From positions 1-64,000 of the forward strand of contig JANQPF010000017.1 of NCBI GenBank assembly GCA_028285415.1: 64,000 nt of DNA, written 5' to 3'. Source of the DNA: Pseudomonadales bacterium (lineage in GTDB: Bacteria > Pseudomonadota > Gammaproteobacteria > Pseudomonadales > Azotimanducaceae). Positions 1-64,000 of the stretch are shown here, piece by piece. Within the stretch, counting starts at the first letter, position 1. Every line of letters begins with the position of its first letter. The notes beneath the pieces are model-generated. The model had not been told where the DNA came from. It made no database searches and saw only the letters and a list, made by a program, of their open reading frames with translations. The translations under genes and the position numbers were made by a program.

Positions 1-781
1 TTTCTTCGAGCAACGCTTCGCGCCGCAGGCGCAGCCACTGTTTCAGGTTGTCGAGGCCGGCAACGTTGGAGAACCGCTCGGTGTCGTATTCGAAATGCAG
101 GACGCCCTCGGCATCCATCAGCTCGAATTTGAGCTTGTTGACGTCCGGAATGTCGGATTCGGTGATTGCGCCGTCGCCGTAGATGGCGTGACGGATCAGC
201 ACCTGCGCGTCGGCGTGGGAGACGCCGCGCAGATTGGCAATGAGCTTCTTCAGCGTGCGGCTGTCGGTACGGACCTTCTGTCCCTTGTTTCTCTCCGCCC
301 ATTCCTGAGCCTGGGCGCGCACCATGGCCATGAGCTCTTCGTCGCTCGGCAATCGCAGATTGAGGTTCGCCGACATACGGCCGATCTCCGGTGGAATCTG
401 CAATCGGTGGCTGACGAGGACAATGGTGTTCTTGAGTCCGTCGTGCGCGAGCGCAATGTCTTTCAGGTAGCGGACAATTTTGGGATCTTCGTTCAGATAA
501 GGATGGAAGTCGCAGAGCACGTAAAGCCCGGGGCCAGGTTGACTGGCAATGTGCTTGAGGACCGCTTCCGGGTCGGTGAGCTCACTCTCGGATTTTGGCG
601 GCCTTTCCCCAAAGCCGCCGAGCGCAAGCCCCTTGGTAATCGTCCACTCGTAAAATGACAGCTCGCGCTGCATGGCAAAGCGCAGAAGCAGTGCCAGCAC
701 CCGCTGTTCGTCGGGAGATTCGACACCGATAATCGGTACCTTGGCGTCGAGCAGTACGTGGAGGTCTTTGGTATCGGCCAT
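1..781 (-). CDS. AAA+ ATPase, Ycf46-like, N-terminal part (runs off left edge)
   Basis: An open frame starts with ATG at 781 and continues without a stop to base 1, giving the first 260 residues. It begins MADTKDLHVLLDAKVPIIG and contains GPGLYVLCDFHPYL, IVLVSHRLQIPPEIGR and GVSHADAQVLIRHAIYGDG. This is the layout of the N-terminal domain of Ycf46/FtsH-like AAA family ATPases; the Walker motifs would lie beyond the edge. A comparable ATPase gene lies near coq7 in Pseudomonas (from memory). It is divergent from coq7 with 97 bases between. That gap holds a perfect 6-bp hairpin (803-808 with 813-818). The family is inferred from sequence feel; the cellular role is not known. Confidence 0.65.
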   Translation of the reverse strand, partial: MADTKDLHVLLDAKVPIIGVESPDEQRVLALLLRFAMQRELSFYEWTITKGLALGGFGERPPKSESELTDPEAVLKHIASQPGPGLYVLCDFHPYLNEDPKIVRYLKDIALAHDGLKNTIVLVSHRLQIPPEIGRMSANLNLRLPSDEELMAMVRAQAQEWAERNKGQKVRTDSRTLKKLIANLRGVSHADAQVLIRHAIYGDGAITESDIPDVNKLKFELMDAEGVLHFEYDTERFSNVAGLDNLKQWLRLRREALLEE

Positions 782-878
782 GGCGAAATTATAGGTAAAT
801 GGCCTCGGACCGCCGAGGAGATGTGTCGCAATTCACTTGCTATCATGTCGTCACGCACCGAAGTAGAGGTCAAATAGC

Positions 879-1508
879 TTGGCAGACCCCCTGGACACCC
901 TGGTGCTCGGCATCGACCGGGCGCTCAAGACGCTGAGTGGCGTCAACGACGCCGCGCGGCCGAATCCGGCCGATACCGCCCCCGAAGCTGAGCTCGAAGG
1001 AGACGAACGCAGTCATGCCGCCGGTCTCATGCGGGTGAACCACTGCGGCGAAATCTGCGCGCAGGCGCTTTATGAGGGGCAGGCGCTGACCGCACGGACC
1101 GACGCGGCGAAAGCTGCCCTTCTCGATGCCGCCGCGGAAGAGCGTGATCATCTGGCCTGGTGCCGGTCACGGCTGAATGAACTGGGCGCGCAGCCGAGCG
1201 TGCTGGATCCGCTGTTCTATGGCGCATCGTTTGCCATGGGTGCGCTCACCGGTCTTGCGGGCGATAAAGTCAGCCTCGGCTTCGTGGAGGCGACGGAGGA
1301 TCAGGTGGTCAAACACATCGACAAGCACCTTGATGCGCTGCCTGACGCGGATGAGAAAAGCCGTGCCATTCTCGATCAAATGCGCAGCGACGAAGCTGAG
1401 CACGGTGCAGCAGCGTTGCAGATGGGCGGGCAGGCTTTCCCGGAACCGGTCAGACAGGTCATGACCGTCATTTCCCGTCTGATGACTGAGTCCACCTATC
1501 GGATCTAG
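879..1508 (+). CDS. coq7: 2-polyprenyl-3-methyl-6-methoxy-1,4-benzoquinone monooxygenase
   Basis: Coq7 is the di-iron hydroxylase that carries out the last ring hydroxylation of ubiquinone synthesis at the inner membrane. The 209-residue protein has the expected carboxylate/histidine ligand motifs in two repeats: RVNHCGEICAQALYEGQ and AAEERDHLAWC in the first half, EATEDQVVKHIDKHL and MRSDEAEHGAAAL in the second. Helix pairs between them (for example SFAMGALTGLAGDK) fit the membrane-associated ferritin-like fold. The start is TTG, chosen because AGAGG lies 8-12 bases upstream and no better codon is in frame. Many Gammaproteobacteria use the flavoprotein UbiF instead, so this is the oxygen-dependent di-iron version. 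Confidence 0.93.
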   Translation: MADPLDTLVLGIDRALKTLSGVNDAARPNPADTAPEAELEGDERSHAAGLMRVNHCGEICAQALYEGQALTARTDAAKAALLDAAAEERDHLAWCRSRLNELGAQPSVLDPLFYGASFAMGALTGLAGDKVSLGFVEATEDQVVKHIDKHLDALPDADEKSRAILDQMRSDEAEHGAAALQMGGQAFPEPVRQVMTVISRLMTESTYRI

Positions 1509-1511
1509 ACG

Positions 1512-1937
1512 CTAGACCGGCACAATCTCAAAGGTGTGGGTGATGTCCACGCCGGCCCGCTGCAGCATGATCGACGCGGAACAGTACTTGTGCGCGGTCA
1601 AATCGATCGCACGCTCCACCTTCCCGGGATCCAGGTTTTCCCCTTCGACTTCGAAGTGGATGTTGATGGTCTCAAACACCTGAGGGATGTCCTCGGCGCG
1701 TGAAGCTGTGACGTGGGTCACACAATTGGTCACTTTCTGACGTCCTTTGCGCAGGATGTTGACCACGTCGAACGAGGTGCAGCCGCCCACGCCCATCAAC
1801 ATGAGTTCCATGGGCCTGCTACCCTTATTAGAACCCCCGGCGTCAGGCGGGCCGTCGATGAGGACTTCGTGGCCAGAGTCGGCTGTGGCGGAAAAGTGAA
1901 CGTTGTCGCGCCATTGTATTTTTGCGTGCATGGTCAA
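1512..1937 (-). CDS. OsmC/YhfA-family protein
   Basis: A 141-residue OsmC-fold protein. Conserved features are the central SRPMELMLMGVGGCTSFDVVNILRK segment, with the reactive cysteine in the GGC turn, and the second cysteine in the HKYCSASIML segment near the C-terminus. Members reduce organic hydroperoxides using this cysteine pair, but YhfA-type proteins have no proven substrate. It converges on coq7 with only three bases between stops. Two starts (residues 1 and 3) are possible. In Pseudomonas an OsmC-like gene sits beside vfr (from memory), so the neighbourhood is conserved. Confidence 0.85.
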   Translation of the reverse strand: MTMHAKIQWRDNVHFSATADSGHEVLIDGPPDAGGSNKGSRPMELMLMGVGGCTSFDVVNILRKGRQKVTNCVTHVTASRAEDIPQVFETINIHFEVEGENLDPGKVERAIDLTAHKYCSASIMLQRAGVDITHTFEIVPV

Positions 1938-2106
1938 GATTCGGGTGTGTGTGTTTGTAAACGCGAGACATTTTCGAGCAAATCTACGTGAACTGCGACC
2001 GTTCAGAGTGTGAAAAAGTGCCGTTTGTCGACCATGTCTCGAAACGGTTCACAAAAGTTACCTAGTATTCATCACAAGCAAGGTGTTACTACGAAGGAGC
2101 GCAGCA

Positions 2107-2796
2107 ATGCTTGCAGCAAAAAGCAACCAACCGGGTCGTCCTCTTACTGCGAAGGGGTTCCAGATGAACTTGAACGCGGAGGCCAGTAATTCGCACTTGG
2201 ATGCCTTCCTGGCAGCGGCGCATCGCCGTAAATATCCCGCGAAGAGTACGCTGATCTACGCTGGCGATAAGAGCGACTCTATCTATTTCATTCTCAAGGG
2301 TTCAGTGACCGTTCTGGTCGAAGATGAATCCGGCCGCGAGATTATCGTCGCCTATCTGAACAAGGGCGATTTCTTCGGCGAAATGCCCCTCTTTGTCGAT
2401 GACACCCCACGTTCGGCCTGGGTCAAGGCCAAGACTGAGTGTGAGGTTGCCGAACTCTCGTACAACAAGTTCAAAGAGCTTGCGGAGAGACATACCGATT
2501 TACTGTATGCAGTGGGACGGCAGATGGCAGAACGCCTCAACCGCACCACGCAGAAAGTGAGTGACCTGGCCTTTCTGGATGTCACGGGCCGCGTAGCACG
2601 GACGCTGCTGGAACTCACCAAACAGCCCGATGCGATGACTCATCCCGATGGGATGCAGATCAAGATCACCCGTCAGGAGATCGGCCGCATCGTAGGTTGC
2701 TCCAGGGAAATGGTAGGACGTGTACTGAAAACCCTCGTTGACCAGGGACTGGTCTCTGTCAAAGGAAAGACAATGGTGGTTTACGGTACCCGCTGA
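2107..2796 (+). CDS. crp: cAMP-activated global regulator CRP/Vfr
   Basis: The protein has the cyclic-nucleotide-binding beta roll ([48 protein letters not shown]) followed by the CRP helix-turn-helix. The stretch [20 protein letters not shown] and the recognition helix [12 protein letters not shown] match E. coli CRP and Pseudomonas Vfr almost residue for residue, so the DNA site is probably TGTGA-N6-TCACA. Start choice: ATG at 2107 has AAGGAG seven bases upstream (229 aa). ATG at 2164, with GAAGGGG upstream, would give 210 aa, the length of E. coli CRP. The first has the better ribosome site; the second fits the family length. The gene is alone and is followed by a strong terminator. Confidence 0.95.
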
Positions 2797-2891
2797 TCGG
2801 CGTCGATCGGCACACACATGGATGTGTGATTAGGCGGACAACGCTTAAACGCAAAAGTTAAATGCCGTGAGGCATCGGCTATTTGCAAAAG

Positions 2892-2920
2892 AAAGGCCCC
2901 CTCGAGGGGCCTTTTCTTTT
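2892..2920. terminator. Bidirectional intrinsic terminator between crp and the converging gene
   Basis: A GGCCCC/GGGGCC stem around CTCGA is flanked by AAAG on one side and CTTTTCTTTT on the other. Read on the minus strand the same stem ends in a CTTTCTTTT tract. It therefore suits both crp and the leftward-converging gene whose stop codon lies at its right edge. Confidence 0.9.
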
Positions 2921-3521
2921 ATGGCCGGGCGGTCAGAGGCTGAAGCTCGAGGATCAGCACCACGCGTCCGCGCTTTCTGCCGAGAAGGCCGTAGAAGACG
3001 TTGTTGATGAAATCGACCTCGCCGTACTTGCTCATATATTCATCAAAGAGCGGCGCTGATTCCTCAGGCGTCATCTCATCGTACAGACTGACGTCTACCG
3101 CGTAGGGCGTCGTGATTCCGTTGCGAATCACGCTGATGTTCGTTCCGGCAAGCAGAGCGTCAGCGACGTTCGCGTCGGCGTCATAGATGATCCAGGGCGG
3201 GTCACGCTCGTCCATGATCCAGGTACGCACGGTTTGCACCCGTCCTTCCATGGGAACCTCTACCGTCACGACTTCGACCGATTCCCAGGTGGAAAAGACC
3301 CAGGCGCTGATGCCGCCCCAGCTCATCGCCGTGAGCGCGCCGATACCGATGATCACCGCCAGATCCCGGCCGCCGGGCCGGACCAGGATTTTGCCGGCCC
3401 AGGCTGCCGTCACCACGAGGGCAGTCCAGAAGACCAGGCCGCCACGCTGCGCAACGATGGCGGTGAACAGGATCATCATGATTGCCGCCAGGATGAGTGC
3501 CGGGGTGATACGCGCACTCAT
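2919..3521 (-). CDS. Hypothetical membrane protein
   Basis: I do not recognise this 200-residue protein. Its first 90 residues hold three hydrophobic segments (ALILAAIMMILFTAIVA, FWTALVVTAAWAGKIL, LAVIIGIGALTAMSWGGISAWVF). The rest is soluble, with WIMDERDPPWIIYDADANV and a basic LLGRKRGRVVLILEL end. It lies directly downstream of the SCO1-like gene, overlapping its stop by four bases, so it is probably in the same transcript. That suggests a link to respiratory-oxidase or copper handling, but nothing in the sequence proves it. Confidence 0.6.
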   Translation of the reverse strand: MSARITPALILAAIMMILFTAIVAQRGGLVFWTALVVTAAWAGKILVRPGGRDLAVIIGIGALTAMSWGGISAWVFSTWESVEVVTVEVPMEGRVQTVRTWIMDERDPPWIIYDADANVADALLAGTNISVIRNGITTPYAVDVSLYDEMTPEESAPLFDEYMSKYGEVDFINNVFYGLLGRKRGRVVLILELQPLTARP

Positions 3522-4102
3522 AAGGCGTTCGCTCGGCGGCTGAGATCAGCCGCGGTGGGCAGCGGATCAAAGCCGGGTCGCAGCAAGCCTGCAAGACTGC
3601 CGTCGGGTCCGAGCAGCGCGTACTGCACCGAGTGACCGATGATGCCGCTTGGCGTCGCCGCCGTGAACTGCGCGCCCAGCGAGCGGGCCAGGGCTTCGGT
3701 GGTCGCCTCATCGCCCACGGCGCCAATGTAGCTGTTGTCGAAGTGGCTGAGATAGCCGGCAATGGTGCTCAGGGAATCCCTGCTTGGATCGACCGAGACG
3801 AACACCACCTGAATGGGTGTTGTCATGACGTCGGTCAGACGTTTCAGCTCGGCAAGCATGGTCGGGCAGGCGTTGGGGCAGGACAGATAGCCAAAACCCA
3901 TCAGGGTCCAGCGTCCGGTCAGATGGGCGTTCGAGATTTCGCCGGTCGTTGCGGGCAGGACAAAGTCGGCTGCTGGACGTGATGTTGCGAGCCACTCGAT
4001 ATCGGAGCTGACGGGCGCCTCGGGTTCGAAAAGCCAGGCAGCCGCCACGCCGGAAGCGACGCCGACAATGATCGCGATGGCGCTAAGCCGGGCGGGGTTC
4101 AT
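3518..4102 (-). CDS. SCO1/SenC-family copper chaperone
   Basis: A thioredoxin-fold protein of 194 residues with an N-terminal membrane anchor (LSAIAIIVGVASGVAAAWLF). The copper-binding motif is SCPNACP, the CxxxC of the SCO family, and the distal histidine is in GIIGHSVQY. SCO proteins deliver copper to the CuA site of cytochrome oxidase or act as periplasmic thiol oxidoreductases. The frame is open up to 4195, but ATG at 4102 (MNPARLSAIAI) gives the normal anchor at the N-terminus. It overlaps the preceding membrane protein gene by 20 bases, so the two are translationally coupled. Confidence 0.85.
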   Translation of the reverse strand: MNPARLSAIAIIVGVASGVAAAWLFEPEAPVSSDIEWLATSRPAADFVLPATTGEISNAHLTGRWTLMGFGYLSCPNACPTMLAELKRLTDVMTTPIQVVFVSVDPSRDSLSTIAGYLSHFDNSYIGAVGDEATTEALARSLGAQFTAATPSGIIGHSVQYALLGPDGSLAGLLRPGFDPLPTAADLSRRANAL

Positions 4103-4496
4103 TGCGTGTAAACCACATGAGAACTGCCATGACGATGGCTGGCAGTATGACTCCGGCAAAGTCCGTGACCAGCGCTTCGGGACCGCAGATGCCAACGATC
4201 ACCTCCCAGATGTGAAAGAGCGCGTGCCCGGCGTGCCAGCAGAGCGCCGGCAGCCAGAACGCCAGGCGTTCACCCGGGCGGAAGGCGCCGACAATGACGC
4301 CAACACTGGTGAATGCATAGACGATGCCGATGTCCCGGATGAAGTGCTGGTTGAAGGGGCCGCGGTCGGCCACCCCTTCCACGGCCCAGTACCAGGACTC
4401 CGGATTCATCAGCATATAGACACCGTTGCCGAGCATCAGCACGCCGAGGAGCGCCGCCGGGGCGGCGTACTTCCAGTCGATGGTTGTTTGATTCAT
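4083..4496 (-). CDS. Hypothetical four-helix membrane protein
   Basis: A 137-residue protein with four hydrophobic stretches (AALLGVLMLGNGVYMLM, IGIVYAFTSVGVIVGAF, FWLPALCWHAGHALFHIWEVIVG, FAGVILPAIVMAVLMWF). Notable residues are FNQHFIRDIG before helix two and a histidine/cysteine cluster CWHAGHALFH in helix three that could bind a metal or haem. It is the first gene of a three-gene leftward set with the SCO1-like chaperone, so a copper-related role is a reasonable guess. I cannot name the family. Confidence 0.6.
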   Translation of the reverse strand: MNQTTIDWKYAAPAALLGVLMLGNGVYMLMNPESWYWAVEGVADRGPFNQHFIRDIGIVYAFTSVGVIVGAFRPGERLAFWLPALCWHAGHALFHIWEVIVGICGPEALVTDFAGVILPAIVMAVLMWFTRNEPRPA

Positions 4497-4574
4497 ATCG
4501 TATAGACGAGTGTGGGCTCGAGATTGTGACAGGGAAACGTCGTTCCGTGAGATGGTACTACTTAAGGCGCCCGC

Positions 4575-4603
4575 TTAAACGGGGCAGCGCGTGCGCTTAT
4601 ACT
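4575..4603 (+). promoter_or_regulatory. Sigma-70-type promoter of the Rieske oxygenase gene
   Basis: TTAAAC and TATACT are separated by exactly 17 bases, 30 bases before the GTG start at 4633, which itself has AGGAGAG upstream. The -10 matches five of six consensus bases; the -35 matches only three. Confidence 0.45.
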
Positions 4604-4632
4604 GAAGCGTTCGGAGCACAGGAGAGGCAGCA

Positions 4633-5766
4633 GTGGGCGTTCTCAGCGATCAAGCGGTCATCGAACACATCTTCGACCACATCGACAATGGCACCACAGA
4701 CTTAGGCCACGACACCTGGCGTGAGCCGACGGAAAACTACGTCAGCGCCGAGCGCTTCCAGGCGGAGTTGCGCCTGCTGCGCCATCTGCCGGCGCCATTC
4801 TGCCCCAGCGCCGCGCTGGTAAACGTCGGCGATTACATGGCGCGCAGCGTGGGCGGCGTGCCAATCATCGTCGTGCGCGATCGTGACGGATCGCTCAACG
4901 GATTTCGTAACGCCTGTCGCCACCGCGGTGTCAGCCTGGTCGAGGGAAGCGGCTGTGCCAGAGTGTTCACGTGCACCTATCACGGCTGGGCATACGGCCT
5001 CGATGGTGCGCTTCAGCATGTGCCCCACGAAGATGGATTCCCGGGCCTCGACAAGGATGAGCATGGATTGGTGCCGATCCACAGCGTTACCGAAAGCCAG
5101 GGTATCGTATTCGTCTGTGTGGACGAGCCGGTCGGCGAAGGTGCGCTGCTGGAGCTGCCGGAATGTTTTACGCCGGAGCAGCAGATATTTTCGGCCAACA
5201 CCGGCGACACCGAGGTGAACTGGAAGCTCAACATCGAGGCTACTCTCGAGGGTTATCACATCAAGCACACCCACCCGGAGACGTTTTACCCATACGGATA
5301 CGACAATCTGAACGTGGTGGAAACATCAGGCGCCAATAGCCGTGTGACCTTTCCTTTCCGGCGCATAGAGAAACTGCGCAACCTGCCGCCCGACCAGCGC
5401 GATATTGCCGGTATGGTGACGTACGCTTACAACATTTTCCCCAACGCAACGCTCGCGATGCTGTCGAATCATACCTCGCTGTCGGTATCGGAGCCGTTGA
5501 CGCCTGAGCTTACGCGGTTCCACACCTGGAGACTGGGGAACCGTGACATGACTGATTCACAGGAGGATCGTGCCAGAATTGCGAAAGATGCGAGCTTTGT
5601 TGCCGACACCGGTTTGAAAGAGGACAACGACGTCATCCGCCGTATTCAGCTTGGTCTCGCCAGCGGTGCAAATAGCCACTTCACATACGGCAGGTTCGAA
5701 AAAGCGATTGTGCACTTCCACCAGCAGCTGGGTGCCAACCTGGCTCGAATCAACCAGAACGGTTAG
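4633..5766 (+). CDS. Rieske non-haem iron oxygenase, alpha-subunit type
   Basis: A 377-residue ring-hydroxylating-oxygenase-like protein. The Rieske [2Fe-2S] ligands are C95-x-H97 in NACRHRG and C114-x2-H117 in CTYHGW. The catalytic domain has WKLNIEATLEGYHIKHTHPE, giving H209 and H214 as likely mononuclear iron ligands. Such enzymes add oxygen to aromatic rings or demethylate N- and O-methyl groups. No beta subunit, ferredoxin or reductase lies nearby, so electrons must come from elsewhere. GTG start with a strong ribosome site. It converges on an ATP-grasp gene, the two stops sharing the bases TTAG. The substrate cannot be read from the sequence. Confidence 0.85.
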   Translation: MGVLSDQAVIEHIFDHIDNGTTDLGHDTWREPTENYVSAERFQAELRLLRHLPAPFCPSAALVNVGDYMARSVGGVPIIVVRDRDGSLNGFRNACRHRGVSLVEGSGCARVFTCTYHGWAYGLDGALQHVPHEDGFPGLDKDEHGLVPIHSVTESQGIVFVCVDEPVGEGALLELPECFTPEQQIFSANTGDTEVNWKLNIEATLEGYHIKHTHPETFYPYGYDNLNVVETSGANSRVTFPFRRIEKLRNLPPDQRDIAGMVTYAYNIFPNATLAMLSNHTSLSVSEPLTPELTRFHTWRLGNRDMTDSQEDRARIAKDASFVADTGLKEDNDVIRRIQLGLASGANSHFTYGRFEKAIVHFHQQLGANLARINQNG

Positions 5767-7085
5767 AGAGAAACGGAGATACGCGGCGCGGTGATGAGCA
5801 CGTCCGACCCGAGCTCGAGCTCGCGTGCCGCTTTGAATGCTTCAAAGTCGCCGATGACAATCTGCCAGACGAAGAGAATCTCCGTGCCTTCGACCTCCAT
5901 CGGAAACGGCGCAAATCCCATGGGTGCAATCGACCAGGGGGCAGCGGCGTCGGTGCCGTACAGGTGCGTTTCGAGAAACGTCAGATAGTCATCGAAGCGT
6001 GCCGGCGGGCACATGTCGATGAAGGCGACCACGTGTTCAGAATCAAGCTCCAACCGACGCACCAGCTCCGCTGGAAAGAGCCCTCCTGTCCAACGGGCGT
6101 TGATCTCTGTCACGAGCAGGTCCGGCAGATCAGCCGGCGCCGTCTCGTTGCGAATGAAGTAGTCAATGCCCAGGTTGACCCCCTCGGGCGCGCTGTAGCC
6201 GTGGGTACGTGCGTACTCACCGAGTCTGAGGAGCTGATTGCGGTGTTCGTCGGCAAGCGCTACGCCGCTGCCCATCAGGTTCCCCACCCACAGGCCGTCC
6301 GCAAAGAGGATCTGCCGCACGTTGCTCACGTGGATCCTGTCGTCTGACACGCATAGATCCACCGTCATCTCCGTATAGTCATCCATGCTGAGACGCTGCT
6401 GCAGGATGACGTCGAGGTCGGGCTCATAAGCCGCCAGGTAAGTTGCGGCTTCTTCCACGTCCGCGACCAGGGTGACGTTTCTCGCCCCGGCGAGGCCAAG
6501 TGTTTTCAGCACCAGCGGCGCGCCGTGCTCCGTAAAAAACGCCGTCACTTCGGGACTTTGTATGTCGGCTTTCGTCACGTGCAGCGTTGCGGGTACCGGA
6601 ATACCGAACCCGGGAGCGTGTGCCGCGAAGTGTACCTTGCTGTTGAGGTTGCGGCTCGTTGTCAGCTGCTCCACGCTCTGGTGCAACGGCCAGTTGGACT
6701 GGCTGACGAGGTAGAGGTTTTCGTTCTCGGCTTTGGTGGGTTGCCCGGCGACGGATTCGTAAAACCCGTCTACCGGATGATGGGAAACGTCAGCGAACCC
6801 GTCAGCCGCGAGACCCATCGTTTGAAACATGCGCCGATAGCGGGTGAGTGCGGTTTGCCACGGCGCGTTGGTAAACGTGTCGTACAGGCAGACTTCGTCG
6901 CCGGGTTTGCCGATGTAGAGAAGCGCCACCTGCAGCATGGCGGTCAGAACCTGGTTGGATACGTGATCTTCCCTCTGCTTGTCGGTGAGATTGTCGAGAT
7001 CGAAGTGCAGGGAACAATCGTCACCCGCCATGCTGATTCGCATGGTGGAACTGATGGTGGGGACGTATGAATTGGCAGGTCGCAT
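5763..7085 (-). CDS. ATP-grasp family protein, substrate unknown
   Basis: A 440-residue protein. The N-terminal 170 residues look like a pre-ATP-grasp domain. The ATP-grasp core follows, with the nucleotide-lysine strand PLVLKTLGLAGARNVTLV, the hinge VILQQRL, and the metal-binding end GIDYFI ... LVTEINARWTGGLFP. ATP-grasp enzymes join a carboxylate to an amine or thiol through an acylphosphate. There are no peptide-synthetase, cyanophycin or glutathione landmarks. Its only close partner is the converging Rieske oxygenase, so a small-molecule pathway is possible but unproven. Confidence 0.75.
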   Translation of the reverse strand: MRPANSYVPTISSTMRISMAGDDCSLHFDLDNLTDKQREDHVSNQVLTAMLQVALLYIGKPGDEVCLYDTFTNAPWQTALTRYRRMFQTMGLAADGFADVSHHPVDGFYESVAGQPTKAENENLYLVSQSNWPLHQSVEQLTTSRNLNSKVHFAAHAPGFGIPVPATLHVTKADIQSPEVTAFFTEHGAPLVLKTLGLAGARNVTLVADVEEAATYLAAYEPDLDVILQQRLSMDDYTEMTVDLCVSDDRIHVSNVRQILFADGLWVGNLMGSGVALADEHRNQLLRLGEYARTHGYSAPEGVNLGIDYFIRNETAPADLPDLLVTEINARWTGGLFPAELVRRLELDSEHVVAFIDMCPPARFDDYLTFLETHLYGTDAAAPWSIAPMGFAPFPMEVEGTEILFVWQIVIGDFEAFKAARELELGSDVLITAPRISVSL

Positions 7086-7101
7086 GGGTCTACGTATGGG
7101 T

Positions 7102-7893
7102 CTAAGGGGTAAACAGTCTTGTCAGCTCAGCACCGGGATCGTCGGCGCGCATGAAAGCCTCGCCGACGAGAAAACAGTGCACGTTTTGATTGCGCATCAC
7201 GCTGACGTCGTCCGTTGTGCGTATGCCGCTTTCGGTCACCACCGTAACGTCTGCGGGAATCTGCGGCAGCAGATCGAGCGTGGTGTCGAGGGTGGTCTCG
7301 AACGTCTTCAGGTTGCGGTTGTTGATGCCCACGAGCTTCGGCTGCAGGCTGAGCGCCGCTTCGAGCTCAACTCGATTGTGGACCTCGATCAGCACGTCGA
7401 GACCCATACCTCTGGCGAGCGTATAGAGCACCGTGAGCTTGCCGATGTCGAGCGCGGCGGCGATGAGCAATATGCAGTCCGCACCGAGCGCGCGGGATTC
7501 GTAAACCTGGTATTGATCAACGACAAAATCTTTGCGAATGACGGGCAGGTCAACCGCCGCGCGCACGTTCACGAGGTACTCGTCGGCGCCCTGGAAATAA
7601 CGCTCGTCGGTCAACACGGACAGGCACGTGGCACCGTGCGCCGCGTAGCTGCGCGCAATGGCAGGAGGGTCGAAGTGCTCGCGGATCACCCCTTTGCTGG
7701 GGGACGCCTTTTTGATTTCTGCGATAACGCCGGGGCGGTCACTTGCGACCGCGTTCTGCAGCGCCTGGATGAAGCCGCGCGGCTCGGACTGCGCTTTGAT
7801 GGCCGCCTGCAGGTCCGCAAGAGGGATGCTTGCTTTGCGAGCGACAACCTCTTCACGCTTGGTGGCGATGATTTGTTCGAGGATGTCGCTCAT
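7102..7893 (-). CDS. trpC: Indole-3-glycerol phosphate synthase
   Basis: A TIM-barrel enzyme of 263 residues that closes the indole ring of 1-(2-carboxyphenylamino)-deoxyribulose phosphate in tryptophan synthesis. Family landmarks are [11 protein letters not shown] with the catalytic lysine, [40 protein letters not shown] and VTESGIRT. It is a stand-alone TrpC; no TrpF domain is fused. The start MSDILEQII at 7893 overlaps the trpD stop by four bases (ATGA), so translation is coupled. Last gene of trpGDC. Confidence 0.96.
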
Positions 7894-8912
7894 GGTTCGA
7901 TCATCAGGCTCGAAACCCGGGCAAGCTCTTCGAGACGTTCCTTGGCGAGCCCCGTGGAGATGGCGTCCTGGGCCATCGCAACGCCGTTGGCGAGGCTCGT
8001 AGCAACGCCGCTGACGTAAATGGCCGCGCCCGCGTTGAGAGAGACGATATCCGCAGCGGCTGAATCGGGCTCGGTCAGGGACTGTTTGACCAGGCTGAGG
8101 CTTTCTTCGACCGACTGAGCCGTGAGCTCGTCGGCCGAGCGCGACTCGATGCCGAAATCTTCCGGGGTGATCTCGTACTCGGTGATTTCGCCGTCTTTCA
8201 ATTCCACGACGTGAGTTGGCTTGTCCAGGCGAATTTCGTCGAGACCGTCGCTGTGCACGATCATCGCATGGGCTGCGCCGAGGATTTTCAAAACCTCTGC
8301 CATGCTGCGCTGCCACGCCGTGCTGAAAACGCCGATCACCTGGCGCGTGGCTCCCGCCGGATTCGTCATCGGACCCAGTACGTTCATCATGGTGCGTATG
8401 CCGATTTCCTGACGTACCGGCCCGGCAAAGCGCATGGCGCTGTGATGTGCCGGGGCAAACATGAAGCCAACGCCAACCTCGCTGATGCAGGTGGCAATCT
8501 GCGCGGGCGTCAGCTCCAGATTCACGCCGGCCGCCTCCAGGAGATCGGCGCTGCCACAGAAGCTCGTCATTTTGCGATTACCGTGCTTGGCAACTTTGGC
8601 GCCGGCCGCTGCCGCGACAAATGCGGCAGCCGTTGAGATATTGAAAAGCTTCGTGCCGCTGCCTCCGGTGCCGCACGTATCGACCAGGTTCGGATGTGTG
8701 ACGTCCACTCGGGTTGATAGCGCCCGCATGGTCGTTGCGGCACCGGCTATCTCTTCCGGAGTCTCACCCTTGACGCGAATGGCGGCGAGAAAAGCGCCGA
8801 TCTGCGCCGGCGTCGCCTCTCCGGACATGATGATGTGGAAGACCTCGGTGGTTTCCTCCTGCGTGAGATTGTTGCCGTCGACGAGTGTCGCCAGTGCTGC
8901 CGTGATGTCCAT
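7890..8912 (-). CDS. trpD: Anthranilate phosphoribosyltransferase
   Basis: A 340-residue enzyme that transfers phosphoribose from PRPP to anthranilate. It shows the PRPP-binding [38 protein letters not shown], and [13 protein letters not shown] with the conserved metal and substrate residues. The second segment normally reads KHGNR-(S/A)-x-S-x-SGSAD; here it is [10 protein letters not shown], a conservative variation. The gene starts 19 bases after trpG and overlaps trpC by four bases. Confidence 0.96.
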
Positions 8913-8931
8913 CAGTCCTCCCGGATGCCGT

Positions 8932-9507
8932 TCAGGCGGTGAGAAAGTTGTTCAGCAGGTCGTGCCCGGTATCGGTCATGATCGACTCGGGATGAAACTG
9001 CACGCCTTCGACCGCCATGTCCTTGTGGCGAAAACCCATAATCTCATGGATTGTGCCGTCCTGCTCTGTCCAGGCAGTGACCTCCAGGCAATCCGGCAGC
9101 GTATCCCTGGCTACGACGAGCGAGTGGTAGCGGGTTGCCTCGAACGGCTCCGGCAGCCCGCTGAAAACGCCCGCGTTGGCGTGGTGAATGGGTGAGGTTT
9201 TGCCATGCATCACTTCGTCCGCCCGGACCACGTCACCGCCGAACGCCTGGCCGATGCTCTGGTGGCCGAGACAGATCCCCAGGATCGGGATGCTGCCGGC
9301 GAAGGTGGAGACAACGTCGAGGGAAATGCCTGCCTCGTTAGGCGTGCAGGGTCCGGGAGAAATGACAATCTTCTCAGGAGCCAGCTTGCGAATCTCGTCG
9401 ATGGTGATGGCGTCATTGCGAAATACCTCAACCTGCGCACCCAGCTCGCACAGGTACTGCACGACGTTGTAGGTAAAAGAATCATAGTTATCGATCATTA
9501 AGATCAT
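8932..9507 (-). CDS. trpG: Anthranilate synthase component II (glutamine amidotransferase)
   Basis: A 191-residue class I amidotransferase that supplies ammonia from glutamine to TrpE. It has [10 protein letters not shown] at the start, the oxyanion strand [12 protein letters not shown], the nucleophile in [15 protein letters not shown], and the catalytic His-Glu pair in VQFHPES. In many bacteria the same subunit also serves folate synthesis as PabA. It is the first gene of trpGDC, separated from trpE by about 2 kb of other genes. A leader peptide with two adjacent Trp codons ends 63 bases before its start, pointing to tryptophan-dependent control. Confidence 0.96.
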
Positions 9508-9570
9508 GTTGGTGACCCGGACAGGTTAGGAAATTGGTTTTTTGTTGGAAGCGGGATCAGACAGGCAGGG

Positions 9571-9627
9571 CTAGGCCCACCAGAGAAGGCGTCGAATCGA
9601 TGACTTGTCGAAGAACAGAACGCTCAT
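9571..9627 (-). CDS. trpGDC leader peptide with tandem Trp codons
   Basis: An 18-codon frame, MSVLFFDKSSIRRLLWWA then TAG, ends 63 bases upstream of trpG and on its strand. Two adjacent TGG codons three codons from the stop are the hallmark of trp attenuation leaders such as E. coli trpL (which ends GWWRTS). No good Shine-Dalgarno precedes the ATG. A classic GC hairpin with a U-run is not visible before trpG, so control may act on translation of trpG or by an alternative terminator. Attenuation of trpE and trpGDC has been reported in Pseudomonas putida, which supports the reading. Confidence 0.7.
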   Translation of the reverse strand: MSVLFFDKSSIRRLLWWA

Positions 9628-9633
9628 GACCAC

Positions 9634-9662
9634 GTTATAAGGCAAACCACCGATAGCGGCAA
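9634..9662 (-). promoter_or_regulatory. Promoter of the trpG leader and trpGDC
   Basis: Read leftward, TTGCCG (9662-9657) and TATAAC (9639-9634) are separated by exactly 17 bases. The -10 is six bases before the ATG of the leader peptide, so transcription would begin at or very close to that ATG. Confidence 0.5.
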
Positions 9663-9681
9663 GCTGGAAAACGACGCGTTC

Positions 9682-10044
9682 CTACGCTGTTTCAGCGAGC
9701 CACGCTTCTGCCGTCTCCAGATCGAAAAAGACTTCCCACTCGAACGTGAACTCACCTTCTTCGGCGAAAGTTTGAATCATGAGCCGGTGCAGCTGCGAGC
9801 CGACGACAAACGCGGTGCGTTTGTTCTGCCAGGCGGCGTCGAATCCGGCGTGCAGTTCCTGATAAGTGGGAGAGTGGACGACATGCAGCGAAACGTCGAA
9901 CTGGGCCACGCGAAAATCCCACAGGATGCCGATGAAGTCACCGGAGGTGGCCTCAATGGCGCGGACCAGGTCTTCCCGGTCCACGGTCTCCGACGCCGTG
10001 TGACGGATGATCCTTTTCGATTCTAGAAGCTCAGTCTTAATCAT
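9682..10044 (-). CDS. SpoIIAA-like (STAS/SEC14-type) hypothetical protein
   Basis: A 120-residue protein from ATG at 10044. The pattern ILWDFRVAQFDVSLHVVHSPTYQ, then KRTAFVVGSQLHRLMIQTFAEEG, then VFFDLETAEAWLAE, is that of the SpoIIAA-like single-domain family, which has an alternating alpha/beta STAS-like fold and no assigned enzyme function. The frame stays open to 10158, but upstream codons lack a ribosome site and the family usually starts near here. It lies between trpG and trpE in what seems to be an insertion hot spot. The role is unknown. Confidence 0.6.
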   Translation of the reverse strand: MIKTELLESKRIIRHTASETVDREDLVRAIEATSGDFIGILWDFRVAQFDVSLHVVHSPTYQELHAGFDAAWQNKRTAFVVGSQLHRLMIQTFAEEGEFTFEWEVFFDLETAEAWLAETA

Positions 10045-10214
10045 TCCGCGGGTCCGTTCGCGGACCTCTTCTTTGTTCAACCAACGTAACCCATTCACGA
10101 TTGCGGTTAAAGTAAAATTACTAGCCTTCTTGGCTGTCAGAAAGCTGGCAAGGCGCAACGTTTTGCGGGGTTTGAGCGGTTAGGCTGAAGTAACCTGCAA
10201 AAGCGTACGTTGTC

Positions 10215-10733
10215 ATGTTTGAGTATTCCGCTGATGCCCGTGCAAGAGGGATCAAAGACGTTGGTGTTGGCCTTGCGCTTGGTGGCGTGTGTGGTGGCTT
10301 TCTTACCGCGATTTACCTGAGTGGCACTGGTGCCGTGACGTGGTGGATATTCGGCTTTGCGTTGCTGATCTTCTTTCTGGCGGGCGTGCTGTTTTTCGTC
10401 TTCGGCTGCGCGCGGATCGTCACGGGTGGCCTGTGGGACATTCGGGTCGATCACGGCGGCGTTTCCTGGCAGGCGCCGCTGATTGCTGAAAAGTCTTTCC
10501 GTTATACCCTCGAGGAAATTTGTGGTATCGAAGAGCGGATCCGCCGCAAAACACGCGACGACGGCAGGGTCAAAGAGAAGCGGGAGTACGTTTTGCTGGG
10601 TACGGACGGGGTCGAGCATCGCCTCACCCATCAGAGCGGCATAGATCTCGAGGCTTTTGTGGCGGCGTGCAAGTCTCTTGGAATTGCCTTGACGGAAAGG
10701 GTGGTCCCGTACCGGCGCCGCAAAGATCTCTAG
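10215..10733 (+). CDS. Hypothetical membrane protein with PH-like domain
   Basis: A 172-residue protein with two adjacent membrane helices (VGLALGGVCGGFLTAIYL and WWIFGFALLIFFLAGVLFFVFG), then a soluble domain of strands (GLWDIRVDHGGVSWQAP, EYVLLGTDGVEHRLTHQSG). The arrangement resembles small bacterial membrane proteins with a PH-like domain, but I do not recognise the family. It converges on the channel gene with adjacent stop codons and no space for a terminator. Its function is not known. Confidence 0.55.
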   Translation: MFEYSADARARGIKDVGVGLALGGVCGGFLTAIYLSGTGAVTWWIFGFALLIFFLAGVLFFVFGCARIVTGGLWDIRVDHGGVSWQAPLIAEKSFRYTLEEICGIEERIRRKTRDDGRVKEKREYVLLGTDGVEHRLTHQSGIDLEAFVAACKSLGIALTERVVPYRRRKDL

Positions 10734-11540
10734 TCAGCGCTGACGCGTCAGCTGCTCCAGATGACTCTGAATTTTGACCAACGCTGCCTGCGTTTCCCTG
10801 AGCTCTGAGAGTATCTCTTCAGGCGTTGGCGCCTCCGTCAGCTCGCGCAGACGCTCCGTTTTTGCCTCATCGAGATTGTTCAGCACAACGGCAATGAAGA
10901 GGTTGATCACCACGAACGTGCCGATGACCACAAAGCTCACGAAGTAGATCCAGGCCCATGGTTTGACCGCCATGGCGGCATACATGATGTCGGTCCAGTC
11001 TTCCAGGGTGACAATCCTGAAGAGCGACAACAGCGAAATTCCGAGATTGCGCCAATGCGTCGGATCCACGTCGTGAAAGAGGTGGTAACCAGCCACGCCG
11101 TAGACGTAAAAGATGATCGACATCAGCATCAGCACGTGGCCCATGCTCGGAATCGAGCGCACGAGGGTTGCAACGATGAGCCTGAGCTCCGGCAGCGTCG
11201 AAATGAGGCGCAGGACCCGGAGCAGCCTTGCGAGTCTGGCCAGCGTTGCAATCTGACCGGTTGCCGGAATGAGGCTGATGACAATGATGCTGAAGTCGAA
11301 AATGTTCCAGCCGTCTTTGAAGTAGTCTTGCACCCTGGGGTATTGGGCGAGCATCTTGATGACCGCCTCAACGATGAAAATGGCCAGAAACGCTTGATTG
11401 CTCCAGGCGAACACCGCGCCGAACCGTGCCGTCAGCTCCGGCGAGGTGTCGAGTCCGATGACCACTGCGTTCAGACAAATGACGAACGTGATGCCGTTGT
11501 TGAACCACGAACTCGCCGTTATGCGTTTAGCCCACTCCAT
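10734..11540 (-). CDS. Voltage-gated cation channel, NaChBac/BacNav type
   Basis: A 268-residue six-helix ion channel subunit that would form tetramers in the inner membrane. S4 carries arginines every third residue (R102, R105, R108, R111). The pore loop is FRIVTLEDWTDIMYAAM, with filter TLEDWTD at residues 178-184, and S6 is FVVINLFIAVVLNNLDEAK. The C-terminal PTPEEILSELRETQAALVKI segment is the coiled coil that assembles the tetramer. Bacterial sodium channels usually have TLESW in the filter; here Asp replaces Ser and a second Asp follows Thr, which resembles the engineered calcium-selective CavAb filter TLDDWSD. The ion carried is therefore uncertain. Confidence 0.9.
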   Translation of the reverse strand: MEWAKRITASSWFNNGITFVICLNAVVIGLDTSPELTARFGAVFAWSNQAFLAIFIVEAVIKMLAQYPRVQDYFKDGWNIFDFSIIVISLIPATGQIATLARLARLLRVLRLISTLPELRLIVATLVRSIPSMGHVLMLMSIIFYVYGVAGYHLFHDVDPTHWRNLGISLLSLFRIVTLEDWTDIMYAAMAVKPWAWIYFVSFVVIGTFVVINLFIAVVLNNLDEAKTERLRELTEAPTPEEILSELRETQAALVKIQSHLEQLTRQR

Positions 11541-11579
11541 GGTGTTCTCTGCTCGCTCCGGATGGTGTTGGTTAGATTG

Positions 11580-13049
11580 TCAGTCGTTCAAGTCGCGGAA
11601 TTGGTTTTCCGCCATGGCCGCGGCGCGGAATATGGCGCGCCCTTTATTCAGGCTTTCTTTCCACTCGAGTCGCGGGACCGAGTCTGCGACGATGCCGCCG
11701 CCGGACTCTATGTAGAGCTTGCCGTCCTTGACGACCGCGGTGCGGATCGCAATGGCTGTGTCCATATTGCCGTTCCAGGCAAGGTAACCCACCGCGCCGC
11801 CATAGATGCCGCGCTTGACCGGCTCCAGCTCGTCGATGATCTCCATCGCACGCACCTTGGGCGCGCCTGAAAGCGTCCCTACCGGCAGGGTGGCACGCAG
11901 CAGATCCATGGCGGACATCCCCTCCCGCAGTCTGCCTTCGACGTTCGAACAGATGTGCATGACGTGGGAGTAGCGCTCGATGACAAACTGTTCAGTCACC
12001 TGCACAGACCCGACTTCGGCAACCCGGCCGACGTCGTTGCGGCCTAGGTCGATCAGCATCAAGTGCTCGGCAATCTCCTTGGGATCCGCGAGAAGCTCTT
12101 CCTCGAAAGCAAGGTCCTCAGCCTCATCGTGGCCGCGCCGGCGCGTACCGGCGAGCGGGCGATTGGTAATCGTGCCGTTCTCCAGTCGCGCCAGAATCTC
12201 CGGTGAGGAGCTGACGATCTGAAAGTCGCCGAGGTTCATGTAGTACATGTAAGGCGACGGATTGAGGCTGCGCAGCGCCCGGTAGAGGTTAATGGCCGGT
12301 GCGGCGAAGGGAATCGACATGCGCTGTGCCAGCACAACCTGCATGACGTCTCCCGCGCGGGTGTACTCGCGGATTCGCTCGACGGCCTCCTTGAACGCCG
12401 CCTCACCCGTCTCCGAGACGAAATCCGACTCCAGGATTTCCTGATTCGCCTGGGTTTCGGGAATGAGCGGCACAGCCTGTTGCAGCAGGCGCGCGCGCTC
12501 TTCGAGACGCTCGGTGGTGCGCTGCACGATGTTGTCTTCGTCAGGATCGACCAGAGCAATCAGCTGCATGCGGCCTTTGACGTTGTCGAAGATGACCACT
12601 TCTTCGCTCACCATGAGCAGTATGTCCGGCGTGCCGAGCGGATCCGGCGGCACCGTATCTCTGAGACGCGGTTCGACGTAGCGTACGGTGTCGTAGCCAA
12701 AGTACCCCACCAGGCCGCCGTAAAAACGTGGTAGATCGTCACTGTCGGCGACTTCGTAGCGTGCCTGAAACTGCTCAATGAACGTGAGCGGGTCCCTCGT
12801 TTCGACGCTCTCCACCGTCTCACCGTCATGTCGAACGGTGACGGTGTCACCATGCACGGTCAGCACCGTGCGTGCGGGCAGGCCGATGATCGAGTAACGC
12901 CCCCACTTTTCGCCGCCGTGGGAAGATTCGAGGAGGTAGGAATAAGGACCGTCGGCAAGCTTCAGATACACCGACAGCGGGGTGTCCAGATCTGCGAGCG
13001 TTTCGACGACTACCGGGATGCGCCGGTAGGGAGTATTGAGGTCAGTCAT
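11580..13049 (-). CDS. trpE: Anthranilate synthase component I
   Basis: A 489-residue chorismate-using enzyme making anthranilate with TrpG. The N-terminal domain carries the tryptophan feedback motif [18 protein letters not shown]. The catalytic domain shows [49 protein letters not shown] and the closing [12 protein letters not shown]. The start MTDLNTPYR at 13049 has AAGG seven bases upstream; an earlier ATG at 13085 has none. It is separated from trpGDC by the channel and two orphan genes, as in Pseudomonas, where the P. aeruginosa pyocin cluster occupies the same trpE-trpG interval. Confidence 0.96.
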
Positions 13050-13109
13050 GTTGAGCCTTAAGAAAACGTGGAACGAAGGTGTCATGCGCGCGCACGCGCG
13101 AACGGCGGA

Positions 13110-13166
13110 CTATCGCCAACCCTCGTTGAAGCAGTAGATGCGTATTCTCAAAAGCAGATTGCACAT
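13110..13166 (-). CDS. Possible trpE leader peptide (single Trp codon)
   Basis: An 18-codon frame, MCNLLLRIRIYCFNEGWR then TAG, lies 60 bases upstream of trpE. The GWR-stop ending recalls trp leader peptides, but there is only one Trp codon and no clear ribosome site. A GCGCGC-rich inverted repeat follows it (13086-13099), and TTTTCTT appears just before trpE on the coding strand. It is suggestive only; chance is a fair alternative. Confidence 0.25.
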   Translation of the reverse strand: MCNLLLRIRIYCFNEGWR

Positions 13167-13237
13167 GGCGCGCGAAGCCTAGCATGCCGCCGCGGAATAG
13201 GGGAATACGCCGCAGACCCGGATGTGCGGACGCGCGG

Positions 13238-14089
13238 TTACCGATGGATCCAGGCTTTGAGGTGACGCCGCTTGCAGTGGTGGTCGAACTGCTGCCATTG
13301 CCGTGGGAAACGACGCCGCAGCGAGACGCTGCTGTTCTCGCACAGACCGATGTAGCGTCCCAGATCGAGGAGCTCCGCGCGGAATGACGGGCTCTCGAGC
13401 GTTGCCGCATAGCGGGTGACCGATTCGATCTTCACCGCGTTGTCGTTCAGCTCGCCAAGCAGGTTCTGCAGGTTGCGCATGTGTTTGCGCAGCGGCTGCA
13501 GGTGGATGGCGTGCCCGTGGCTGAACATTTCCGCGAGGTAGCGCAGACGCTTGCACTCGATGCGCAGTGCGTGCAGGTCGGAAGTTGGGCTCGCCGTGCT
13601 GATGGCGCGTCCGCGTTGCTTGACCTGTTTCAGCTGACGGCCGAGAAATTTTCGTGCCGCTTTGTTGAGCGAGCGGTCATCCCGCGGCAGGGCGTCGGCG
13701 AGCGCCTCGATGGCGGGCGGCAGCTTTGTGCTCCGGTGGCCGCGAAGGGTGTCGCGCATTTCGTCCCGTCGCAGGTGACGCTCATCGTGCAGGTACGCGC
13801 GGTAGTCGGTCAGGCCCGGCTGATTGCGTAAGGCTTCGATCTGGACGTCGAGATCGCGCACCCGTCCCAGTCTGCGCCCGAGCTCCCGCAGGGATCTCAT
13901 GACTTTGTGGTTGCCCTCATCGAAGGTGTCCAGCACGGATCGCGTCCGGCGCATGGTGACGCGCAGCTGATGGATCGCTTCCATGTCACCGCCGTGGCTT
14001 ACGTCTGCGATGCCGTCGCGAATGAGGCTCGCCTGCAGGTACAGAAAATCGGCAAGGTGTGGATAAAAACGCTGTTTGCTCATCGGCAC
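13238..14089 (-). CDS. CHAD-domain protein
   Basis: A 283-residue, strongly basic, all-helical protein. It has the features of the CHAD domain: EAIHQLRVTMRRTRSVLDTF, LRELGRRLGRVRDLDVQ and, in the second repeat, LHALRIECKRLRYLAEMF and LQNLLGELNDN. The paired histidines and rows of lysine and arginine form a positively charged groove; characterised CHAD domains bind inorganic polyphosphate. No CYTH triphosphatase domain is fused. It starts at MPMSKQ or MSKQ. It faces the octahaem cytochrome gene head-on. Confidence 0.85.
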   Translation of the reverse strand: MPMSKQRFYPHLADFLYLQASLIRDGIADVSHGGDMEAIHQLRVTMRRTRSVLDTFDEGNHKVMRSLRELGRRLGRVRDLDVQIEALRNQPGLTDYRAYLHDERHLRRDEMRDTLRGHRSTKLPPAIEALADALPRDDRSLNKAARKFLGRQLKQVKQRGRAISTASPTSDLHALRIECKRLRYLAEMFSHGHAIHLQPLRKHMRNLQNLLGELNDNAVKIESVTRYAATLESPSFRAELLDLGRYIGLCENSSVSLRRRFPRQWQQFDHHCKRRHLKAWIHR

Positions 14090-14165
14090 TCCGGATGGTC
14101 ATGCCATTCTACCGCGTGGCCAGGCTTGGCAGGTCTCGGGGGAATTGCTTAATCTCGGTCCGGAT

Positions 14166-16346
14166 ATGCAGTGGGTGAAAGGATTGAAACGGACGCATCT
14201 CTGGGTACTCGTTCCCGTGCTTGCGCTGGCCGGGTGTGACGCATCCCCCCCGGCTGGAGAAACCCTGTCCGCACCGGCTTCACCGCCGGTGACAGCCCCG
14301 ACGCAAAGTGAGGATGCAGACGGCACTTATGTGGGCTCCACGGCCTGCGCCGCCTGTCATGCGGTTGAATATGCGGCCTGGCGCAGATCCCATCACGCAC
14401 TGGCGATGCAGCCGGCAGACGCAGACAGCGTGCTGGGCGACTTCAGCGGGGTAGAGCTCGCTCATCCGCAGACGGGACAGATCAGTCGCATGACGCGGCG
14501 CGAAGGGCAGTTCATCGTAAGCACGGACGGTCCCAGCGGAGCGCTCGAAGATTTTCGCGTCACTTACACGTTCGGCGTAGCCCCGCTGCAGCAGTATCTG
14601 GTGGAGATGCCCGACGGGCGGCTGCAGACGCTTGATGTGACCTGGGACGCGCGCGATGCCGAAAAGGGCGGACAGCGCTGGTATCACCTGCGAGCGAGCG
14701 GTTCGGCAGTGGATGATCCGCTGCACTGGACCCGGCATGGCGCCAACTGGAACTTCATGTGCGCCGACTGCCATTCCACCGCCGTGCGCAAAGCGTACGA
14801 TGCCGTCCAGGGGACTTACGCTACCTCGTTTGAGGAAGTGTCGGTGGGTTGTGAAGCCTGCCACGGCCCAGGGTCGCTGCATCGACAGAATCCCTGGGAG
14901 ACGAGCCTTCCGGCAATTGCCGAACCCGTTACGCAGGTGCCCGTCTGCGCCCGATGCCACAGCCGCCGCGGTCAGCTTGCTGACGGTTATCGTCCGGGGG
15001 ATGCGTTCCTGGACTTCTACCAGCCGGCGCTTCTCGACGCAGGGTTGTACCACGTTGACGGCCAGATCCTGGACGAAGTTTACGTCTATGGCTCGTTTCT
15101 GCAGAGCAGCATGCATCAGCGTGGGGTGACCTGCAGCAACTGCCACGAAGCGCATAGCGGTGAACTCGTCCTTCCCGGAGACGGGGTATGCACGCAGTGT
15201 CACAGTCCGGCGGGAAACGCGCTTTTTCCGAGCGCACCGCGCGGGGACTTTGCAGCGGTTGCTCATCATCTGCACGAGACTGACTCCGCTGGATCCCGCT
15301 GCGTTGCCTGTCACATGCCCGCGACGACGTACATGGGCGTCGATCCCCGGCGCGATCACAGCTTCCGCGTGCCGCGGCCGGATTTGACCGCAGCCCTGGG
15401 GGTGCCGAATGCGTGCGCCGCTTGCCATGAGGAGTCTGCTGACTGGCTGATGTCCGCGTTGGATGCGGCACACGGCGTTGAGCGCAAACCGCACTTTGCT
15501 GAAGTACTGGCGACTGCCCGGCGCGGCGCTCCTGAGGCGGAAGCGGGCCTGGTCGAGCTATCCAGAGACGCATCGCAACCTGGAATCGTCAGGGCAACGG
15601 CGCTTGCGCTGATGGTCAGCTATGAGCACGGCGCGAGCGCGCAGCAGATTCAGGCGCGCCTGGGCGACGACGATCCCCTCGTGCGCGTTGGTGCGCTGCG
15701 CGGCGCACAGCGGTTTGCCCCGGCTCGCCGCTGGCGGCTGATCTCGCCACTGCTCAACGATCCGTTGCTGACGGTCCGGGTCGAAGCCGTGCAGAGTCTC
15801 TTGTCCGTTTACGGCGAGTTCACGCCGGCTCAGCGCCAGCGGATGTCTGCTGCACTCGACGACTATCGGCAAGTGCTTGCCTTCAATGCGGATGCGCCCG
15901 AGGCACTCACGAATCAGGCGGTGCTGCAGATGACGCTGGGTGAACCCGCTGTGGCCGAGGCAGCGCTCGCGCACGCGCTCGAGATCAACCCGCAGTGGGT
16001 GCCTGCGCTGGTCAATCTTGCCGATCTCCGGCGTGCTACCGGACGGGATCTGAGTGGTGGTGAGCTGCTCGAAGCAGCCGTGCGGCTGGCGCCGCGGCAG
16101 CCCGACGTGCTGGTTGCACGGGCGCTCTGGCTGGTGCGGCAGAATCAGGCTGAAGCGGCGCTTGTGCTCCTTGAGGAGGCCTGGCGCCTCGATGAAGCCA
16201 ACGCCGATACGGCCTACGTCTACGCCGTGGCGCTCAATAGTCTCGGGCAACCGGTCGTGGCGATGCAGGTGCTCGACAGAACGCTGGCGCTCCGATCGAG
16301 CGAGCGCCTGCGTCAGCTGGCGGCGAGTATCAGAGCAGGTCGCTAA
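14166..16346 (+). CDS. Octahaem c-type cytochrome lipoprotein with HEAT and TPR domains
   Basis: A 726-residue exported protein. A lipobox LAGC puts the lipidated cysteine at residue 24. Eight CxxCH haem sites follow at about residues 61, 199, 229, 261, 323, 342, 379 and 417. From about residue 480 there are HEAT-like repeats (DDPLVRVGALRGAQ, DPLLTVRVEAVQSL), then TPR repeats to the end (APEALTNQAVLQMTLGEPAVAEAAL, WVPALVNLADLRRATG). Such cytochrome-TPR proteins are common in marine and sediment bacteria, but their electron partners are mostly unknown. ATG at 14166 is chosen to place the lipobox correctly; an upstream in-frame ATG at 14076 would overlap the CHAD start. Confidence 0.88.
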   Translation: MQWVKGLKRTHLWVLVPVLALAGCDASPPAGETLSAPASPPVTAPTQSEDADGTYVGSTACAACHAVEYAAWRRSHHALAMQPADADSVLGDFSGVELAHPQTGQISRMTRREGQFIVSTDGPSGALEDFRVTYTFGVAPLQQYLVEMPDGRLQTLDVTWDARDAEKGGQRWYHLRASGSAVDDPLHWTRHGANWNFMCADCHSTAVRKAYDAVQGTYATSFEEVSVGCEACHGPGSLHRQNPWETSLPAIAEPVTQVPVCARCHSRRGQLADGYRPGDAFLDFYQPALLDAGLYHVDGQILDEVYVYGSFLQSSMHQRGVTCSNCHEAHSGELVLPGDGVCTQCHSPAGNALFPSAPRGDFAAVAHHLHETDSAGSRCVACHMPATTYMGVDPRRDHSFRVPRPDLTAALGVPNACAACHEESADWLMSALDAAHGVERKPHFAEVLATARRGAPEAEAGLVELSRDASQPGIVRATALALMVSYEHGASAQQIQARLGDDDPLVRVGALRGAQRFAPARRWRLISPLLNDPLLTVRVEAVQSLLSVYGEFTPAQRQRMSAALDDYRQVLAFNADAPEALTNQAVLQMTLGEPAVAEAALAHALEINPQWVPALVNLADLRRATGRDLSGGELLEAAVRLAPRQPDVLVARALWLVRQNQAEAALVLLEEAWRLDEANADTAYVYAVALNSLGQPVVAMQVLDRTLALRSSERLRQLAASIRAGR

Positions 16347-19300
16347 CCTGCCTTCTGCTGCAGCGGCCGTCCGGATGCCAGCGGCACCGGAGCTGGATGG
16401 GGCCAGGTCACCTCGGGGTCGTTGGCAGGCAAGGCTGAGGTATCGCGTCGTTTGAGCGCAATAAATACGGCCGGTACCATGTAAAGGGCGATGATTGCCG
16501 AGCCGCCGACGCCGCCCGCAATGGCCGTGGCGAGCGGCGGCCAGAACGTGCCTCCATCGACGATAAGAGGCACAAATCCGCCGATGGTGGTGGCGGTCGT
16601 AGAGACGATGTGCCGGGTTGCGTCGACAACAACGTCAGCCGTCGCGTCAACGTCCCCGGCCAGCGCGCCGGGCGCCGCCCGCAACGCCGACAGGACGATG
16701 ATGGCGCTGTTGATGGCCAGCCCCATCATGCCGAGCGAGCCGATGAGCGCCATGTAGCCGAACGGATAGCCGAAGAGGCGTACGCCGAAAAGCGCCAGGC
16801 CGAAACTCAGGATGGCAATGACCCCAATCAGCGCAGCGTGGCGGAACGAGTTGAGCGACAAGATGACCACAGCCGCCATTGCCAGCGCGAAAAAGGCAAA
16901 AACTGACAGCAGATTGCCCATGGACTCCGCGCTCTGCTCGGCCTCACCCCCGGTCTGCAGCCGATAGCCATCCGGCAGGACGAATCCGGAAGCGTCGATG
17001 GCTTCTCGAAAGTCTGCCAGCACGCCGGCAGGTAAAGTAAATGGAACAACATAGCCGCGCACGGTACTCACCCGTTCACCCTGACGGCGGTCTATGGCGG
17101 AAGCCGTTGGCAACAGCTGCCACTCGCCGAGCTCATCAAGCGGCACTCCTCGCCCGCTACCTGTCGATAGCGGCAGGGTGGTCAGGTCGCCGAGATCATC
17201 ACGGTAAGTGTTGCCGAGTCTCACGCGGACGTCGATTTCAGTGTTGCCTTCCTGGACCGTGCCCGCAAGGGTGCCCTGCAGTGCCGCATTCAGGCGCCGG
17301 GCCAGATCGCCGGTGGCAAGTCCGGCAGATGCCGCCGCGTTTTCGCGCGGCACGAAGGTCAACTTCGGTTCCGGCGTCGACAACGTTGCCTGGGTATAGG
17401 TCACGTTGGGGACGCTGGCGAGAATGCCGCGCAGACGCTCCGCCTGGGCGCGCAGCACGTCGAGATCCGGACCCACGATGCGAACTTCGATGGGCGCATC
17501 GGACGGCGGACCCTGCTCGAACGGAATGGCGAGCACAACCGCTTCGGGCAGCGCGGCAGTCAGCGTTTGCTGCAGCTCGGGCAGAATCTGTCGGGTTGCC
17601 TCGGGTGAGGTGGTGTTGACCCAGGCTGAGGCGAAGCTGACGACGCGCTCATTCAGGGACACGACGTTGTAGAAGACACGGGGCGCTCCCTCGCCGATGG
17701 TCCAGAAGGTATCGGTCACGTCGTCGTGCTGGCGTAGGATGGCGTCCGCTCGTTCCACCGCAGCCCGGGTTTCGGCGATAGATGCCTGAGCGGGCAGCGA
17801 CAGCTGAATCTGAAACTGATTGCGGTCCACCGGCGGAAAAAACTGCTGGGTCAGCGTGGGGGCGAGCGCGAAGCCGATGACCGGCAGCAGACACGCAAGC
17901 CCGATGCCGAGCGCGGGTCTTCGCAGGACGGCGGTGATCGTCGCACGATAGCGCGCAGCCAGGCCGGCGTGGCTGAAACCGGATTGCCACCAGCGGTGGC
18001 CTTCCCGGCTCGGCCAGCGTCGTTCCAGATAGCCTGCAATCGTGGGCACGATGGTCATCGCCAGGAAGAAGCTCGACGCCACCGAGAGTGCCACGGTCAT
18101 GCCGATGGTTCCGGTGAAATCGCCCACTCCGCCGGGTGACAGTGCAATTGGCATGAAGGCGAATACGGTGGTGGCGGTGGAGGCGCCGAGCGGCACCAGG
18201 AGATGACGGATGGCCGCCGCAATCGACTCTGCGATATCCGCGTCGCGGCTGCGCCGAAGTTTGTAGTCTTCGACGACGACAATGGCGTTGTCGATCAAAA
18301 GCCCAAGAGAAATGATGAGCCCGGTCACCGACATCTGGTGCATCGGGATGTCCAGGAGCTGCATGCCAATCAGCACCATGCCTGCTGACAGCGGCAGGGC
18401 CACGCCCACGGTCAGCGCGGAGCGCACGCCCATGAACCAGACGAGCACCACCATGACGATGCAGAGCGCAAACAGAAGATTGGTACCGAGATCGCTCATG
18501 CGCTCCCCGGTATAGAGATTCTGCGAGTAGACCACGTCCACGCCAATCTGCGCGGGAACGGAGGCCTCGAAGCCATCGATGACGCGCATCGCGTTTTCTG
18601 TCCAGGTCTCGATCTGCAGCCCTGGCTGCATCTTGGCGTTGACCAGGAGCACCTGCCTGCTGCCGTGAAAGGCCAGCGATGTTGGCGGATCGATCTGATG
18701 TTTGCGTATGTCGGCGACGTCGGCAACGCGCATCGTATTGCCCGCGCTGCCGACGGCAAGCGGGATGCGCGCGATGCGTTCGGGGGAGTTGAGCTCACCG
18801 TCGACTTCCACCAGGAGGTCGGCCGTGCTGCCGCGCAAGCGGCCGGAGGGAAGCTTGGTATCGGCGGCCATGATGGCGGCGGCGACCTGTTCCGACGTCA
18901 GCTGCGTGGCGGCGAGCCGGTAGGGATCGATGCTGACCAGAATCTCTTCCTCGGCCTCTCCCCACGTTTCTGCTTCCTCGGTGCCGGGCATGTTGGCCAG
19001 GCGCAGCCGCAGCGACTCGGCGAGACGCGCCATGATGCCGGTCTCCATGGGGCCGTCCTGCTGCCAGCTGAGCGCAACGATGAGGGTGGATGCCAGCGGT
19101 TTGTTCAGGAGGAGCTCCGGCTCGCTGGCGCCGGCGGGAAGCGCCGGGTAAGTGTCGCCAAGCTTGTCACGAACTTCGGACCAGATTGCGTCCACCTGAT
19201 CAGGCCCGATGCTGTCATACAGCTCGACGCCGACGACCGACAGTCCTGCTTTGGAGGTGGAGTCGATTTCCCGAATCTCGGGGATTTCGCGTAGCGCAGT

Positions 19301-19501
19301 CTCGATGGGCTCGCTGACGAGCGATTCCATCCGCTCCGCGGTAGCGCCCGGAAGAAAGGTGTTCACCCGCGCCCAGCGCTCCGTCATGGTGGGGTCTTCC
19401 TGGCGGGCGAGACCGCCAAATGCCATACCGCCCATGACGATGATGAACAGCACCAGCAGCGCCGAGAGGCGCGGATTCGTATAGAAAGCGTTAGCGCGCA
19501 T
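16343..19501 (-). CDS. RND efflux transporter, inner-membrane permease
   Basis: A 1052-residue AcrB/CzcA-type proton antiporter: an N-terminal helix, a large periplasmic domain, helices 2-6, a second large periplasmic domain and a C-terminal helix bundle. TM4 reads SLGLLIDNAIVVVEDY, with D404-N405 where AcrB has Asp-Asp; D-N occurs in other RND branches. PGATAERMESLVSEPIE and ASTATTVFAFMPIAL are typical. It overlaps the adaptor gene by 11 bases and the cytochrome gene end-to-end by four. No outer-membrane channel gene is nearby, so it presumably shares a TolC/OprM elsewhere. The substrate is not predictable. Confidence 0.93.
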   Translation of the reverse strand: MRANAFYTNPRLSALLVLFIIVMGGMAFGGLARQEDPTMTERWARVNTFLPGATAERMESLVSEPIETALREIPEIREIDSTSKAGLSVVGVELYDSIGPDQVDAIWSEVRDKLGDTYPALPAGASEPELLLNKPLASTLIVALSWQQDGPMETGIMARLAESLRLRLANMPGTEEAETWGEAEEEILVSIDPYRLAATQLTSEQVAAAIMAADTKLPSGRLRGSTADLLVEVDGELNSPERIARIPLAVGSAGNTMRVADVADIRKHQIDPPTSLAFHGSRQVLLVNAKMQPGLQIETWTENAMRVIDGFEASVPAQIGVDVVYSQNLYTGERMSDLGTNLLFALCIVMVVLVWFMGVRSALTVGVALPLSAGMVLIGMQLLDIPMHQMSVTGLIISLGLLIDNAIVVVEDYKLRRSRDADIAESIAAAIRHLLVPLGASTATTVFAFMPIALSPGGVGDFTGTIGMTVALSVASSFFLAMTIVPTIAGYLERRWPSREGHRWWQSGFSHAGLAARYRATITAVLRRPALGIGLACLLPVIGFALAPTLTQQFFPPVDRNQFQIQLSLPAQASIAETRAAVERADAILRQHDDVTDTFWTIGEGAPRVFYNVVSLNERVVSFASAWVNTTSPEATRQILPELQQTLTAALPEAVVLAIPFEQGPPSDAPIEVRIVGPDLDVLRAQAERLRGILASVPNVTYTQATLSTPEPKLTFVPRENAAASAGLATGDLARRLNAALQGTLAGTVQEGNTEIDVRVRLGNTYRDDLGDLTTLPLSTGSGRGVPLDELGEWQLLPTASAIDRRQGERVSTVRGYVVPFTLPAGVLADFREAIDASGFVLPDGYRLQTGGEAEQSAESMGNLLSVFAFFALAMAAVVILSLNSFRHAALIGVIAILSFGLALFGVRLFGYPFGYMALIGSLGMMGLAINSAIIVLSALRAAPGALAGDVDATADVVVDATRHIVSTTATTIGGFVPLIVDGGTFWPPLATAIAGGVGGSAIIALYMVPAVFIALKRRDTSALPANDPEVTWPHPAPVPLASGRPLQQKAG

Positions 19502-20657
19502 AAGACAGCTTCAGCGGTTCGGCTACGGCGACCGGTTTGACGCGCTGCCCGGGTACGATGCGCTGCACGCCCGTCGCAACCACGCGATCGGCCGCGCTCA
19601 AGGTACCGCGCACGTAAACCCGATCAGCTTCCGTGTGGATGATCTCGACCAGGCGCCGCTCGAGGGTATCGTCGGCGGCGATGACGTAGACCCCCCAGAG
19701 GCCGCGATCGCTGGCAGTCAGCGCGGTCAGCGGCAGCCAGAAACCGGGTTCGATGACGTCTTCGCTCAACGTCAGCTCGACGACGCTGCCGAGCGGAATG
19801 CCGCTGTCGTGGAGATCAAATACGGCGGTGAGGGTGCGCGTGGCAGGATCTATCTCGGGGAGCACCGCGCTCAGGCGTGCGGGAAAAGCAGTGCCATTCC
19901 ACACGACGGAAAAGTCGGCGCCCGGAGCGAGACGTACGCCGACGTCAGCCGGAATGCCGATGTGCGCTTCCGCGCGGTCGCGTTCCACCAGGCGCAGCAC
20001 AATCTGTCCCGGACCCACTTGTGCACCCTCATCAACGTGGCGCGCCTGGATTACGCCTGCAAACGGTGCGCGTACCTGGGTTTCAGATAGCTCCACTTCA
20101 ACGCTTCTGAGCACCGCCCGGGCGCGCGCGAGGTTGGCTTCTGCAACCTTCAGCTGAGCTGCCTTGGCGCGCCGGTTCAGCTGTGCCTCGTCGACCGTCT
20201 GCCGGGAGGCGTGGCCTTTTTCGCGCAGATTTTCGATCCGCGTGGCGGTGTTGATGGCAAGCTGCGCCTCTGCGCGCAGCGCCTCGACGTTGGCGCCGGC
20301 CAGCGCAATGTCGGCGGCTGCCTGCTGGCGGCGGGCCTCAATTGCGCGGCTGTCGAGGGTGGCCAGCGTGTCACCGGCTGCTACCACCGCACCAATGTCG
20401 ACCGAGATCGCCCGCACTTCACCGCCGCGTTTGAAGCCGAGCTCAGCCGCGCGACCGGCTACCGTGCGCCCCGCGTAGAGGCGCTCGGACGTATAGCCGT
20501 CGTGGGCTTCGGCGGAAACGTAGGCCGCGTTGACTTCCGTGGCGTGTGCCCGCGTAGCGCCGAAGAGGAGGAGGTGGAAAGCAAGCACCGCCACCGCCGT
20601 GCTCAGGACCCGCAACCATTGTTTGCCGAAGTTTCGCCGAATCATGCGCGCGTGCAT
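19491..20657 (-). CDS. RND efflux periplasmic adaptor (membrane fusion protein)
   Basis: A 388-residue HlyD/AcrA-type adaptor that bridges the permease to the outer-membrane channel. It has an N-terminal signal/anchor (WLRVLSTAVAVLAFHLLLFG), the lipoyl half FKRGGEVRAISVDIGAVVAAGDTLATLD, a helical hairpin (residues about 85-165) and the matching half VRAPFAGVIQARHVDEGAQV. ATG at 20657 has GGAG six bases upstream; earlier ATGs sit inside or before that site. First gene of the two-gene efflux operon, controlled by the divergent TetR gene. Confidence 0.9.
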   Translation of the reverse strand: MHARMIRRNFGKQWLRVLSTAVAVLAFHLLLFGATRAHATEVNAAYVSAEAHDGYTSERLYAGRTVAGRAAELGFKRGGEVRAISVDIGAVVAAGDTLATLDSRAIEARRQQAAADIALAGANVEALRAEAQLAINTATRIENLREKGHASRQTVDEAQLNRRAKAAQLKVAEANLARARAVLRSVEVELSETQVRAPFAGVIQARHVDEGAQVGPGQIVLRLVERDRAEAHIGIPADVGVRLAPGADFSVVWNGTAFPARLSAVLPEIDPATRTLTAVFDLHDSGIPLGSVVELTLSEDVIEPGFWLPLTALTASDRGLWGVYVIAADDTLERRLVEIIHTEADRVYVRGTLSAADRVVATGVQRIVPGQRVKPVAVAEPLKLSYAR

Positions 20658-20681
20658 GTGCATCTCCGTTGACTGTGTTAA

Positions 20682-20740
20682 TGTAAGCAATGCTTACATC
20701 GGTGTGAGCAATGCTAACTTCTATGTGAGCAATGTCAACA
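20682..20740. promoter_or_regulatory. Three tandem operator-like repeats between efflux operon and tetR
   Basis: Three 17-base near-palindromes lie exactly 21 bases apart: TGTAAGCAATGCTTACA (20682-20698), TGTGAGCAATGCTAACT (20703-20719) and TGTGAGCAATGTCAACA (20724-20740). The two-helical-turn spacing puts all three on one face of DNA. They fill the gap between the divergent efflux and regulator genes, so they are the expected binding sites of the TetR protein, which probably represses both directions. Confidence 0.75.
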
Positions 20741-20752
20741 TCACCCCCGTGA

Positions 20753-21469
20753 ATGACCCGTGAAATGGACGTGCGAAAACGCACACGACAGACAGAATTT
20801 GCGCAGATGAGCATGAACGCTGACAATGAGCGGATGAACGCAACGGCCGAAAATCGCAGCGGCTACCATCACGGCGGCCTGCCGGAGAGGCTCATGGCGC
20901 TGGCCACGGAGCACATCGCCGCGTACGGCACGGAAAAGCTCAGCCTGCGCGCGCTGGCGCGTGAGGCGGGCGTATCGGCGACAGCACCTTACCGCCACTT
21001 TCCGACCAAGCGCTGTCTGCTTGCGGCCCTGGCGACCCAGGGATTTGAACAGCTTGGCGAGCGTATGCATGACGTGGTTGAGCTCGATCTCGACGTCGAC
21101 GATCGATTCGTGGCGCTCGGCGTGACCTACATCGAGTTTGCGCTGGAAAACCCGGTTGCCTACCAGCTCATGTTCGGGTCGATCATTGGTGACTTTTCTG
21201 AATACGACATGCTGCACAAAGCGGCGAGTGCAACGTATGCGGAAGTGCAGCGCATGCTGCAGCTGGTCATCGATGCAAAAGCGCTCGATGTCGGGGTAAA
21301 AGAGCTGGGCGGGGTCGTCTGGGCGGGCGTGCACGGGATGGCGTCGCTGCTGCTGACCAAAATGGACAAACCAAATTCCGGCAGCGCCCCCATGGAGTCG
21401 CTGGCGGCCATCCACGCCGATAGAACGGCTGCAGTGCGTCTCATGTACGCGAATCTGCTGGGCAGTTGA
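20753..21469 (+). CDS. TetR/AcrR-family transcriptional repressor
   Basis: The helix-turn-helix spans LRALAREAGVSATAPYRHFPTKRCLLAALA, close to the TetR consensus. The C-terminal ligand domain, ending GGVVWAGVHGMASLLL, resembles the WHG-type domain. It is divergent from an RND efflux operon across three operator-like repeats, which makes it the local regulator. The start is uncertain: in-frame ATGs at 20753, 20765, 20810, 20816 and 20834 all lack a clear ribosome site. The one at 20834 (MNATAENRSGYHHGG) would give a more usual N-terminal arm. Confidence 0.88.
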   Translation: MTREMDVRKRTRQTEFAQMSMNADNERMNATAENRSGYHHGGLPERLMALATEHIAAYGTEKLSLRALAREAGVSATAPYRHFPTKRCLLAALATQGFEQLGERMHDVVELDLDVDDRFVALGVTYIEFALENPVAYQLMFGSIIGDFSEYDMLHKAASATYAEVQRMLQLVIDAKALDVGVKELGGVVWAGVHGMASLLLTKMDKPNSGSAPMESLAAIHADRTAAVRLMYANLLGS

Positions 21470-21475
21470 ACCAAC

Positions 21476-22141
21476 TCAGCGAGTGAGCAGGAGTTCCTCG
21501 AAGAGATCAATGACGCCGTCGGGTTGCAGGTCGTTGACGTCTCTACCCTGATTGTACCCATCCCGCACGCACACGACGGGCGTGCCCGCCGCGCGGGCCG
21601 CGTTCACGTCCGTTTCGGAATCTCCGACAAAGAGCGCATCAGCCGCTGCAACGCCCAGATGCTCCAGGCAAAGGCGCACCGGCGCGGCGTCGGGTTTCGG
21701 GGCGCTGGCGGTATCGCCGCCGACAATCAGATCGAAGTAGCCTTCAAGCTCGAGCTCGGCAAGCAGTAAGCGGCTCAAGCCTTCGAGCTTGTTGGTGACG
21801 ACAGCGAGCCTCGCGCCGCGCTGCTTGAGGGCCTCCAGGGTATCGATCACGCTCGGATAAGGCGTGCTGTGACCGGCAATGTTGGCTTCGTAGTGAGCGA
21901 GGAATACGGGAAACAGGACTTCCGGATCCCCATTGGCCCTGTGATGGGCCAGCGCCTCCCGGATCATCACGCGGGCGCCGTGTCCCACCCAGTGGCGCGC
22001 CAGGCTCTCGTCGACCGGTGTCAGGCCCGCGTGCCCGAGGCAGGCATTCAGCGCCCGCGAGAGATCTGGCACGGTGTCGATCAGCGTGCCGTCGAGATCG
22101 AAAAGATAGGCGTCGTAGTGCCGTTGCCAGCTTGTGTTCAA
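21476..22141 (-). CDS. gph: Phosphoglycolate phosphatase
   Basis: A HAD-superfamily phosphatase of 221 residues. It has the nucleophile motif FDLDGTLIDTVPD, motif II VVTNK, the lysine in APKPDAAP and the acidic motif GDSETDVNAARAAG. The alpha-helical cap lies between motif I and II. It removes phosphate from 2-phosphoglycolate, formed for example during repair of oxidised DNA ends. It follows rpe by five bases, the rpe-gph-trpE order known from Pseudomonas and enterics (though trpE is displaced here). Confidence 0.9.
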   Translation of the reverse strand: MNTSWQRHYDAYLFDLDGTLIDTVPDLSRALNACLGHAGLTPVDESLARHWVGHGARVMIREALAHHRANGDPEVLFPVFLAHYEANIAGHSTPYPSVIDTLEALKQRGARLAVVTNKLEGLSRLLLAELELEGYFDLIVGGDTASAPKPDAAPVRLCLEHLGVAAADALFVGDSETDVNAARAAGTPVVCVRDGYNQGRDVNDLQPDGVIDLFEELLLTR

Positions 22142-22146
22142 GGGAG

Positions 22147-22815
22147 TCAGTCAGCTCGGGCAATGGCATCGCGCATCGCGCGGATGGTGGCCGCGTAGTC
22201 GTCACTGCCGAAGATGGCGGTGCCAGCCACGAAGGTGTCGGCACCGGCCGCCGCAGCGGCGCCGATGTTGTCCACCTTGATGCCGCCGTCGATCTGCAGA
22301 CGTATGTCGTGATCAGCCTGATCGATGATTGCCCGGATGCGCGCGAGCTTCGTGAGGCTCGACGGAATGAAAGATTGACCGCCGAAGCCGGGGTTGACGG
22401 ACATCACAAGCACCAGATCGACGCAGTCGAGAACCTCGCTCAGCACGTCAATTGGTGAGGAAGGATTGAATACCAGCCCGGTTTTCACGCCGGCGTCGCG
22501 CATCATCGTCAGCGTGCGATGCAGGTGCTCGGTGCTCTCCGGGTGTACCGAAATCAAATCCGCGCCGGCATCGATGAAATCGCCGACAAGGCGATCAACC
22601 GGTTTCACCATGAGGTGTGCATCGACGTGAGCGGTGATGCCGGACTTCCGCAGCGACTGCAGCACGAGCGGTCCGATGCTGAGATTGGGGACATAGTGGT
22701 TGTCCATCACATCGAAGTGGATGGTGTCGGCACCGGCTTCGAGCACGGCACGAACCTCCTCGCCCAGGCGGGTGAAATCTGCGGCGAGAATAGATGGCGC
22801 GATCCAGGGTTCCAT
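22147..22815 (-). CDS. rpe: Ribulose-phosphate 3-epimerase
   Basis: A 222-residue TIM-barrel enzyme that interconverts ribulose 5-phosphate and xylulose 5-phosphate in the pentose phosphate pathway. Landmarks are [34 protein letters not shown] with metal ligands, AHLMVKP, the [16 protein letters not shown] loop and LQIDGGI. The frame is open well upstream, but [11 protein letters not shown] at 22815 is the family start. First gene of rpe-gph. Confidence 0.95.
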
Positions 22816-22852
22816 CAGCCATATTCTACTGGTGCGACCTATACTTTTCGAT

Positions 22853-23584
22853 ATGAAACGAATTTTTGCCACCGCCGTGTTGTTGAGCTGGGGCCTCTCG
22901 GCAGCCCTACATGCTGCTGAGACCGTAGCGCAGAAGGACAAAGAAGCGGCTGCGCCGGAGGCACCGACGCGAGCCGCGCATCTGACCGCACTCCAGGACC
23001 GTGGCGCAGTGCTTGCCGGGCGGGAAGAAATCATCTGGCTCGAGCAGGAACGGTTCTGGATGGTTGTGCAGCCGGCGCGGACGTCAGTGCGTGGTGCGGT
23101 GCTGCTGCTGGCAGACGCGGATACCAGCGCTAACGGCAATTCCCACCTGGCGGCATTGCGCCGGCACCTGCCATCCTTTGGCTGGCACACATACTTTCTC
23201 AACCTCCCGGAGGAGGCTGGGGTCGCCGGCCTCGTCGAGGCGGCGCGCGCGCGCATGCAATCAGCGCCGAACCAGCTGTTGGCATGCGAAGGTCAGGCCT
23301 GTCTGCGCCTGGTTGAGGGCGGTATTGTCCACGCTGCGGGCAGCGTCTACATCAACGTGCCTCTGCTGGCCGGTGAGCATGTGGCCCCTGCTCTCGTCAG
23401 CGCCTGGTCGCAGGCCGCCGCGCCGGCTTTACTCCTCCAGGAGCACCCCAACGTCTGGCCGGAAGTGTTGACGCTCAGCGAAGACTTCGAGCTGCATCTC
23501 CTGCCGGTGAGCAGAGCCGCCAACGGCTCGTTGCTCGAACGCAAACTCCGGGGATGGTTGAAACGCCGCCTGCAGGCAGGTTGA
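22853..23584 (+). CDS. DUF3530-family periplasmic protein
   Basis: A 243-residue protein with a signal peptide ([23 protein letters not shown]). The body looks like a degenerate alpha/beta-hydrolase ([39 protein letters not shown]) of the DUF3530 family found near rpe and djlA in related genomes. No catalytic triad is evident: the nucleophile-elbow position ([11 protein letters not shown]) has no Ser. The function is unknown. It is divergent from rpe with 37 bases between starts. Confidence 0.75.
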
Positions 23585-23591
23585 ACCTTGC

Positions 23592-24413
23592 TCAACCGCG
23601 CGCTTTCTCGATGCGCTCCAGCGCTTCTCTGAGGGCCACCATGCGCTGCTGGGCCTGCTGTTGCCGCTCAGCGCTGGCATCCCGGGGTAATTTGTCCGGG
23701 TGGTGTCGGCTCACGAGCTTGCGATAAGCCTGTTTGACCTCGGCAAGGCTCGCCTCGTGTGTCAGCTCGAGACAGCGGTAGGCGGCGTCGAGATCGGTAT
23801 CGGCGCCGGATGTGTCGGCCGGCTGCTGCGGCTGGTGATAAGTCCCGTATTCTCCGGCAATCCTGCTCGGGGCGAATCCCAGCAGACCGCCCAGGGATTT
23901 GAGCGTGCCAACCGCGTTGTCGTTTGGCTCGATGGCCGCCATCGCGCACAGACAGCGCAGGATGGTGAGCCGGGACGCGCTGCCCTGGTCGTTGGCGGCC
24001 AGACACTGGCGCGACAGCTCCTGCAGGGAAAAATCCTTTTGCTTGCCCTGGCGGAACCAGCGTCTCGCAGCGTCCATACCCCGGATATCGAGACCCATCT
24101 GCCGCATCAGTCGGTCGGCGTAGTCGATATGCGCAGGCGTGACCCTGCCGCCGGCTTTGGCGACGCGGCCGAGGGCGGCGAACAGGAAATCGGCATACGG
24201 TGGCGCGTTGTCCTCCGCGCGCGCGAACTGCGCCAGGTTGGCCGCTTCGCCGTCGTGCATGTGACTTGCCCACAGATCGTAGATGTGACCGAGCACAATG
24301 CCGACGATCAGGGCAACGGCCAGCCAGATGGCGTCATTGGGGGCCCAGATCCACGCGCAGGTAGCGCCGACCGCTTTGCCGAACCAGTTGTTGTAGAGCA
24401 TTTGTGCCTGCAT
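23592..24413 (-). CDS. djlA: DjlA-type membrane-anchored J-domain co-chaperone
   Basis: A 273-residue protein with one N-terminal membrane helix (AIWLAVALIVGIVLGHIYDLW), a TerB-like helical middle (DFLFAALGRVAKAGGRVTPAHI, RRWFRQGKQKDF) and a C-terminal J domain, DAAYRCLELTHEASLAEVKQAYRKL, with the HPD motif in SRHHPDKLP. DjlA stimulates DnaK at the membrane. It is downstream of murU by 68 bases on the same strand. Confidence 0.9.
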   Translation of the reverse strand: MQAQMLYNNWFGKAVGATCAWIWAPNDAIWLAVALIVGIVLGHIYDLWASHMHDGEAANLAQFARAEDNAPPYADFLFAALGRVAKAGGRVTPAHIDYADRLMRQMGLDIRGMDAARRWFRQGKQKDFSLQELSRQCLAANDQGSASRLTILRCLCAMAAIEPNDNAVGTLKSLGGLLGFAPSRIAGEYGTYHQPQQPADTSGADTDLDAAYRCLELTHEASLAEVKQAYRKLVSRHHPDKLPRDASAERQQQAQQRMVALREALERIEKARG

Positions 24414-24481
24414 GACCCTTTAAGGATAGGTCAGCTGCGGCAGAACGTGACGTCAATTCAATTGAGAAGTGCACAGCGCCT

Positions 24482-25144
24482 TCAAGCGCGATCGAGGGTT
24501 GCCTTGAGCGCCTGGTATTGTGCGAGCGTGCCGATATCGTGCCAGTCGCCACCGTGCACCTGTGCGCTCAGCCGCCCTTCGCCCAGATTGTCGAAATAGC
24601 AATCGCGCAGTGAGAAATGACCGGTCTGACCGGCGAAGAGCTCGGGGTCGATCACCGCAATGCCGCAGTACACGAACGCGTCGCCGCGCGCGGTGACGCG
24701 GCCGGCTGCGTACTCGAAATCGCCCGCCTCCCGGTACGCGGGCGTCGGCGTGAGCACCAGATGGGCGCGATCCCCCGGTGCCAGGCGAGTGGGTAGCGTG
24801 GCGAAGTCGAAATCCGTATAAATGTCGCCGTTGAGCAACCAGAAGGTTTCATCACCCAGGAGCGGCAGCGCGTTCACGATACCACCGCCGGTTTCCAGCA
24901 GCGCCGTCTCCCGGCTGTACTGGATCGTCAGGCCGAAGCGGCTGCCATCGCCGAGATGGTCGGCAATCTGCTCACCCAGGTGATGCAGGTTGATCACCAG
25001 CTCTCTGATGCCGGCGCCTGCCAGCGCCTGGACCTGCCACTCGATCAGCGGTCGACCGGCAAGTGGCAGCAGCGGCTTGGGTGTACCGTCTGTCAGCGGT
25101 GCGAGCCGCGTGCCACGGCCGGCGGCGAGGATCATCGCTTTCAT
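24482..25144 (-). CDS. murU: N-acetylmuramate 1-phosphate uridylyltransferase
   Basis: A 220-residue sugar nucleotidyltransferase with the motif MILAAGRGTRLAPLTDGTPKPLLPLAGRP, WLLNGDIYTDFDF with a metal-binding Asp, and HDIGTLAQYQAL. Immediately downstream of the AmgK-type kinase gene (four bases), it makes UDP-MurNAc from MurNAc 1-phosphate. This is the anomeric cell-wall recycling route of Pseudomonas, which bypasses de novo MurA and lowers fosfomycin sensitivity. The gene pair makes the assignment much stronger than the sequence alone. Confidence 0.88.
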   Translation of the reverse strand: MKAMILAAGRGTRLAPLTDGTPKPLLPLAGRPLIEWQVQALAGAGIRELVINLHHLGEQIADHLGDGSRFGLTIQYSRETALLETGGGIVNALPLLGDETFWLLNGDIYTDFDFATLPTRLAPGDRAHLVLTPTPAYREAGDFEYAAGRVTARGDAFVYCGIAVIDPELFAGQTGHFSLRDCYFDNLGEGRLSAQVHGGDWHDIGTLAQYQALKATLDRA

Positions 25145-25148
25145 GGAT

Positions 25149-26207
25149 TCATCGGGATAGCGCTGTCTGAGCCGGACGCAGCCCCACCCACGCCGGGGTA
25201 GCTGCCAGGCGGGTGAGCTCGCTTTTGCAATGATTCAGTTGCTCGTCCAGCTGAGTGAATTCCGGGTACTGCTCCAGCAGCGCCAGAATCCGCGCCAGCA
25301 CGGGTTGGATGTGGCTCAGATGGGACGATTTGCCGTCGCGCAGATGTAGACGCGCAAAGATGCCGATGGCTTTCAACTGGCGCTGGATGGCGGTGAGATC
25401 GAACCAGCGTTTGATGCGTTGGCTGTCAAAGCCGGCGAGCCTTGGCTCCTGCTCGATAAAACGCTGCAGCCACTGATCGATCTCCGCCTCACTGAACGTG
25501 TAATAGCAGTCCCGCAGCAGCGATGCCAGATCGTAGAGGCAGGGGCCAACGAGCGCGTCCTGGAAGTCGACGATACCCAGCCGCCCGTCGCGCCACAGGA
25601 GATTGCGGCAATGATAATCCCGGTGAGTGCAACCTTGTGGTTGCTCTTGAGTGGCTGCGATGAGGCGTTCGAAATCCGGCTGCCAGCCGTTCGGTTCGAC
25701 ATCGAGACCAAGCATCTTTTCGACCAGCCACTCTGTGAAAATGCCGAGCTCCATCTGCAGGCGCGCGACGTCGTAGGTGGGAATCAGCGGCGAGCTGACG
25801 CTGCCGATGCGTGGCAGCATGTCGATCGCGGCACCCAGTGCCGCAGTTGCTTCGGTGCTGGCATAGGCGTCTTCGAGATGGGTGGCACCGAGATCCTCGA
25901 GCAGGAACCAGCCCGCGTCTCTCGATTCGGCAATGATGGCCGGTACCGGAACGTCGGCGTCGCGAAACACGATGGCAAGCTGGCGGAACTGCACGTTGTT
26001 CTCGAGCATCGGTGGCGAGCACATGAGAATGACGCTGCCGGTGGGCAGCTCGAGACGATAGAACAGGCGATTGCTCGCTTCGACGCGCAGCGGCACAACG
26101 CGTTCGAGGGGTTCGTCGAGGTGGCGTCGACACCAGGTCAGCGTGTCGTGCGAAGGGAGGTTTTCTTTCACGAGCGGATTATAACCGGGGCTGCATTTCT
26201 TTATCAT
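25149..26207 (-). CDS. amgK: Anomeric MurNAc/GlcNAc kinase
   Basis: A 352-residue aminoglycoside-phosphotransferase-fold kinase. The catalytic loop is CTHRDYHCRNLLW and the metal-binding loop GIVDFQDALVGPCLYDLASLLRD. Paired with MurU it phosphorylates the anomeric carbon of MurNAc (and GlcNAc). Start uncertain: ATG at 26207 lacks a ribosome site. A GTG at 26171 lies six bases downstream of a perfect TATAAT (26183-26178), which would give a leaderless message and a 340-residue protein. It is divergent from lptD, with starts six bases apart if ATG is used. Confidence 0.88.
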   Translation of the reverse strand: MIKKCSPGYNPLVKENLPSHDTLTWCRRHLDEPLERVVPLRVEASNRLFYRLELPTGSVILMCSPPMLENNVQFRQLAIVFRDADVPVPAIIAESRDAGWFLLEDLGATHLEDAYASTEATAALGAAIDMLPRIGSVSSPLIPTYDVARLQMELGIFTEWLVEKMLGLDVEPNGWQPDFERLIAATQEQPQGCTHRDYHCRNLLWRDGRLGIVDFQDALVGPCLYDLASLLRDCYYTFSEAEIDQWLQRFIEQEPRLAGFDSQRIKRWFDLTAIQRQLKAIGIFARLHLRDGKSSHLSHIQPVLARILALLEQYPEFTQLDEQLNHCKSELTRLAATPAWVGLRPAQTALSR

Positions 26208-26213
26208 GGCGCG

Positions 26214-28967
26214 ATGAACGCGCTGCGGCTTCTGGCGGGAGCCCTGATACTGATACCAATAATATGGGCAATGCCAGACCGCGCTGTTGCGGCACAGGCA
26301 GATGCGCCCGAGCGCGGCTATGTCTGTCTGCCTGATCCCGCAGGGCAGGGCTGGGTTTGTGAAGAAGACCGGGGCCAACGTCCGCCGCGCAAACCGACAA
26401 CCCTAACCACCCTGCCGCCACCTGAGTCGCCGCCCGTGGACGCCGCTGGGTTTGCCCCTGACCCGGCTCCATCACCGATGCCATCACCGGCTCCGTTGCC
26501 GGAACCAACGCCGACCCCGGCTAGCCCGGACGACACGGTGGCGGGCACGCAGCCACCGCTCGATCCCAGCGTCGACGCGCTGACTGGGCTCAGCGCCGAT
26601 CCTGGTGACTGGTTCACGCCGACGCCTGCGCGCGAAACCGCCCCCGAGTATGCGCTCAGCGATGACCTGGCGGCTTCGATTTATCAGCCGGGAATCAGCG
26701 AAGGGTTCTGCAGCGGCGGGTACGTGCAGCGCAGCTTCCCCTACCCCCTTAACACCGAGGATGGTGACTTGACGATCTTCGCTGAAGCGGACGCGCTCAC
26801 GTCGGTGATCGACGTATCTGCCGCCCTTGCTGGGAACGTCTCCATCGAGCAGGGTAATCGACGCGTTGTTGCACCTGAGGCGGAACTCGATTACGACACC
26901 CGCATCGCGCGCTTTCCCGCCGGGGTCAGAGTCGACCAACCCGGGCTTGTCATGCAGGGTGGCACCGCCACCATGCATCTCAACTCGGGGGAGGCGGAGC
27001 TCAACCAGGCGCAGTTTGTGCTGACCGATGCACGGCTGCGTGGAAATGCTGACAGCATGGCGCAGAATCCGGAGGGTGATCTGACCCTCACCGAAAACCG
27101 GTTTACCAGCTGCGAACCTGGTGACAACGGCTGGACGCTGGCAACGGGCGAGCTGGTCATCGAGAAGGGTGAGGTATTTGGCACGGCGCGCGATGCCGTA
27201 CTGCGGCTGAAGTCGGTGCCGGTGTTCTATACGCCGTATCTCAAATTTCCGGTATCCGACGAACGCGTCTCCGGCTTCCTGTTTCCCAACCTGGGATACT
27301 CCGACGAGGATGGCGTCGATCTCTCGGTGCCTTACTACCTCAACCTTGCGCCGAACTACGACGCGACGATCGTTCCGCGGTACCTGAGCGAACGTGGCGC
27401 CGGAGCGGAGGTTGAGTTTCGATACCTGTCCGGCTGGCAGGACACGGTGCTGTCCGGGGCGCTGCTGCCCAGGGATGACATCTATAACGGCGCGCTGTCT
27501 CGTGACGACTTTGACGAGGCCGGAGGTGAGGCGGTGCTTGGACCTTTCGAACCCGCTGATCGCTGGCTCGGCGGCGTTCAACACAGCGGTCGCATAGGTC
27601 CGTTGCGGTCCCTGATCGACTATTCGGCGGTGAGCGATCGCGACTACTTCAGTGATCTCGGTTCGGACCTGAGCCTGTCCGCGCGACGTGAGCTGCAGCG
27701 CAAGGCAGAGCTGCAATACGCGAACAACAATCTCTTCACGCGGCTCTGGGTGCAGCGCTTCCAACGCCTGGACCGAGCCGTCAAGGAGGACTATCAGCGT
27801 CTGCCGGAGCTCGAAGTCATCTACAGCACACCTCTGCCGGGCCCACTCGAGTTCAGCTTGGGTGCGAAGATCTCGGAGTTCGATCGGGACACCGATGGCT
27901 TGAATGGCCTGGATGCGGTGACGGGATCACGTACTCATCTTGAACCGCGCCTGCGGCTGCCGCTTGCCTGGCCGTTCGGTTTCCTGCGATTTACGGGCGG
28001 TTATCGCCACACGACTTACGATCTGGATCAGGACAACAGTGCCGGCGGATTTACGTTGGTTGATGAAAAGCCCGAGCGCAACGTTGGCCTGGGGAGCGTT
28101 GATGGGGGGCTCTTCTTCGAGCGGGATCTCAACTGGTTCGGCAATGCGTTGATCCAGACGCTGGAACCGCGAATCTATTATCTTTATCAGGAGTTCGAAG
28201 CTCAGGATGAGTTACCCAGGTTCGATACGTCGGAACTCACATTCGGCTATGCGCAACTCTTTCGTGACAACCGATTCACCGGCCTGGACCGGATCGGCGA
28301 TGCCAATCAAGCGTCGCTAGGTGTGACCACGCGGTTCATCTCGCGTGGAACCGGCCGCGAACACTTCCGCTTCAGCCTGGGTGAGATTCACTATTTTGAA
28401 GATCGCCAGGTGACACTCGGCGGTGCGCAGGGGGCTGATGAGCTGCGTGAGAGCTCGGCGGTAGCTGCGGAGATGTCGACCCAGCTGGGCCGGTCGTGGC
28501 GCGTCTCAGGTAACGTCGTCTGGGACAACTACGACAGACGCGTACTGGAAAGCGGCGCTGCACTGCAATACCGGCGCGACAACCGGCACATATTCAATCT
28601 GGGCTATCGCAAACGCGAAGACGGCAGCCAGGAACTCGAACAGAGCGATATCTCACTCTATTGGCCAATCGGCGATCAGTTTGCGATCCTCGGCCGCTGG
28701 AACTATGACCTGATCAGCGGTCGAACCATTGAAGGATTTGGCGGCATTGAATACAACGACTGCTGCCTGCAGGTACGCCTGATGGCGCGGCGCTTCCTGG
28801 ACAGCCCTACCGCCACCAACTTTGAAACGGTGGAAGGGGACGACGGCGTGTTTCTGCAAATTGTCTTCAAAGGGCTCGCCGGCTTCGGGACTAAGGTAGA
28901 ATCCGTTCTGCAACGCGGCATCCGTGGATACCGCTCGACGGAACCGGCTGATTTTTTCGCCAACTGA
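26214..28967 (+). CDS. lptD: LPS-assembly outer-membrane protein LptD
   Basis: A 917-residue outer-membrane barrel that inserts lipopolysaccharide into the outer leaflet with LptE. It has a signal peptide (LLAGALILIPIIWAMPDRAVAA), a proline-rich linker (residues about 60-110), the OstA beta-jellyroll (DLTIFAEADALTSVIDVSAALAGN), then the barrel with YTPYLKFPVSDERVSGFLFP. Near the end EYNDCCLQVRLMARRF carries the adjacent cysteines used for the inter-domain disulfides; partner cysteines lie near the mature N-terminus (YVCLPD, GWVCEED). ATG at 26214 gives the signal peptide. The frame is open far upstream on the opposite side of amgK and is not coding there. Confidence 0.96.
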   Translation: MNALRLLAGALILIPIIWAMPDRAVAAQADAPERGYVCLPDPAGQGWVCEEDRGQRPPRKPTTLTTLPPPESPPVDAAGFAPDPAPSPMPSPAPLPEPTPTPASPDDTVAGTQPPLDPSVDALTGLSADPGDWFTPTPARETAPEYALSDDLAASIYQPGISEGFCSGGYVQRSFPYPLNTEDGDLTIFAEADALTSVIDVSAALAGNVSIEQGNRRVVAPEAELDYDTRIARFPAGVRVDQPGLVMQGGTATMHLNSGEAELNQAQFVLTDARLRGNADSMAQNPEGDLTLTENRFTSCEPGDNGWTLATGELVIEKGEVFGTARDAVLRLKSVPVFYTPYLKFPVSDERVSGFLFPNLGYSDEDGVDLSVPYYLNLAPNYDATIVPRYLSERGAGAEVEFRYLSGWQDTVLSGALLPRDDIYNGALSRDDFDEAGGEAVLGPFEPADRWLGGVQHSGRIGPLRSLIDYSAVSDRDYFSDLGSDLSLSARRELQRKAELQYANNNLFTRLWVQRFQRLDRAVKEDYQRLPELEVIYSTPLPGPLEFSLGAKISEFDRDTDGLNGLDAVTGSRTHLEPRLRLPLAWPFGFLRFTGGYRHTTYDLDQDNSAGGFTLVDEKPERNVGLGSVDGGLFFERDLNWFGNALIQTLEPRIYYLYQEFEAQDELPRFDTSELTFGYAQLFRDNRFTGLDRIGDANQASLGVTTRFISRGTGREHFRFSLGEIHYFEDRQVTLGGAQGADELRESSAVAAEMSTQLGRSWRVSGNVVWDNYDRRVLESGAALQYRRDNRHIFNLGYRKREDGSQELEQSDISLYWPIGDQFAILGRWNYDLISGRTIEGFGGIEYNDCCLQVRLMARRFLDSPTATNFETVEGDDGVFLQIVFKGLAGFGTKVESVLQRGIRGYRSTEPADFFAN

Positions 28968-29010
28968 AATTTGAATTAGAAGCTCTACTAAGGGAGCTTA
29001 AGGTACAGAC

Positions 29011-30309
29011 ATGCTTCGTAAGCTTTGCCGTCAGTCGACCGTCGCGCTGTTCACCCTGGCGCTCGGATCGGCTTTCATCCCCGCGCATGCCGTCTATGAG
29101 GAAATCGAAGGGATCGTCGCAGTCGTCGACGACGACGTTGTACTCGCCTCGGAGCTGCGCTATCGCTACGACCAGGTTGTCCAGCAGATGCGTGCGCAGG
29201 ACATGCGTATTCCACCGAATGATGTGCTGCTCAACCAGCTGATGGAAAGGCTCATTCTGGAGAGCATTCAGCGCCAGGAGGCGGACCGCCGTGGCGTGCA
29301 GATCGATGACGAGACGTTGACCCGCGCTGTTATGAACTTCGCCCAGGGTAACAACTTGACCCTGGAGCAGTTCCAGCAGGCGCTTGCTGCCGACGGCATG
29401 AGCTACCGGGCTTTCCGCGAAGAGATCCGCACGGAGATGATCATCGGTCGCCTGCAGCGCGGCATCATCAACCGGCGCATCTCCATTTCCGAACAGGACG
29501 TGCAGGGATTGTTGAACTCACCCTACTATCAACAGCTTCTCTCAGACGAATACCGTGTTGGCCACATTCTTCTGAGTCTGGAAGAGCGTGCTTCTGAAGA
29601 AACCGTAGCGGTAGCGGAAGCCGCGGCACGGGATATCGTGCGCGAACTCAGAGAGGGCGCAGATTTTGCGCAAATGGCAATCGCCAAGTCGAGCAGCAGC
29701 CGCGCGCTGGAAGGCGGTGACCTGGGCTGGCGCCGGGCGGCGGAACTGCCGAGTCTGTTCGCGGAAGAAGTGTTGAGCATGGAGGTTGGCGAGATTGCCC
29801 AGCCCATCAAGACCGCCGGCGCCATTCACATCATCAAGCTGCTGGAGCAGCGCGGCGCGGGTGTGCAGCGGATTACCCAGACGGACGTCCGCCACATCCT
29901 CGTCAAACCTTCCGAAATACGCTCACCGGAAGAGACCGCTGACCTCATACAAAGCATCAAAGCTGAGCTCGACGCCGGCGCCGACTTTGCGGAGCTCGCC
30001 AAAACGCACTCGGAAGATCCGGCGTCGGCCTTGAACGGCGGGGAGCTGGGCTGGGCGACCCCCGATCAGTTTGTGCCACAGTTTGCGACCGTCATGGACG
30101 CCACCGCGATCGGAGCAACCAGTCAGCCGTTCCTTTCCAACTTCGGCTGGCACATCCTGCAGGTCAACGACCGGCGGGAGGAGGACATGAGCCAGGAAGC
30201 CCGCGAGAACATGGCGGTGGAGATCCTCCACAAGCGGCGCTTCGAAGAGGAGCGGCAGGAATGGCTCAAGGAAATCCGCGACGAGGCGTTCGTGGAGGTC
30301 CGGCTGTAA
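29011..30309 (+). CDS. surA: Periplasmic chaperone/peptidyl-prolyl isomerase SurA
   Basis: A 432-residue outer-membrane-protein chaperone. It has a signal peptide (STVALFTLALGSAFIPAHA), the SurA N-terminal domain (IVAVVDDDVVLASELRYRYDQVVQQM), and two parvulin domains starting near RVGHILLSLEE and RHILVKPSE, each with the GGDLGW or GGELGW signature. It starts 43 bases after lptD; AAGGGAGC lies upstream of the ATG. The gene pair lptD-surA is conserved in most Gammaproteobacteria. Confidence 0.96.
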   Translation: MLRKLCRQSTVALFTLALGSAFIPAHAVYEEIEGIVAVVDDDVVLASELRYRYDQVVQQMRAQDMRIPPNDVLLNQLMERLILESIQRQEADRRGVQIDDETLTRAVMNFAQGNNLTLEQFQQALAADGMSYRAFREEIRTEMIIGRLQRGIINRRISISEQDVQGLLNSPYYQQLLSDEYRVGHILLSLEERASEETVAVAEAAARDIVRELREGADFAQMAIAKSSSSRALEGGDLGWRRAAELPSLFAEEVLSMEVGEIAQPIKTAGAIHIIKLLEQRGAGVQRITQTDVRHILVKPSEIRSPEETADLIQSIKAELDAGADFAELAKTHSEDPASALNGGELGWATPDQFVPQFATVMDATAIGATSQPFLSNFGWHILQVNDRREEDMSQEARENMAVEILHKRRFEEERQEWLKEIRDEAFVEVRL

Positions 30310-30331
30310 CAGCCAGCAGGAGGCTTCGACG

Positions 30332-31303
30332 GTGAAGCGCCTTGCAATTACCCCAGGTGAACCAGCGGGGATCGGCCCGGATCTCATCATCCGGCTCGCG
30401 TGCGAATCACGGCAGGACGGCTGGCTGGTTCTGGCTGACGCCGACATGCTCGCGCAGCGCGCCGAGTGCCTGGGCATCCCCCTCACGTTTGATGACAATG
30501 CCGACGCGCCTGCGCAGGCGGGCGGACATCTCACGGTGCTGCACCATCCGCTGCATGGGCGTGCGGTGCCAGGACAACTCGATACGCGCAATGTCCCTGG
30601 CGTGCTCGCGGCGCTGGACGCTGCCATTGCGGGTTGTCTCGATGGCACCTTTCAGGCTCTGGTCACGGGACCCATGCAGAAATCCGTCGTCAACGAGGCC
30701 GGGATTGCGTTCAGCGGACATACGGAATATCTGGCAGCCGCGGCTGGGGTAGACGACGTGGTGATGCTGCTGGTGGCTGGCGGGCTCAGGGTTGCCCTGG
30801 CAACGACTCACGTACCGCTGCGCGCGGTTGCCGGTAGTCTCACACAGGCGCTCCTGGCACGGCGCCTCGACCTGCTCAACGAGCATCTCGAATCCTGGTT
30901 CGGCATCAGCTCGCCGCGGATTGTGGTTGCCGGACTCAACCCGCACGCGGGTGAAAGCGGGCACCTGGGGACCGAGGAAATAGACATCATCGAGCCGGTC
31001 TGCGCGAGGCTCAAGGAGGCGGGTCTCGATCTTGTTGGTCCGCTCCCGGCGGATACGCTCTTTACACCGCCTCACCTCGACGCGGCGGATGCGGTCATGG
31101 CGATGTATCACGATCAGGGGCTGCCGGTGCTTAAATATGCGGGTTTCGGCAGTGCGGTCAACGTCACGCTGGGACTGCCGTTCGTGCGCACCTCGGTTGA
31201 TCACGGCACTGCTCTGGATCTGGCAGGCAGAGACGGCGTTGCCACGTCGAGCATGGCCGCGGCGCTCTCCCTCGCCGGTGAGCTTGCGGCACGCGTCGGC
31301 TGA
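30332..31303 (+). CDS. pdxA: 4-hydroxythreonine-4-phosphate dehydrogenase
   Basis: A 323-residue oxidative decarboxylase in pyridoxal phosphate synthesis. Conserved sites are ITPGEPAGIGPDL, VTGPMQKSVVNEAGIAFSGHTEYLA, the zinc ligands around GLNPHAGESGHLGTEE, and MYHDQGLPVLKY with VRTSVDHGTALDLAG. GTG start with AGGAGG nine bases upstream. It sits between surA and rsmA as in E. coli. Confidence 0.96.
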   Translation: MKRLAITPGEPAGIGPDLIIRLACESRQDGWLVLADADMLAQRAECLGIPLTFDDNADAPAQAGGHLTVLHHPLHGRAVPGQLDTRNVPGVLAALDAAIAGCLDGTFQALVTGPMQKSVVNEAGIAFSGHTEYLAAAAGVDDVVMLLVAGGLRVALATTHVPLRAVAGSLTQALLARRLDLLNEHLESWFGISSPRIVVAGLNPHAGESGHLGTEEIDIIEPVCARLKEAGLDLVGPLPADTLFTPPHLDAADAVMAMYHDQGLPVLKYAGFGSAVNVTLGLPFVRTSVDHGTALDLAGRDGVATSSMAAALSLAGELAARVG

Positions 31304-31305
31304 TC

Positions 31306-32082
31306 GTGCGCGCACGTAAACGTTTCGGACAGAATTTTCTGACCGACGAATCTGTCATCCAGCGTATTGTCGATGCGCTCAATCCGGGCGAAGCGGATCG
31401 CGTTTTCGAAATTGGGCCCGGCCACGGTGCGCTGACGGCGCTGCTCGAACCGCTGCCTGCACTGTATCGCGCGGTCGAGCTCGACCGCGATCTCCTGCCG
31501 TTTCTCAGGGCGCGCTTTCCGGCGGCAGATTTCATCAGCGGAGACGTCCTCAAGCTCAACCTTGCCGAGGTGCTCGATGAAGGCCGGCCATGGCGGGTGG
31601 TGGGCAATCTGCCCTACAACATCTCATCGCCGCTGTTGGCGCTCTTTACGAACTTTGTCGATGCCCATCCGGATCGTGTCCGGGATCTGCACGTGATGCT
31701 GCAGCGCGAAATGGCCGAACGCCTGGCGGCGGCACCGGGCACCAAAGCCTGGGGCAGGCTCAGCATCATGGTGCAGCTGCACTTTGCCGTGGAGCACCTC
31801 TTTGACGTCGCACCGGAGAGCTTTTCCCCCGCGCCGAAAGTCTGGTCCAGCGTCGTCAGGTTGATCCCGCGTGAACCCCCCGCGCTCGACACCGCGCTCC
31901 TCGACCGGATCCTGCGCATGGCGTTTGCAGGTCGGCGCAAGCGTCTGTCGAATTCACTCAAGGCCTTTGCCATCGATTGGCAGGCTTGCGGCTTGGATCC
32001 CTCAGTACGCGCTGATAACGTATCCGCCGAGGAGTTTGTCCGCCTGACCGAGCATGTTGCGGCACAAGCGGACGAAAGCTAA
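31306..32082 (+). CDS. rsmA: 16S rRNA dimethyladenosine transferase RsmA/KsgA
   Basis: A 258-residue enzyme that dimethylates two adjacent adenines in helix 45 of 16S rRNA. It begins RARKRFGQNFLTDE. It has the SAM site EIGPGHGALTALL, ELDRDL, the catalytic NLPYNISSPLL motif, and the KAWGRLSIMVQ and FSPAPKVWSSVVRL segments. GTG start two bases after pdxA stop, so translation is coupled. Confidence 0.96.
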   Translation: MRARKRFGQNFLTDESVIQRIVDALNPGEADRVFEIGPGHGALTALLEPLPALYRAVELDRDLLPFLRARFPAADFISGDVLKLNLAEVLDEGRPWRVVGNLPYNISSPLLALFTNFVDAHPDRVRDLHVMLQREMAERLAAAPGTKAWGRLSIMVQLHFAVEHLFDVAPESFSPAPKVWSSVVRLIPREPPALDTALLDRILRMAFAGRRKRLSNSLKAFAIDWQACGLDPSVRADNVSAEEFVRLTEHVAAQADES

Positions 32083-32110
32083 ACGATCCCGGCAGGAAGA
32101 AATCGAATCG

Positions 32111-32485
32111 ATGAGTAGCGGCAATATAGAAGTGCAGGTGGTCACCCGGTTTCTGGAAGAAGAGTCGGAGCCGGATGCAGAGCGGTACGTCTTTGCCTAT
32201 ACGATCCGCATCGTCAACCGTTCGGATCGGACCAGCCAGCTCAGAAACCGCCACTGGATCATTACCGACGCCGCGGGTGAGGTCGAGGAAGTGCGTGGGG
32301 AGGGGGTTGTGGGCCAGCAACCGGTGCTGGAACCCGATGCATCGTTCGAGTACACGAGCGGTGCGATTCTCAAGACACCGGTTGGCGCCATGCAGGGAGC
32401 TTACGAGTTCGAAGATGCCGAAGGCCGCCTCTTTGACGTGCCGATCCCACCGTTCTCGCTCTCCGTGCCAAAAATGGTGCATTAA
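32111..32485 (+). CDS. apaG: ApaG
   Basis: A 124-residue beta-sandwich protein of the DUF525 family (IEVQVVTRFLEEESEP, FAYTIRIVNRS, LRNRHWIITDAAGEVEEVRGEGVVGQQP, GAMQGAYEF). In E. coli it affects cobalt resistance and is always linked to apaH; its biochemical role is not settled. ATG at 32111 gives the standard length. Its stop TAA overlaps the apaH ATG by one base. Confidence 0.95.
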   Translation: MSSGNIEVQVVTRFLEEESEPDAERYVFAYTIRIVNRSDRTSQLRNRHWIITDAAGEVEEVRGEGVVGQQPVLEPDASFEYTSGAILKTPVGAMQGAYEFEDAEGRLFDVPIPPFSLSVPKMVH

Positions 32486-33309
32486 TGGCGACCTATGCCA
32501 TTGGCGATCTGCAGGGCTGCGCTGCGGAGTTCGACCTCCTGCTCGACAAGATTGGCTTCGGCGCGAAAGACGAGCTCTGGCTGGTCGGGGATCTGATCAA
32601 CCGTGGACCGGACTCGCTTGCGGTCATGCGCAGGGTCATGGCCATGGGCGAGCAATGCAAGGTGGTGCTCGGCAATCACGACCTGCACTTTCTTGCGATA
32701 TATTTCGGCGGTCATCGTCCGGGCCGATCAGACACGTACGATGAATTGTTAAGCACTCATGACGTCGAGGATGTTGCGCACTGGCTGCGTCGCTGCAGGA
32801 TGCTCCACCGCGATGCTGGCAAAGGTTACGTCATGACCCATGCCGGATTGCCGCACATCTGGAATATCGAGCAGGCAGAGGCGCTGGCCCAAGAAGTAGA
32901 AACCGTGCTGGCAGGAGATCACCCGCAGCTGTCTTATCGGGATTTTTTTGTCGACATGTATGGCAACAAGCCTGCGCGATGGGATGCAGACCTGGCTGGC
33001 ATGCCGCGATATCGGTCCATAACAAATTATCTAACACGGATGCGGCTGATTGCCGACAACGGCACGCTGGACTTCGACCACAAAGGTGCGCTCAGCGAAG
33101 CGCCGGCAGGCTGGCGCCCCTGGTTCGAGCTCGTAGACAGCACCGTTTATCCCGAAAAAGTGCTCTTTGGTCACTGGGCTGCGCTCGATGGCGAGACCCG
33201 GAACAACCACACTATCGGCCTCGACACGGGGTGTGTCTGGGGTCGGGAGCTCACGGCGTTACATCTGGAAACAGGTGTGAAGACGGCTGTGAAAGCCCTG
33301 TCAGGCTGA
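32485..33309 (+). CDS. apaH: Symmetrical bis(5'-nucleosyl)-tetraphosphatase
   Basis: A 274-residue metallophosphatase that splits Ap4A into two ADP and can remove Np4 caps from RNA. Metal-binding motifs are AIGDLQGC, LVGDLINRGPDS, VVLGNHDLH, VMTHAGLPH and FGHWAAL. Last gene of lptD-surA-pdxA-rsmA-apaG-apaH. A 7-bp inverted repeat (33290-33296 with 33310-33316) spans its stop codon, without a T-tract. Confidence 0.96.
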   Translation: MATYAIGDLQGCAAEFDLLLDKIGFGAKDELWLVGDLINRGPDSLAVMRRVMAMGEQCKVVLGNHDLHFLAIYFGGHRPGRSDTYDELLSTHDVEDVAHWLRRCRMLHRDAGKGYVMTHAGLPHIWNIEQAEALAQEVETVLAGDHPQLSYRDFFVDMYGNKPARWDADLAGMPRYRSITNYLTRMRLIADNGTLDFDHKGALSEAPAGWRPWFELVDSTVYPEKVLFGHWAALDGETRNNHTIGLDTGCVWGRELTALHLETGVKTAVKALSG

Positions 33310-33661
33310 GCTTTCAGGCGAATTGACCAGCAGTTTGTCGGTCATTTTACGTCTGACAAACGAACAAACTCACCCAATTTTGACCGATCCACGTGTCTAA
33401 GTTGTCAGGTACGCAATACGAACTAGGCTTAGGTTAAGAGGAAAAAGAGATGCACTCCTCTGCAGTTCGTAAATGCGAAGCGCGTCACAGTAGGACAAAC
33501 GCTGTCTGCTACGGTGAAGCCCAGTGCAGTACCCGCGTGGATTGCCAGCAGCATCAGCAACCCACGCCCGTAAACCCAACCTGGGCGATCTCAGGTATAA
33601 AGGCTTAGCGGGCAGGACCGATGTAAAAGCGCCGCTAGGCCAAGCGAAGGAGAGTTTGGCT
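33310..33661 (+). other. Long intergenic region upstream of the prkA operon
   Basis: About 350 bases without a supported gene. Visible elements are an inverted repeat TTTGTC/GACAAA (33333-33338, 33355-33360) and two TTGACC boxes (33323, 33380) without a good -10 partner. I see no sigma-54 -24/-12 pair. It probably holds the promoter of prkA-yeaH-spoVR, which in E. coli responds to starvation and stationary phase. Confidence 0.4.
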
Positions 33662-35584
33662 ATGGGCGTATTTGAACACTTCCAGGAACGTTACGACGCG
33701 GTCCAGCAGGAAGAAATGTCTCTCGACGACTATCTGGTTCTATGTCGAGAAAATTCCAAAGTATTTGCAACTGCGGCCGAGCGTCTGCTCATGGCCATCG
33801 GCGAGCCGGAGTTTGTCGATACGTCGAAAGATCCGCGTCTCTCGCGCATCTTTTCCAACAAGATCATTAAGCGCTATCCCGCGTTTGACGAGTTCTACGG
33901 CATGGAAGACTCGATCGAGCAGATCGTGTCGTTCTTCCGTCACGCCGCGCAGGGCCTCGAGGAGCGCAAGCAGATTCTTTACCTCCTGGGTCCGGTAGGC
34001 GGCGGTAAGTCGTCCCTTGCCGAGAAGCTGAAGTCGCTCATGCAGCGTGAGCCTTTCTATGCGCTCAAAGGCTCCCCGGTCAATGAAAGCCCGCTGGGAC
34101 TTTTCGATCCGGTCGAGGACGGCCGGATTCTCGAAGAGGAATACAACGTTCCCCGACGCTATCTGAACGGCATCATGTCACCCTGGGCGGCGAAGCGGAT
34201 GAAGGAATTTGGTGGCGACATTTCCCAGTTCCGCGTCGTGAAACTGTTCCCGTCCACGCTGGACCAGGTGGCTGTCGCCAAAACCGAACCGGGAGATGAG
34301 AACAACCAGGACATCTCCGCTCTGGTCGGCAAGGTCGACATCCGCCGGCTCGAAGATTTTGCGCAGAACGATCCGGACGCTTACAGCTTCTCGGGCGGAC
34401 TCTGTAAAGCCAACCAGGGGCTCCTCGAATTCGTGGAGATGTTCAAGGCGCCGATCAAGGTGCTGCATCCGCTCCTGACTGCAACCCAGGAAAGTAACTT
34501 CAACGGCACTGAGGCGATCGGCGCCATTCCGTTTGACGGCGTTGTTCTCGCGCACTCTAACGAATCGGAGTGGCAGAACTTCCGCAACAACAAGAACAAC
34601 GAAGCGTTCATCGATCGCGTCTACATCGTGAAGGTGCCCTACTGCCTGCGCGTTTCGGAAGAGATGAGAATCTACGAGAAGCTCGTCGCCGAGAGCTCGT
34701 TACGCGAGGCGCCCTGTGCGCCGGATACGCTGAAGATGCTGGCTCAATTTTCAGTGCTCTCCCGTCTGCAGGAGCCGGAAAATTCCAACGTATTTTCCAA
34801 GATGAAGGTGTATGACGGCCAGAACCTGAAGGACACGGACCCCAAAGCGAAAACCATGCAGGAATATCGCGACACGGCTGGTGTCGACGAGGGGATGGAC
34901 GGCCTTTCCACTCGATTTGCCTTCAAAATTCTCTCGCGCGTGTTCAACTTTGATCCGACCGAGGTCGCGGCAAACCCGGTGCACCTCATGTACGTGCTGG
35001 AGCAGCAGATCGAGCGTGAGAACTATCCGCAGGAAGTGCGGGACAAGTATCTCGGTTACATCAAGGAATATCTGTCCGCCAAGTACGTCGACTTCATCGG
35101 TAAAGAAATTCAGACCGCCTATCTCGAGTCCTACTCCGAGTACGGTCAGAACATTTTCGACCGCTATGTCACTTATGCCGACTTCTGGATCCAGGATCAG
35201 GAATACCGCGATCCGGAAACCGGCGACATTCTCGATCGGGCCTCGCTCAACGAGGAACTCGAGAAGATCGAAAAGCCGGCGGGTATCAGCAATCCGAAAG
35301 ATTTCCGCAACGAGATCGTCAATTTTGTGCTCCGCGCACGGGCCAACAACAACGGCGACAATCCCTCATGGCAGAGCTATGAGAAGCTGCGTACGGTGAT
35401 CGAGAAGAAAATGTTCTCCAACACCGAAGATCTGCTGCCGGTCATCTCGTTCAATACCAAGGCGAGCACCGAAGAGCAGAAGAAGCACGACGACTTCGTC
35501 GCGCGCATGGTGGAGCGTGGTTACACCGAGAAGCAGGTACGTCTGCTCTCCGAGTGGTACATGCGGGTGCGGAAGTCGCAGTAG
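33662..35584 (+). CDS. prkA: PrkA/YeaG serine protein kinase
   Basis: A 640-residue protein with an AAA-type N-terminal module (Walker A GPVGGGKSSLAEKL) and the PrkA C-terminal domain; E. coli YeaG is of near-equal length. PrkA acts as a stress-linked serine kinase, and some homologues act mainly as ATPase/protease. ATG at 33662 has AAGGAG ten bases upstream; the frame is open further up but the family starts here (MGVFEHFQERYDAVQQ). First gene of prkA-yeaH-spoVR, a block kept together in many Proteobacteria and linked to nitrogen starvation and persistence. Confidence 0.94.
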   Translation: MGVFEHFQERYDAVQQEEMSLDDYLVLCRENSKVFATAAERLLMAIGEPEFVDTSKDPRLSRIFSNKIIKRYPAFDEFYGMEDSIEQIVSFFRHAAQGLEERKQILYLLGPVGGGKSSLAEKLKSLMQREPFYALKGSPVNESPLGLFDPVEDGRILEEEYNVPRRYLNGIMSPWAAKRMKEFGGDISQFRVVKLFPSTLDQVAVAKTEPGDENNQDISALVGKVDIRRLEDFAQNDPDAYSFSGGLCKANQGLLEFVEMFKAPIKVLHPLLTATQESNFNGTEAIGAIPFDGVVLAHSNESEWQNFRNNKNNEAFIDRVYIVKVPYCLRVSEEMRIYEKLVAESSLREAPCAPDTLKMLAQFSVLSRLQEPENSNVFSKMKVYDGQNLKDTDPKAKTMQEYRDTAGVDEGMDGLSTRFAFKILSRVFNFDPTEVAANPVHLMYVLEQQIERENYPQEVRDKYLGYIKEYLSAKYVDFIGKEIQTAYLESYSEYGQNIFDRYVTYADFWIQDQEYRDPETGDILDRASLNEELEKIEKPAGISNPKDFRNEIVNFVLRARANNNGDNPSWQSYEKLRTVIEKKMFSNTEDLLPVISFNTKASTEEQKKHDDFVARMVERGYTEKQVRLLSEWYMRVRKSQ

Positions 35585-35629
35585 CGAGTTGAAACTGCGA
35601 CGTACCCTCAACAACCACGGGCAAACGCC

Positions 35630-36898
35630 ATGTCTTATTTGATAGACCGCCGCGAGAACGCCAAAAACAAAAACATGGTGAATCGTCGGCGGTTCATGGA
35701 ACGCTACAAAAAGCACATCAAGCGTGCGGTGGAAAAGGCGGTCGATGACCGCAGCATCACCGACATGGAGCGCGGCGAAGAGGTTACGATTCCTGCCGGT
35801 GATGTGTCCGAGCCCGTTTTCCATCACGGTAACGGCGGCGAGCGAACGGTTGTGCATCCGGGCAATCGCGAGTTTGTCGCAGGCGATCGCGTGCCGCGTC
35901 CCCAGGGTGGTCAGGGCGGTGGCGCCGGTGAAGGTGAAGCCTCCGATCAGGGTGAAGGGGAAGACGATTTTGTGTTCCAGCTCACCTCGGATGAGTTCAT
36001 GGAGGTCCTCTTTGAGGATCTCGAGCTCCCCAATATGAGCAAGCGCCATCTCAAGGGTACGTCGAGCTTCAAGTACGAGCACGCGGGTTACAGCGCGGAC
36101 GGCACGCCGGCGAAGCTCTCGGTGCAGCGCACCATGCGGGCTTCGAAGATGCGCCACATTGCGCTGAATTCACGCCGCAAGCGCGAACGTCAGGCGTTGC
36201 AGGACGCGCTCCTGGCCGCGCAGCATGCCGGTGACGAAGTCACGCTTCGACGGATCGGCAAAGCGCTCGAAGAGCTCGAGAAAGGCATCAAAAAGGTCGC
36301 CTTTCTCGACGATACGGACCTCAGATACAACCTGCACGTGCAGAAGCCGGTGCCCACTTCACAGGCAGTCATGTTCTGCCTGATGGACGTGTCCGGATCA
36401 ATGGATCAGGCGATCAAGGACATGGCCAAGCGGTTCTATCTGCTGCTGTACCTGTTCCTGAAGCGCCACTACGAACGCACTGAGATCGTTTTCATCCGCC
36501 ATCACACGGTGGCCAAAGAGGTTGATGAACAGGAGTTTTTCTACTCGAAAGAGACCGGCGGCACGGTGGTCTCGAGCGCGCTCAAGCTCATGCAGGAAGT
36601 GATGGACGACCGCTACTCGCCGGACGAGTGGAACATCTACGGCGCCCAGGCGTCGGACGGGGACAACTGGAACGACGACTCGCCGATCTGCTCGAAGATT
36701 CTGACCGAGTCGATTCTGCCGCAGGTGCAGTACTTTGCTTACGTGGAAATCACCAAGCGTAACCATCAGGCGCTCTGGGAGGAGTACACGAAGCTCGAGG
36801 CAGCTCACCCGGAAGTGTTTGCGCAGCAGCACATTCGCTCCGTGGGTGACATCTTTCCGGTCTTCCGTCAGCTCTTTGCCAAGAGGAGTGCAGCGTGA
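35630..36898 (+). CDS. yeaH: YeaH/YhbH-family protein (DUF444) with VWA-like domain
   Basis: A 422-residue partner of PrkA. The N-terminus is basic (NRRRFMERYKKHIKRAVEKAV), followed by a Gly-rich linker (QGGQGGGAGEGEA), and the C-terminal half has a von Willebrand A fold with the MIDAS motif LMDVSGSMDQ. In E. coli YeaG and YeaH act together in the response to sustained nitrogen starvation. Its stop TGA overlaps the spoVR start. Confidence 0.93.
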   Translation: MSYLIDRRENAKNKNMVNRRRFMERYKKHIKRAVEKAVDDRSITDMERGEEVTIPAGDVSEPVFHHGNGGERTVVHPGNREFVAGDRVPRPQGGQGGGAGEGEASDQGEGEDDFVFQLTSDEFMEVLFEDLELPNMSKRHLKGTSSFKYEHAGYSADGTPAKLSVQRTMRASKMRHIALNSRRKRERQALQDALLAAQHAGDEVTLRRIGKALEELEKGIKKVAFLDDTDLRYNLHVQKPVPTSQAVMFCLMDVSGSMDQAIKDMAKRFYLLLYLFLKRHYERTEIVFIRHHTVAKEVDEQEFFYSKETGGTVVSSALKLMQEVMDDRYSPDEWNIYGAQASDGDNWNDDSPICSKILTESILPQVQYFAYVEITKRNHQALWEEYTKLEAAHPEVFAQQHIRSVGDIFPVFRQLFAKRSAA

Positions 36899-38415
36899 TG
36901 AGTGCAGTCGCGAAAAGTGAACGTAAGCCGATCTCCACTGGCAGCGAGTGGACCTTTGAGCTCGTGGAAGCTTATGACCGGGAAATCGGCGCCATTGCCG
37001 AGGAGTACGGACTCGACACCTATGCGAACCAGATTGAAATCATCCGCTCCGAGCAGATGCTCGATGCGTATGCTTCCGTAGGCATGCCGATTGGCTACAA
37101 CCACTGGTCGTTCGGCAAACACTTCGTCGAGGCGGAGCAGAACTATCAGCGCGGATACATGGGGCTTGCCTACGAGATTGTGATCAACTCCGATCCCTGT
37201 ATCGCTTACCTCATGGAAGAAAACACGATGACCATGCAGGCGCTGGTCATCGCCCACGCGTGCTACGGGCACAACTCGTTTTTCAAAGGCAACTACCTTT
37301 TTCGTACCTGGACGGACGCCACGTCGATCATCGACTACCTGGTGTTCGCCAAGCAGTACATCAGCCGATGTGAGGAACGCCATGGCGTGCAGGCTGTGGA
37401 AGAGGTGCTCGATTCCTGTCATGCGCTCATGAACTACGGGGTGGACCGCTACAAACGCCCGTACCCCATCAGCGCCGAAGAAGAGCGACGGTTGCAGCGC
37501 GAGCGCGAAGAGTACATCCAGCGTAATCTCAACGATCTCTGGCGGACGCTGCCCAAGGCGCGTGAGATTGACGAGGCGTCGGAAGAGCGTTTTCCCGCGG
37601 AGCCGCAGGAAAATCTGCTCTATTTCATCGAGAAAAACGCGCCGCTGCTCGAACCCTGGCAGCGCGAAATTGTGCGCATCGTGCGCAAGCTTGCACAGTA
37701 CTTCTATCCGCAGCGTCAGACCCAGGTGATGAACGAAGGCTGGGCGAGCTTCTGGCACTACACGCTCTTGAACACGCTTTACGACCGTGGTCTTGTCACA
37801 GACGGCTTCATGATGGAGTTTCTGACCTCCCATACCGGCGTCCTGACGCAGCTGCCGTTCGATCATCCGGCTTACAACGGCATCAATCCCTACGCGCTCG
37901 GCTTTGCCATCTACAACGATCTGCGCCGCATGTGCGAAAACCCGACTGAAGAAGACAAGCAGTGGTTCCCGGACATTGCCGGCGGGAACTGGCTCGAGGT
38001 GCTGCACGTTGCCATGCGCGATTTCAAAGACGAGAGCTTTGTGCTGCAGTTCCTCTCACCGCAGGTCATGAGGGACATGAAGCTCTTCGGTGTGGTCGAC
38101 AACGACAAAGAGGATACTTATCTCATCAGCGCCATCCACGACGATGGCGGTTATCGCGAGGTTCGCGACCTGTTGTCCAGTCAGTACAACATGGGCGACA
38201 AGGAACCGAACATCCAGGTGGTCAGCGTCGATCTGCGCGGCGATCGGAGCCTTACGCTGCAGCACAACCAGTTTTCCCGCAAGCCGATGGGCGCAAGTAC
38301 CGAAGAGGTGCTCAAGCATGTCTACCGGCTGTGGAAATTTCCGGTGCACCTGCAATCCCAGTGGGAAGGTGAGGTAAAGCAGACCTTCAGCGTTCCGCAG
38401 CCGGTGAGCGAGTAA
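36898..38415 (+). CDS. SpoVR-family protein (YcgB)
   Basis: A 505-residue SpoVR-like protein ([79 protein letters not shown]). The family was named from Bacillus spore-cortex formation, but in Gammaproteobacteria it travels with prkA-yeaH and its reaction is unknown. GAGGAG (36882-36887) can serve GTG at 36895 or ATG at 36898; ATG is preferred and overlaps yeaH by one base. Confidence 0.93.
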
Positions 38416-38455
38416 TCCTTGCCGCCGGCCGTCTCCGCCGCATACCCTGTCGCGC

Positions 38456-39535
38456 GTGAGCGCACGAGCCATCCATGATCTGAACACTTACCTTGTCGGC
38501 GGTGCCGTGCGCGATGCGCTGCTCGGCCGCGAGGTAGGCGACCGTGACTGGGTGGTCGTCGGCAGCAGCGTCGAAGAGATGCTGGGGCTCGGATTCACGC
38601 AGGTGGGGCGCGACTTCCCGGTGTTCCTGCATCCTGAAAACAACGAAGAGTACGCTCTGGCGCGGACCGAACGGAAACAGGGGTCCGGACACACTGGCTT
38701 CACCGTGCACGCCGATGCGGACGTGACCCTCGAGGAAGACCTCAAACGCCGCGACCTGACGATCAACGCCATTGCTGAAGCGGCTAATGGGGAGTTGATC
38801 GATCCGTACGGCGGCATCGCCGACCTCGGCGACAGGCAGTTGCGCCACGTGTCGAAAGCGTTCAGCGAAGATCCGCTCAGGATATTGAGAGTTGCACGCT
38901 TCGCAGCGGAGCTGCCGGGATTTGTGGTGGTTGACGGAACGCGGGCGCTGATGCGCGCCATGTGCGATGCCGATGCGCTGGCCGAGCTTTCCGCCGAGCG
39001 CGTGTGGCAGGAATTCGTCAGGGCGCTCGGTGCACCCCAGCCGCAGCGCTTCTTTGCCGTCCTGGAAGACTGCAGCGGCGTGCGGCCCTGGTTTGTCGAA
39101 CTTGCCGATCGCGACTGGCACTTCAGCGCGGGCGATGCGTTGCACCGTTTTGCCAGTCTGCCGCTTGGCGAACCCGCGCTCGAGGCGTTGAGCGCTCGAG
39201 TCAAAGTGCCGAAGCACTTCCATGAGGCGGCCCGCGACTGGCACCTTTGGGGAGACACGGTTGCCAGCGCGGACGCGGCGCCAACCGTTGTGCTCATCGA
39301 GGCGCTGCACAGCCTGCGTGCGATGCACGACACCCATCGTTTGGAGTTTGTGCTCGAGCATGCCTCGCTCACTTCGGGCGTGGATCAGCGCTGGCTGCTT
39401 GCCGCGGTGCGGGAGCTGGCGCGCGTCAAGCCGGACGCGAACGTGGCGCCGGGTCCGGCTTACGGAGAAGCCCAGCGCGCGGCGCGCATCGAGTGGCTGG
39501 AGAGCGCCCGCGCGGGTCTTCAACGACAGCGGTAG
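38456..39535 (+). CDS. cca: CCA tRNA nucleotidyltransferase
   Basis: A 359-residue class II enzyme that adds or repairs the 3' CCA of tRNAs. Motifs are [12 protein letters not shown], the catalytic DRDWVVVG (Asp-x-Asp), [12 protein letters not shown] for ribose contacts and [15 protein letters not shown] for base recognition. It is shorter than E. coli Cca (412) and shows no C-terminal HD phosphohydrolase motif. Start is GTG. Its last 16 bases overlap the end of the convergent folB. Confidence 0.94.
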
Positions 39536-39876
39536 ATCGTCACGCCAACTTGTTCGGCGTCCTCCAATGCTGCGGGTTTGGCGACGGTCACCGTCACGCC
39601 GCTGACGCGACTGTCGGCAAGCGTCAGATCGGCGATATCTTCGACCAGACTTTCGACCAGCAGATGTTCTGCCGTCCGAACTAAGGATTTGATGGCCGCA
39701 GCGAGCGCCGCGTAATCCACGGTATCAGTGAGATCGCGGCTCTCTGCGGCTTTCCGGGTGTCCGTTTCGAGTTCCAGATTGACCACAACCTTCTGCGCTG
39801 TCGTACGCTCCTGCGGCAGCACGCCGAGAATGGCGTCGATCTTCAGGTTGCGGATGAAAATGCGGTCAGGCTTCAA
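39520..39876 (-). CDS. folB: Dihydroneopterin aldolase
   Basis: A 118-residue folate enzyme that splits 7,8-dihydroneopterin to hydroxymethyl-dihydropterin and glycolaldehyde. It shows [24 protein letters not shown], with the substrate loop, [16 protein letters not shown], and the catalytic-lysine region [11 protein letters not shown]. It overlaps the tsaD stop by 11 bases, so the two are co-translated, and converges on cca. Confidence 0.93.
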
Positions 39877-40882
39877 GCGGCGGCAGCTCGAACATGGGCC
39901 AGCGCGGCCGCGGATTGATGCTCAGCGGGGCCGTTTGACCGGCTTCGAGCCTGAGCGCGCCGGCGTAGGCGATCATGGCGCCATTGTCCGTGCACAGAGC
40001 CAGCGGCGCGTAGTGCACGTTTGCCGGGAGGTTGCTTTCGAGTTTTTTGCGCAGCGCCGTGTTGGCGCTCACGCCGCCTGCCAGCACCAGATCGGTGGCG
40101 CCGGTCTCTTCCATGGCGCGACGGCATTTTATGAAGAGCGTATCCACCACGGCAGCCTCGAACGCGGCGGCGATGTCGCAGATGTCCTGCTCGGCCAACG
40201 GGCTGTGCGCGTTGACGGTATTGAGGGTAAAGGTCTTCAGGCCACTGAAGCTGAAATCGAGCCCGGGCCGATCTGTCATCGGGCGCGGGAAATCGAAGCG
40301 GGCGCCGTTGCCCTGCTCGGCCTTGCGTGCAATCTGCGGACCGCCGGGATAGCCGAGGTCCATCATTTTGGCCGCCTTGTCGAACGCCTCACCGGCGGCG
40401 TCGTCGAGGGATTCCCCCAGGAGCTCGTAATCACCGAACGCCTTGACCAGCACCAGCTGCGTGTGTCCCCCCGATACCAGGAGCGCCACAAACGGCAGCT
40501 GCGGTGCTTCACCCTCGGCGAGCAGCGGGGCAAGCAAGTGCGCTTCCATGTGATGGACTTCGATGGCCGGAACGTCCAGCGCCCAGGCCAGGGTGCGTCC
40601 AAACGTGGCACCGACCAAAAGCGCGCCCATGAGTCCCGGGCCCGCGGTATAGGCAACGGCGTCCAGCGCCTCGAGATCAATCCCGGCATCCGCCAGGACA
40701 CTATCCGTCAACGGCTTGATCTTGCGGACGTGATCGCGCGACGCAAGCTCGGGGACCACGCCGCCGTAGTCTGCGTGCAGATCCACCTGGCTGTGCAGCA
40801 CCTCCGCACGGATGCCGGCAGCGCTGTCGTAGACGGCCAGGCCCGTTTCGTCGCAGGAAGTTTCAATACCGAGTACCAGCAT
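39866..40882 (-). CDS. tsaD: tRNA t6A37 threonylcarbamoyltransferase TsaD
   Basis: A 338-residue ASKHA-fold protein that transfers threonylcarbamoyl from TC-AMP to A37 of ANN-decoding tRNAs. It has [16 protein letters not shown], the metal-binding [14 protein letters not shown], and [19 protein letters not shown] at 40882 gives the family start MLVLGIETS; the frame is open to 40954 without a better site. It is divergent from rpsU, the classical rpsU-tsaD pairing. Confidence 0.96.
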
Positions 40883-40896
40883 GGCGCGCATTGTAA

Positions 40897-40936
40897 GGGG
40901 GTCAGAGTAAAGTGCCAGAGCTGAGTTGGGGTCAAC
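40897..40936. repeat. Possible REP-like fragment beside tsaD
   Basis: The sequence GGGGTCAGAGTAAA, followed 23 bases later by GGGGTCAA, resembles the short GGGGTCAGAGT elements linked to REP-associated (Y1) transposases in many Gammaproteobacteria. Only one copy is in the window, so it cannot be shown here to be repeated. Confidence 0.3.
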
Positions 40937-40978
40937 GTGAGGGGGCTTGCACAAGGCTGGCAGCCGGCTAGTCTTCGG

Positions 40979-41007
40979 TAGACGGAACCTGCCCCAATGT
41001 GTAGAAT
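40979..41007 (+). promoter_or_regulatory. Promoter of the rpsU operon
   Basis: TAGACG and TAGAAT are separated by 17 bases, 31 bases before the rpsU ATG. This is the expected main promoter of the rpsU-yqeY-manC-dnaG operon. Confidence 0.5.
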
Positions 41008-41037
41008 TCGCGCCCTATTTTTGAACTCAAGGCCAAA

Positions 41038-41253
41038 ATGCCGCACGTCAAAGTCAGAGAAAACGAGCCGTTCGATGTCGCCCTGCGCCGCTTCAAGCGG
41101 TCTTGTGAAAAAGCGGGCGTCCTGTCTGAAGTGCGTCGTCGTGAGTTCTACGAGAAGCCTACCGCCATGCGCAAGCGTAAGGCCGCCGCTGCAGTCAAGC
41201 GGCACATGAAGAAGCTGCAGCGCGAAGCGCGCAAGTACGAACGCGCCTTCTAG
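41038..41253 (+). CDS. rpsU: 30S ribosomal protein S21
   Basis: A 71-residue very basic protein ([37 protein letters not shown]), almost identical to S21 of other Gammaproteobacteria. It starts the macromolecular synthesis operon. A perfect 6-bp hairpin GGAGCG-CTC-CGCTCC (41262-41276) follows nine bases after the stop. It lacks a T-tract but sits where E. coli has an internal terminator that lowers expression of the downstream genes. Confidence 0.97.
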
Positions 41254-41287
41254 TGGCGCCTGGAGCGCTCCGCTCCGCATCTATCCC

Positions 41288-41734
41288 ATGTCTGAACTCA
41301 AAGCCGTCATCGCCGAGGCGACCAAGGACGCCATGAAAGCGCGCGAAAAAGAGCGCCTCGCCGTGTTGCGCATGATCAATGCCGACATCAAGCGGGTTGA
41401 AGTCGATGAGCGGCGGGATCTTTCCGATGCCGACGTCAGCGGGATTTTGACCAAAATGGTCAAGCAGCGACAGGATGCCCTGTCCCAGTTCGAAAAAGCC
41501 GCGCGCACCGACCTTGCCGCTCAGGAAGCCTTCGAAATCGAAGTCATCCAGGCATTTCTACCCGAGCAGATGGGTGAGGACGAGCTGGCCGCCCTGGTTG
41601 ACAAAATCATTGCCGAAACCGGTGCCTCAGGCATGCAGGACATGGGCAAGGTCATGGGCGCGTTGAAGGCTGCGGCCGAAAGGCAGGCTGACATGGGGCA
41701 AGCCAGCGCGCTGGTAAAAGCAAAGCTGGCCTGA
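41288..41734 (+). CDS. yqeY: YqeY/GatB-like protein
   Basis: A 148-residue helical protein (KDAMKAREKERLAVLRMINADIKRVEVDERRDL, QDALSQFEKAARTDLAAQE, FLPEQMGEDELAALVDKIIAETGA, MGKVMGALK). It resembles the C-terminal tail domain of GatB and is thought to touch tRNA, but its precise role is not established. The rpsU-yqeY-dnaG order is conserved. Confidence 0.93.
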   Translation: MSELKAVIAEATKDAMKAREKERLAVLRMINADIKRVEVDERRDLSDADVSGILTKMVKQRQDALSQFEKAARTDLAAQEAFEIEVIQAFLPEQMGEDELAALVDKIIAETGASGMQDMGKVMGALKAAAERQADMGQASALVKAKLA

Positions 41735-41743
41735 TCCGGCAGC

Positions 41744-43159
41744 ATGGTGTCCGCGCCCCGCCCAGTCATTCCCGTCATCCTCGCAGGCGGCATTGGCAGC
41801 CGGCTGTGGCCGGTGTCGCGATCCTATTTACCGAAGCAATTCCACAAACTCCTGGGGCCACGCTCATTTCTGCAGGACACGCTCCTGCGCGCGGCCGAAG
41901 TCACCGACGCTGAGCCCATCATTGTCTGTAACAACGAGCACCGCTTTCTGGTGGCCGAACAGTGCCGCGAAGTGAGGATGGGCTGGGATCAGCTCATCCT
42001 CGAACCCGAAGGTCGCGACAGTGCGCCGGCGATTGCGCTGGCCGCGTGGTACGCCGTCAAGCGCCGCGAGGATGCGATACTGCTCGTGCTGCCTTCGGAT
42101 CACCTGGTCAACGACGTTGATGCTTTTGACGCAGCTGTCAAAGAGGCTGTGATGGGCGCGACGGAAGGCGGCCTGGTGACGTTCGGAGTGGCGCCGGATC
42201 GTGCGGAGACGGCGTACGGATACATAGAGGTGGCGGACATTTCGGGCGGTCTGCAACCTGCGCTTTCGTTCGTCGAAAAACCCTCACTCGAGACCGTGGG
42301 TCGATATCTCGAAAGCGGTCAGCATCTGTGGAACAGCGGCATGTTCGTGTTAGGGGCGTCAACCTACGTCGAGGAACTCGGGAAACACAACCCCGCGATG
42401 GCCCGGGCAACCGAGCGGGCCATGGCTGAAGCTCAGCAGGATCTGGACTTTCTCCGTCCGGGCCCATCGTTTCTCAAATCACCCGCAGATTCGGTCGACT
42501 ACGCCGTCATGGAAAAGACTGCCCACGCACAGGTTGTGCCCGTGAGTTTCGGCTGGAACGACATTGGTTCCTGGGCTGCGATCTGGGATGAATCCAGTCG
42601 TGACGGTGAAGGCAACCACATCGAAGGAGACGTGGTTGCTGTGGACACCACAAACTCGTTTGTCAAAGCGGGCAGTCGCCTCATCGGCACGATCGGCGTT
42701 GAGAATCTCGTCATCGTCGAGACTTCGGACGCCGTGATGGTGGCGGATCGCAACCGCGTCCAGGATGTGAAAAAAATCGTCAACGAACTCGAAGCCACCG
42801 AACGCAGTGAGCATCTGTATCACCGCGAGGTATTCCGGCCGTGGGGCAGCTATGAAGGCATTGCCGAAGGTGAGCGCTATCAGGTCAAGTGCATCAAGGT
42901 ACAGCCGGGGGCGAGCCTCAGCCTGCAGCTGCACAATCATCGATCGGAGCATTGGGTGGTCGTGCGCGGCACGGCGCGGGTAACGCTCGAGGACGAAGAG
43001 TTTACGCTGGGGGAGAACGAAAGCACCTACATTCCTCGTGGCTGCAAACATCGGCTGCACAATCCGGGCAAGATGGTGCTGGTGCTCGTCGAGGTTCAGG
43101 TGGGCCCGTATCTGGGTGAGGACGACATCGAGCGGTTCGATGACGTTTATGGGCGTTAG
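41744..43159 (+). CDS. manC: Mannose-1-phosphate guanylyltransferase / mannose-6-phosphate isomerase
   Basis: A 471-residue bifunctional type II PMI-GMP enzyme. The N-terminal domain has ILAGGIGSRLWPVSRSYLPKQF for GDP-mannose formation; FVEKPS and NSGMFV are typical. The C-terminal cupin has LQLHNHRSEHWVVVRGTARVTL for fructose-6-phosphate isomerisation. It provides GDP-mannose, the substrate of Gmd and Fcl 8 kb downstream, and probably of mannosyltransferases. It lies ten bases after yqeY and before dnaG, an unusual place inside the macromolecular synthesis operon. Confidence 0.94.
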   Translation: MVSAPRPVIPVILAGGIGSRLWPVSRSYLPKQFHKLLGPRSFLQDTLLRAAEVTDAEPIIVCNNEHRFLVAEQCREVRMGWDQLILEPEGRDSAPAIALAAWYAVKRREDAILLVLPSDHLVNDVDAFDAAVKEAVMGATEGGLVTFGVAPDRAETAYGYIEVADISGGLQPALSFVEKPSLETVGRYLESGQHLWNSGMFVLGASTYVEELGKHNPAMARATERAMAEAQQDLDFLRPGPSFLKSPADSVDYAVMEKTAHAQVVPVSFGWNDIGSWAAIWDESSRDGEGNHIEGDVVAVDTTNSFVKAGSRLIGTIGVENLVIVETSDAVMVADRNRVQDVKKIVNELEATERSEHLYHREVFRPWGSYEGIAEGERYQVKCIKVQPGASLSLQLHNHRSEHWVVVRGTARVTLEDEEFTLGENESTYIPRGCKHRLHNPGKMVLVLVEVQVGPYLGEDDIERFDDVYGR

Positions 43160-43247
43160 CGCCGCCGCGCGTGCGCATCGTCCTGGCCGCTGATTAGCGG
43201 GCTTGTGGTAGGCTGGCATACCAGCGCAAGGAACTTCGACACCCCCA

Positions 43248-44960
43248 GTGGCCGGCCGCATTCCCCAATCTTTCATCAACGATCTGCTGTCGCGCGTGGA
43301 CATCGTCGATGTCATCGAAAGTCGGATGACGTTGAAAAAAACCGGCAAAAACTACTCCGGGCTGTGTCCCTTTCACGACGAAAAAACGCCTTCCTTCACC
43401 GTCAGCCCGGACAAGCAGTTCTATCACTGCTTCGGTTGCCAGGCGAACGGGACCGCGCTGACGTTTATCATGAATTTCGAGCGCGTGGAGTTTGTCGAGG
43501 CGGTCGAGATACTGGCAGGGAGCCTGGGGCTGGAGGTGCCCCGCGAGCAGACTGGCCGCCCACGGCCCAAGGTCGACGCTGATCTCTACGACGTGTTGCG
43601 TGAGGCGGAGCGGTTTTACCGACAGTCTCTGCGCGGTGCGGATACCGCCATAAATTACCTCAAATCCCGCGGCCTGACCGGGGAGGTGGCTCGTGATTTC
43701 GGGATTGGCTATGCCCCGCCTGGCTGGCAGAACCTCAGTGAGCAACTCAAGAACGTCCCTGCTGCCAAGCTGCTCGCCGCGGGGCTGCAGATCAAGAGTG
43801 AGAAGGGCAGGGTATATGACCGTTTTCGCGAACGCATCATGTTTCCGATCCGCGACTCCCGCGGCCGGGTCATCGGCTTCGGCGGCCGCACGCTCAAGAA
43901 CGAAGACGGCCCCAAATACTTGAACTCTCCGGAGACGGAGGTCTTTCACAAAGGCTCTGAGCTATATGGTCTCTATGAAGCCCGCCGGGCGTTGCGGCGC
44001 ATTGATCGGCTGCTGGTGGTGGAAGGCTATATGGACGTGGTGGCACTTGCTCAACATGGCGTGGCCAATGCCGTCGCGACACTGGGTACGGCCAGCGGCG
44101 AGTCGCACTTCCACAAGCTGTACCGCTACACGGATGAGGTGATCTGCTGTTTCGATGGCGACAGCGCCGGGCGTCAGGCGGGCTGGAAAGCGCTGGAAAA
44201 TGCCTTGCCGACGCTGAACGAGCACCGTCAGCTGAAGCTTGTGTTCCTGCCGGACGGGGAAGATCCGGATTCGCTCATTCGGGCGCGTGGCAAGGCCGGA
44301 TTCGATGCGCTGGTGGCCGAGGCGACACCGGGTCTGGAGTTTCTGTTCACGCGCCTGTCTCAGGGTTTGGATCTTGGCACGGTCGATGGGCGGGCGCGGC
44401 TCGCGGGCCTCATTGCGCCCTATGTCGAGAAGGTCCCGGAAGGGGTGCTCAAGACGCTGTTGCAGCAGAAGGTGGCCGAAGTGACGGGGTTGGGTCGTCG
44501 CGCCCAGCCCAATCCGTCGCAGCGGATCAGGAGCAATAACTCCAGCAAGGTCTCCAGACTTAGTGAACGCTTACTGACATATCTCGTAAAAGCCCCGGAC
44601 ATGTGGCCGGAAGTGGACGTTCAGGTCCGCGAGACGCTGCTGGAGGCGGTCGCTGATATGGGTCTGCTGGGTGCGGTCATGGGCTTTCTGGATGCCAACC
44701 CCGAGGCGGATACCGAAGAAATGCTGGTGCACTGGTCTGACAACGAAGCGGGCCGGGTGATTCTCAATGCCGCACAAAAAAACCTGGAGATTGACCGGCA
44801 GGGCATGCGTGCGGAGTTTCTGGACGGTATCGACAGACTGCTTGACCATCTGCGCTCTGCGGATCGACGCCGGATTCTCGACCAGCTGCGGGACTCGTCG
44901 GACGTCGAAGACCTGCGCAGGTACTGGCAGCTGCACGGGCTCGGCAAAGACATCACCTGA
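43248..44960 (+). CDS. dnaG: DNA primase
   Basis: A 570-residue primase. The zinc-binding CHC2 domain has C40, H43, C61 and C64 (GLCPFHDEKTPSF, YHCFGCQ). The TOPRIM core has LLVVEGYMDVVALAQ and CCFDGDSAGRQAG. The C-terminal DnaB-interacting helices run from about residue 430. GTG start; the ribosome site AAGGAA is 14 bases upstream and weak, which may keep primase low. It is slightly shorter than E. coli DnaG (581). Confidence 0.96.
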   Translation: MAGRIPQSFINDLLSRVDIVDVIESRMTLKKTGKNYSGLCPFHDEKTPSFTVSPDKQFYHCFGCQANGTALTFIMNFERVEFVEAVEILAGSLGLEVPREQTGRPRPKVDADLYDVLREAERFYRQSLRGADTAINYLKSRGLTGEVARDFGIGYAPPGWQNLSEQLKNVPAAKLLAAGLQIKSEKGRVYDRFRERIMFPIRDSRGRVIGFGGRTLKNEDGPKYLNSPETEVFHKGSELYGLYEARRALRRIDRLLVVEGYMDVVALAQHGVANAVATLGTASGESHFHKLYRYTDEVICCFDGDSAGRQAGWKALENALPTLNEHRQLKLVFLPDGEDPDSLIRARGKAGFDALVAEATPGLEFLFTRLSQGLDLGTVDGRARLAGLIAPYVEKVPEGVLKTLLQQKVAEVTGLGRRAQPNPSQRIRSNNSSKVSRLSERLLTYLVKAPDMWPEVDVQVRETLLEAVADMGLLGAVMGFLDANPEADTEEMLVHWSDNEAGRVILNAAQKNLEIDRQGMRAEFLDGIDRLLDHLRSADRRRILDQLRDSSDVEDLRRYWQLHGLGKDIT

Positions 44961-44995
44961 CAGGTTGCCACGACCGTTTTCGACTATGCTTTAGG

Positions 44996-45023
44996 CTTGA
45001 ACGACGCTGGAACATCCCCATAT
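44996..45023 (+). promoter_or_regulatory. Heat-shock (sigma-32) type promoter of rpoD
   Basis: CTTGAA (44996-45001) and CCCCATAT (45016-45023) are separated by 14 bases, a near-perfect sigma-32 promoter. E. coli rpoD also has a heat-shock promoter, inside dnaG. Confidence 0.65.
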
Positions 45024-45036
45024 TGGACGCTATAAT
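45008..45036 (+). promoter_or_regulatory. Sigma-70 promoter of rpoD overlapping the heat-shock site
   Basis: A perfect TATAAT (45031-45036) with a weak TGGAAC at 17 bases (45008-45013). The predicted start is about 45043, exactly where an 8-bp RNA stem begins. Confidence 0.55.
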
Positions 45037-45042
45037 GGCTCG

Positions 45043-45110
45043 TTTGCCTCAGGGGGAAAGGCCCGGAATTTGAACGGGCAATGCTTGCATGCAGCTGATT
45101 GAGAGGCAAA
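45043..45110 (+). promoter_or_regulatory. Candidate structured RNA leader of rpoD (three-way junction)
   Basis: TTTGCCTC (45043-45050) pairs perfectly with GAGGCAAA (45103-45110). Inside are a GCCCG/CGGGC hairpin (45061-45065, 45075-45079) and a third stem (45080-45085 with 45093-45100, two bases bulged). The unpaired AGGGGGAAAG lies in the junction. I do not recognise it as a known riboswitch or small RNA. Confidence 0.4.
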
Positions 45111-45119
45111 GTCAATAAA

Positions 45120-45239
45120 ACTGACTAAACGTCAGTGAACCAAAGCCGCCCAGATACGTTCTTACGTGTATGAGACCAAATAAGGGTCAGGCATAGAAGT
45201 ATCGGGATGAAGAGCGCCCCGCGCATTGCGCCCGGGGTG
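45120..45239 (+). promoter_or_regulatory. Further hairpins in the long rpoD leader
   Basis: Three more stems follow: ACTGAC/GTCAGT with a 5-base loop (45120-45136), ATACGT/ACGTGT (45144-45159), and a strong GC hairpin built on GCCCC-GCGC-ATT-GCGC (about 45213-45239) that ends 20 bases before the ribosome site GAGG of rpoD. Confidence 0.4.
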
Positions 45240-45268
45240 AACAGTCATCACTTCCGACTCGAGGTACC

Positions 45269-47110
45269 ATGAGCAATCAAATCTCGACAGAACAACAGCA
45301 ATCACGCTTGAAAGAGCTCATTGCCAAAGGCAAAGAGCAAGGGTTTTTGACCTACGGTGAGGTCAACGACCACCTGCCGGACGACATTTCCGATCCGGAG
45401 CAGATCGAAGACATCATCCGCATGATCAACGACATGGGCATTACGGTTTACGAGACCGCGCCTGATGCCGATGAGTTGCTGTCGAACGAAGAAAACACCG
45501 CTGATGAACTGGCGGCTGAAGAAGCCGCAGCGGCGCTGGCCGCAGTGGAAACCGAAGCCGGCCGCACGACAGATCCGGTGCGCATGTACATGCGCGAGAT
45601 GGGCACGGTAGAGCTCCTGACCCGCGAAGGTGAAATCGCCATTGCCAAGCGCATCGAAGAAGGCATCCGCGACATGCTGACGGCGCTGGCGGCCTACCCC
45701 GGCGCGGTCGAGTACATCCTCGAGACGTACGCCGAGGTGACGAAGGAAGACAAGCTGGCTGACCTGCTGGTCGGCTACCTTGATCCGACGGACCATGTGC
45801 CTGCGGCGACGCAGATCAACGCGGACGGACCGAAAGCCGCTTCTGACGATGACGATGACGAAGAGGAAAACAAAGGACCGGACCCCGAGGAAGCCAAGAA
45901 GCGTTTCAGCACGCTGAAGCGCCAGTACAACAAAACCCAGAAAGTCCTGGCTGAGAGCGACCGGACCAGCGAAGCCGCGCAGGCGCAGCTGGCCAAGCTG
46001 GGTGAGGCGTTTTCCTGCTTCAAGCTGGTGCCCAAGCACTTCGACGAAATCGTCGACATTGCCCGCGACGGCCTGGACTCGGTGCGCCGCCACGAGCGCA
46101 GCATCATGACCTCGGCGGTACGCCACGGCAGAGTCCCGCGCGATGTGTTCCGGAAGGAGTACCTGGGCAACGAGATCAGCGTCACCTGGATCAACAAGCT
46201 GGTCAAATCGGACAAAGACTTCTCCGTCAGCCTGGAAAACCAGCGGGACGACATTCTGCGGGCACAGAAGAAGCTGAAAGCGCTGACCAAGCAGACGGGA
46301 CTTTCGGTCACCGAAATCAAGGACATCAACCGGCGTATGTCGCTCGGGGAGGCAAAAGCACGCCGCGCCAAGAAAGACATGGTCGAAGCCAACCTGCGCC
46401 TGGTGATTTCCATTGCAAAGAAATACACCAACAGGGGTCTGCAGTTCCTGGATCTCATCCAGGAAGGCAACATTGGCCTCATGAAGGCGGTCGACAAGTT
46501 CGAATACCGCCGCGGCTACAAGTTCTCGACCTACGCCACCTGGTGGATCCGGCAGGCGATCACCCGCTCGATTGCGGACCAGGCCCGCACGATCCGTATT
46601 CCGGTGCACATGATCGAGACCATCAACAAGCTGAACCGCGTCTCGCGGCAGATGCTGCAGGAGATGGGCCGTGAACCGACGCCGGAAGAGCTGGGTGAGC
46701 GCATGGAAATGCCGGAGGACAAGGTACGACGGGTGCTGAAGATCGCCAAAGAGCCGATTTCCATGGAAACGCCCATTGGCGACGACGAAGATTCTCATCT
46801 TGGCGACTTCATCGAGGACACCACCATCGGTTCGCCGATTGAGCTGGCCACCGGTGAAGGTCTGAAAGAAGCAACCCGTGACGTGCTCGGTGGTCTTACC
46901 GCACGCGAGGCGAAAGTGCTGCGCATGCGCTTCGGCATCGACATGAACACGGACCACACGCTCGAAGAGGTTGGCAAGCAATTCGACGTCACTCGCGAGC
47001 GCATCCGCCAGATCGAAGCCAAGGCGCTCAGAAAGCTGCGCCATCCGAGTCGTTCGGAGCATCTTCGCAGCTTCCTCGACGAGTGGATGGAGAGCCTCGG
47101 CCGGAGCTGA
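45269..47110 (+). CDS. rpoD: RNA polymerase sigma factor RpoD (sigma-70)
   Basis: A 613-residue primary sigma factor. Region 1.1 is residues 1-90. Region 1.2 has [21 protein letters not shown]. An acidic non-conserved region follows ([17 protein letters not shown]). Regions 2.1-2.4 include [28 protein letters not shown] and [17 protein letters not shown]. Region 4.2 has [37 protein letters not shown] lies six bases upstream of the ATG. It is separated from dnaG by a 308-base leader with its own promoters. Confidence 0.97.
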
Positions 47111-47130
47111 TGGGACTGTCGTCCTGCAAG

Positions 47131-47163
47131 AAAACCCCGGGCTTGTCCCGGGGTTTTTGTTTG
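47131..47163 (+). terminator. Intrinsic terminator of rpoD
   Basis: The stem AACCCCGGG/CCCGGGGTT around CTTGT is followed by TTTGTTT, 20 bases after the rpoD stop. Confidence 0.93.
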
Positions 47164-47211
47164 GGACGCCGGTGCTAGAATGCGCATCCGCCGCCAATCC
47201 TCAGGCGTCAC

Positions 47212-47288
47212 GGGCCTATAGCTCAGTTGGTTAGAGCAGTGGACTCATAATCCATTGGTCCCAGGTTCGAGTCCTGGTGGGCCCACCA
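47212..47288 (+). tRNA. tRNA with anticodon CAT, probably tRNA-Ile2
   Basis: A complete 77-base tRNA with encoded CCA. The acceptor stem pairs GGGCCTA with TGGGCCC, the D arm is GCTCAGTTGGTTAGAGC, the anticodon loop CTCATAA, and the T arm CCAGG-TTCGAGT-CCTGG. CAT may mean elongator Met or Ile2 (lysidine-modified C34). C4-G69 and C5-G68 are present, the pairs that the lysidine synthase TilS recognises in tRNA-Ile2, whereas E. coli elongator tRNA-Met has U4-A69 and A5-U68. I favour Ile2. Confidence 0.92.
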
Positions 47289-47640
47289 TGTCGTCCGCGC
47301 CTTGAGGCGCGGACTTACCGAGTTTTGCGCTTTGCGCAAAACGTCGCTCGGGTCAACGGACGGTGTTCTGGGTTCTAGATGGGGGAGGTTCGAGGTCAGT
47401 CCCTCTGAGTTCACCATGTCGGTCAGATCGACTGGATTCCACTGTGGTTCCAGGTGAGACCGGTTCGAGATTTGTCCTTCCAGGTCCACCATGTCGTCCG
47501 CGCCTTGAGGCGCCGACTTACCGAGTTTTGCCGCAGGCGGCAAGACGGCGCTCAGATCGATGGAGGGTGCACCGGGTTCCAGTTGATTTGGGAATTCACC
47601 ACCGGTCTTTCCGGCGGCGGCAAAATTCCGCTTGTTTTTC
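47284..47640. repeat. Degenerate tandem repeats with tRNA-like 3' ends
   Basis: The motif CACCATGTCG, which at 47284 is the real tRNA 3' end plus flank, recurs at 47412 and 47487. Each copy is preceded by a GGTTCGAG T-loop-like box. The flank CGTCCGCGCCTTGAGGCGC followed by GACTTACCGAGTTTTGC occurs at 47291 and again at 47495. A further unit (CTCAGATCGATGGA ... GGTTCCAG) is present three times with changes. The region carries no supported gene and separates the core operon from the glycan cluster. Confidence 0.65.
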
Positions 47641-47677
47641 ATCTAACTTCCTCAGCGCTTCGGGTACACTGCCGCCT

Positions 47678-48868
47678 ATGCAGCAGGCAGCGGCCAATGA
47701 TGGATTCCGGTTTGGCGACCGCATTCAGTGGATGGCGGTGCTCATTGTGCTGTGTTTTGTATCCGTTCTTTTGTTACGCAGCCAGAGTGCCGCAAGCTAC
47801 CCGACCTATGCGCTGAGCCTACTGATGCTGGCGACGTTTCCGCAATGGCGGGATGCGTTGCAGCTACCGCTTCTGCGTTGGATTTGCGCCCTGCTCATCT
47901 GGCTGTGTGTGAGCACCGCCTGGTCGGATCCGTTTGATCTCCGCAAAGCCTTGTCTATCTGGTCCCGTTCTCTCCTCGTATTCTTCTTTGTCGTAGCGTT
48001 TGCCGAGTGCCAATTGCGTGGGCAGCTGCAGCGCTGGATGGTTGTGGCTTTGACGGTAGTCGGGGGCGTCGTGGTGCTCGTAGCGATTGTGAACTTCTAC
48101 GTCACCGACCCGGCAGATGGACGGCTCAATGGACTGGGGCAGCTGGACACTCATGTCATCGCGGCACTGGTTTACGGCGTGGTCCTGCTTTTCATGCTGC
48201 GTACGCTGTTCGTGTTCGATTCCTGGTCTATTCGGGCCGGGGCGTTGCTTGTTGCCTGCCTCGCGACGTTTGCAGTGTTCATGTCAGACTCGCGCAACGC
48301 CTGGGTCAGCGTCCTGATGGGGGTTTGCTCTTATCTCCTGGCCTACAAGTGCCGCGATTGGCGGCAGTTTCTCGTGACCGTTGCCAGCATGGGCACCCTA
48401 CTCTTGAGTGTCGTGGTCGTATTGGCGGTCAACGAAGAGACTCGCGAACTCGTTCTACCACGCGGCGACAGCTACCGTCTCGCGATCTGGGGCGAAACCA
48501 TACAGCGGATTCTGGCCGGTGACGGTTTGCTGATCGGACTCGGAATACTCACGAGTGACGATGTCACAGTCGGCGGAATCGTGTTCCCCCATGCACACAA
48601 TATCTACCTGTCATTGCTCTACAAGGGAGGGCTGGTGGCGGTAGGGCTGTATGCTGCGGTATTGATCAGTACGTTTGCATTGTTGTTTACTCATTTCGAG
48701 AGAGAAGATGCAAAACTCGGAATCAGCATTCTCGTAATGGCGGTATTTGCCCACCTGCTTGATGGTCATGAGCTTGTCGACAAGGTGGGAGATACTTGGT
48801 TTCTGGTCTGGATGCCCGTTGGACTTGCGCTTGGCCTGGGCTGGATGCCCGGGTCCTATCGGCGCTGA
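47678..48868 (+). CDS. O-antigen ligase/polymerase family membrane protein
   Basis: A 396-residue protein with about ten membrane helices and a large periplasmic loop. The C-terminal third has the family signature FPHAHNIYLSLLYKGGLVAVGLY; an Arg-containing SDSRNAWVSVLMG segment lies mid-protein. WaaL-type ligases join O-antigen to lipid A-core; Wzy polymerases look similar. Because the cluster exports by an ABC transporter, a ligase is more likely than a polymerase. ATG at 47678 is used; the frame is open upstream through the repeat region, but that part is not protein-like. It converges on the next gene with a 13-base overlap. Confidence 0.82.
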   Translation: MQQAAANDGFRFGDRIQWMAVLIVLCFVSVLLLRSQSAASYPTYALSLLMLATFPQWRDALQLPLLRWICALLIWLCVSTAWSDPFDLRKALSIWSRSLLVFFFVVAFAECQLRGQLQRWMVVALTVVGGVVVLVAIVNFYVTDPADGRLNGLGQLDTHVIAALVYGVVLLFMLRTLFVFDSWSIRAGALLVACLATFAVFMSDSRNAWVSVLMGVCSYLLAYKCRDWRQFLVTVASMGTLLLSVVVVLAVNEETRELVLPRGDSYRLAIWGETIQRILAGDGLLIGLGILTSDDVTVGGIVFPHAHNIYLSLLYKGGLVAVGLYAAVLISTFALLFTHFEREDAKLGISILVMAVFAHLLDGHELVDKVGDTWFLVWMPVGLALGLGWMPGSYRR

Positions 48869-50091
48869 TCTGAGCGTTCTTCGGTCTGTTCCTGCCAGTC
48901 TGTGTGCCTGTCGCGCGCCGTCGGGTTGGCAGAACGGCCCGCCAACTCCCGGTATAGCTCTGCATACTGCGATGCCATTCTTTCACCGGTAAAGAGCTGT
49001 TCGAAACGATGCTTGGCCCGCCGACCCATATGAGATGCTTGATCCGGATTATTGAACACCTGGTCCATCGCTTTCCGCAGCGCCTTTGGTGAGCCCGGCG
49101 GCACCACGATGCCCGTTTCGCCATGTCTGTTAATGTGACTGGTACCGGAGCCAACCTCGGTGGAGATCAGCGGTTTACCGTACATGGCGCCCTCGAGCAG
49201 CGTTATCCCGAAGGCTTCAGAGCGCAGGTAAGACGGAAAAACGATCCCACAGCTCAGGCTGGTCAGGGCCACTTTGGTTGCGTCAGAGACGTGTCCGGTA
49301 AACGTAACGTTTTTCAGTCCCAGACTGGCGGCATGTGCTTTGAGTTCATGCTCCGTGGGTCCCGAGCCGGCAATGACGACTTTGAAATCCGCTCCTTTGA
49401 TCGCATCCAGCAGAATGTGAAGTCCTTTGTAGTACCTCAGCACGCCGACGAACAAGAAAAAGTTCTCGCCGAACTCTTGTCGTGCACTCTCGACTTCGTC
49501 TTCATCAACCGTGGGGTACGTATCTCGATTCAGACCGATAGGGATGACATCAACTTTGTTCTCGAATTTCGTCAGGACGTTGCTTGTCGCAAAGTAGTTC
49601 GGCGAAGTGCAGACGATGCGGTCGACGCCGCTCAGAAACTGGCGCATCACCGGCGAGTACACCAGGCCGAGAATTCTCTGGCGCACGATGTCCGAGTGAT
49701 AGGTAACGATGGTGGGCACCGTAGGCCTCACCCCCAGATGCAGAAGGTCGACGAATGGCCAGGGGAAGTGGTAGTGCACGATGTCCGTCGTTTCGAGTAG
49801 CTTGCGAAACTGCGCAAATGCGCCCCAGGCAATGCTGCACGATGCAATCTCAAGGTTCTTTTTTACCCGCACTACCCGGCATTCGGGGAGATCGAGAGTG
49901 GCTGGATCTGGATTCGGACTCGTTGTCAGGACGGTCGATTCGATGTCGATTGATTTCGCGTTGTAGCAGATCTGTCGGATGGTTTCCTCTAAGCCACCCT
50001 GCGTGTCCGGGAAGTATGTCCGGTAGACATGCAGCACTTTCAAAGTGCGCGAGCGCGGCGATTGCGGTTTCTCGGGGACGTCTACTTTCAT
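48856..50091 (-). CDS. Glycosyltransferase, GT4 family
   Basis: A 411-residue GT-B enzyme. The N-terminal domain has LHVYRTYFPDTQGGLEETIRQIC, and the C-terminal donor domain FLFVGVLRYYKGLHILLDAI, VIAGSGPTE and the E-x7-E motif in SEAFGITLLEGAMYGKP. Retaining GT4 enzymes often use GDP-mannose or UDP-sugars, matching the GDP-mannose/fucose genes around it. It is the only leftward gene of the cluster. MKVDVPEKP at 50091 is the preferred start. Confidence 0.88.
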   Translation of the reverse strand: MKVDVPEKPQSPRSRTLKVLHVYRTYFPDTQGGLEETIRQICYNAKSIDIESTVLTTSPNPDPATLDLPECRVVRVKKNLEIASCSIAWGAFAQFRKLLETTDIVHYHFPWPFVDLLHLGVRPTVPTIVTYHSDIVRQRILGLVYSPVMRQFLSGVDRIVCTSPNYFATSNVLTKFENKVDVIPIGLNRDTYPTVDEDEVESARQEFGENFFLFVGVLRYYKGLHILLDAIKGADFKVVIAGSGPTEHELKAHAASLGLKNVTFTGHVSDATKVALTSLSCGIVFPSYLRSEAFGITLLEGAMYGKPLISTEVGSGTSHINRHGETGIVVPPGSPKALRKAMDQVFNNPDQASHMGRRAKHRFEQLFTGERMASQYAELYRELAGRSANPTARDRHTDWQEQTEERSDQRR

Positions 50092-50140
50092 TGCGGATAG
50101 GATCATAAAGACAACGGCGGTCAATGTAACGCCTCAACAT

Positions 50141-50248
50141 GATACGAATTGATAACAATGACCTCCGAAAGCTGTGGTTTGGTTGCTGGCAGGGCCGGTG
50201 ACTGGATGACGAGCATTGCTCTTTGATACGAATCTGAAACAATGCTCG
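50141..50248. repeat. Direct and inverted repeats upstream of gmd
   Basis: GATACGAATTGATAACAATG (50141-50160) returns with four differences at 50225-50244, 84 bases later. The second copy lies within a perfect 9-bp inverted repeat, CGAGCATTG (50210-50218) and CAATGCTCG (50240-50248). They are between the divergent glycosyltransferase and gmd and may be regulator sites. Confidence 0.4.
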
Positions 50249-50298
50249 CCTTTAGTTAGCGATCATCCGTGGGCGGAATTCCCGCATAGCGCAATCAT

Positions 50299-51417
50299 AT
50301 GGGCCAGAAGACAGCACTCATCACAGGTATCACAGGGCAGGATGGCGCCTATCTGGCGGAATTTCTGCTCGAAAAAGATTATGTCGTTCACGGCATCAAG
50401 CGGCGATCGTCGTTGTTCAACACGGAACGAATTGATCATCTGTATCAGGATCCCCACGCCGATGACCCCAGGCTCATCCTGCACTATGGAGACCTGACTG
50501 ACGCGAGCAACCTCACTCGAATCGTGCAGGAATCACAACCCGATGAGATCTACAATCTGGGTGCCCAGAGTCATGTTGCCGTGTCATTTGAATCCCCCGA
50601 ATACACGGCTCAGGTCGATGCGCTCGGTGCCCTGCGCCTGTTGGAGACGATTCGAATACTTGGCCTGGAGAAATCGACCCGGTTTTATCAGGCCTCCACC
50701 TCCGAGCTCTACGGTCAGGTAATAGAAACGCCGCAGAACGAACAGACGCCGTTCAACCCGCGCTCACCCTACGCGGTCGCGAAGCTCTACGCCTACTGGA
50801 TTACGATAAATTATCGTGAGGCCCATAACATTTACGCTTGTAACGGCATTCTGTTCAACCATGAATCCCCGATGCGCGGAGAAACGTTTGTTACTAGAAA
50901 AATCACCCGAGGGCTCAGTCGCGTCAGTCTGGGAACTCAGGATTGCCTCTATCTGGGAAATCTCGACAGCCTTCGCGATTGGGGACACGCCCGCGATTTC
51001 GTAGAAGCACAGTGGCTGATGCTTCAGCAGAGTGAGCCTCGGGACTATGTCGTCGCGACCGGGCAGCAACGTAGCGTTAGAGAGTTTGTCAACCTAGCGG
51101 CGGAAGAGTTGGGCATGAAAATAGCCTGGGAGGGGTCGGACGATCAAGAGGTTGGCCGGGTAACAGATGTATGGGACGATCAAGCGAAGGTCAGTGCGGG
51201 GGATGTTATCGTTCGTATTGACCCGCGCTACTTCCGTCCGACCGAGGTTGGGAGTTTGCTGGGAGATGCATCAAGGGCCAGAGACGAGCTCGGCTGGGCG
51301 CCCAAAAGCAGCTTTGCCGAGCTTGTGAAAGAAATGATTGCGTTCGATCTCGAAATCGCCAGAAGGGATGCCCTGGTGACGGAAGCAGGTTTCAGAGCGT
51401 ACAGCCTCAACGATTGA
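50299..51417 (+). CDS. gmd: GDP-mannose 4,6-dehydratase
   Basis: A 372-residue short-chain dehydrogenase/reductase with the NADP motif [17 protein letters not shown], the [15 protein letters not shown] loop, the catalytic TSELYG and [10 protein letters not shown] (Tyr-x3-Lys) and [16 protein letters not shown]. It converts GDP-mannose to GDP-4-keto-6-deoxymannose, the branch point for fucose, rhamnose and perosamine. It is followed after 13 bases by fcl, so the product here is GDP-L-fucose. Confidence 0.96.
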
Positions 51418-51430
51418 CGGTAGCGGGAAC

Positions 51431-52429
51431 ATGCCTGAAACACGCGTTTTGATCGCCGGCAGCGCGGGAATGGTCGGATCTGCAGTTCAGCAACGATTGC
51501 AGAAGGAAGATCGCTTCGAGGTCCTGACGGCTGACCGCGTAGACGTCGATATGCGACATCAGGCTGCAGTCCGGGAGTTTCTGCAGGATGTGCGTGCAGA
51601 CTGGATGGTAATCGCGGCTGCGAAAGTTGGCGGCATTCATGCGAACGTTACCTATCCGGCGGATTTCATTTACGACAACCTGATGATTGAAGCGAACCTG
51701 ATCAAAGGTGCGTTTGATACTGGATTGAAGCAGGTCGTTTTTCTCGGCAGTTCATGCATATATCCAAGGAATGCCAGTCAACCCATCGTCGAATCCGAAC
51801 TTTTGAACGGTGCCCTGGAACCGTCAAATGATGCCTATGCCGTTGCAAAAATCGCGGGCATCAAACTTTGCGAAGCCTTCAACCGTCAGCATGAGACAGA
51901 CTTTCGCAGCCTGATGCCTACAAATTTGTACGGCCGAAACGACAACTTTCATTCAGAGGATTCACACGTTGTTCCCGCGCTCATCAGACGCATGCATGAG
52001 GCCAAACTTCGTAACTCGCCCGAGGTTCTGGTCTGGGGTTCGGGAAAGCCTCTCCGGGAATTCCTGTATGTAGATGATCTAGCGGACGCCGTCGCGTTCG
52101 TGCTCGCCATGTCCCGGCAACAGTACTGGAGTTACGTTGACCCTCATCTGTCGCACGTAAACGTCGGCACCGGCGTTGAGGTTTCTATCCGAGAACTCGC
52201 CGAAACCATTGGTGACGTGGTTGGCTTTGATGGTCGCCTGGTGTTTGATGAGGACAAACCGGATGGCATGCCAAGAAAGCTTCTGGATACGGAAAAACTG
52301 CGAACAATGGGGTGGACACATTCCACAGCTTTGATCGAAGGTCTCTCGCAAACGTACGAATGGTTCCTCGAAGCAGGCAATGAAGCACGCGCCGGGCGTT
52401 CGGAACCACCACGCCACCTGTCGACTTGA
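51431..52429 (+). CDS. fcl: GDP-L-fucose synthase
   Basis: A 332-residue epimerase/reductase (MPETRVLIAGSAGMVGSAVQQRL, FLGSSCIYPRNASQPIVES, DAYAVAKIAGIKLCEAFNRQ, LMPTNLYGRNDNFH). It acts on the Gmd product to give GDP-L-fucose. With manC upstream the window holds the last three enzymes of the pathway; a phosphomannomutase is not in the window. Confidence 0.96.
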   Translation: MPETRVLIAGSAGMVGSAVQQRLQKEDRFEVLTADRVDVDMRHQAAVREFLQDVRADWMVIAAAKVGGIHANVTYPADFIYDNLMIEANLIKGAFDTGLKQVVFLGSSCIYPRNASQPIVESELLNGALEPSNDAYAVAKIAGIKLCEAFNRQHETDFRSLMPTNLYGRNDNFHSEDSHVVPALIRRMHEAKLRNSPEVLVWGSGKPLREFLYVDDLADAVAFVLAMSRQQYWSYVDPHLSHVNVGTGVEVSIRELAETIGDVVGFDGRLVFDEDKPDGMPRKLLDTEKLRTMGWTHSTALIEGLSQTYEWFLEAGNEARAGRSEPPRHLST

Positions 52430-52646
52430 TTTCCATGGTGTGAATCTTTGCGTATGCAGACTAAACGCAATGCGGTGAACTGGCGCACCGCGCTACGCCG
52501 CGGCTGGCTGCATGCAGGATCAGCCTCCCTGTGTAGCTTTCCGGGCTGTGATCGTCCAGCTTATATGCATGTCTTCGCCACTACTCGGACGGAATCACTA
52601 ACGCGGGCAACCGCGTCGCACAGTTGGGGCGAAGGACAATAGAATT

Positions 52647-54632
52647 ATGAACACTTATCGCCCAGAGATAGATGGTTTACGGGCCATTGCCGTTGTTAGC
52701 GTCATTCTTTACCACGCCAAGCTCAGCATTTTTGATGTCATTTGGTTTGAAGGTGGGTACCTTGGGGTCGATGTATTTTTTGTGATCAGCGGATACTTGA
52801 TCACCAAAATCCTGGTCTCTGAGCTGGACGATCAGGGCTACCTCAACTTTGCGAACTTTTACCAGCGTCGGGCAAAACGTATCTTGCCCATGTTGCTGAC
52901 GATGATGCTGGTCAGCTTTCCTTTTGCCTGGGCGCTGCTGTTGCCAACTGACCTTGTTGAATACGCACAAAGTGGGTTGTCGGCGATATTCTTTGGCTCA
53001 AATTTCTTTTTCTACTTTGCAACCACCGAATACGGGGCTGTAAGTTCGCTGCTGAAACCGTTCCTGCATACCTGGAGTCTTGGTATCGAGGAACAGTTTT
53101 ACCTGGTCTTTCCGGTGATTCTGATGCTGGTTTACCGATACGCCCGAGCGCATCTCCTGGCTGTGCTGGGTTTTCTTCTGGTGACCAGCCTGCTCCTATC
53201 TCAAAGTATGGAGAGCCGGAACGCAGACTTGAACTTTTATCTACCATTCTCCAGGTTCTGGGAACTCCTTGCGGGATCTCTGTTGGCGGTAGTAGGACTG
53301 AGATATGGCCACTTGAAACACCCCTTGGCGACCAACTTGTTGCCGTTGGTTGGTTTGTTCCTGGTGGGTTACTCGATTACCGTTTTTGACGGCCAGACAC
53401 CACACCCCGGGCTCATCACTCTTCTGCCAATTCTAGGCGTGTCATTGATAATAGCTTTCTCAACCACCCATGACCTGACAGGCAGGTTGCTGAGCACCCG
53501 GCCCATGGTTGGATTGGGGCTCATCAGCTACTCGGCTTATCTATGGCATTTCCCGTTGTTTGCGTTCTGCAGGATTTATGATCCTCACGCATCCGAACTG
53601 GACAAATTGTGGTGGATTGTTGCGACCCTGGTGTTGTCCACTGCTTCGTACTATCTGATCGAGAAACCGTTCCGAAGAAAGCTGCCGATTCGATATGCAG
53701 CAGCATCATTCATCATGGTTGTGGCGTCGGCAGTTGTGGCTGTGAACGTTGCGGTCATTGTTAACGATGGTTTCAAAGAACGGTACCCGTCGGTTGATAA
53801 CTACGAACTCGATAATCAAGCGCTGCGGAAACAGCGCGGAGAATTGTCGAACCAACTCTTCCTAGACCCGACAAGTCACTACCCAAACGCTGATGGGAGC
53901 AACATTCTGGTGGTTGGCAATTCCCACGGTGAACAGCTGGCTATGGTCATGCGTCATACCGATGCCATCATGGGACAGTTTCAAGTAGGTTGGCTCCGTT
54001 ATCGAAATCTGGCCTCAACCAATGGTTATATGCAGTTGTCTTGTTTTGATCATACGGTAACCGACATCACCCAAATGGATGAGCGCTTTTTTACCTCAGA
54101 TCTCTACCAGGGGGCACATCTGGTGGTCATTGCAACTCGCTACAACACGATGACATCAAGAACAAAAATGTTGTGTGAGTCAAAGGTCAAACGCACGGTG
54201 GGTAGCGATCTAGTCGGCACCGCAAATCTTATCAAGAGGGTGCTGGCAGATGGTAAACGCGTGGCCGTTGTGGGCAATTCCGTCGAGTTTGAAACTTCAG
54301 GTAAGCCGATTTCTGATGAGCTGTTGAATCAGTATGACGTACTGGATGTGGGTGAGATAAATCGCGCGCACTACTCCTATCGCAAAGAAGACGTGTTTGA
54401 ACTAAACAAGCAAGTGAGAGAAATTGCCGAGGCCGCCAACGTACCATACTGGAGTTTGACGCAGACATTGTGCGACGTAGAAGGCGAGGTTTGTTTTGGT
54501 CTGGACGACGACGGCAACAAGTTGTTTTATGACTATGGCCATTTTACCGTACCCGGTATTAAGTTTTATGCCGGCCGACTTCACGAGCAGGGCTTTTCGG
54601 CGTGGTTGGAACGAGCGTTTCATGGGAGGTAG
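52647..54632 (+). CDS. OafA/YrhL-type membrane O-acyltransferase with SGNH domain
   Basis: A 661-residue two-part protein. Residues 1-380 are ten or more helices of the acyltransferase-3 family, starting RPEIDGLRAIAVVSVILYHA with the family histidine and including FFVISGYLITKIL and SYSAYLWHFPL. The C-terminal part is an SGNH-like domain: serine motif VVGNSHGEQ and His block DYGHFTVPGIK. Such proteins move acetyl groups across the inner membrane onto sugars of surface glycans. The gene is visibly more A/T-rich than the core, consistent with recent transfer. Confidence 0.9.
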   Translation: MNTYRPEIDGLRAIAVVSVILYHAKLSIFDVIWFEGGYLGVDVFFVISGYLITKILVSELDDQGYLNFANFYQRRAKRILPMLLTMMLVSFPFAWALLLPTDLVEYAQSGLSAIFFGSNFFFYFATTEYGAVSSLLKPFLHTWSLGIEEQFYLVFPVILMLVYRYARAHLLAVLGFLLVTSLLLSQSMESRNADLNFYLPFSRFWELLAGSLLAVVGLRYGHLKHPLATNLLPLVGLFLVGYSITVFDGQTPHPGLITLLPILGVSLIIAFSTTHDLTGRLLSTRPMVGLGLISYSAYLWHFPLFAFCRIYDPHASELDKLWWIVATLVLSTASYYLIEKPFRRKLPIRYAAASFIMVVASAVVAVNVAVIVNDGFKERYPSVDNYELDNQALRKQRGELSNQLFLDPTSHYPNADGSNILVVGNSHGEQLAMVMRHTDAIMGQFQVGWLRYRNLASTNGYMQLSCFDHTVTDITQMDERFFTSDLYQGAHLVVIATRYNTMTSRTKMLCESKVKRTVGSDLVGTANLIKRVLADGKRVAVVGNSVEFETSGKPISDELLNQYDVLDVGEINRAHYSYRKEDVFELNKQVREIAEAANVPYWSLTQTLCDVEGEVCFGLDDDGNKLFYDYGHFTVPGIKFYAGRLHEQGFSAWLERAFHGR

Positions 54633-55054
54633 CCACTTTTGAGTGGTCGCGATTCTCTGGTGGAATTAAGGACGGTTCGGTTCGCCATCCCGACGCAGGG
54701 AGCGCTTATGGCCTATAAACTTCTAGTACACGCTGGTGATCGGTTTTTGGCGATCTTATGCGCCTGAACCAAGAGACCCGGTTTGGTTTCACAGTCCCAC
54801 GTTTTCTTCTTCGGATCCGGTCGATGTTGGACAGACCTGGCACGCGATGCAACTGTAGGGGTTCTGCCGGTTCAGGTATGTCGAAAGTGCCGACCCTGCT
54901 GATGAGACCTTTAACGTATGGCTCGCGCAGGTTTGTTGATAACTGTGAGAAGTTGGTTCTTTGCGGCTGTCCTGTGTTGGTGATTGCGACTTTCTGATCG
55001 GTTGGGAAACGACGTGGGTTGGTGCTAAGATTCGCGCCCCATCAGGACCGCTCA
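54633..55054. other. Region without a supported gene between acyltransferase and methyltransferase genes
   Basis: About 420 bases with only short frames that lack ribosome sites or protein-like composition (for example 54758-54997 plus and 54789-55064 minus). A weak promoter-like pair TTGGGA-18-TAAGAT lies at 55002-55031 near its end. It may be debris from cluster rearrangement. Confidence 0.4.
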
Positions 55055-55171
55055 ATGAACGCACCTAGCCGTGTGGAAGCATCAAATGATCAGGATCGAT
55101 TCAGGGAAGCTGCAGACCCGCTGAACGGGTTCATGGTAGCCCTCATGGCAAGAGATCGGGGGAAATGTTGA
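55055..55171 (+). CDS. Possible small ORF coupled to the methyltransferase gene
   Basis: A 38-codon frame starting MNAPSRVEASNDQDRF has AGGA seven bases before its ATG. Its TGA overlaps the next ATG (ATGTTGA at 55165). The peptide is polar with a hydrophobic FMVALMA segment near the end. It may be a leader that couples translation or a remnant; no family is recognised. Confidence 0.3.
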   Translation: MNAPSRVEASNDQDRFREAADPLNGFMVALMARDRGKC

Positions 55172-55992
55172 AAGTTCGTGCCTCACCGCCCGGCCACCGT
55201 AATCGGCATGCGGACCTGGCTGGGAAGCTCCCAGAAGAGTGCGTCGTCTGTACTTCGAAATACGTCAGCTATGTTAGGGATGTCCCTACGCTTTCTGCCG
55301 GTGTAGAAATACCTTTGTTCTACTGCATGGAGTGTGAATCGTTTACTAATCCATCCGGCTTTCTACCGACAGCCGAAACCGATGCAACGGAACTGGCGTT
55401 TCATATCAAAGTGCATGAGCGCAATGTGCTGCGTTCCCGTGCCTTGTTGAGAGAGATGAAGAAACAATATCCGGATCTTCAGCGCATAGTGGAAATTGGT
55501 TGCGGTACGGGATCGTTCGTTCGGGAAGCGCAGGACATGGGCTTTGATGCTGTTGGTTATGACATAAACGAGCAAGCGGTTGCATATGGCGTCGAACAAT
55601 ATGGCGCGAACATATCTGCCAGCTGGTGGAATTCGGATCTGCAGACTGAGCCGTTCGACATGTTGTTCTGCATCATGGTGTTGGAGCATCTGGAACAGCC
55701 GCGTGACCTCTTTACTGAAATGGTTGTTGCTGCGAGACGTTTTGGCGCTGGAGTTTTCGTTGCCGTCCCGGCGCTCAACCGCAATCGATGGAAGTACATA
55801 CTAGATCCGGATCCGACGCGGCCCGGAACACCGTTCTTCAACAACCGTGCGCACGTTACCCACTTTTCCAACATCGGCTTGCACAAGCTGGCAGAACAGT
55901 TTGAAGCGGGAATCAGGGAAGTCCGCTCCAACGTATCTGAAAATGAGATTGGGTGGGGTGGCTTCGTTTACGAGTTTCAATCGCCGGGATGA
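55165..55992 (+). CDS. Class I SAM-dependent methyltransferase with N-terminal zinc-type cysteines
   Basis: A 275-residue protein. An N-terminal CVVC ... CMEC arrangement (residues about 27-60) resembles the zinc ribbon of sugar methyltransferases. The Rossmann core has IVEIGCGTGSFVREAQDMGFDAVGYDIN (SAM motif I and acidic end of strand two) and MLFCIMVLEHLEQP. It is likely to methylate a sugar of the exported glycan. The ribosome site is weak; the start may be coupled to the short frame ending at 55171. Confidence 0.8.
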   Translation: MLKVRASPPGHRNRHADLAGKLPEECVVCTSKYVSYVRDVPTLSAGVEIPLFYCMECESFTNPSGFLPTAETDATELAFHIKVHERNVLRSRALLREMKKQYPDLQRIVEIGCGTGSFVREAQDMGFDAVGYDINEQAVAYGVEQYGANISASWWNSDLQTEPFDMLFCIMVLEHLEQPRDLFTEMVVAARRFGAGVFVAVPALNRNRWKYILDPDPTRPGTPFFNNRAHVTHFSNIGLHKLAEQFEAGIREVRSNVSENEIGWGGFVYEFQSPG

Positions 55993-56107
55993 GTTTCGCA
56001 GAATCGTCAGCGGTGCCCTCAGACGTCATTGCTGCAAGCGATAGCTCGTGCGGGAGGAGACCTCGTGATCACGCGCGTGTTGGTTTTTCTCTGAAGGCAT
56101 AGTAACG

Positions 56108-57376
56108 ATGGAGTTGAGTCTAGAGACAGGTTTGATGCTGCTGCTCATTCTGGTGAGCGGCGTTGCTGTCGCCAGCTATGCGCGATACCGAATGGATGTG
56201 CGGGTCAGACTGACGAGTATGCAGTTGGGGGATTCCTTAGATGATCTCAATGCCCAGCTTCTGCGTGATCGCGAGTCCGGTGAAGAAACAGCACGGCAGC
56301 TCCGCACGGGCTTACAGAGTCTGCAGGAACTGAATGATCGGATTGGGCGTCTCCGGGATGAACAGGCGGAAAACCTGGCGCTTCTTCGGAACGAACAGCA
56401 GCTTCTGCACGAACAGTCGAATGATTTAAGGAAGGAACAGCAGCAGCTTTTGCACGAACAGGTGAGCCAGGTCCGAAACGAACAGCAGCAGCTTTTACAC
56501 GATCAGGTGAGTCAGATCCGGGACGAAGCTAAGGTGTTTCAAAGCGACATTCGTGAGCTGACGGAAAACCGCGCGCAAGTTACCGAGGCTGAGCTGCTGG
56601 ACCTGCAAACGCGACTGGATACGAGAGAACAAAACTCGGCGGAAGTCTGGCGTCAACTCGACGTGGACCGGGTTGCAGATGTGGAACAGATTGCGGTGAT
56701 TGCCGGTGTCATGGCTGCGGATGGTCTGGCGGCAATTGAGCGCAACGAAATGGGTAAAGTTCCGGAGCCAATTCACGGCCATTCGCTGATGTTGTACCGG
56801 GTGCTGGCGGATTTCGGAGCTGACCGGATACCAGAGGTTGAGCGTTACCATCTCCTGGAGATCGGCACGACACGTGAAAAGTGGTGGGGACAGATGTCCA
56901 CATCTCGGCTCGCCTTGTTGTGCCGTGCGCTGGGGTTGAAGATGATATCTGTGGATATTGATGAGGAATCCAGTGCCAGCGGACGCGAGTCAACTAAGAT
57001 GTATGGCACAGCCGCGGATATTCATACCGAAGCTGGAGAAGTTTTCCTGCGAAACTGGGAAGGTGCGTTACCCCCTTATATATACGTCGATGCGTACGAC
57101 TACTATCACGAAGATCACTCAGATCATCGCATGCAACGTTATGAGACACTTCAGGGCGAGAAGATAAACGATCCTGCCTGCTGGAAAATGCACTTGGATT
57201 GCGCAGAACAGTTTGTTGCCAAGTGCCCCCCGGGCGGTATCGTCGTCTTCGACGACGTTTTTTTTGAGGACGGGGCGTGGGCCGGGAAAGGCAAAGACGC
57301 CGTTCCTTTCATGTTGGATGGGGGATTTCATATCGTAGGTCAAACGCCGCGAACCCTGATTCTCTGCAAAGACTGA
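56108..57376 (+). CDS. Membrane-anchored coiled-coil protein with C-terminal methyltransferase-like domain
   Basis: A 422-residue protein in three parts. Residues 8-27 are one membrane helix. Residues about 45-190 are a long charged coiled coil that includes near-exact 15-residue repeats: LRKEQQQLLHEQVSQ (107-121) and VRNEQQQLLHDQVSQ (122-136), preceded by a 14-residue version at 93-106. Residues 248-420 form a Rossmann domain of methyltransferase type (HLLEIGTTREKWWGQ, MISVDIDEES, GGIVVFDDVFFEDG). It lies 22 bases upstream of wzm. By analogy with WbdD, which pairs a methyltransferase with a coiled-coil ruler to set O-antigen length, it may be the chain terminator. That is inference; a kinase domain is absent. 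Confidence 0.75.
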   Translation: MELSLETGLMLLLILVSGVAVASYARYRMDVRVRLTSMQLGDSLDDLNAQLLRDRESGEETARQLRTGLQSLQELNDRIGRLRDEQAENLALLRNEQQLLHEQSNDLRKEQQQLLHEQVSQVRNEQQQLLHDQVSQIRDEAKVFQSDIRELTENRAQVTEAELLDLQTRLDTREQNSAEVWRQLDVDRVADVEQIAVIAGVMAADGLAAIERNEMGKVPEPIHGHSLMLYRVLADFGADRIPEVERYHLLEIGTTREKWWGQMSTSRLALLCRALGLKMISVDIDEESSASGRESTKMYGTAADIHTEAGEVFLRNWEGALPPYIYVDAYDYYHEDHSDHRMQRYETLQGEKINDPACWKMHLDCAEQFVAKCPPGGIVVFDDVFFEDGAWAGKGKDAVPFMLDGGFHIVGQTPRTLILCKD

Positions 57377-57398
57377 TCATTGAGTCCGAAACGGGATC

Positions 57399-58151
57399 GT
57401 GAACCGTAAATTCGTCGTCTTCTTATACAGGCACTTTTTGCACTCGCAAAGGCAGGAGGGTGGGCTCTGGTGGTTCTGGATGGTAGCGCTGCCCATTGTC
57501 CCGCTTGCGGCGTACATGTGCCTCGGTTTTCTGAAGATATTGCCCCATCAGGAGGGTATTCCCCGCCACCTCTACATCGTGATCGGCGTTACAGGCTGGC
57601 TGCTCTTTACGGATGCAATTCTCCAACCAGGCAACAGCATCGGCCGCTTTAAGGACTATTTCGTCCGGGACGAGGTTTCCATCAGCGGTTTGCTGGGTGC
57701 GTGGCTGCCGGAACGTTCCGTGGCGCTCGGTTTGCAGATCTTGTTCTGCCTCAGTCTTGTGGCGTGGGATTTCCCGCTGTTGGCGATCCAGGTACTGAGT
57801 TTCGTTGCTTTGCTGCTGTTGGGTTTCGCCGTGTTTTACTCGTTTGGGCAGGTGGCAGCGATACTGGGGCTGGTTTCACCCAGCCTGGCGAACCTGTTGA
57901 CCGTCAGCATTCGGTTTTTGATCTTTCTCAGCGGGGTCGTGTTCCCGTTGCCTGCTGCAGAAGCACTCGATCCCATCCGGGTGATCAACCCGTTCTACGT
58001 GTTCATCGACGCGTCGCGTAATGCACTCATCGGTATGCCGTTCGATTTGGTGCCGCTGGCGGTCTGGTGCGGCGTGGGGCTGACCGTGACATTGTTCCTA
58101 CGCTGGCGCCTGGGCAGACTCACGCCGTATCTGAGGAACTATCTGTTTTGA
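57399..58151 (+). CDS. wzm: ABC polysaccharide exporter, permease Wzm
   Basis: A 250-residue inner-membrane protein with six helices, of the ABC-2/TagG family (NRKFVVFLYRHFLHSQRQEGGLW, IVIGVTGWLLFTDAILQPGNSI, FKDYFVRDEVSISGLLGAW, INPFYVFIDASRNALIG). It moves lipid-linked glycan to the periplasm. GTG start. Its stop overlaps the TTG start of wzt (TTGA), the tight coupling usual for these pairs. Confidence 0.88.
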   Translation: MNRKFVVFLYRHFLHSQRQEGGLWWFWMVALPIVPLAAYMCLGFLKILPHQEGIPRHLYIVIGVTGWLLFTDAILQPGNSIGRFKDYFVRDEVSISGLLGAWLPERSVALGLQILFCLSLVAWDFPLLAIQVLSFVALLLLGFAVFYSFGQVAAILGLVSPSLANLLTVSIRFLIFLSGVVFPLPAAEALDPIRVINPFYVFIDASRNALIGMPFDLVPLAVWCGVGLTVTLFLRWRLGRLTPYLRNYLF

Positions 58152-59395
58152 CTTCCCTGCGTGCTCAGAATCTGGTGAAACGCTATGCGATATCCAGCGC
58201 CAGCCGTCGAGATGTGCTGAGACGGGAAATTCTGCGGAACTGGTTCGGCCTACGCGTGGCCAACAAGCAGGTCCGTTACCGCGAAGCGGTACGGGGGGTG
58301 ACGTTTGAAGTCGCCAAGGGCGAGTCGCTCGCTTTCATCGGCAGAAACGGCGCCGGTAAATCGACTATCCTGAAGCTGGTCATGGGTATTCTTACCGCAG
58401 ATGAGGGCCGCCTGGAAGTTTCGGGTGCAGTAGGAGGGCTGATCGAACTGGGCGCGGGTTTGGATGTCTCGAAAAGCGGTGAGGAGAACGTCATCGACCG
58501 GGCCGGCCTGCTTGGGATCGACGATGACCGGCTTCAGGAGTTTCTTGGTTCGATCGAGGATTTTGCTGAGCTTGGAGACCAGTTCTACGACCCTGTCGGC
58601 ACCTACTCGAGTGGCATGAAGGCAAGGCTTGGGTTTGCGATCGCGGTAATGCTGCCTTTCGATATCATGATCTGCGACGAGGCGCTCAGCGTGGGTGACG
58701 CCAGATTTGCCGCGAAGTGCCTGGCCAAGGTCAACGAGCTCAAAAAGGATCGTATCTTTCTGTTTGTGTCTCACTCCATGGCAATGGTGCAACGGTTCTG
58801 CGACAGAGGGATTGTGTTGGACAAAGGCGTAGCTGTTTTCTCCGGCGACGTCACCGAGGCGGTAGCGTACTACGAGGATAACATCCTCAATCGCGGCGAC
58901 GACACACCGAAGATAATAGACTTTGATCGAGCGTATGAATCGGAGCCAGCCCCTGTTGCTTCACGGTCCTTTCTTGAGCCGCTGTTGTTCAACACGGAAA
59001 AAGTAACCGAATGGCACGCCGAGGTTGGTGTCGACCGCGGCATTGACATTGCTTGGTCGATCAATCTAACAAGCGTACGCAGCAGCCCGGACGTTCAGTA
59101 TCGCCTGGGCTTTCCGGTGTTTGGCGGCGATGGGACCATGCAGTTTGGTTGTGCGCATGAAAACGTTCGGCAAACGGATACGGAAGTCCTATCGGGGAAA
59201 CTCGTGATTCCACGACACGGTCTTCACCCGGGTGTTTACTATGTCGTTATCTCTCTCTTTGAGGGGATGGAGCCGATCCTGCGCCAACTCGTTAAGGAAA
59301 TCAGAATCAGTTCGACCGGTATGCCTTACTTCGGCTCTTACTCTGTGGACCACAGCTGGATTCTCGGTAACGGGGAAGGCAAGCAAGATGCCTGA
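58148..59395 (+). CDS. wzt: ABC polysaccharide exporter, ATPase Wzt with C-terminal glycan-recognition domain
   Basis: A 415-residue protein. Residues 1-250 are the ABC ATPase: Walker A GRNGAGKST, signature TYSSGMKARLG, Walker B FDIMICDEAL and switch SHSMAMV. Residues about 260-415 form a beta-rich domain (VEVGVD-like strands, IDIAWSINLTS, LHPGVYYVVISLF) of the Wzt C-terminal type. In E. coli O8/O9a this domain binds the capped end of the glycan. TTG at 58148 is chosen for the overlap with wzm; earlier in-frame codons lie inside wzm. Confidence 0.88.
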   Translation: MTSLRAQNLVKRYAISSASRRDVLRREILRNWFGLRVANKQVRYREAVRGVTFEVAKGESLAFIGRNGAGKSTILKLVMGILTADEGRLEVSGAVGGLIELGAGLDVSKSGEENVIDRAGLLGIDDDRLQEFLGSIEDFAELGDQFYDPVGTYSSGMKARLGFAIAVMLPFDIMICDEALSVGDARFAAKCLAKVNELKKDRIFLFVSHSMAMVQRFCDRGIVLDKGVAVFSGDVTEAVAYYEDNILNRGDDTPKIIDFDRAYESEPAPVASRSFLEPLLFNTEKVTEWHAEVGVDRGIDIAWSINLTSVRSSPDVQYRLGFPVFGGDGTMQFGCAHENVRQTDTEVLSGKLVIPRHGLHPGVYYVVISLFEGMEPILRQLVKEIRISSTGMPYFGSYSVDHSWILGNGEGKQDA

Positions 59396-60200
59396 CACGT
59401 CTTCTGTCTTGTTAGATATTGGCGGCCTGCAGCTGGAAGTCCTCGATAATCTCAAAGACCGCGAATGGTACGAGCGGCGTGAAGCATTCGAGGAGGTAAA
59501 CTCGGTCTGGTATCGGCTGCTCGAACGCATTGGTGTGCGCACATACATCGACGTGGGTGCCAACTGCGGGCTCACCAGTCTTCTCGCTCTGCGGACGATC
59601 GCTGATTTGCATGTTTATGCCTTCGAGGCGGACAGCCGTCTGATTCCCCTCATCAGTCGCAATCTCAATAGGTATGGATTCGAAGGGTATCGGATCACGC
59701 ACGCGGTTGTTGGCGATGCAGATGGCAACTCCTCTTTTTCGTTGAATCCAGTATCCACCTTGGACAATAGGGTCAACAAGGAGGGTTGGGCGCAGGAAAG
59801 GGTTCCGATGGGCGCTCTGGATACATTGATCGACCCGACGGCGATCGAGTGGCCGCTGTACGCGAAACTCGATACACAGGGATTCGAACTGCACGTGTTC
59901 AAGGGGATGGAGAACCTGCTGGCCGCAGGTTCGGACTGGATAGTGAAAACCGAATTTGCCCCGATGTGGCTTGAATCGCAGAACACTTCGCCGGCCGAAT
60001 TGTTGCAGTATTTGCTGGAGCGATACCGGGTTTACGAAGCGCCCAACCGTGTTCAGTTCACTGCGGACGGCATCGAAGATTACTTGCAGCGGCCGCTTAT
60101 GCCGGAGCTCGTTCCCACTTTCATCGATCATGTAAGAAGCCTGAACACCGCGGGTCGGGGCTGGGTGGATTTGCTGGTGGTTCCGAATTGTTGGCGATGA
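59388..60200 (+). CDS. FkbM-family methyltransferase
   Basis: A 270-residue methyltransferase with the FkbM pattern: YIDVGANCGLTSLLALR (SAM motif I), YAFEADSRLIPLISRNL, HAVVGDADGNSSF, and LYAKLDTQGFELHVFKGMENLL. These enzymes O-methylate sugars and polyketides. ATG at 59388 has GAAGG upstream and overlaps the wzt end by eight bases, so its dosage is tied to the exporter. The frame is open further up within wzt but starts here. Confidence 0.87.
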   Translation: MPDTSSVLLDIGGLQLEVLDNLKDREWYERREAFEEVNSVWYRLLERIGVRTYIDVGANCGLTSLLALRTIADLHVYAFEADSRLIPLISRNLNRYGFEGYRITHAVVGDADGNSSFSLNPVSTLDNRVNKEGWAQERVPMGALDTLIDPTAIEWPLYAKLDTQGFELHVFKGMENLLAAGSDWIVKTEFAPMWLESQNTSPAELLQYLLERYRVYEAPNRVQFTADGIEDYLQRPLMPELVPTFIDHVRSLNTAGRGWVDLLVVPNCWR

Positions 60201-60240
60201 TCATGCAGGCACGGGTGAGAGAAGAATACGGATTCCGCGG

Positions 60241-61107
60241 ATGAGGTTGTCGATAGTCGTACCCAGTTTTAATCAGGGTCAGTTCATTGCCGCAACTCTG
60301 GATTCGCTTGTTGGGGAAGCCAGTGAAGGCACACTCGAGGTGATCGTCCAGGATGCGGGTAGCACCGACGGCACGCAGGAAATACTCGAGCGCTATAAGC
60401 GCCACCCGTTCATGCACATTTTTACGGAACAGGACGAGGGTCAGAGCGATGCGCTCAACAGAGGCTTCGAAAGGTGCACCGGCGATGTGCTGGGTTGGCT
60501 GAATTCCGACGATGTTTTGTGCGCGGGCGCCGTGGCGCGGGTGCTCAACGCTTTTAGTGCTGATCCCGAGGTTCAGCTGATATATGGTCGCGCCTATTTT
60601 GTCGACGAGTGCAGCGAGCGACTGGGTCTGTTTCCAACGGGAAGATTGACATCAATGAGCAACAGACACCGGTGCCCGATCTCACAACCTTCGACGTTCT
60701 TCAGGCGCGAGTGTTACGAAAGATGCGGCCCGATTAATCGCACTCGCAAATACTGTATGGACTATGAGCTCTGGACCAAGGTAGTCCTGCGCGAGGAAAA
60801 GGTTGCGTATCTGCCCGCCGTTCTGTCGTGCACGCGAATTCATGGAGATACGAAAACCCAAAACGGTGGACTGGCGTTCATCGAAGAGATCATCGAAATG
60901 CAGTCGGCTTTGTACGGCAGCTGTTCTCCGGTCTGGGTCATGTACAGTCACGCACGCAGCGGCTCGATCGCGCGCATTCCCGGGAAACTGGTCAGGTTTT
61001 CTCTCGCCGCGCTGAAGACCGTTCTGCGGCACCCATCGCTGCTCTGGTTCGGGGCCTATTCGCTGTGCGAGCGTGTGTTCGCCTCGGTACGCGAGAAACT
61101 GGCTTAA
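60241..61107 (+). CDS. Glycosyltransferase, GT2 family
   Basis: A 288-residue GT-A enzyme (LSIVVPSFNQGQFIAATLDSL, VIVQDAGSTDGTQEIL, metal motif WLNSDDVLCAG, SQPSTFFRRECYERCG, DYELWTKV). It is of the type that adds sugars to surface glycans using UDP- or GDP-sugars. Its stop TAA overlaps the next ATG (TAATG). Confidence 0.9.
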   Translation: MRLSIVVPSFNQGQFIAATLDSLVGEASEGTLEVIVQDAGSTDGTQEILERYKRHPFMHIFTEQDEGQSDALNRGFERCTGDVLGWLNSDDVLCAGAVARVLNAFSADPEVQLIYGRAYFVDECSERLGLFPTGRLTSMSNRHRCPISQPSTFFRRECYERCGPINRTRKYCMDYELWTKVVLREEKVAYLPAVLSCTRIHGDTKTQNGGLAFIEEIIEMQSALYGSCSPVWVMYSHARSGSIARIPGKLVRFSLAALKTVLRHPSLLWFGAYSLCERVFASVREKLA

Positions 61108-62417
61108 TGTCAGAAGCTACTAACATAGCCGCGCAACAGACTCGTCAGGCGATACTGCTGGGGAACGGACCGTCTCTGGCACGTATTGATCTAGCCCGCG
61201 ACCTGAGTGGTCTTGACAGCTTTGGCATGAACGCGGCGTATCGCTTCTGGCGCGAAATCGACTGGTACCCGACCTATTACGCCTGTCTGGATGTGGTGGT
61301 TGGGGAAAGTCATCTCGAGGCGATCGGCGATCTTGTTGCGGACAGCGAGCGCAATGGGATCCAACGGTTTCTATTGCGCGAGAACATCTACCGCCAGATT
61401 GCAGAGCATGAGCGTACTGAATGCTATGAAGATCTCGTGCAGTCTGGTGCGCTTCCACGGCTCGCGGATGTGACTACAGGATCACACACGCTGCTCTGGG
61501 CTCGGCACCTGGGGTATCAAACACTATTGCTGGCCGGCGTGGATCTGGACTACGTTGAGCAGGTTGAGGGAGCCGTTCGAGAGAACGGGGTGTTGCGGAT
61601 CGAAACTGACGACGGCAATCCGAACTATTTTTTTGAGGGTTATCAACAACCTGGTGATCGATACAATATTCCTAACCCCAGGCCGGGCCTCCATCTCTCT
61701 TCGTGGGCCAATGTTGCAACACGATTGGTATACCCATCGATCGTCGTGAACCTGAACGACCAGTCTGCGCTGAACGTCTTCGTCAAGAACCGTTGCGACA
61801 ACATGACGGTGCCTGGAGCGATACTGCAGCAAACGTCGCGTGCAGCGAGTGGCCGGGCACGCCGACTGCGCGGCCTGACCTGTGCAACCGATGCGTTCAA
61901 CGCACTCAGCAACGAGCTCGAGGCTCTTGTGCAGGCCAATCCGTGGAACAGAGCTTTGATTTACACTCGTGAAAACGAATTTGTGCCTGAACGACACTGG
62001 GCACTCTTCTACGAGCAGGGTCGGGAACGTTTTCGTCTGCACGCGCCAAGGGACCGGCTTCAAAAGACCGAGGACGTGAAGTTCGTCATGTCCAGCATCG
62101 ACGGATTATTCTTCGACACCCTTCTGGGTCATATCGAGAGTATTGCGCGAAAGTCCGCGAATCGAAAACTGACTGCTTACATGAGGCAGAGTTGTGCCGC
62201 TATTGGTGCGCGGCTCCCTGAAAGAATTCGCAAAATCGACACGGCAGACAACATGCGTGATTTCATCGATTGTTACTTCTCGATCAGAGGGCTCATCATC
62301 ATCCTATGCGAGATACTCCTCGCGAGTACCATCGCGGTCCCCACACAGCACCCGCTGCAATTTGCCAGTGCCTTACTGGTGCTCTTCGTGATGGTGCCTC
62401 TGGTTCGCAGACGTTGA
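61107..62417 (+). CDS. GNGPSL-motif protein, DUF115/GT42-like, membrane-anchored
   Basis: A 436-residue protein beginning with AILLGNGPSLARIDLARDL (motif residues 19-24) and FGMNAAYRFW. The Gly-Asn-Gly-Pro-Ser motif occurs in CstII-type sialyltransferases (GT42) and in DUF115/MptE-like proteins. The sequence then differs from both groups; TGSHTLLWARHLGYQTLLLAGVD is reminiscent of the DUF115 core. Two hydrophobic helices end the protein (GLIIILCEILLASTIAV, FASALLVLFVMVPLV). A glycosyltransferase working at the membrane is likely; sialic-acid synthesis genes are not in the window. Confidence 0.65.
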   Translation: MSEATNIAAQQTRQAILLGNGPSLARIDLARDLSGLDSFGMNAAYRFWREIDWYPTYYACLDVVVGESHLEAIGDLVADSERNGIQRFLLRENIYRQIAEHERTECYEDLVQSGALPRLADVTTGSHTLLWARHLGYQTLLLAGVDLDYVEQVEGAVRENGVLRIETDDGNPNYFFEGYQQPGDRYNIPNPRPGLHLSSWANVATRLVYPSIVVNLNDQSALNVFVKNRCDNMTVPGAILQQTSRAASGRARRLRGLTCATDAFNALSNELEALVQANPWNRALIYTRENEFVPERHWALFYEQGRERFRLHAPRDRLQKTEDVKFVMSSIDGLFFDTLLGHIESIARKSANRKLTAYMRQSCAAIGARLPERIRKIDTADNMRDFIDCYFSIRGLIIILCEILLASTIAVPTQHPLQFASALLVLFVMVPLVRRR

Positions 62418-62433
62418 TTTCCGGAAGGCGCTT

Positions 62434-63537
62434 TTGAAAGTCCTGATTCTGTCCGTCACGGCGAAAGGGTCTGAGACGGCCACGGGTCAGCTCATGGATT
62501 TTCTATTCGGCCAGCTGTCGGAGGTGACGACGATGTCGGTTCATACAGGTTTTGCGGCCGATCCACCGGCGAGTCCGGATTTGTGGTTACGTCCCCGCAA
62601 TCTTCTGTCCTCCATCAGGATGATGTTTCGGTTCGATCCTGATGTCGTTTATGTGCGCCCGACTCTGCGTCCGTTACTGTTCAGCTTGTTCACGCTGGTA
62701 ATCGTGCTGCTGCTGCGACGGCCGGTCATCGTGCACATCATGGATCATGAAGAGGGCGTGACTGTAGGCGTTGGAGGGTTTGTCAACCGCTTCTATGCAA
62801 GATATCTACGCTGGTTGGTCAATAGAGCGCGGAGTGCTTTCACGATCTCACCCGGTATGCAGGCCGACTACGAAGCACGTTTTGGGCGCAGCATGCCGCC
62901 GGTGGCTAACGCGGTTACGGTGATGGATTCGACCGATGTGGTGCCACTTCACAGGGAAGATGACCGGGAGGGTCTGTTGCTCGGCTACTTCGGCTCTCTC
63001 GATGCCAAAATGAATCGCGATTCTGTGCGGATGATTGCTGGAGCCGTTGAGCGGTTGAACGACCGGGGATTTGCAGTTCGCCTCAACATATTTACGCGAC
63101 CGCTGTACTTGGAATACGCGCACCGAAGTCTCGACACCGCCCACGTCCATACCCGACCGTATTTGCCGGTGGAACAATATCGGGAACAGCTCAACGCCTG
63201 TGACGCATTGCTGATCGCCTACAATTTCGATGCGGAATCCGTGGCCTACTGTCGTTTTTCGATCGCAAACAAACTCGCAGACTATCTGAGTGCTGGCAAA
63301 GAGGTCATTGTCGTTGGCCCGTTGGAAGTTGAAACTGTTGCTCTGTGTCAAAGCTTCTCGATAGGGCAAACGATCACGGATTCGGCTGACCTGGCAGAGG
63401 AGCTGGGCAGCGCGTTGCGGCACCTAGGCCAGGCGGAATTCGCCCCGGCGCGTGCGGCCGCGATGTATGCCCAGGCCCTTCGTTCGGAGCATGGTCTGAA
63501 CGCTTGGCGAAGTGCGTTTGAAACTGTTTCAGATTGA
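62434..63537 (+). CDS. Glycosyltransferase, GT4-like
   Basis: A 367-residue GT-B protein (MKVLILSVTAKGSETATGQLMDFL, DPDVVYVRPTLRPLLFSLF, FTISPGMQADYEARFG, LLGYFGSLDAKMNRDSVRMI, YCRFSIANKLADYLSAGKEVIVVGP). The donor-side Lys-x-x-Asp-Tyr element matches GT4 relatives. TTG start with GGAAGG seven bases upstream. It lies 16 bases after the preceding gene. Confidence 0.8.
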   Translation: MKVLILSVTAKGSETATGQLMDFLFGQLSEVTTMSVHTGFAADPPASPDLWLRPRNLLSSIRMMFRFDPDVVYVRPTLRPLLFSLFTLVIVLLLRRPVIVHIMDHEEGVTVGVGGFVNRFYARYLRWLVNRARSAFTISPGMQADYEARFGRSMPPVANAVTVMDSTDVVPLHREDDREGLLLGYFGSLDAKMNRDSVRMIAGAVERLNDRGFAVRLNIFTRPLYLEYAHRSLDTAHVHTRPYLPVEQYREQLNACDALLIAYNFDAESVAYCRFSIANKLADYLSAGKEVIVVGPLEVETVALCQSFSIGQTITDSADLAEELGSALRHLGQAEFAPARAAAMYAQALRSEHGLNAWRSAFETVSD

Positions 63538-63625
63538 AGAGTGTAACTCTCGGCGTATTTCGTGCGTATAATTGGCGCCGCGTACGAATAAGGGAGTTGG
63601 CGCCGCTGGCCGGTATCGTAAAAGC

Positions 63626-63820
63626 ATGAGTGAAGATCGAATTTTGTTTCTGGCGCAGAAGATCGAGGAGCTCGAGGACCGGACGCGCGCGATGAATTTG
63701 ATTGATATCGAAACGCTGCAAAGTGAGCTAAAAGAGCTGACCCGTACTGTGAAGCAGCAAGGCGAGATGATCCGGACACTCTCCCGGTCAAGCGAAGATC
63801 GACCACTTCAAACGAAATGA
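63626..63820 (+). CDS. Small coiled-coil protein
   Basis: A 64-residue charged helical protein (SEDRILFLAQKIEELEDRTRAMN, LQSELKELTRTVKQQGEMIRTL) with heptad spacing and no membrane segment. TATAAT occurs at 63567-63572, about 54 bases upstream, without a good -35. Its stop overlaps the next start (ATGA), so it is co-translated with a glycosyltransferase-like gene and may bind it. No family is recognised. Confidence 0.5.
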   Translation: MSEDRILFLAQKIEELEDRTRAMNLIDIETLQSELKELTRTVKQQGEMIRTLSRSSEDRPLQTK

Positions 63821-64000
63821 GGGTTGCCGTTCTCAGCGAAAGGGCATCGGGTACCGGTGCCGCGCAGGCTGCGGTTGAACTTACTCATGCATTGAACGGT
63901 ACAGGTAACGAAACCTGCTTTTTCAGTACAGAATGTGGTCAGCATCTGGGGCTTTCGACATCGGTGTTCGGCGATTGGCGCACGCTATATCAACTTCTCA
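63817..64000 (+). CDS. Glycosyltransferase-like protein, N-terminal fragment (runs off right edge)
   Basis: An open frame from ATG at 63817 to the window end, 61 residues (MRVAVLSERASGTGAAQAAV, then LTHALNGTGNETCFFSTECG). The start resembles GT-B glycosyltransferase N-termini, a Rossmann strand followed by a helix that approaches the acceptor. The rest lies outside the window. Confidence 0.5.
   Translation, partial: MRVAVLSERASGTGAAQAAVELTHALNGTGNETCFFSTECGQHLGLSTSVFGDWRTLYQLL

Follow-up and report, generated by a model that had tools for sequence, protein, structure and literature searches.

How bacteria end the growth of a surface glycan at a defined length has been worked out for a few enterobacterial systems. 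The known chain terminators are compared here from portions of four papers (PMC11231755, PMC3482155, PMC5082667, PMC12220298). In those portions, WbdD of Escherichia coli O9a and O8 carries a methyltransferase-fold domain on a long membrane-held coiled coil (~200 Å; PMC5082667) and works with an ABC exporter (PMC3482155, PMC5082667, PMC11231755); its catalytic part is N-terminal and its contact with the membrane and the polymerase is C-terminal, and all of the terminators characterised in the portion of PMC11231755 used here have the terminator at the N-terminus. The window (the whole stretch of 64,000 nucleotides that was analysed) encodes a 422-aa protein (56108..57376, on the + strand like all features of the window given below) that resembles WbdD in its methyltransferase-fold domain on a membrane-held coil of similar length and in its ABC exporter, but with the order reversed: membrane helix, coiled coil, methyltransferase-fold domain. 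No description of this layout was found in the open-licence literature searched.

The protein has a single hydrophobic segment by hydropathy, residues 3-23 (56114..56176), which is the one N-terminal membrane helix of the initial annotation. There is no lysine or arginine in the two residues before the helix and there are four in the 15 residues after it, so the positive-inside count predicts an N-out/C-in orientation with the C-terminal side in the cytoplasm. Residues 24-218 are proline-free, and the coiled coil is placed at about residues 30-189 (56195..56674) by periodicity and by an AlphaFold prediction of the full protein, which gave a single long helix (residues 5-153) and then another (residues 160-189) with moderate confidence in the coil (block means of 52-88 over residues 31-160, lower past residue 180). 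Its length is about 130-166 residues, or 19.5-25 nm at 0.15 nm per residue, for which the roughly 145 residues first proposed are a fair figure. In 56-residue windows, coiled-coil periodicity at p<=0.05 was found in 7 of 8 coil windows and, by the same test, in none of the 11 from the C-terminal domain. Over the entire 160-residue stretch at once, periodicity is not significant (p=0.78), which fits a period that shifts along the coil, and windowed tests with controls were used instead: the hydrophobic period is 3.43-3.58 for residues 30-127 and rises to 3.65-3.82 for residues 86-183. The latter values fit units of 15 residues (15/4 = 3.75), three of which are found at about residues 95-139 (56390..56524), where self-identity at an offset of 15 is 70% over 30 residues (maximum of 300 shuffles, 47%) and the DNA has a 45-bp tandem repeat of 2.1 copies with 87% matches. 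The 15-residue repeats that had been ascribed to the coil are thus confined to part of it. A co-polymerase of the Wzz/KpsE type was considered and rejected, as the coil is predicted by the positive-inside count to be cytoplasmic, not periplasmic, and an enzyme domain is present.

The C-terminal domain (56741..57376) has a class I SAM-methyltransferase fold, judging from a model built from six sequences (pLDDT 82.1, pTM 0.82). With this model, Foldseek retrieved 309 matches from the PDB at E<=0.001, the best at 8.9e-07, with TM values of about 0.4-0.6; most of the best 50 are named SAM-dependent methyltransferases, alongside a spermidine synthase (4yuv) and an unnamed chain of a mitoribosome (8pk0_x). 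The fold bears out the initial claim of a methyltransferase-like domain, but the sole enzyme family listed by Pfam, Methyltransf_24 (PF13578), scores 17.4 bits against a cut-off of 26.3, and the best of the domain's relatives, at 24.0 bits, is still below it. NCBIfam names no family for the domain, and neither the Pfam nor the NCBIfam list for the whole protein includes a kinase, as had been stated. A phmmer search against PDB chains, a set in which WbdD is presumably present, gave 0 matches at E up to 10 (no positive control was run), and a profile search against PDB sequences gave chance-level matches only (E 0.084 or worse). In PHROGs the domain matches one family of unknown function (phrog_24975, E 2.7e-09).

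The motifs EIGTTRE, VDxD, DAxDxxHxxHS, CxMHxDC and FDD of the window domain are conserved in its family (the last as DD), together with GExF; TTRE stands in place of the usual glycine-rich loop, and seven bacterial and phage sequences share 38 invariant columns. By sequence search the family is rare. Among 58 relatives, 369 class genomes and 398 phylum genomes (overlapping sets), the domain was found in its own genome only, and it was absent from the phage records; relatives were found in one Deltaproteobacteria MAG, two Rhodobacterales plasmids and five viral contigs (the protein is identical in two of these contigs). The phage relatives are stand-alone proteins of 186-191 aa and those of L003-L005 have other architectures, so the domain would also work without a ruler. 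On the two plasmids, the protein adjoining the GTTRE-domain protein (L004 4760-6292, L005 5573-6748) has an FkbM-like N-terminal part, recognised by eye, and a C-terminal coiled coil, which is the usual WbdD-like polarity.

As initially noted, 22 bases (57377-57398) separate the gene from wzm, which encodes an ABC-2 permease (57399..58151; 24.9 bits in Pfam, just under the cut-off of 26.9) and is followed by wzt, encoding an ABC ATPase of 442 aa (58067..59395; Pfam, NCBIfam). The C-terminal extension of Wzt (58877..59395) is 28% identical to that of another genome of the genus (G018) and has no match in Pfam and no meaningful sequence match in the PDB. With wzm as bait, only G018 was found at E<=1e-5 among 58 relatives; 274 class genomes gave no match other than the own genome, and no plasmid matched. 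Downstream are genes for an FkbM-family methyltransferase (59388..60200; Pfam, NCBIfam), a GT2 glycosyltransferase (60241..61107), a GNGPSL (MptE-like, GT42-like) protein with a C-terminal membrane hairpin (61104..62417) and a GT4-type glycosyltransferase (62434..63537). Two of these orfs, listed as 59232-60200 and 60828-62417, overlap the preceding gene at their listed starts, and the ATG codons at 59388 and 61104 are likelier. Upstream are a separate methyltransferase (Methyltransf_23 in Pfam; 55165..55992), two genes that we take to be gmd- and fcl-like (50299..52429; homologs 74% and 62% identical in G018) and an O-antigen ligase (Wzy_C; 47363..48868). The large protein encoded at 52647-54632 has similarity in NCBIfam to the acetyltransferase SucT (106 bits against a cut-off of 1275) and may perhaps O-acetylate a glycan.

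Relatives of the window domain are adjoined by a CTP-transferase gene of the CMP-sugar type (CTP_transf_3), which on the own contig lies beyond the window (C18:69673-70347) with genes for a 2-hydroxyacid dehydrogenase, a GT2 and an SDR. The cassette was examined in 11 locus sets, seven bacterial and four from phages; three of the bacterial sets (G018, G666, G817) carry the other methyltransferase subfamily described below. The CTP-transferase is present in all 11 (7/7 bacterial, 4/4 phage), the 2-hydroxyacid dehydrogenase in 7/7 bacterial and 1/4 phage sets, the cassette GT2 in 6/7 bacterial sets (the sequence of L005 is cut there) and 0/4 phage sets, and an HpcH-type aldolase in 4/4 phage and 0/7 bacterial sets. 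In the phages a small stand-alone methyltransferase-fold protein is encoded between the CTP-transferase gene and the aldolase. The marine viral contigs L006, L008, L009 and L012 carry the cassette CTP-transferase, the small GTTRE protein and the HpcH-type aldolase, and some of them also a GNGPSL protein and a 2-hydroxyacid dehydrogenase; this cassette perhaps makes sugars for phage glycans. Given the linkage of the C-terminal family to a CMP-sugar cassette, a CMP-derived acid is a likelier target than mannose. The GNGPSL module of one fusion protein (G025, below) matches the CST-I sialyltransferases at 29.5 bits (cut-off 25) with a best stretch of 30 residues, which hints that GNGPSL modules use the CMP-sugar; the GNGPSL protein of the window has no score for that family. 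A literature search on the cassette found nothing.

In a test set beforehand, the CTP-transferase gene was used as bait (E<=1e-20) in 40 genomes of the genus, and it matched in four: G000, G018 and the newly examined G025 and G026. In each of the four, a protein with a coil and a methyltransferase-type C-terminus is encoded near an ABC transporter, and in three a membrane part belongs to the same chain. The G025 protein (1454 aa) consists of a GT2 module, a stretch with no assigned family, a GNGPSL module, two membrane segments, a coil and a Methyltransf_24 domain. As in the window, its gene immediately precedes wzm and wzt, and a 228-aa orf takes the position of the FkbM gene. The G026 protein (1014 aa) has the coil and a methyltransferase-like end without a membrane segment, and its neighbours of 827 aa and 404 aa have two membrane segments each; its domain has neither the DGDH nor the FDD motif and reaches 13.8 bits with Methyltransf_24. 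Judging from the missing motifs, this coil protein (L037 7537-10581) is a possible dead terminator. In G005, G006, G030 and G031, no coil-methyltransferase protein was found in the stretch adjacent to the OmpA marker (8.7-19.9 kb each); G006 has wzm-wzt at the same site without that protein in the stretch examined. At the same genus locus in G030, an FkbM-like protein with a C-terminal coil (L022 11284-13077) adjoins gmd/fcl-like genes, and no wzm-wzt relative is among the orfs of those 19.9 kb.

Altogether, the combination of a coiled coil and a C-terminal domain of the methyltransferase type was found in five other genomes (G018, G025, G026, G666, G817). In four of them (all but G026) it belongs to one polypeptide of 1401-1691 aa in which glycosyltransferase-type modules are followed by membrane segments, the coil and the methyltransferase, and the reversed domain order first noticed in the window thus recurs. 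The G018 site is the same chromosomal site as the window, before OmpA-like and glyS genes; there, wzm, wzt and a small FkbM gene are accompanied by the gene for a 1691-aa fusion of GT2, GNGPSL, GT4 and FkbM modules, two membrane segments, a coil and Methyltransf_24. Its modules match the separate genes of the window at 37% (GT2, E 3e-34), 29% (GT4, E 2e-30), 27% (GNGPSL, E 0.003; the second GNGPSL protein of the contig, E 1e-23) and 28% (FkbM, E 0.022, with Pfam Methyltransf_21 in both), and the GNGPSL protein of the window is 49% identical to the module of the G025 fusion. When the G018 methyltransferase was the query, 1 of 398 phylum genomes matched, G666, where a 1401-aa fusion of the same order adjoins the cassette and an ABC exporter is 3.6 kb away. 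Among 101 genomes two matched, G666 itself and its relative G817, which has a version of the fusion of 1583 aa and no wzm-wzt relative in the 20 kb examined. The window protein has one membrane helix versus two in the fusions; the second segment of G666 and G817 has a hydropathy of 1.56 and 1.51, just below the threshold of 1.6. Periodicity at p<=0.05 was found in 43 of 60 coil windows of the six proteins versus 10 of 167 enzyme windows, the G018 coil being weakly periodic (2/6 windows). No plasmid was matched by the G018 or the G025 methyltransferase, and one match, a stand-alone Leisingera enzyme, was found with that of G666; a four-row profile matched 0 of 239 class genomes, a set flagged as having no positive genome.

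The methyltransferase of the window is of a different subfamily from that of the fusions, to judge from a BLAST E of 0.014 over 52 residues and a profile probability of 63% over 78 columns, and its coil does not convincingly resemble theirs (best E 0.16). Because neither domain nor coil is closely related, the parallel between window and fusions rests on layout, locus and neighbours. The fusions of G666 and G817 can be compared directly. Their N-terminal modules differ, their membrane parts are 86.4% identical and their methyltransferases 93.5% identical, both without gaps, and their coils are 72.8% identical, that of G817 carrying a single 57-residue insertion (about 8.5 nm). A difference in coil length between conserved ends is what one would expect of a ruler, here in a single pair; the two proteins offer a natural test of the idea. 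What has been observed is the layout, the fold, the linkage of the genes, the recurrence elsewhere and the variation of coil length between two close relatives.

The protein at 56108-57376, anchored in the membrane, is probably the terminator and ruler of the chains of an O-antigen-type glycan that an ABC system exports; catalysis, modification of the chain tip, control of length and identity of the sugar are what we infer. The N-terminal helix would fix the protein at the inner membrane, the site of the polymerising glycosyltransferases, and the cytoplasmic coil would keep the methyltransferase-type domain at a distance of about 20-25 nm, out of reach of any chain until it has grown far enough. 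Once at the enzyme, the tip would be modified, probably by methylation of a sugar acid from the linked CMP cassette, and the modified tip would stop growth before export by Wzm/Wzt. In the fusions, too, the polymerase modules lie on the same side of the coil as the membrane, which the ruler model requires. There is about an even chance that the window represents a minimal, split form of a reversed-layout terminator that uses a second methyltransferase subfamily. What the initial annotation observed is confirmed, and its interpretation as a glycan-length ruler is partly supported.

Fusion to glycosyltransferase-type modules would suit any enzyme of an assembly complex, and the other methyltransferases of the locus are plausible decorators; the protein might accordingly methylate sugars along the growing chain, with a coil that merely ties it to the glycosyltransferases and the exporter. 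We consider this rather unlikely, as a decorator has no need for a coil of 20-35 nm and the change of coil length between conserved ends in G666 and G817 is more natural for a spacer. The constant CTP-transferase neighbour in the bacterial and phage locus sets, and the small stand-alone phage proteins encoded beside it, bring to mind an enzyme that acts on the CMP-activated sugar or a precursor, as the phage relatives may, with incidental anchoring. Such an enzyme, if soluble, would need no membrane helix, long coil or fusion to polymerase modules, and we regard this explanation as improbable. Least probable is that a dead methyltransferase fold serves as a scaffold to organise the assembly complex: motifs are lost in G026 and the glycine-rich loop is replaced in the window family, but the invariance of 38 columns in seven bacterial and phage sequences fits an active enzyme.

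The reading as terminator and ruler can be set against the known systems. The spacer model is already established for WbdD, and the polarity of the chain is what differs here. In the portions of the papers cited above, WbdD of O9a also has a kinase, whereas the window protein has a predicted true membrane helix and no kinase was found in it; the phmmer search, against a PDB set that presumably includes WbdD, found no sequence relation of the window domain to the WbdD catalytic domain. The fusions are like WbbB of Klebsiella pneumoniae O12 and ORF6 of K. pneumoniae O7 in having polymerase modules, coil and terminator in one chain, but those two, as described in the portion of PMC11231755 used, have the terminator N-terminal and the glycosyltransferases C-terminal, and G018, G025, G666 and G817 have the opposite order of N-terminal glycosyltransferase-type modules, membrane hairpin, coil and C-terminal methyltransferase. 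ORF7 of K. pneumoniae O4 (GT137), set beside the window protein by its description in that portion, is a terminator that depends on a CMP-sugar, CMP-Kdo; it is a two-domain transferase with a C-terminal coil, and its model partly resembles methyltransferases (PMC11231755). With respect to Methyltransf_24, the fusion domains of G018, G025, G666 and G817 are above the cut-off (48-57 bits) and the window family, with motifs of its own, is below it. The initial proposal that the Wzt C-terminal domain reads the cap, as the cap-binding domain does in O8/O9a, is apparently not general: in the five transporters examined, the extension is present in the window (442 aa) and G018 (410 aa) and missing from G025 (288 aa), G026 (237 aa) and G666 (223 aa). 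Sequence features suggest that the 422-aa protein is a candidate coiled-coil chain terminator of reversed polarity with respect to WbdD, WbbB and O7 ORF6, and a membrane segment, a coil and a C-terminal methyltransferase in that order could mark other such systems. It shares with terminators of the WbdD/WbbB type an ABC glycan exporter encoded alongside and a long coil between the membrane/polymerase site and the enzyme, while their N-terminal terminator order is reversed in the window, G018, G025, G666 and G817; if the reversed layout is true, bacteria would have come to the spacer principle through more than one architecture.
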